Part shown: in pieces, positions 1 through 14,694 of the stretch
How the letters are laid out: every line of letters begins with the position of its first letter
Position numbering within the stretch: the first letter of the stretch is position 1
Made by a program: the position numbers and the translations under genes
Assembly: GCA_016188625.1 (NCBI GenBank)
Contig: JACPHL010000124.1
Coordinates: 1-14,694 of the forward strand
Direction: 5' to 3'
DNA from: Candidatus Rokuibacteriota bacterium
GTDB taxonomy: Bacteria > Methylomirabilota > Methylomirabilia > Rokubacteriales > JACPHL01
Length of the DNA: 14,694 nt
Notes under the pieces: generated by a model
Database searches by the model: none
Seen by the model: the letters and a program-made list of their open reading frames with translations, nothing else
What the model was told of the DNA's origin: nothing

Positions 1-44
1 CGACCAACCTGCTCAAGCTCCACCGGGTCGGCGAGCACCGCTAG
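1..44 (+). CDS. Possible 3' end of a plus-strand gene (last 13 codons and stop)
   Basis: Reading from base 3, the plus strand gives TNLLKLHRVGEHR followed by TAG at 42-44. The fragment is too short to assign. A TNLL-K-L pattern near a C-terminus vaguely recalls the recognition helix of Fis-type helix-turn-helix domains that end NtrC-family regulators, but that is only a guess. Support for a real gene end is positional: the dispersed repeat begins at the very next base after the stop, and the minus-strand operon ends far away at 403, so a convergent arrangement is plausible. An open stretch of 14 codons at this GC content could easily be chance. Confidence 0.3.
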   Translation, partial: TNLLKLHRVGEHR

Positions 45-117
45 ACCCCTCGGAGGGGGGCTGACGCCCCCCTTCCGAACCTCCCCCCAAGGGTGCGCGG
101 GCCAAGCCCGCGCTCGG
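45..117. repeat. Two-hairpin intergenic repeat, copy A
   Basis: This is the first of two copies; the other is at 8876-8948 in the same orientation. Bases 47-89 match 8878-8920 at 42 of 43 positions. Hairpin 1 pairs 51-54 (CGGA) and 55-61 (GGGGGGC) with 66-72 and 74-77, with T73 bulged and loop TGAC. Hairpin 2 pairs 95-102 (GCGCGGGC) with 106-113 around loop CAA, a perfect 8-bp stem. Its middle pair 99:109 is G:C here and C:G in copy B, a compensatory change that suggests the structure itself is selected. It sits between the possible plus-strand gene end and the end of the LPS operon, so it could act as a bidirectional terminator or RNA-stabilising element, though it has no T tract. It resembles REP-type elements in general form only. 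Confidence 0.8.
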
Positions 118-402
118 AGCGGACCGTCAGGAGCTGGGAGACAACCCCGCTTCTCCTACAGCCGCTCGGGGAGGTGCCGGCCCTGAGCGGAACGTTAAGC
201 GGAGCGGCGCGGGTCCCCGTCGTGAGCGAGCCGGGTGGGGAAGCCGGAGGACAGGCTCAGAACGAAGAAGGAGGGGCCCCGCCCGGCGAGCCACTGACGG
301 GTGCGCCGCGGAGCGTGTGGAGCGAGGGGTCGGCGCCTCCCCGGGCTGGGGGCCGAGAGCGCGCGGGCCGCATCGGCGGGACTCGGAATAGAACCCCGGG
401 GC
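118..402. other. Non-coding spacer downstream of the operon, with one strong hairpin
   Basis: No convincing gene is seen here on either strand. Open frames crossing it are proline/arginine/glycine-rich, as expected from GC-rich DNA, and those running on past 403 are out of frame with the glycosyltransferase gene. I looked for tRNA T-arm, SRP RNA, RNase P and tmRNA signatures and found none. The clearest structure is the inverted repeat at 162-190, listed separately. There is also a GGGGCCCC palindrome at 273-280 and several loose repeats of GCGGAGCG-like words. The most likely role is the 3' untranslated and termination region of the minus-strand operon. Confidence 0.6.
162..190. terminator. 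Stable hairpin in the operon's 3' spacer, possible terminator or RNA 3' end
   Basis: CCGCTCGGGG (162-171) pairs with CCCTGAGCGG (181-190), giving a 10-bp stem with one G-T wobble and a 9-base loop. It lies about 210 bases past the stop codon of the last operon gene and about 70 bases past repeat copy A. No run of T follows on either strand, so it is not a textbook intrinsic terminator. It could still be a factor-dependent stop, an RNA-stabilising hairpin, or chance in GC-rich DNA. Confidence 0.35.
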
Positions 403-1512
403 TCAGCCGAGCCGGCGGTAGAGGGCGAGGACTTCCTCCATGTGGCGGGACCAGGGGTAGGCCTCGACCGCGCGACGGGCACGCTCGCCCATCGCCTCGC
501 GGCGCTCCGGGTTGAGGAGGGTCGCCAGACAGACCGCGAGGCGCTGGAAGTCCGTCGGGTCCTCCACGACCCACCCGCTCCGCCCGGAGTCGAGCAGCTC
601 GGCCGAGCCGTTGGCGCCGGTGGTGACCACCGGCAGCCCTACCGCCATCGCCTCGAGGCAGGTGCTCGCGGCAGGGTCGTAAAGGGAGGGCAGGACAAAG
701 GCGTCCGCCGCGGCGTAGGCCGGCAGCGGATCGTCGAGTAGTCCGAGGAAGCTCACCCGGTCCTCCACGCCCAACGCCGCCGCCAGGCGCCGGTAGGGAC
801 CGACCCTCCCCGCCCCCGCCACGAGGAGGCGGAAGGCCCCCCGGAGCCCGGTGAGCGCCACTAGGAGCGGCCCGAGGCCCTTCCGCCGGAACCCGCTCCC
901 CATGAAGAGGAAGGCGGTCTCGTCGCCGAGGCCGAACCGCTGCCGGGCGGCTGGCCGGAGCGCCCGTCGGCGCTCCGGGTGGAACGCCTCGAGGTCCACC
1001 CCGGTCCGGATCAGCTCGATCGGAGCCGACGGCCGGTAGTGACGGCGGATCTCGCCCGCGACCTGCCGGGAGTTGGCGACGAGGACCCGGGCGCCGCCCT
1101 CGAAGACCCGCCGATCGAGGGCAAGGAGGACCCGGTGGAGAGGCCGCGCGGTGTCGAGAAGGGTCTCGTGGCGGGGCAGGTGCCGGCGGCGGCGGACGAG
1201 CCACTCCCGATGGACCCCCTCCCCTGCCCGGTAGACGTCCTGGGCGAGGATCCGGTCGAAGCTGTGCACCAGCCCCCCGGCGGCTCGTGCGACACGGGGG
1301 GCCAGCAGGGCAAAGAGCAGGAGGCGGATCGGCTTCGGGACCGGCGGGAGCGGGACCCGGCGGACCTCGACGCCCGGCGGGAGCCCCTCCCAGCGGTGGG
1401 CGATCACCGAAACCTCGATCCCGGCCTTCCGGAGCTCGGCGACGACGCGGGCGGCCACCCGCTCGGCCCCGCCGTGGGGCCGGAACTCCCGCCGGACCAC
1501 GGCCACCCTCAC
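403..1512 (-). CDS. Glycosyltransferase family 4, WaaG-like LPS core glycosyltransferase
   Basis: A 369-residue GT-B enzyme predicted to transfer a sugar from a nucleotide-sugar donor to the LPS core at the inner face of the cytoplasmic membrane. The N-terminal domain opens with MRVAVVRREFRPHGGAERV (glycine-rich acceptor-side loop at 13-15) and contains SFDRILAQDVYRAGEGVHREWL-type sequence around 84-105, close in pattern to E. coli WaaG. The C-terminal domain has GSGFRRKG (205-212), whose Arg/Lys pair normally contacts donor phosphates. The EX7E region reads DPAASTCLE, with Asp279 replacing the first Glu and Glu287 kept. The GTG start at 1510-1512 overlaps the previous gene's TGA in GTGA; a longer upstream frame only reads through that gene. 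It is the last gene of the operon. The WaaG assignment is by pattern, and the exact sugar and acceptor cannot be read from sequence. Confidence 0.85.
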   Translation of the reverse strand: MRVAVVRREFRPHGGAERVAARVVAELRKAGIEVSVIAHRWEGLPPGVEVRRVPLPPVPKPIRLLLFALLAPRVARAAGGLVHSFDRILAQDVYRAGEGVHREWLVRRRRHLPRHETLLDTARPLHRVLLALDRRVFEGGARVLVANSRQVAGEIRRHYRPSAPIELIRTGVDLEAFHPERRRALRPAARQRFGLGDETAFLFMGSGFRRKGLGPLLVALTGLRGAFRLLVAGAGRVGPYRRLAAALGVEDRVSFLGLLDDPLPAYAAADAFVLPSLYDPAASTCLEAMAVGLPVVTTGANGSAELLDSGRSGWVVEDPTDFQRLAVCLATLLNPERREAMGERARRAVEAYPWSRHMEEVLALYRRLG

Positions 1513-2615
1513 CCTCGGCCCCCCAGCAGTCCCGCGTAGAGCTCGACGAGGCGACGGGCCACCTCGCCGCCGGCGTAGCGCGCCTCGACCGCCCGGCGGG
1601 CGGCCCGGCCGAGGCCGCGCGCCAGGGCGGGATCGTCGAGGAGCCGGGCGATAGCCGCCGCCAGCGCCTCGGGGGCCTCGGGGGGGACCAGGAGCGCCGA
1701 CTCGCCGTCCACGAGGACCTCGGGGGCAACCCCCACGCGGGTCGCCACGATGGGGCATCCCGCCGCCATGTACTCGAAGTGCGCCCGCCCCATCCCCTCG
1801 GAGGTCCGTGACGGATAGACGGCGACGTCCAGGGCGCACAGGGCGGGGGGCAGAGGCTCCACATGGCCGGCGAGGATCACCCGCTCCCCGAGGCCCAGGC
1901 GCGCGATCTCCCTTCGGATCGCCGCCTCCTCCGGCCCCTGCCCCATCAGGAGGAAGCGGGCGGCTGGGACCCGGTGGGCGAGCCCGGCGACCGCCTCGAG
2001 GAAGGTGACGTGGCCCTTCATCGCGCGCAGCCCCGCCACCACCCCGACCAGCGGGGCCTTGTCAGGGATCCCGTAGATGCGCCGGACCGCCGTGCCGTCG
2101 AGGCCGGGGCGGAACGCCGCGGCATCCACCCCGCCGTGGAGGACGGCGAGTCGATCGGGCGGGAGCAGTCCCAGGGCGCGGTAGTGGGCGCCGATCGCCT
2201 CCGCCACCGCGACCACGAGCGCGGTCCTGGCGTAGAGCCAGCGGTTCAGGGGGTGGGGGCGGATCGGCCCGACGATGTGCCGCGTGCGGACGATCGGGAT
2301 CGGGGAGGGCGCCAGGGCGGCGAGCCAGTGCTCCTTGCCGCGGTGGACGTGGACCAGGTCGAATCGGGGGAGGAGGGTCCGGAGGGCGAAGAGGTCGCGA
2401 AGGTCCGAGGCGGGGGCGAGGCCGCCGGTGAGGCGCAGGGGGAGGAGGTCCCCCGCCCCCATCGCGGCCAGCTGCGCGAGGATCCTGGTCCCGTCCCTGA
2501 CCGCGAGGACGACCTCGTGGCCGAGCCGCCGCTGCTCGGCGACCATCCGCGCGGCCCAGTAGGCGTCGGAGCTCCAGCCCCGACAGCTCATGAGGTGGAG
2601 GATCCGGAGCTTCAC
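1509..2615 (-). CDS. Glycosyltransferase family 4 (third of three tandem paralogues)
   Basis: A 368-residue retaining GT-B glycosyltransferase of the GT4 type, probably acting in core or O-chain assembly. Residues 1-10 (MKLRILHLMS) form the first Rossmann strand, followed by the acceptor-side loop. HVHRGKEHWLAAL (89-101) and NRWLYARTALVVAVAEAI (124-141) are shared in pattern with the two upstream glycosyltransferases. GGVDAAAFRPGLDG (161-174) leads into the C-terminal domain. Arg197 and Lys200 in LRAMKGH fit the donor-phosphate pair, and Glu273/Glu281 form a complete EX7E motif. The GTG start (2613-2615) is fused to the preceding stop as GTGA, and the stop overlaps the next gene in the same way. 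Donor and acceptor are unknown. Confidence 0.88.
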   Translation of the reverse strand: MKLRILHLMSCRGWSSDAYWAARMVAEQRRLGHEVVLAVRDGTRILAQLAAMGAGDLLPLRLTGGLAPASDLRDLFALRTLLPRFDLVHVHRGKEHWLAALAPSPIPIVRTRHIVGPIRPHPLNRWLYARTALVVAVAEAIGAHYRALGLLPPDRLAVLHGGVDAAAFRPGLDGTAVRRIYGIPDKAPLVGVVAGLRAMKGHVTFLEAVAGLAHRVPAARFLLMGQGPEEAAIRREIARLGLGERVILAGHVEPLPPALCALDVAVYPSRTSEGMGRAHFEYMAAGCPIVATRVGVAPEVLVDGESALLVPPEAPEALAAAIARLLDDPALARGLGRAARRAVEARYAGGEVARRLVELYAGLLGGRG

Positions 2616-3727
2616 CGCCCCTCCCCGAGGAGGTCGCGGTAGATCGCCTCGACGCGGGCCGCCTGCCGCGCGGGCGCGAAGGCGGCCTCGACCCGCTGCC
2701 GCCCCGCGGCGCCCATCCGCCGGGCCCGCTCCGGGTCCGTGAGGAGCGTCTCGATGCGCGCCGCGACCGCTTCGGGGTCTCGCCCCTCCACCAGCCACCC
2801 GGTCTCGCCGTCCACCACCGTCTCGGGGAGGGCGCCAGCGCGGGCCGCCAGCACGGGGCGGCCCGCGGCCATCGCCTCCAGGGCCGCGCGGCAGGACTCC
2901 TCGGAGCCGGCGCCGAGCAGGACGAAGCAGTCCATGGCCGCCAGGGCCGCCGGGAGGTCCGCCTCCCGGTAGCCCGCGAAGCGGGCGGCGTCCTCGAGCC
3001 CGAGCCGTCGGATCTCCGCCTCGAGGCCCGGTCGCCCCTCTCCCTTCCCGACGATGAGGAGCCGGGCGACCGGCAGGCGCCCGCGGAGGCGGGCGAAGGC
3101 CTCGATCAACAGATCGTGGCCGCGCCCCGGGACCAGCCGCCCGACGGTCCCCACGACCGGCGCCTCGCCGAGCCCGAGCTCCGCGCGGATCGCCCGCCCG
3201 TCGAGCCCGGGAGGGAACCGCGCGAGGTCCACGGCCCCGCCGATCCGGTGGCGGCGGTCCGCGGGGAACACCGCCGCGAGGCGTCGCTCGATCGGCCCGG
3301 CCACGGCGATCGCGGCATCGGTCCGGCGGTAGAGCCAACGGTGCAGCGGATCGGCCTTGACCGCAGCCGCCCGGTGGAAGGTCCTCAGAAGCCGCGCGGG
3401 CGCGCCGCCCCTGGCGAGCCCGGCGAGCCAGTGGTCGTGGGAGAGGTGAGTGTGGACGATCTCGATCCCCTCGGACCGGATGAGCCGGCGCAGGACGACG
3501 AGGTCCCTCGCCAGCCGGAAAGGGTGGGCGGTCCGGTCGAGCGAGAGCCTTTCCACCAGCGGGAGCCCCTCGCCCCGGGCCGTTGCCTCGAGACGGTCCC
3601 CGCGGATGCACCCCAGGAGCACCCGGTGCCCGCGCTCCCGAAGCCCTCGGACGAGGGTGATGACGGGGTCGGCGCTCCCGGTCCACCAGCGGTTGGCGGC
3701 GAGGTGAAGGACCCGGAGCGGCCTCAT
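2612..3727 (-). CDS. Glycosyltransferase family 4 (second of three tandem paralogues)
   Basis: A 371-residue GT4-type GT-B enzyme with an ATG start overlapping the upstream stop as ATGA. The N-terminal domain begins MRPLRVLHLAANRWW. It shares HTHLSHDHWLAGLA (92-105), HRWLYRRTDAAIAVAGPI (129-146) and AVDLARFPPGLDG (165-177) with its neighbours, so the three are probably tandem duplicates. Glu276 and Glu284 make a full EX7E motif. One oddity is that the usual KGH of the donor site reads RGH (Arg202-Gly-His), a conservative Lys-to-Arg change. The N-terminal loop, TGSADP, also differs from the GG-type loop in the first paralogue. Both may reflect a different donor or acceptor. It lies in the LPS core block, but the linkage made cannot be deduced. 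Confidence 0.87.
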   Translation of the reverse strand: MRPLRVLHLAANRWWTGSADPVITLVRGLRERGHRVLLGCIRGDRLEATARGEGLPLVERLSLDRTAHPFRLARDLVVLRRLIRSEGIEIVHTHLSHDHWLAGLARGGAPARLLRTFHRAAAVKADPLHRWLYRRTDAAIAVAGPIERRLAAVFPADRRHRIGGAVDLARFPPGLDGRAIRAELGLGEAPVVGTVGRLVPGRGHDLLIEAFARLRGRLPVARLLIVGKGEGRPGLEAEIRRLGLEDAARFAGYREADLPAALAAMDCFVLLGAGSEESCRAALEAMAAGRPVLAARAGALPETVVDGETGWLVEGRDPEAVAARIETLLTDPERARRMGAAGRQRVEAAFAPARQAARVEAIYRDLLGEGR

Positions 3728-4806
3728 GGCCGGAGGAGGGCCCGGTAGAGGGCCTCCACCCGGTCGAGGACCGCCTCGGAGGAGTGACGGGAGAGCACGA
3801 GCGCCCGGCCCCGCTCGGCCCGCTCCCGGCTCGCGTCGGGCTCCTCGAGGACGCGCCGGAGCGCCCCCGCCAGCCGGTCGGGCTCCCCGGGCGGGACCAG
3901 GAGGCCGGTGACGCCGTCCTCGACGAGCTCGGCGATCCCCCCAGTGGCGGTCGCCACGACGGGGTGCGCCATGGCCATCGCCTGCAGGAGGGCCTGCGGG
4001 ATCCCCTCGGAGCGGAGCGAGGCGAGGACGACCACGTCCATGGCCGCCAGACACTCCGGGACGTCCCGCCGGAAGCCGAGGAAGTGGACCCGCGCCTCGA
4101 GCCCGCGCCGCTCCACCTCCGTCTCCAGCGTCGGCCGCCCGCTCCCGTCGCCGACCAGGAGGAGCCGGGCGTCGGGGTAGTGGGGGAGGAGCGCCCGGAA
4201 GGCCTCCAGGAGGTCGGCGTGGCCCTTCGAGGAGCGGAAGAAGGCGACGCACCCGAGGGTCGGCCAGCCGAGCCCCAGCTCCTTCCGCACCGTCTCCCCG
4301 CTCACCGCGGGCGAGAAGCGGGCGGGATCGACGCCGGCCGGCAGGGAGACGAGGCGCTCGGCCGGGACCCCGGCGGCGCGCAGGGCCGCCTCGACGCCGC
4401 GCCCGCTCGCGATGACCCGGTCGGCGAGGAGGGTGTAGACCGGGTTCCAGCGCCGCCGGACCGGGATCGAGACGTGGCGGCTCCTCACCACCGGGCGGCC
4501 GAGGAGCCGGCCCGCCAGCCCACCGAGCCAGGCGTCGATGGAGCTGTGGGTGTGGACCAGCTCCACGCCCTCGCGGACGAGGAGGGCGGCGAGCCCGGCG
4601 AGCGCCACGGGGTCCGCGGGCCCCCGCATCCGGAGCGGCCGCGCCTCGATCCCTTCCTGGCGGGCCTGGGCGAGGATCCGGGCCCCGGGCTGGCCGGCGA
4701 GCAGGACGCGCCACCCGCGCGCGACGAGCCCCCGGCACTCGGCGAGGGTCCGGATCTCCTGGCCGCCCCAGCCGGGCGAGGCCTCGGTGTGGAGCACGGT
4801 GCTCAC
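3724..4806 (-). CDS. Glycosyltransferase family 4 (first of three tandem paralogues)
   Basis: A 360-residue GT4-type GT-B enzyme. The N-terminal domain carries MSTVLHTEASPGWGGQE, with the GWGGQE acceptor-side loop at 12-17, and HTHSSIDAWLGGLA (85-98). The C-terminal domain carries AGVDPARF (157-164), FFRSSKGH (189-196, Arg191/Lys194) and SEGIPQALLQAM (266-277). In the last motif the second Glu of EX7E is Gln275; this variant occurs in some GT4 subgroups and need not mean inactivity. The GTG start at 4804-4806 overlaps the heptosyltransferase stop as GTGA. A frame extending upstream to 6183 only runs through the neighbouring gene. Coming directly after a heptosyltransferase, it most likely acts on the inner or outer core; its sugar specificity is unknown. 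Confidence 0.87.
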   Translation of the reverse strand: MSTVLHTEASPGWGGQEIRTLAECRGLVARGWRVLLAGQPGARILAQARQEGIEARPLRMRGPADPVALAGLAALLVREGVELVHTHSSIDAWLGGLAGRLLGRPVVRSRHVSIPVRRRWNPVYTLLADRVIASGRGVEAALRAAGVPAERLVSLPAGVDPARFSPAVSGETVRKELGLGWPTLGCVAFFRSSKGHADLLEAFRALLPHYPDARLLLVGDGSGRPTLETEVERRGLEARVHFLGFRRDVPECLAAMDVVVLASLRSEGIPQALLQAMAMAHPVVATATGGIAELVEDGVTGLLVPPGEPDRLAGALRRVLEEPDASRERAERGRALVLSRHSSEAVLDRVEALYRALLRP

Positions 4807-5825
4807 CGCCGCCTCCCCAGGCGCTCGCGGACCGCGCCGTAGACCTCCTCCACGGTGATCGCCCGCAGGCAGCGGTGATCGATCGGGCAGCGGCGGGCGA
4901 AGCAGGGCGCGCAGGGCGGCGGCTTCCAGAGCACGGCGTGGTCGGTCCCGAGCGGCGCGGTGAGTCGAGGGTCGGTGGGGCCGAAGAGCGCGACCACGGG
5001 GACGCCGCTCGCCGCGGCCACCTGGGTCGGGCCGGTGTCGCCGCCCACGAGGACGCTGAGCCTCGAGCAGAGCGCGGGGAGGAGCGCCGGACGATCCTCC
5101 CCCACCAGCGAGAGCGGGGGCTTCGCCATCGCCCGGCGGATCGCCTCGTAGAGCGGCCGCTCCCGGGGACTCCCCAGGAAGAGGACCGCGAGGCCGTCGC
5201 CCAGCAGGCGCTCGGCCAGCCGGGCGTAGGCGTCGAGCGGCCAGAGCTTGGAGGGGCCGAAGGCGGCGCCGAGCTGGATCCCGACGAGCGGCTCTCCCGG
5301 CACCACGCCCCGCTCGGCCAGGAGCCGGTCGGCCTCGGCCAGGCGTTCGGGCCCGATCGGAAGGCGCGGGGCGCGCTCCTCGGCCGCGAGGCCGAGCGGC
5401 CCGAGGAGGCGGAGGTAGGCCTCCACCTGATGGACCGGCCCCCGGGGCCTCGGGACGGGATGGGTCAGGAGGAGTCCGCGCCCGTCGGCGGCGTACCCGA
5501 CCCGGACGCGGGCCCCCGTGAGCCAGGCCTCGAGGGCCGAGCTGAAGGAGTTGGGGAGGAGCAGCGCCACGTCCACCCCCTCCCGTCGGAGGGCCCGCAT
5601 CTGGCGGAGCCGCTCGGCCCACCCCGACGCCCACGGCAGGATGCGGTCGGCGAGCGGCTCGCCCTCCAGGAGCTGGCCGGCCCAGGGGCCGAGCAGCAGG
5701 AGGTCGGCCCCGGGGAACCCCCGCCGGAGGGCCCGGAGCATCGGGGTCGCCATGACGGTATCGCCGAGCCAGTTCGGGCACCGGACCAGGATCCGCCGGA
5801 GGGCGGCGGCGGGTGGTGCCGTCAT
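4803..5825 (-). CDS. waaF: ADP-heptose:LPS heptosyltransferase (GT9, WaaF type)
   Basis: A 340-residue GT9 enzyme that adds L-glycero-D-manno-heptose from ADP-heptose to the inner LPS core. Supporting features are ILVRCPNWLGDTVMATPML (12-30) with the family's conserved Asp22, GIQLGAAFGPSKLWP (182-196) in the donor-binding domain, and GGDTGPTQVAAASGVPVVALFGPT (261-284). The heptosyltransferase II (waaF) assignment rests on PNWLGDTVM and full length. The C-terminus has four cysteines, C305, C308, C313 and C319 (PPCAPCFARRCPIDHRC), a feature of many non-enteric homologues but absent from E. coli WaaF; it could bind metal or form disulphides. The ATG start overlaps the lpxK stop as ATGA, and the stop overlaps the next gene as GTGA. 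The choice between heptosyltransferases I and II is not certain. Confidence 0.9.
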   Translation of the reverse strand: MTAPPAAALRRILVRCPNWLGDTVMATPMLRALRRGFPGADLLLLGPWAGQLLEGEPLADRILPWASGWAERLRQMRALRREGVDVALLLPNSFSSALEAWLTGARVRVGYAADGRGLLLTHPVPRPRGPVHQVEAYLRLLGPLGLAAEERAPRLPIGPERLAEADRLLAERGVVPGEPLVGIQLGAAFGPSKLWPLDAYARLAERLLGDGLAVLFLGSPRERPLYEAIRRAMAKPPLSLVGEDRPALLPALCSRLSVLVGGDTGPTQVAAASGVPVVALFGPTDPRLTAPLGTDHAVLWKPPPCAPCFARRCPIDHRCLRAITVEEVYGAVRERLGRRR

Positions 5826-6922
5826 CGGGGGAGGCCCAGGCGGGCGCGGAGGGCATCGCGCCAGGCCCCTGCCCCCTCGCCGAGGGCGAGACGGACTCTG
5901 AGCGCCCAGACGGGGAGCCCCGAGCCCCGGGGCAGCCGCACCGCGTCCTTCTCGGTGGTGATGGGCCCCTCGGCGCCGAGGGCCCTGGCCTGCGCCGCGA
6001 GCGCCCGGAGGTCGTCGGGGGCGTAGGGGTGGTGATCCGGGAAGGCGAGGAGGTCGAGGACGGGGAGCCCGGCGGCCCGGAGGGTGGCCCGGAACGAGTC
6101 GGGCGCGGCGATCCCCGCGAAGGCGAGGAGGCGCCGTCCGTCGAGGGCGGCCAGCGGCAGCCGTCGTCCCGTCGCCACCTCAAGGATCCCCTCCGGCTCG
6201 AGGCGCGCCAGGGCGCACGGCGCGGTCGGGTTCCACCGTCTGAGCTCAGCCCGGACCCGCTCGATCGCCGGGTCCGGGGCCTCGGCGTGGGTGATCACGA
6301 GGAGGTCGGCCCGGCCCGCGGCCCGCGCCGGCTCCCTGAGGCTCCCCCGCGGGAAGAGTCCGCCGCGCCCCCACGGCGCCTGCGCGCTCACCAGGAGGAC
6401 CTCGACGTCCTTGGCGAGGGTGCGGTGCCGGAAGCCGTCGTCCAGGAGGAGGACCGCCGGGCGGAAGCGCTCGAGGGCCCAGGCGCCCGCGCGGTAGCGG
6501 TGCGCGCCCACGACGACCGGCACGCCCGGCAGGCGCGCGGCCAGGAGGGAGGGCTCGTCCCCGGCCTCCTCGGGGCCGAGGAGGAGCCGCTGGCCGTCCG
6601 AGACGGCCTGGATCTCGGCCGTGCGGGCGCGGCGGTAGCCGCGGGAGAGGACGACCACCGGTGCGCCCGCGGCCTGAAGCTCGCGGGCCAGGAGCTCGAC
6701 CATCGGGGTCTTGCCCGTGCCGCCGAGGGTGAGGTTCCCGACGCTGATCACCCGACAGGGCAGGCGCCGGGTGCGGAGGACGCCGAGCCGGTAGAGGCCC
6801 GCCCGAAGCCGGAGCAGGATCCCGTAGCCGAGCGCGGCCACCGAGAGGAGCCCGGCCCAGGCGGGCGCGGGCTCGCGCTGCCACGCCCGGTGGAGACGTT
6901 CGGACCAGAGCGCCGCGCGCAT
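5822..6922 (-). CDS. lpxK: Tetraacyldisaccharide 4'-kinase, lipid A biosynthesis
   Basis: LpxK phosphorylates the 4' position of the tetraacyl disaccharide 1-phosphate, forming lipid IVA at the inner face of the cytoplasmic membrane. With the ATG at 6920-6922 it is 366 residues. A hydrophobic N-terminal segment (about 21-40) fits the membrane-associated helix. VGNLTLGGTGKTPMVELLAR (61-80) contains the P-loop, SRGYRR follows, and LLLDDGFRHRTLAKD carries the paired Asp residues expected of the family. The start is uncertain: a GTG at 6938-6940 would add six residues, overlap waaA by 11 bp and has GGAG about 10 bases upstream, whereas the ATG has no clear ribosome-binding site. It follows waaA directly and precedes the heptosyltransferase, matching a late lipid A/core order. 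Confidence 0.95.
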   Translation of the reverse strand: MRAALWSERLHRAWQREPAPAWAGLLSVAALGYGILLRLRAGLYRLGVLRTRRLPCRVISVGNLTLGGTGKTPMVELLARELQAAGAPVVVLSRGYRRARTAEIQAVSDGQRLLLGPEEAGDEPSLLAARLPGVPVVVGAHRYRAGAWALERFRPAVLLLDDGFRHRTLAKDVEVLLVSAQAPWGRGGLFPRGSLREPARAAGRADLLVITHAEAPDPAIERVRAELRRWNPTAPCALARLEPEGILEVATGRRLPLAALDGRRLLAFAGIAAPDSFRATLRAAGLPVLDLLAFPDHHPYAPDDLRALAAQARALGAEGPITTEKDAVRLPRGSGLPVWALRVRLALGEGAGAWRDALRARLGLPR

Positions 6923-6929
6923 GGGGCCA

Positions 6930-8216
6930 TTATAGCCCACCGGATCGAGGCTCCCCCAGGACGCGCTTCAGGAGCTCGATCGTCCGCGCCGTCGCCCCTT
7001 GCCGGGCCCGAACCGCCTCGCGGGCCGCCGCCCCGAGGCGTCGCCGCTCCTCGGGATCGCGGAGCAGGCGATGGACCGCCTCGGCGAGTCCGTCTCGATC
7101 CCGCACCTGGATCGCGCCGCCCGCCTCGAGGAGCAGGGTGGCGGCCTCCCGGAAGTTCTCCACATGCGGTCCGAAGACGACTGCCTTTCCCAGGAGCGCG
7201 GGCTCGATCATGTTGTGCCCCCCGACCGGGACCAGGCTCCCGCCGACGAAGACCACGTCGGCCGCGGCGTAGAGCGAGGCCAGCTCCCCCACGGTGTCGA
7301 GGAGGATCACCGGGCGCTCGGCTCCCGACCGCTCGGCCGGGAGACGGCTCCGCCGCACCCCCTGGAGCCCGCGCCGGGCCAGGAGCTCCTCCACCTCCCC
7401 CACGCGCTCCGGATGCCGGGGGGCGAGGATGAGGGTGAGGGGGCCGCCCTCCGCCCGGACCCGCTCCAGCGTCTCGAGGAGCTGCTCCTCCTCGCCGCGG
7501 TGGGTGCTCCCGGCGATCCAGATCGGCTCGGTGTCGGCGAGGTGGAGGAGCCGGCGCCAGAGTCGGTCCGCCCCCTCGACGCCGGGGGCCTCCATCTTCA
7601 GGTTGCCGGTAACCACCACGCGCTCCGGCGGCGCGCCCAGACCGATGATCCGGCGGGCGTCCTCCTCGGACTGCATCCCGAATCCCGTGACCTCCCCGAG
7701 GGTCCGCCGGAAGAGGCGCCGGACGAGCCGGTACCGCCGGTAGGAGCGGTCCGAGATCCGGCCGTTCACCACGACCGACGGGATCCCCCGCCGGGCGAGG
7801 GTGCGGAGGAGGTTGGGCCAGAGCTCGGTCTCGAGGGCGATGAAGCCGCGCGGCGCGATCCGGCTCACCGCGGCCTGGACCGCGAAGGGGAAATCCAGGG
7901 GGAAGGCGATGAGGGCCGAGACCTCCGGCAGGCGATCGCGCACCACCCGGGCCCCGGTCCCGGTGACGGTGGAGATGACGACCTCGGTCTCCGGCCAGCG
8001 GGCCCGGAGGGCGCGGACGAGGGGGATGGCCGCCATCGCCTCCCCGACGGAGACGGCGTGGACCCAGAGCCGGGGAGGGCCGGGGCGGAGGGGGACGAAC
8101 CCGAGCCGCTGCCCGAGGAGTAGCGGCTCCCGACCTCGCCAGACCCGGCGGAGCAGGAAGCCGGGGAGGGCCGCCAGATAGGCGAGGCCGAGGCAGAGAC
8201 TATAGAGTAGGTACAC
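6930..8216 (-). CDS. waaA: 3-deoxy-D-manno-octulosonic acid (Kdo) transferase
   Basis: WaaA (KdtA) transfers Kdo from CMP-Kdo to lipid IVA, founding the inner core. The 428-residue protein has the usual N-terminal membrane anchor (MYLLYSLCLGLAYLAALPGF) and then HAVSVGEAMAA (53-63), where Glu59 corresponds to the catalytic glutamate of the SVGE motif. ALETELWPNLL, GSTHRGEEEQLL, LAPRHPER and GGSLVPVGGHNMIEP are all classical GT30 motifs, and the length is normal. The GTG start at 8214-8216 is the only one that keeps the anchor; it overlaps the upstream gene by 17 bp and has no obvious Shine-Dalgarno site, so translational coupling is likely. Whether it adds one, two or more Kdo residues cannot be read from sequence. 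Confidence 0.96.
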   Translation of the reverse strand: MYLLYSLCLGLAYLAALPGFLLRRVWRGREPLLLGQRLGFVPLRPGPPRLWVHAVSVGEAMAAIPLVRALRARWPETEVVISTVTGTGARVVRDRLPEVSALIAFPLDFPFAVQAAVSRIAPRGFIALETELWPNLLRTLARRGIPSVVVNGRISDRSYRRYRLVRRLFRRTLGEVTGFGMQSEEDARRIIGLGAPPERVVVTGNLKMEAPGVEGADRLWRRLLHLADTEPIWIAGSTHRGEEEQLLETLERVRAEGGPLTLILAPRHPERVGEVEELLARRGLQGVRRSRLPAERSGAERPVILLDTVGELASLYAAADVVFVGGSLVPVGGHNMIEPALLGKAVVFGPHVENFREAATLLLEAGGAIQVRDRDGLAEAVHRLLRDPEERRRLGAAAREAVRARQGATARTIELLKRVLGEPRSGGL

Positions 8217-8874
8217 GGGCGCCGAAGTAGGCGTCGGCCTCGCGGGTCAGCTCGCGCAGGCGGCTCTCGAGGGCCCCCCGCCGCGCCTCCAGGACCTCCC
8301 GATCGGCGTCCGCGGGGACGTAAAGGGGCTCCCCGAAGATCACCACCACGCGGGCGAAGGGGTGGGGGACCAGGAACTCGTCCCAGCTCGCCAGGTGCGT
8401 CCGCCGGGAGGCGGAGAGCGCCAGGGGGACGATCGGGGCCCCGGAGAGCTTGGCCAGGAGCGCGATCCCGGACTGGACGACGTAGCGGGGGCCGCGCGGG
8501 CCGTCGGGGACGATCGCCGCCTCCTCCCCCGCCTTGAGCCGGCGGGCCAGCTCCCGGATCGCGGCCGTACCGCCCCGGGTGGTGGAGCCGCGCACCACGC
8601 GGAAGCCGAACCCCCGGACGTAACGGCTCACCAGCTCGCCGTCCCGGTGCCGGCTCGCCAGGACCCAGGGGCGATGGCGTCCGCGGTAGAGGTACGGGAC
8701 CAGGAGGATTCGCCCGTGCCAGCAGGCGTAGATGAGCGGCGCCCGAGCGGCCCAGAACGGCTCGACGACGTCGCGGTTGACCTCCGTCAGGGTGAGGGTC
8801 CGCCCCAGGAGCGAGACCGCCCACCGGCCCAGCGGGGGGAGGAGGGCGAGGCGAAGCCGATCGGCCCAGCTCAT
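8200..8874 (-). CDS. DUF374 family lysophospholipid-type acyltransferase, likely lipid A secondary acyltransferase
   Basis: A 224-residue acyltransferase of the DUF374 (COG2121) group. Family features are CWHGR (51-55), where the HGR-type motif stands in for the HX4D of related acyltransferases, SRHRDGELVS (74-83), RGSTTRGG (95-102) and VPDGPRGPRYVVQSG (122-136). There is a hydrophobic N-terminus (about 8-25) but no cleavable signal. DUF374 members have been described as the late lipid A acyltransferases (LpxJ) of Helicobacter and Campylobacter. Its place just before waaA, with no LpxL/LpxM in the window, makes the same job likely here. The ATG at 8872-8874 has AGGG 5 bases upstream, and that AGGG is the edge of repeat copy B. 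The acyl chain and acceptor are not known. Confidence 0.88.
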   Translation of the reverse strand: MSWADRLRLALLPPLGRWAVSLLGRTLTLTEVNRDVVEPFWAARAPLIYACWHGRILLVPYLYRGRHRPWVLASRHRDGELVSRYVRGFGFRVVRGSTTRGGTAAIRELARRLKAGEEAAIVPDGPRGPRYVVQSGIALLAKLSGAPIVPLALSASRRTHLASWDEFLVPHPFARVVVIFGEPLYVPADADREVLEARRGALESRLRELTREADAYFGARVPTL

Positions 8875-8875
8875 G

Positions 8876-8948
8876 AACCCTCGGAGGGGGGCTGCCGCCC
8901 CCCTTCCGAACCTCCCCCCACCGGTTGCGCCGGCAAAGCCGGCGCTCG
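8876..8948. repeat. Two-hairpin intergenic repeat, copy B
   Basis: The second copy, in the same orientation as 45-117. Hairpin 1 pairs 8882-8885 and 8886-8892 with 8897-8903 and 8905-8908, again with one bulged T (8904) and loop TGCC instead of TGAC. Hairpin 2 pairs 8927-8934 (GCGCCGGC) with 8938-8945 around loop AAA; its pair 8931:8941 is C:G where copy A has G:C. It fills most of the only long gap inside the operon, between the lpxB stop and the acyltransferase start. Read on the coding strand, the stem of hairpin 1 ends just before the AGGG that serves as the acyltransferase ribosome-binding site, so the structure could affect its translation as well as mRNA stability. Confidence 0.8.
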
Positions 8949-8986
8949 AAACGCCTCCTCAAAGGGATGCTGTGGCGTGGGGTGTC

Positions 8987-10117
8987 TCATCCCGTCACCG
9001 AGGCGCCGACCTCGCGGAGGATGCTTCGGGCCGCACGTTCGGTCGCGCCGGGCTGGCCGAGGCGAGCCCGGACCTCCCGGAGGGCATCGAGCTGCGCGGC
9101 GCGGGCTCCGGGGTCGTCGAGGAGGGCGAGGGCCTCGCGCGCCAAGGCGGCGGAGGTGGCGGCGCCCTGAATCAGCTCGGGGACGACCGCGCGCCCCGCG
9201 AGGATGTTGGGGAGGCTGATGTAGTGGACACCCCGGACGACGAGCCGGCCGATGAGATAGCTCGGGGGCGACACCCGGTAGATCACGACCATCGGGGCGC
9301 CGAACCACGCCGCCTCGAGGGTGGCCGTGCCCGAGGCGACCAGGAGGAGGTCCGCCCCCGCCATCACCCGGTAGGTCTCCCCGGAGACCACGCGCACCGC
9401 CACCTCGCCCCGCCGAAGCGGGCCGGCCACGGCCTCGGCGGGGATCGTCGGGGCCAGGGCGAGCACGAACCGCGCCCCGGGCCGGGCGGCCTGGATGCGG
9501 CCGGCCGCCTGGAGCATCAGGGGGAGGTGCCGCGCGACCTCCTCCCGCCGGCTCCCCGGCAGGAGCCCGACCAGCGTCTCGCCGTCCCGGGCGTATGCCT
9601 GGCGTGCCGGCCCGCGGTCGAGGGCCGGGAGGACGTCGAGGAGGGGGTGGCCGATGAACTCCACGGGCACCCCGGCCTCCTGGTAGAGGCCGACCTCGAA
9701 GGGGAAGACCGCGAGGACGCGATGGACGTGCCGGGCGATGGTTCGCAGGCGGCCCCGCCGCCACGCCCACACCTGGGGGGCGATGAAGTAGACCACGGGG
9801 ATCCCGAGGGCGGAGGCCGTGCGGGCCAGGCGCAGGTTGAAGTCCGGGAAGTCGATGAGGACCAGGCCGCTCGGGCGCGTCTCGGCGAGGTGGCGTCCGA
9901 GGCGCCGGAGGCCCCGGAGCAGGGCCGGGAGGCGACGGGCGACCTCGCTGATCCCCACCACGGAGGCCTCCTCGATCCCGTGGAGGAGCCGGACCCCGGC
10001 CTCGCGCATCCGCTCACCGCCCATCCCGACGAGGCTCCACTCCGGGACGAGCCGGGCCAGGGCCCGCGCGAGGGTGGCGCCGTGGAGGTCGCCCGAGGCC
10101 TCGCCGGCGACCACCAT
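8987..10117 (-). CDS. lpxB: Lipid-A-disaccharide synthase
   Basis: LpxB condenses UDP-2,3-diacylglucosamine with 2,3-diacylglucosamine 1-phosphate (lipid X), a GT19 reaction at the inner membrane surface. The 376-residue protein has GEASGDLHGA (5-14), IDFPDFNL (88-95), APQVWAWRRGR (113-123), GHPLLD, LLPGSRREEV and YISLPNILAGRAVVPE, all in the expected order. I chose the ATG at 10115-10117 because family members begin within a few residues of VAGEASGD. An upstream GTG at 10186 would add a low-complexity glycine/proline stretch and overlap lpxI. GGAGG about 9 bases upstream supports the choice. It follows lpxI after 40 bp and precedes a 112-bp gap containing repeat copy B. Confidence 0.96.
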   Translation of the reverse strand: MVVAGEASGDLHGATLARALARLVPEWSLVGMGGERMREAGVRLLHGIEEASVVGISEVARRLPALLRGLRRLGRHLAETRPSGLVLIDFPDFNLRLARTASALGIPVVYFIAPQVWAWRRGRLRTIARHVHRVLAVFPFEVGLYQEAGVPVEFIGHPLLDVLPALDRGPARQAYARDGETLVGLLPGSRREEVARHLPLMLQAAGRIQAARPGARFVLALAPTIPAEAVAGPLRRGEVAVRVVSGETYRVMAGADLLLVASGTATLEAAWFGAPMVVIYRVSPPSYLIGRLVVRGVHYISLPNILAGRAVVPELIQGAATSAALAREALALLDDPGARAAQLDALREVRARLGQPGATERAARSILREVGASVTG

Positions 10118-10157
10118 CAGGCTCGGGCCTCCGCCTGCCCGCCCCCCTCCGAGTGGA

Positions 10158-10994
10158 TTAGACCCCGACGAGGGTGATCCCCTCACGCTCCGCCTCGGCG
10201 ACGAGGGTCTCCCGGTCCAGGAGCACGACCCGCCCGGCCTGGACGGCGAGGACCGCTCCCCGCCCCTCGGCCAGCGCCCTGAGGGTGGTCGGTCCGACGG
10301 TCGGCACGTCGAAGCGGTAGTCGTGGTCGGGATGGCTCAGCTTGACGACCACCGCCCCGGGGCCGCCGAGCCGCGTCCCACGCCGGATCGCCTCGTCGGT
10401 CCCCTCCAGGGCCTCCACCGCCAGCACGGTCCCGGCCCGGACCACCACGGTCTGGCCGACGCCGTGACGGACGAGGCCGTCCCCGACCGCGAGGCCGACC
10501 CGCACGTCCTGCCACTGGGCGTCGGTGGGCGCCGTGCGGGTGAGGGCCCCTTGGGGCGCGAGCCAGGGGGCCAGGAAGCGTCGCTGATCGAGCAGCTCGA
10601 TCCCCAGCCGGGCGAGCTCGCCGGTGGCCACCCGGAACAGGGCCGCGTCGCTCCAGTCCGGGGCGGCCGCCAGGAGCCGGCCCGCCTCGCCGTCCAGGGC
10701 CATCCCCTGAAAGAGCGCCTCCTTGCGGACCCGGCCGGCCAGGACCACGTGTCGGATCCCCTCGGCGCCGAGGGTCGCCAGGATCGGCGCGATCTCACCG
10801 AGGCGGGTGGGGATGACCCGATCGACCTCCGCCGCGAGTTCGGGGGCGTCGGGGAGGGCGAAGGCGATCACGCGCCACCCCTCGCGCCGGGCCTCCCGCG
10901 CCACGAGGGCGGGGAGGGTCCCGCTGCCGGAGAGGAGCCCCAAGGGCGCGCGCACCGGGGAGGGTCCCGCCGGGTCGGGGGAGGGCCCGACCAT
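10158..10994 (-). CDS. lpxI: UDP-2,3-diacylglucosamine pyrophosphatase, LpxI type (DUF1009)
   Basis: LpxI hydrolyses UDP-2,3-diacylglucosamine to lipid X and UMP, replacing the LpxH of enterobacteria. The 278-residue length is normal. The N-terminal domain shows LGLLSGSGTLPALVAREAR (18-36). The C-terminal catalytic domain shows VVVKLSHPDHDYRFDVPTVGPTTL (215-238, quoted by key parts: Asp223, Asp225, Arg227, Asp229 and the PTVGP turn), the region that holds the catalytic aspartate in characterised LpxI. The ATG start is 10 bp after the oxidoreductase stop, with GAGG overlapping that stop as ribosome-binding site; it gives about 16 residues of proline-rich lead-in. The position just before lpxB matches its step in the pathway. 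Confidence 0.95.
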   Translation of the reverse strand: MVGPSPDPAGPSPVRAPLGLLSGSGTLPALVAREARREGWRVIAFALPDAPELAAEVDRVIPTRLGEIAPILATLGAEGIRHVVLAGRVRKEALFQGMALDGEAGRLLAAAPDWSDAALFRVATGELARLGIELLDQRRFLAPWLAPQGALTRTAPTDAQWQDVRVGLAVGDGLVRHGVGQTVVVRAGTVLAVEALEGTDEAIRRGTRLGGPGAVVVKLSHPDHDYRFDVPTVGPTTLRALAEGRGAVLAVQAGRVVLLDRETLVAEAEREGITLVGV

Positions 10995-11004
10995 GACGCC
11001 GCCC

Positions 11005-12009
11005 TCAGCGGGGCGGCCAGGGGGTCTCGGGCCGGCCCTCCCGGATCATCCGCTCGATCTCCAGCGCCACGGCCAGCGAGCGGAGGTCGTCGGCGTCCCC
11101 CGGGTCCGCGCGGCCCGTCTGGCGGGCGTGGCGGACGGCGTTGACCAGGTGGACGATCTCGAGCTTCAGCGGGTTCTCCTTGTGGACGAAGAGGTGCTCC
11201 ACGGACGACTCCTGCCGGTAGCGGATCGACTCGCGGTTCAGGATGTACTCGGCCGCGGCCCGGCGGTGGATCTGGATCTCCTGGTCGGTGTAGTCCAGGA
11301 CGATGTAGGCGTCGGGCTGGGTGATGGCCAGGGTGCGGATCTTCTGCTCCGTGGCCCGGCTGGCCGTGATGTTGGCGATGGTCCCGCCCTCGAAGAGGAT
11401 CTGAACGTTGGCGACGTCGGGTTGCGCCGAGTGGACGGACGACCCCAGGGCCGTGACCCGGCGGATCTCGGAGTCCACCAGGTTCAGGATGATGTCGAGG
11501 TCGTGGATCATGAGGTCCATGACCACGGTGTCGTGCTGGACCCGGGGGACGAAGGGGCCGAGCCGGCGGGACTCCACCAGGATGGGGTTGACCACGATCT
11601 TGCGGAGCTCCTGGACCGCCCCGTTGAAGCGCTCCACGTGCCCCACGTGGAGGATCACGTCCCGCTCCCGGGCGATCCGGAAGAGCTCCCGGGCCTCCTC
11701 CAGGGTGGGCGCCACCGGCTTCTCCACCAGCACGTTGATCCCGGCCTCCAGGAGGTCGCGGGTCACCTCGAAGTGGAGGGGGGTGGGGACCGCGACCGTG
11801 GCGAGGTCCACCCGCCCGATGAGCTCCCGGTGGTCGGCGAAGGCCTGGGTGTCGTACTGGACGGCCAGGCGCGCGGCCTTGGCCTGGTCGGTGTCCACGA
11901 TCCCGACCAGCTCCACGTCCCAGAGCTCGGCGAAGACCAGGATGTGGTACTGCCCCATGTGGCCGGCCCCGACCACCGCGGTCCGCATCCTCCGCTGCTC
12001 CCGCGCCAT
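11005..12009 (-). CDS. Gfo/Idh/MocA family NAD(P)-dependent oxidoreductase, GnnA-like by position
   Basis: A 334-residue sugar oxidoreductase. Residues 10-20 (TAVVGAGHMGQ) form the dinucleotide-binding Rossmann loop, EKPVAP (96-101) is the family's Lys-containing motif, and GHVERFN (123-129) with MDLMIHDLDI (164-173) lies in the catalytic domain. The ATG overlaps the lpxA stop by one base (TGATG) and has a GGGGGA ribosome-binding site. In Acidithiobacillus, the Gfo/Idh enzyme GnnA is encoded between lpxA and lpxB and works with the aminotransferase GnnB to make a 3-amino UDP-GlcNAc for amide-linked lipid A. No aminotransferase is present here, so that role is only a hypothesis. Similar orphan oxidoreductases beside lpxA are seen in other bacteria and their function is not settled. 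Confidence 0.87.
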   Translation of the reverse strand: MAREQRRMRTAVVGAGHMGQYHILVFAELWDVELVGIVDTDQAKAARLAVQYDTQAFADHRELIGRVDLATVAVPTPLHFEVTRDLLEAGINVLVEKPVAPTLEEARELFRIARERDVILHVGHVERFNGAVQELRKIVVNPILVESRRLGPFVPRVQHDTVVMDLMIHDLDIILNLVDSEIRRVTALGSSVHSAQPDVANVQILFEGGTIANITASRATEQKIRTLAITQPDAYIVLDYTDQEIQIHRRAAAEYILNRESIRYRQESSVEHLFVHKENPLKLEIVHLVNAVRHARQTGRADPGDADDLRSLAVALEIERMIREGRPETPWPPR

Positions 12010-12792
12010 CAGCAGATCCCCCGCTTGGAGGCGGCGATGAACCCCACGAGGTGGGCGATCTGCTCCGAGGGCGGGAGCTCGGCCCGGATCCGCTCCAGGG
12101 CGTGGGGCGTGCTGAGCCCTGACCGGTAGAGGATCTTGAAGGCCCGCTGGAGATCCTGGCGGACCTCGGCGGGGATGTTGGCCCGGCGGAGCCCGACCAC
12201 GTTCACCCCCCGGGCCTGCGCGGGATTGCCGTCCGCGATGAGGTAGGGCGGGACGTCCTGGACCACCTTCGAGCACCCCCCGACGTAGGCCAGGGCCCCG
12301 ATCCGGGTGAACTGGTGGATCCCGGTCAGGCCCGAGATCACCGCGCGGTCCTCCACCTCCACGAACCCGGTCAGCCCCGCGTAGTTGGTGATGATGACGC
12401 CGTTGCCGATCTTGCAGTCGTGGGCGATGTGGCTTGCCGCCATGAGGAAGTTGCCATGGCCGATCTCGGTCCATCCCTCCTCCAGCGAGGAGCGGTGGAT
12501 GGTCGCGTACTCGCGGATCACGTTGCCGTCGCCGATCCTGACCCCCGAGCGGATTCCCTCGACGTACTTGAGGTCCTGTGGCGGGGTCCCGATGACCGCC
12601 CCGGGGAAGATCCGGCAGCGCTCCCCGATCTCCACCAGCCCCTCCAGGACCACATGGGCGCCGATCTCGGTCCCCCGGCCCACCCGGACCCCGTCCCCGA
12701 CGATGGCGTAGGGAGCGACCCGGGTCCCGGAGGCCAGCTCCGCCTTGGGGTGGACGATGGCCGTGGGATGGACCTCGGGGGGCGCCTCGTCG

Positions 12793-12806
<14 letters not shown>
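12009..12806 (-). CDS. lpxA: UDP-N-acetylglucosamine O-acyltransferase
   Basis: LpxA transfers a 3-hydroxyacyl chain from acyl-ACP to the 3-OH of UDP-GlcNAc, the first lipid A step. The 265-residue protein is built of left-handed beta-helix hexapeptides (HPTAIVHPKAELASGTRVAP and onward). It has the SHIAHDCKIGN motif with catalytic His129 (E. coli His125), IHQF (163-166), YVGGCSK (174-180) and the alpha-helical C-terminus. Gly177 aligns with E. coli Gly173, the chain-length ruler position, which favours a longer acyl chain such as C14. Pro195 replaces E. coli His191. The GTG at 12804-12806 is the only start before the first hexapeptide and overlaps lpxD by 14 bp. In many bacteria fabZ separates lpxD and lpxA; here it does not. 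Confidence 0.96.
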
Positions 12807-13836
<1,030 letters not shown>

Positions 13837-13837
13837 C

Positions 13838-14371
13838 CTACTTCTTCTCCCGAGCTTTCTCCTGATCGTACAGCTTGATCACCTCGTCGGTGAGGTCGGC
13901 ATCGCCGTCGGCATGGATCACGCCGGCGCTGCGCTTCTCGAGGATCAGGAGGTAGCCCTTCTCCTTGCCGTGCCGCTCGATGAGCTTGGCGACCTCCTGG
14001 AGGATCCTCTGGGTGATCTCCTGCTCCTTCTTGTCCAGGTCCTTCTGGAAATCGTCCACCAGCCGGCGGAGATCCCGGACCCGCCGCTGGAGGGTCTCCT
14101 CCCTCTCCTTCTTGACCTCGGGGGAAAGGAGAAGCGCCTTCTTCTCCAGCTCCTCCCGGAGCTTCTCAATCTCGCCCTGCCGCTGGTCGACCTCCCGCTG
14201 CATGGAGGCCTTCTCTTTCTCGAGCTGCTCCCGGGCGGCCAGCCCGGCGGCGGAGCGGGCGAAGACCTTCTGGACGTCCACGAACCCGATCCGGTTGGCC
14301 TGCGCCCCCGCCTGGCCTCCCACCAGGATCGCCAGGAGGGCGCCCAGGATCACCACCAAGGACCTCGACAT
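13838..14371 (-). CDS. skp: Periplasmic chaperone Skp/OmpH for outer-membrane proteins
   Basis: Skp is a trimeric periplasmic chaperone that holds unfolded outer-membrane proteins until the BAM complex inserts them. The 177-residue protein has a signal peptide (MSRSLVVILGALLAILVGG, with likely cleavage near AGA-QA or AQA-N at 22-25). The family start RIGFVDVQKVF (27-37) follows, then a long charged coiled coil (about 45-140) rich in Glu, Lys and Arg, and a C-terminal return to the body domain. It is slightly longer than E. coli Skp. The ATG at 14369-14371 follows the bamA stop by 14 bp, with purine-rich AGGAAAGGGG upstream as the ribosome-binding site. The bamA-skp-lpxD order is classical. 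Confidence 0.94.
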   Translation of the reverse strand: MSRSLVVILGALLAILVGGQAGAQANRIGFVDVQKVFARSAAGLAAREQLEKEKASMQREVDQRQGEIEKLREELEKKALLLSPEVKKEREETLQRRVRDLRRLVDDFQKDLDKKEQEITQRILQEVAKLIERHGKEKGYLLILEKRSAGVIHADGDADLTDEVIKLYDQEKAREKK

Positions 14372-14385
14372 GCCCGACCCCTTTC

Positions 14386-14694
14386 CTAGAAGGTAGACCC
14401 GATGGCGAAGTGGAACTGGGCGCTCTTCTCCCCCGGCTCCCGGTCCAGGTTGAAGCCGTAGTCCACCCGGACCGGTCCGAAGGGCGAGAACCAGCGGAAG
14501 CCGACCCCCGCCGCCATTCGGAGGTCGGTGGGGTCGAAGTCCTCCCCGAACCCGTAGGCGTTCCCCGCGTCGAAGAACAGCGCGGCGCGGAGGCGCGGGA
14601 TCAGCGGGATGAGGAGGTCGGCGTTGAACAGGAGCTCCTTGTCGCCGCCGATCCTGGCCCCGGTCTCATCCCGGGGGGAGACCGAGCGCGTCCG
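14386..14694 (-). CDS. bamA: Outer-membrane protein assembly factor BamA, C-terminal fragment
   Basis: This is the last 102 codons plus TAG of a gene that continues beyond the window edge. Translating the minus strand from 14694 gives the end of an Omp85 beta-barrel: GGDKELLFNADLLIPLIP, ALFFDAGNAYGFGEDF, RMAAGVGFRWFSPFGPVRVD and finally QFHFAIGSTF with a C-terminal Phe. The GG-KE-N and FFD-GN patterns and the SPFGP strand are typical of the BamA barrel. The terminal aromatic is the expected recognition signal for outer-membrane insertion. BamA is the core of the complex that inserts beta-barrel proteins, and its neighbour skp supplies the substrates. The annotation covers only this fragment, so the POTRA domains are not visible. 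Confidence 0.93.
   Translation of the reverse strand, partial: RTRSVSPRDETGARIGGDKELLFNADLLIPLIPRLRAALFFDAGNAYGFGEDFDPTDLRMAAGVGFRWFSPFGPVRVDYGFNLDREPGEKSAQFHFAIGSTF

Follow-up and report, generated by a model that had tools for sequence, protein, structure and literature searches.

The window, the whole 14,694-nt stretch of DNA analyzed here, carries two copies of a two-hairpin repeat, both on the + strand (Table 1). Copy 1 lies at the left edge of the contig, where the bases TAG at 42-44 form the in-frame stop codon of a partial + strand gene. Copy 2 lies between lpxB and a gene encoding a DUF374 domain, in reverse orientation relative to the operon that these two genes form. The start of lpxB may be nearer 10117 than the coordinate given in the table.

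Table 1. Features of the window associated with the two repeat copies
Feature	Position	Strand	Basis	Remarks
CTAG	41..44	+	sequence	4 nt ahead of copy 1 core
Copy 1, two-hairpin core	45..117	+	covariance model 97.3 bits; fold
Copy 1 hairpin 1	50..78	+	fold, covariation	50-61 pairs 66-78, one bulged T
Copy 1 hairpin 2	95..113	+	fold, covariation	95-102 pairs 106-113; 99:109 is G:C
DUF374-domain gene	8200..8874	-	PF04028	downstream neighbor of copy 2
CTCAT (ATGAG on -), direct repeat	8870..8874	+		holds DUF374 gene start codon
Bridging ORF, 39 codons	8871..8990	-		ATG overlaps lpxB TGA; its TGA overlaps DUF374 ATG
Copy 2, putative inserted unit	8875..8985	+	covariance model 92.1 bits; relatives' junction	between CTCAT direct repeats
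Copy 2 hairpin 1	8881..8909	+	fold	8881-8892 pairs 8897-8909
Copy 2 hairpin 2	8927..8945	+	fold	8927-8934 pairs 8938-8945; 8931:8941 is C:G
CTCAT (ATGAG on -), direct repeat	8986..8990	+		holds lpxB stop TGA
lpxB (lipid-A-disaccharide synthase)	8987..10186	-	TIGR00215 above cut-off	upstream neighbor of copy 2

The two copies in the window

An initial annotation, made from the letters of the window, had described this repeat at 45-117 and 8876-8948, and both copies were present and folded as described. Its identity of 42 of 43 bases in the first part applies to 47-89 compared with 8878-8920; at 45-87 compared with 8876-8918 the count was 41 of 43. The switched pair in the second stem (99:109 compared with 8931:8941) and the change of the loop from CAA to AAA were both recovered. 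Analysis of predicted folding energy revealed that each copy beat 200 of 200 dinucleotide shuffles on either strand, with z-scores of -3.7 (copy 1) and -4.4 (copy 2) on the + strand and -3.0 and -3.3, respectively, on the - strand. The description of the copies as strictly between genes holds for copy 2 with respect to annotated genes, but copy 2 can itself be read as a short ORF apparently coupled to both neighbors; this bridging ORF had no Pfam match.

We also examined the sequence around copy 1. Contig bases 1-119, including the CTAG ahead of the core, recur without a difference in a second contig of the genome bin (C322; L230 5701-5571), which is consistent with an assembly-graph overlap, and copy 1 and the copy on C322 may be one physical copy, joined at an assembly branch. 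Because these contig-edge bases are common to both contigs, the gene neighborhood of copy 1 is not secure. On its right side, copy 1 gives way from about position 168 to a second dispersed repeat family (window 168-342, CTGAGCGGAACGTTAAGCGGAGCGGCGCGGGTCCCCGTCGTGAGCGAGCCGGGTGGGG...), which directly adjoins it, is also fused to several other copies of the element, and was matched about 50 times by BLAST across 1.05 Mb of the same genome.

An order-restricted family with covarying hairpins

The genome bin comprises 2.60 Mb in 344 contigs and is 84% complete. A search with a 17-base piece of hairpin 1, allowing at most 2 mismatches, gave 95 matches compared with 6 for the reversed control. A covariance model built from 13 copies gave at least 150 scored matches in the genome (139 + 19 in the contigs examined), and 153 non-redundant copies were analyzed. 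The suggestion of a genome-wide family is thus borne out; instead of the window's two copies alone, the genome holds about 150, far above chance. The intergenic location held as well, with 146 of the 153 copies outside called genes and 7 placed inside genes by the caller. One full-length copy (L141 2001-2071), flanked by CTAG on either side, lies midway along a 1.9-kb open frame of the opposite strand, which reflects either an error of the gene caller or an insertion that kept the frame. Contig ends often fell within element copies, as is the case for dispersed repeats. One copy (L193, contig C70, bases about 1-30) runs into AGATCGGAAGAGC... at the contig end, which looks like leftover sequencing-adapter sequence in the assembly.

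Copies were identified in 56 of 59 genomes of the same order, source genome included, at 1 to more than 85 per genome; several genomes of the order carried 0-1. In a search across the phylum, the element was present in 54 of the 60 genomes from this order compared with 1 of the 35 from the remaining orders of the class, and the family is specific to one bacterial order. Neither at the gathering score nor at E<0.5 was any Rfam family matched, and permissive scans gave chance-level matches alone. We found no paper on such a repeat in Rokubacteria or Methylomirabilota. A viral origin was rejected, the exact core pattern being absent from viral contigs.

Covariation was measured in 139 copies from the source genome. 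Thirteen of the 20 pairs had changed on both sides (shuffle mean 3.2; 0 of 500 shuffles as high), a count that, the copies being kin, does not represent independent events. The covariation score was 0.112 compared with 0.039, and collapsed in slid versions. The relatives repeated this result (8 pairs; score 0.114 compared with 0.034). Covarying pairs were identified in both helices and included 7 of the 8 pairs of stem 2, the stem in which the initial annotation had noticed a compensatory change. That G:C/C:G switch is common to many copies and may trace to few events; other pairs varied too, with C:G replaced by U:A beside the loop of helix 1 and by G:C close to the base of that helix, and with several changes in helix 2. 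Taken together, these data agree with the earlier proposal that the fold is maintained and not the sequence alone. Since the hairpins are kept by compensatory changes, a folded single strand, either DNA during mobilization or RNA after insertion, would be what is recognized or selected.

The element proved longer than its initial boundary, extending further right to a full length of about 133-140 nt counted from the core. The core measures about 71 nt. About 45 copies had the full-length form of about 137 nt, whose right end is defined (TACTCGGACGGGCTC|CTAG), and shorter forms occurred alongside. The right end of copy 2 departs from this form and is short (GTGTCTCAT); other right-end variants comprised fusion to the second dispersed repeat and tandem cores about 92 nt apart. 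Tandem or nested cores with a spacing of about 70-92 nt were observed in the source genome and in the relative G035 (L381, L385, L389, L173, L190, L197). The two ends have CTAG-GWGCC-like bases in common, with GTGCC on the left and, read inward, GAGCC on the right. The left terminal bases are degenerate and the internal hairpins are conserved.

Placement at stop codons and tight gene junctions

Gene positions were taken from a simple codon-usage gene caller, which recovers the operon of the window. The main feature of the family, which is absent from the initial annotation, is its fixed position relative to stop codons and stop/start overlaps. In 81 of the 99 copies that face a stop codon, the core began 0-6 nt past it; in 45 of the 99 the distance was exactly 4 nt. 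When the left end faced a start codon on the other strand, the typical distance was 5-20 nt. The same placement at stop codons was observed in relatives of other genera. About one third of convergent gaps were occupied; the share was about 10% for co-directional gaps and about 3% for divergent ones. Stops beside elements were rich in TAG and TAA (CTAG in 28 and CTAA in 19 of 99 copies); genome-wide, TGA dominates. The stop tetramers seen at the left flank were CTAG, CTAA, CTGA, GTAG, GTAA and TTAA. A merged gene call was noticed along the way: an open frame around proS (L194 5299-8481) also matches GcpE and a LAGLIDADG domain, which suggests two genes joined by the caller and a possible intein.

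Fifty-four copies were scored as lying away from stop codons, and 12 of them had YTAR at -8..-5 from the left end, although at least 4 of the 12 are stops that were missed at contig edges. At the right end YTAR occurred in 10 of 36 copies; the intergenic background is 0.24% per position. Exact identity between left and right tetramers was found in 6 full-length copies compared with 4.0 by permutation (P = 0.14), so that an exact duplication of the target is not significant for the CTAG class as a whole. Because identity did not exceed permutation, the CTAG at the right end could be part of the element and not of a target duplication. At the A/B junctions the letters in common were 4.04 compared with 3.56 in shuffles.

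At three junctions, the neighboring genes overlap or abut in genomes that have no insert between them. The first is the lpxB/DUF374 junction of copy 2. In the source genome, the two genes are separated by a 112-nt gap with ATGAG at both edges. We compared this junction in 29 relatives, which are distant (52-66% protein identity; comparison genomes overall 52-77%). The genes overlapped or lay at most about 40 nt apart with no element in 28 of the 29; the outlier estimate of 413 (L285) was due to a partial match, the actual sequence there being GTGA followed directly by coding sequence. The junction was thus filled in 1 of 30 genomes, and on comparison of these sequences copy 2 is read as an insertion into it. 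ATGA (DTGA) on both sides of the insert was observed for copy 2, L232, L179, L392, L394, L396, L397 and others, within the ATGA class alone and not in copies at CTAG/YTAR. Among 13 ATGA/GTGA junctions, 10 inserts kept the coupling frame (binomial P = 0.0016), and 8 of those were open. An open bridging frame is nevertheless weak evidence and partly a GC effect, because one other frame was open as often (9/13).

The second is the phosphoglucomutase/tlyA junction, where the genes adjoin directly in a 75%-identical relative (G003) and the element lies between them in the source genome, with the native stop codon kept. The third is trpA/accD, where about two thirds of genomes have a tight junction with no insert and the rest have it filled. 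The element or a variant was present there in about 15 of 47 readable genomes, its left end always toward accD, and occupancy was polymorphic within five genera (g2, g7, g9, g11 and g16). Repeated insertion at this site is the simpler reading of these sequences, because loss must restore tight junctions exactly. In genus g12 and in G010, four copies upstream of accD (L430, L431, L432, L440) carry an extra GC-rich stem between GGGGGGAGG and hairpin 1.

Origin of the element and comparison with known systems

The explanation in which we place high confidence is a non-autonomous mobile element that inserts at gene junctions and survives where both genes stay readable. The copies would represent a MITE/MIRU-like element with a core of about 71 nt, a full length of about 137 nt and shorter forms. 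It would land in two classes of site, either directly past a stop codon, mostly TAG or TAA and often within CTAG or a related YTAR, or within the 4-letter ATGA stop/start overlap, with ATGA(G) then present on both sides. In the latter class the insert could often be read as a short ORF, as for copy 2, in which the upstream stop and the downstream start are coupled. Insertions of either class would usually leave both neighboring genes intact. A target duplication is well supported at ATGA junctions and poorly so in the CTAG class; we infer transposition itself, the short duplication and the role of the bridging ORF in coupling from these arrangements.

We searched for a mover among the Y1 (PF01797) and DDE_Tnp_1 (PF01609) families. 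PF01797, the RAYT family, was absent from the source genome (84% complete) and from most copy-rich relatives, namely G005, G025, G026, G035, G039 and G048; three Y1 genes were identified in G045, which carries zero copies of the element. PF01609 was absent from the source genome and from the copy-rich genomes G005, G026, G033 and G035, and a DDE_Tnp_1 transposase was rejected as the mover on these grounds. No longer autonomous element with these right ends was found among 21 right-end matches. Beside one element copy, on contig C287, an inverted extra right end was observed.

Other explanations were weighed against this mobile origin. One, which concerns function after insertion and is compatible with a mobile origin, holds that reverse-orientation copies are kept because they set the translation of the downstream gene; we regard it as possible, though not probable. 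Here the element end reads 5'-GGGGGGAGG-UU-(hairpin 1)-AG-N(3-9)-AUG, so that hairpin 1 would bring a strong Shine-Dalgarno sequence beside the start codon. Thirty-eight copies had the left end facing a start at a distance of at most about 16 nt; 33 of the 38 keep the GGAGG-hairpin arrangement, 20 lack any further Shine-Dalgarno in the interval from hairpin to start, and the predicted fold leaves GGAGG unpaired. The accD copies fit this pattern, hairpin 1 lying beside the start codon in the same orientation in these approximately 15 genomes. However, an ordinary local Shine-Dalgarno was found in about half of the start-facing copies, and the motif was conserved equally in copies far from starts, where it is unable to serve, so that position-specific selection is not shown. 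Short copies in G035 and G033 (L383, L386, L388, L391) have the right end GAGAGGAGGGTAGNCC just before the next start codon, and the right end of such short copies therefore appears to carry its own Shine-Dalgarno. A combined and rather speculative reading is a mobile translation-initiation module, that is, a hairpin element that repeatedly lands at tight junctions and takes over translation of the next gene through a coupled bridging ORF or a Shine-Dalgarno folded by hairpin 1. Upstream of accD it would have done so in many lineages, each time independently but always in the same orientation, with a mover outside Y1/DDE_Tnp_1.

The initial annotation had listed termination and mRNA protection among its options, and a terminator or protecting stem-loop past stop codons, spread by virtue of that function, would account for the strong stable hairpins, the left hairpin 4 nt past the stop and the filling of about one third of convergent gaps. 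We consider it unlikely as the general explanation. Neither hairpin 1 nor hairpin 2 is followed by a U-tract on either strand and many copies occupy tight gaps within operons, a short way ahead of the following start codon, which makes a plain terminator unlikely for those copies; several genomes of the same order also do without the element (0-1 copies).

Ancient inheritance, with empty sites arising by loss, appears improbable. It would fit the order-wide spread and the shared trpA/accD position and orientation in many genera, but the polymorphism within five genera would need repeated precise losses restoring TAG-N2-3-ATG, and lpxB/DUF374 is filled in the source genome alone. A REP/REPIN family moved by a RAYT (Y1 tyrosine) transposase, the mobile option of the initial annotation, is very improbable: the palindromic, high-copy, intergenic copies with TAG at one end recall it, but with neither RAYT nor DDE_Tnp_1 in the source genome or several copy-rich relatives such an origin is not supported, the tetramer at the hairpin foot is not fixed, there is no conserved GTAG tag at that foot, and the ATGA-type insertions do not fit.

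The preferred reading, a non-autonomous mobile element, describes a dispersed element that fits compact operon spacing outside mycobacteria, keeping both genes while its RNA or DNA fold is maintained. If the accD placements are independent insertions, they offer a natural series on how an inserted hairpin alters translational coupling in an operon. The absence of Y1 and DDE_Tnp_1 genes from several copy-rich genomes makes the mobilizing enzyme a searchable question.

Comparison with known systems revealed likeness to three. As in MITEs, the copies are short, dispersed and of non-coding origin, have ends with GWGCC-like similarity and, in some copies, YTAR on both sides, and occupy junctions that are tight and empty in relatives; they differ in that no parent IS was found in the two families searched, the left terminal bases are degenerate beside conserved internal hairpins, and a CTAG-class target duplication is not statistically established. 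GTAG REPs, whose termini often give a TAG stop codon to flanking ORFs (PMC3733652), share with our element the abundant intergenic palindromes near 3' ends and the TAG stops lent to neighbors. In contrast to GTAG REPs and REPINs, the Rokubacteriales element has no fixed GTAG (or CGTC) foot tag and no RAYT association, measures about 137 nt, and has a separate right end and ATGA insertions. MIRUs are short, seemingly mobile units at start codons with an internal ORF coupled to its neighbor at -4 nt (PMC12548453), and the ATGA class resembles them in arrangement, with ATGA on both sides and an open bridging ORF in 8 of 13 cases. Unlike MIRUs, the Rokubacteriales element has two conserved covarying hairpins and a second class at CTAG/YTAR stops, including sites between convergent genes, and it occurs, we infer, in a different phylum. 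Frames were open in both orientations, so a peptide, unlike in MIRUs, is not the conserved part. By analogy, the element would be MIRU-like at ATGA junctions and GTAG-REP-like in lending TAG stops, and we file it under neither.
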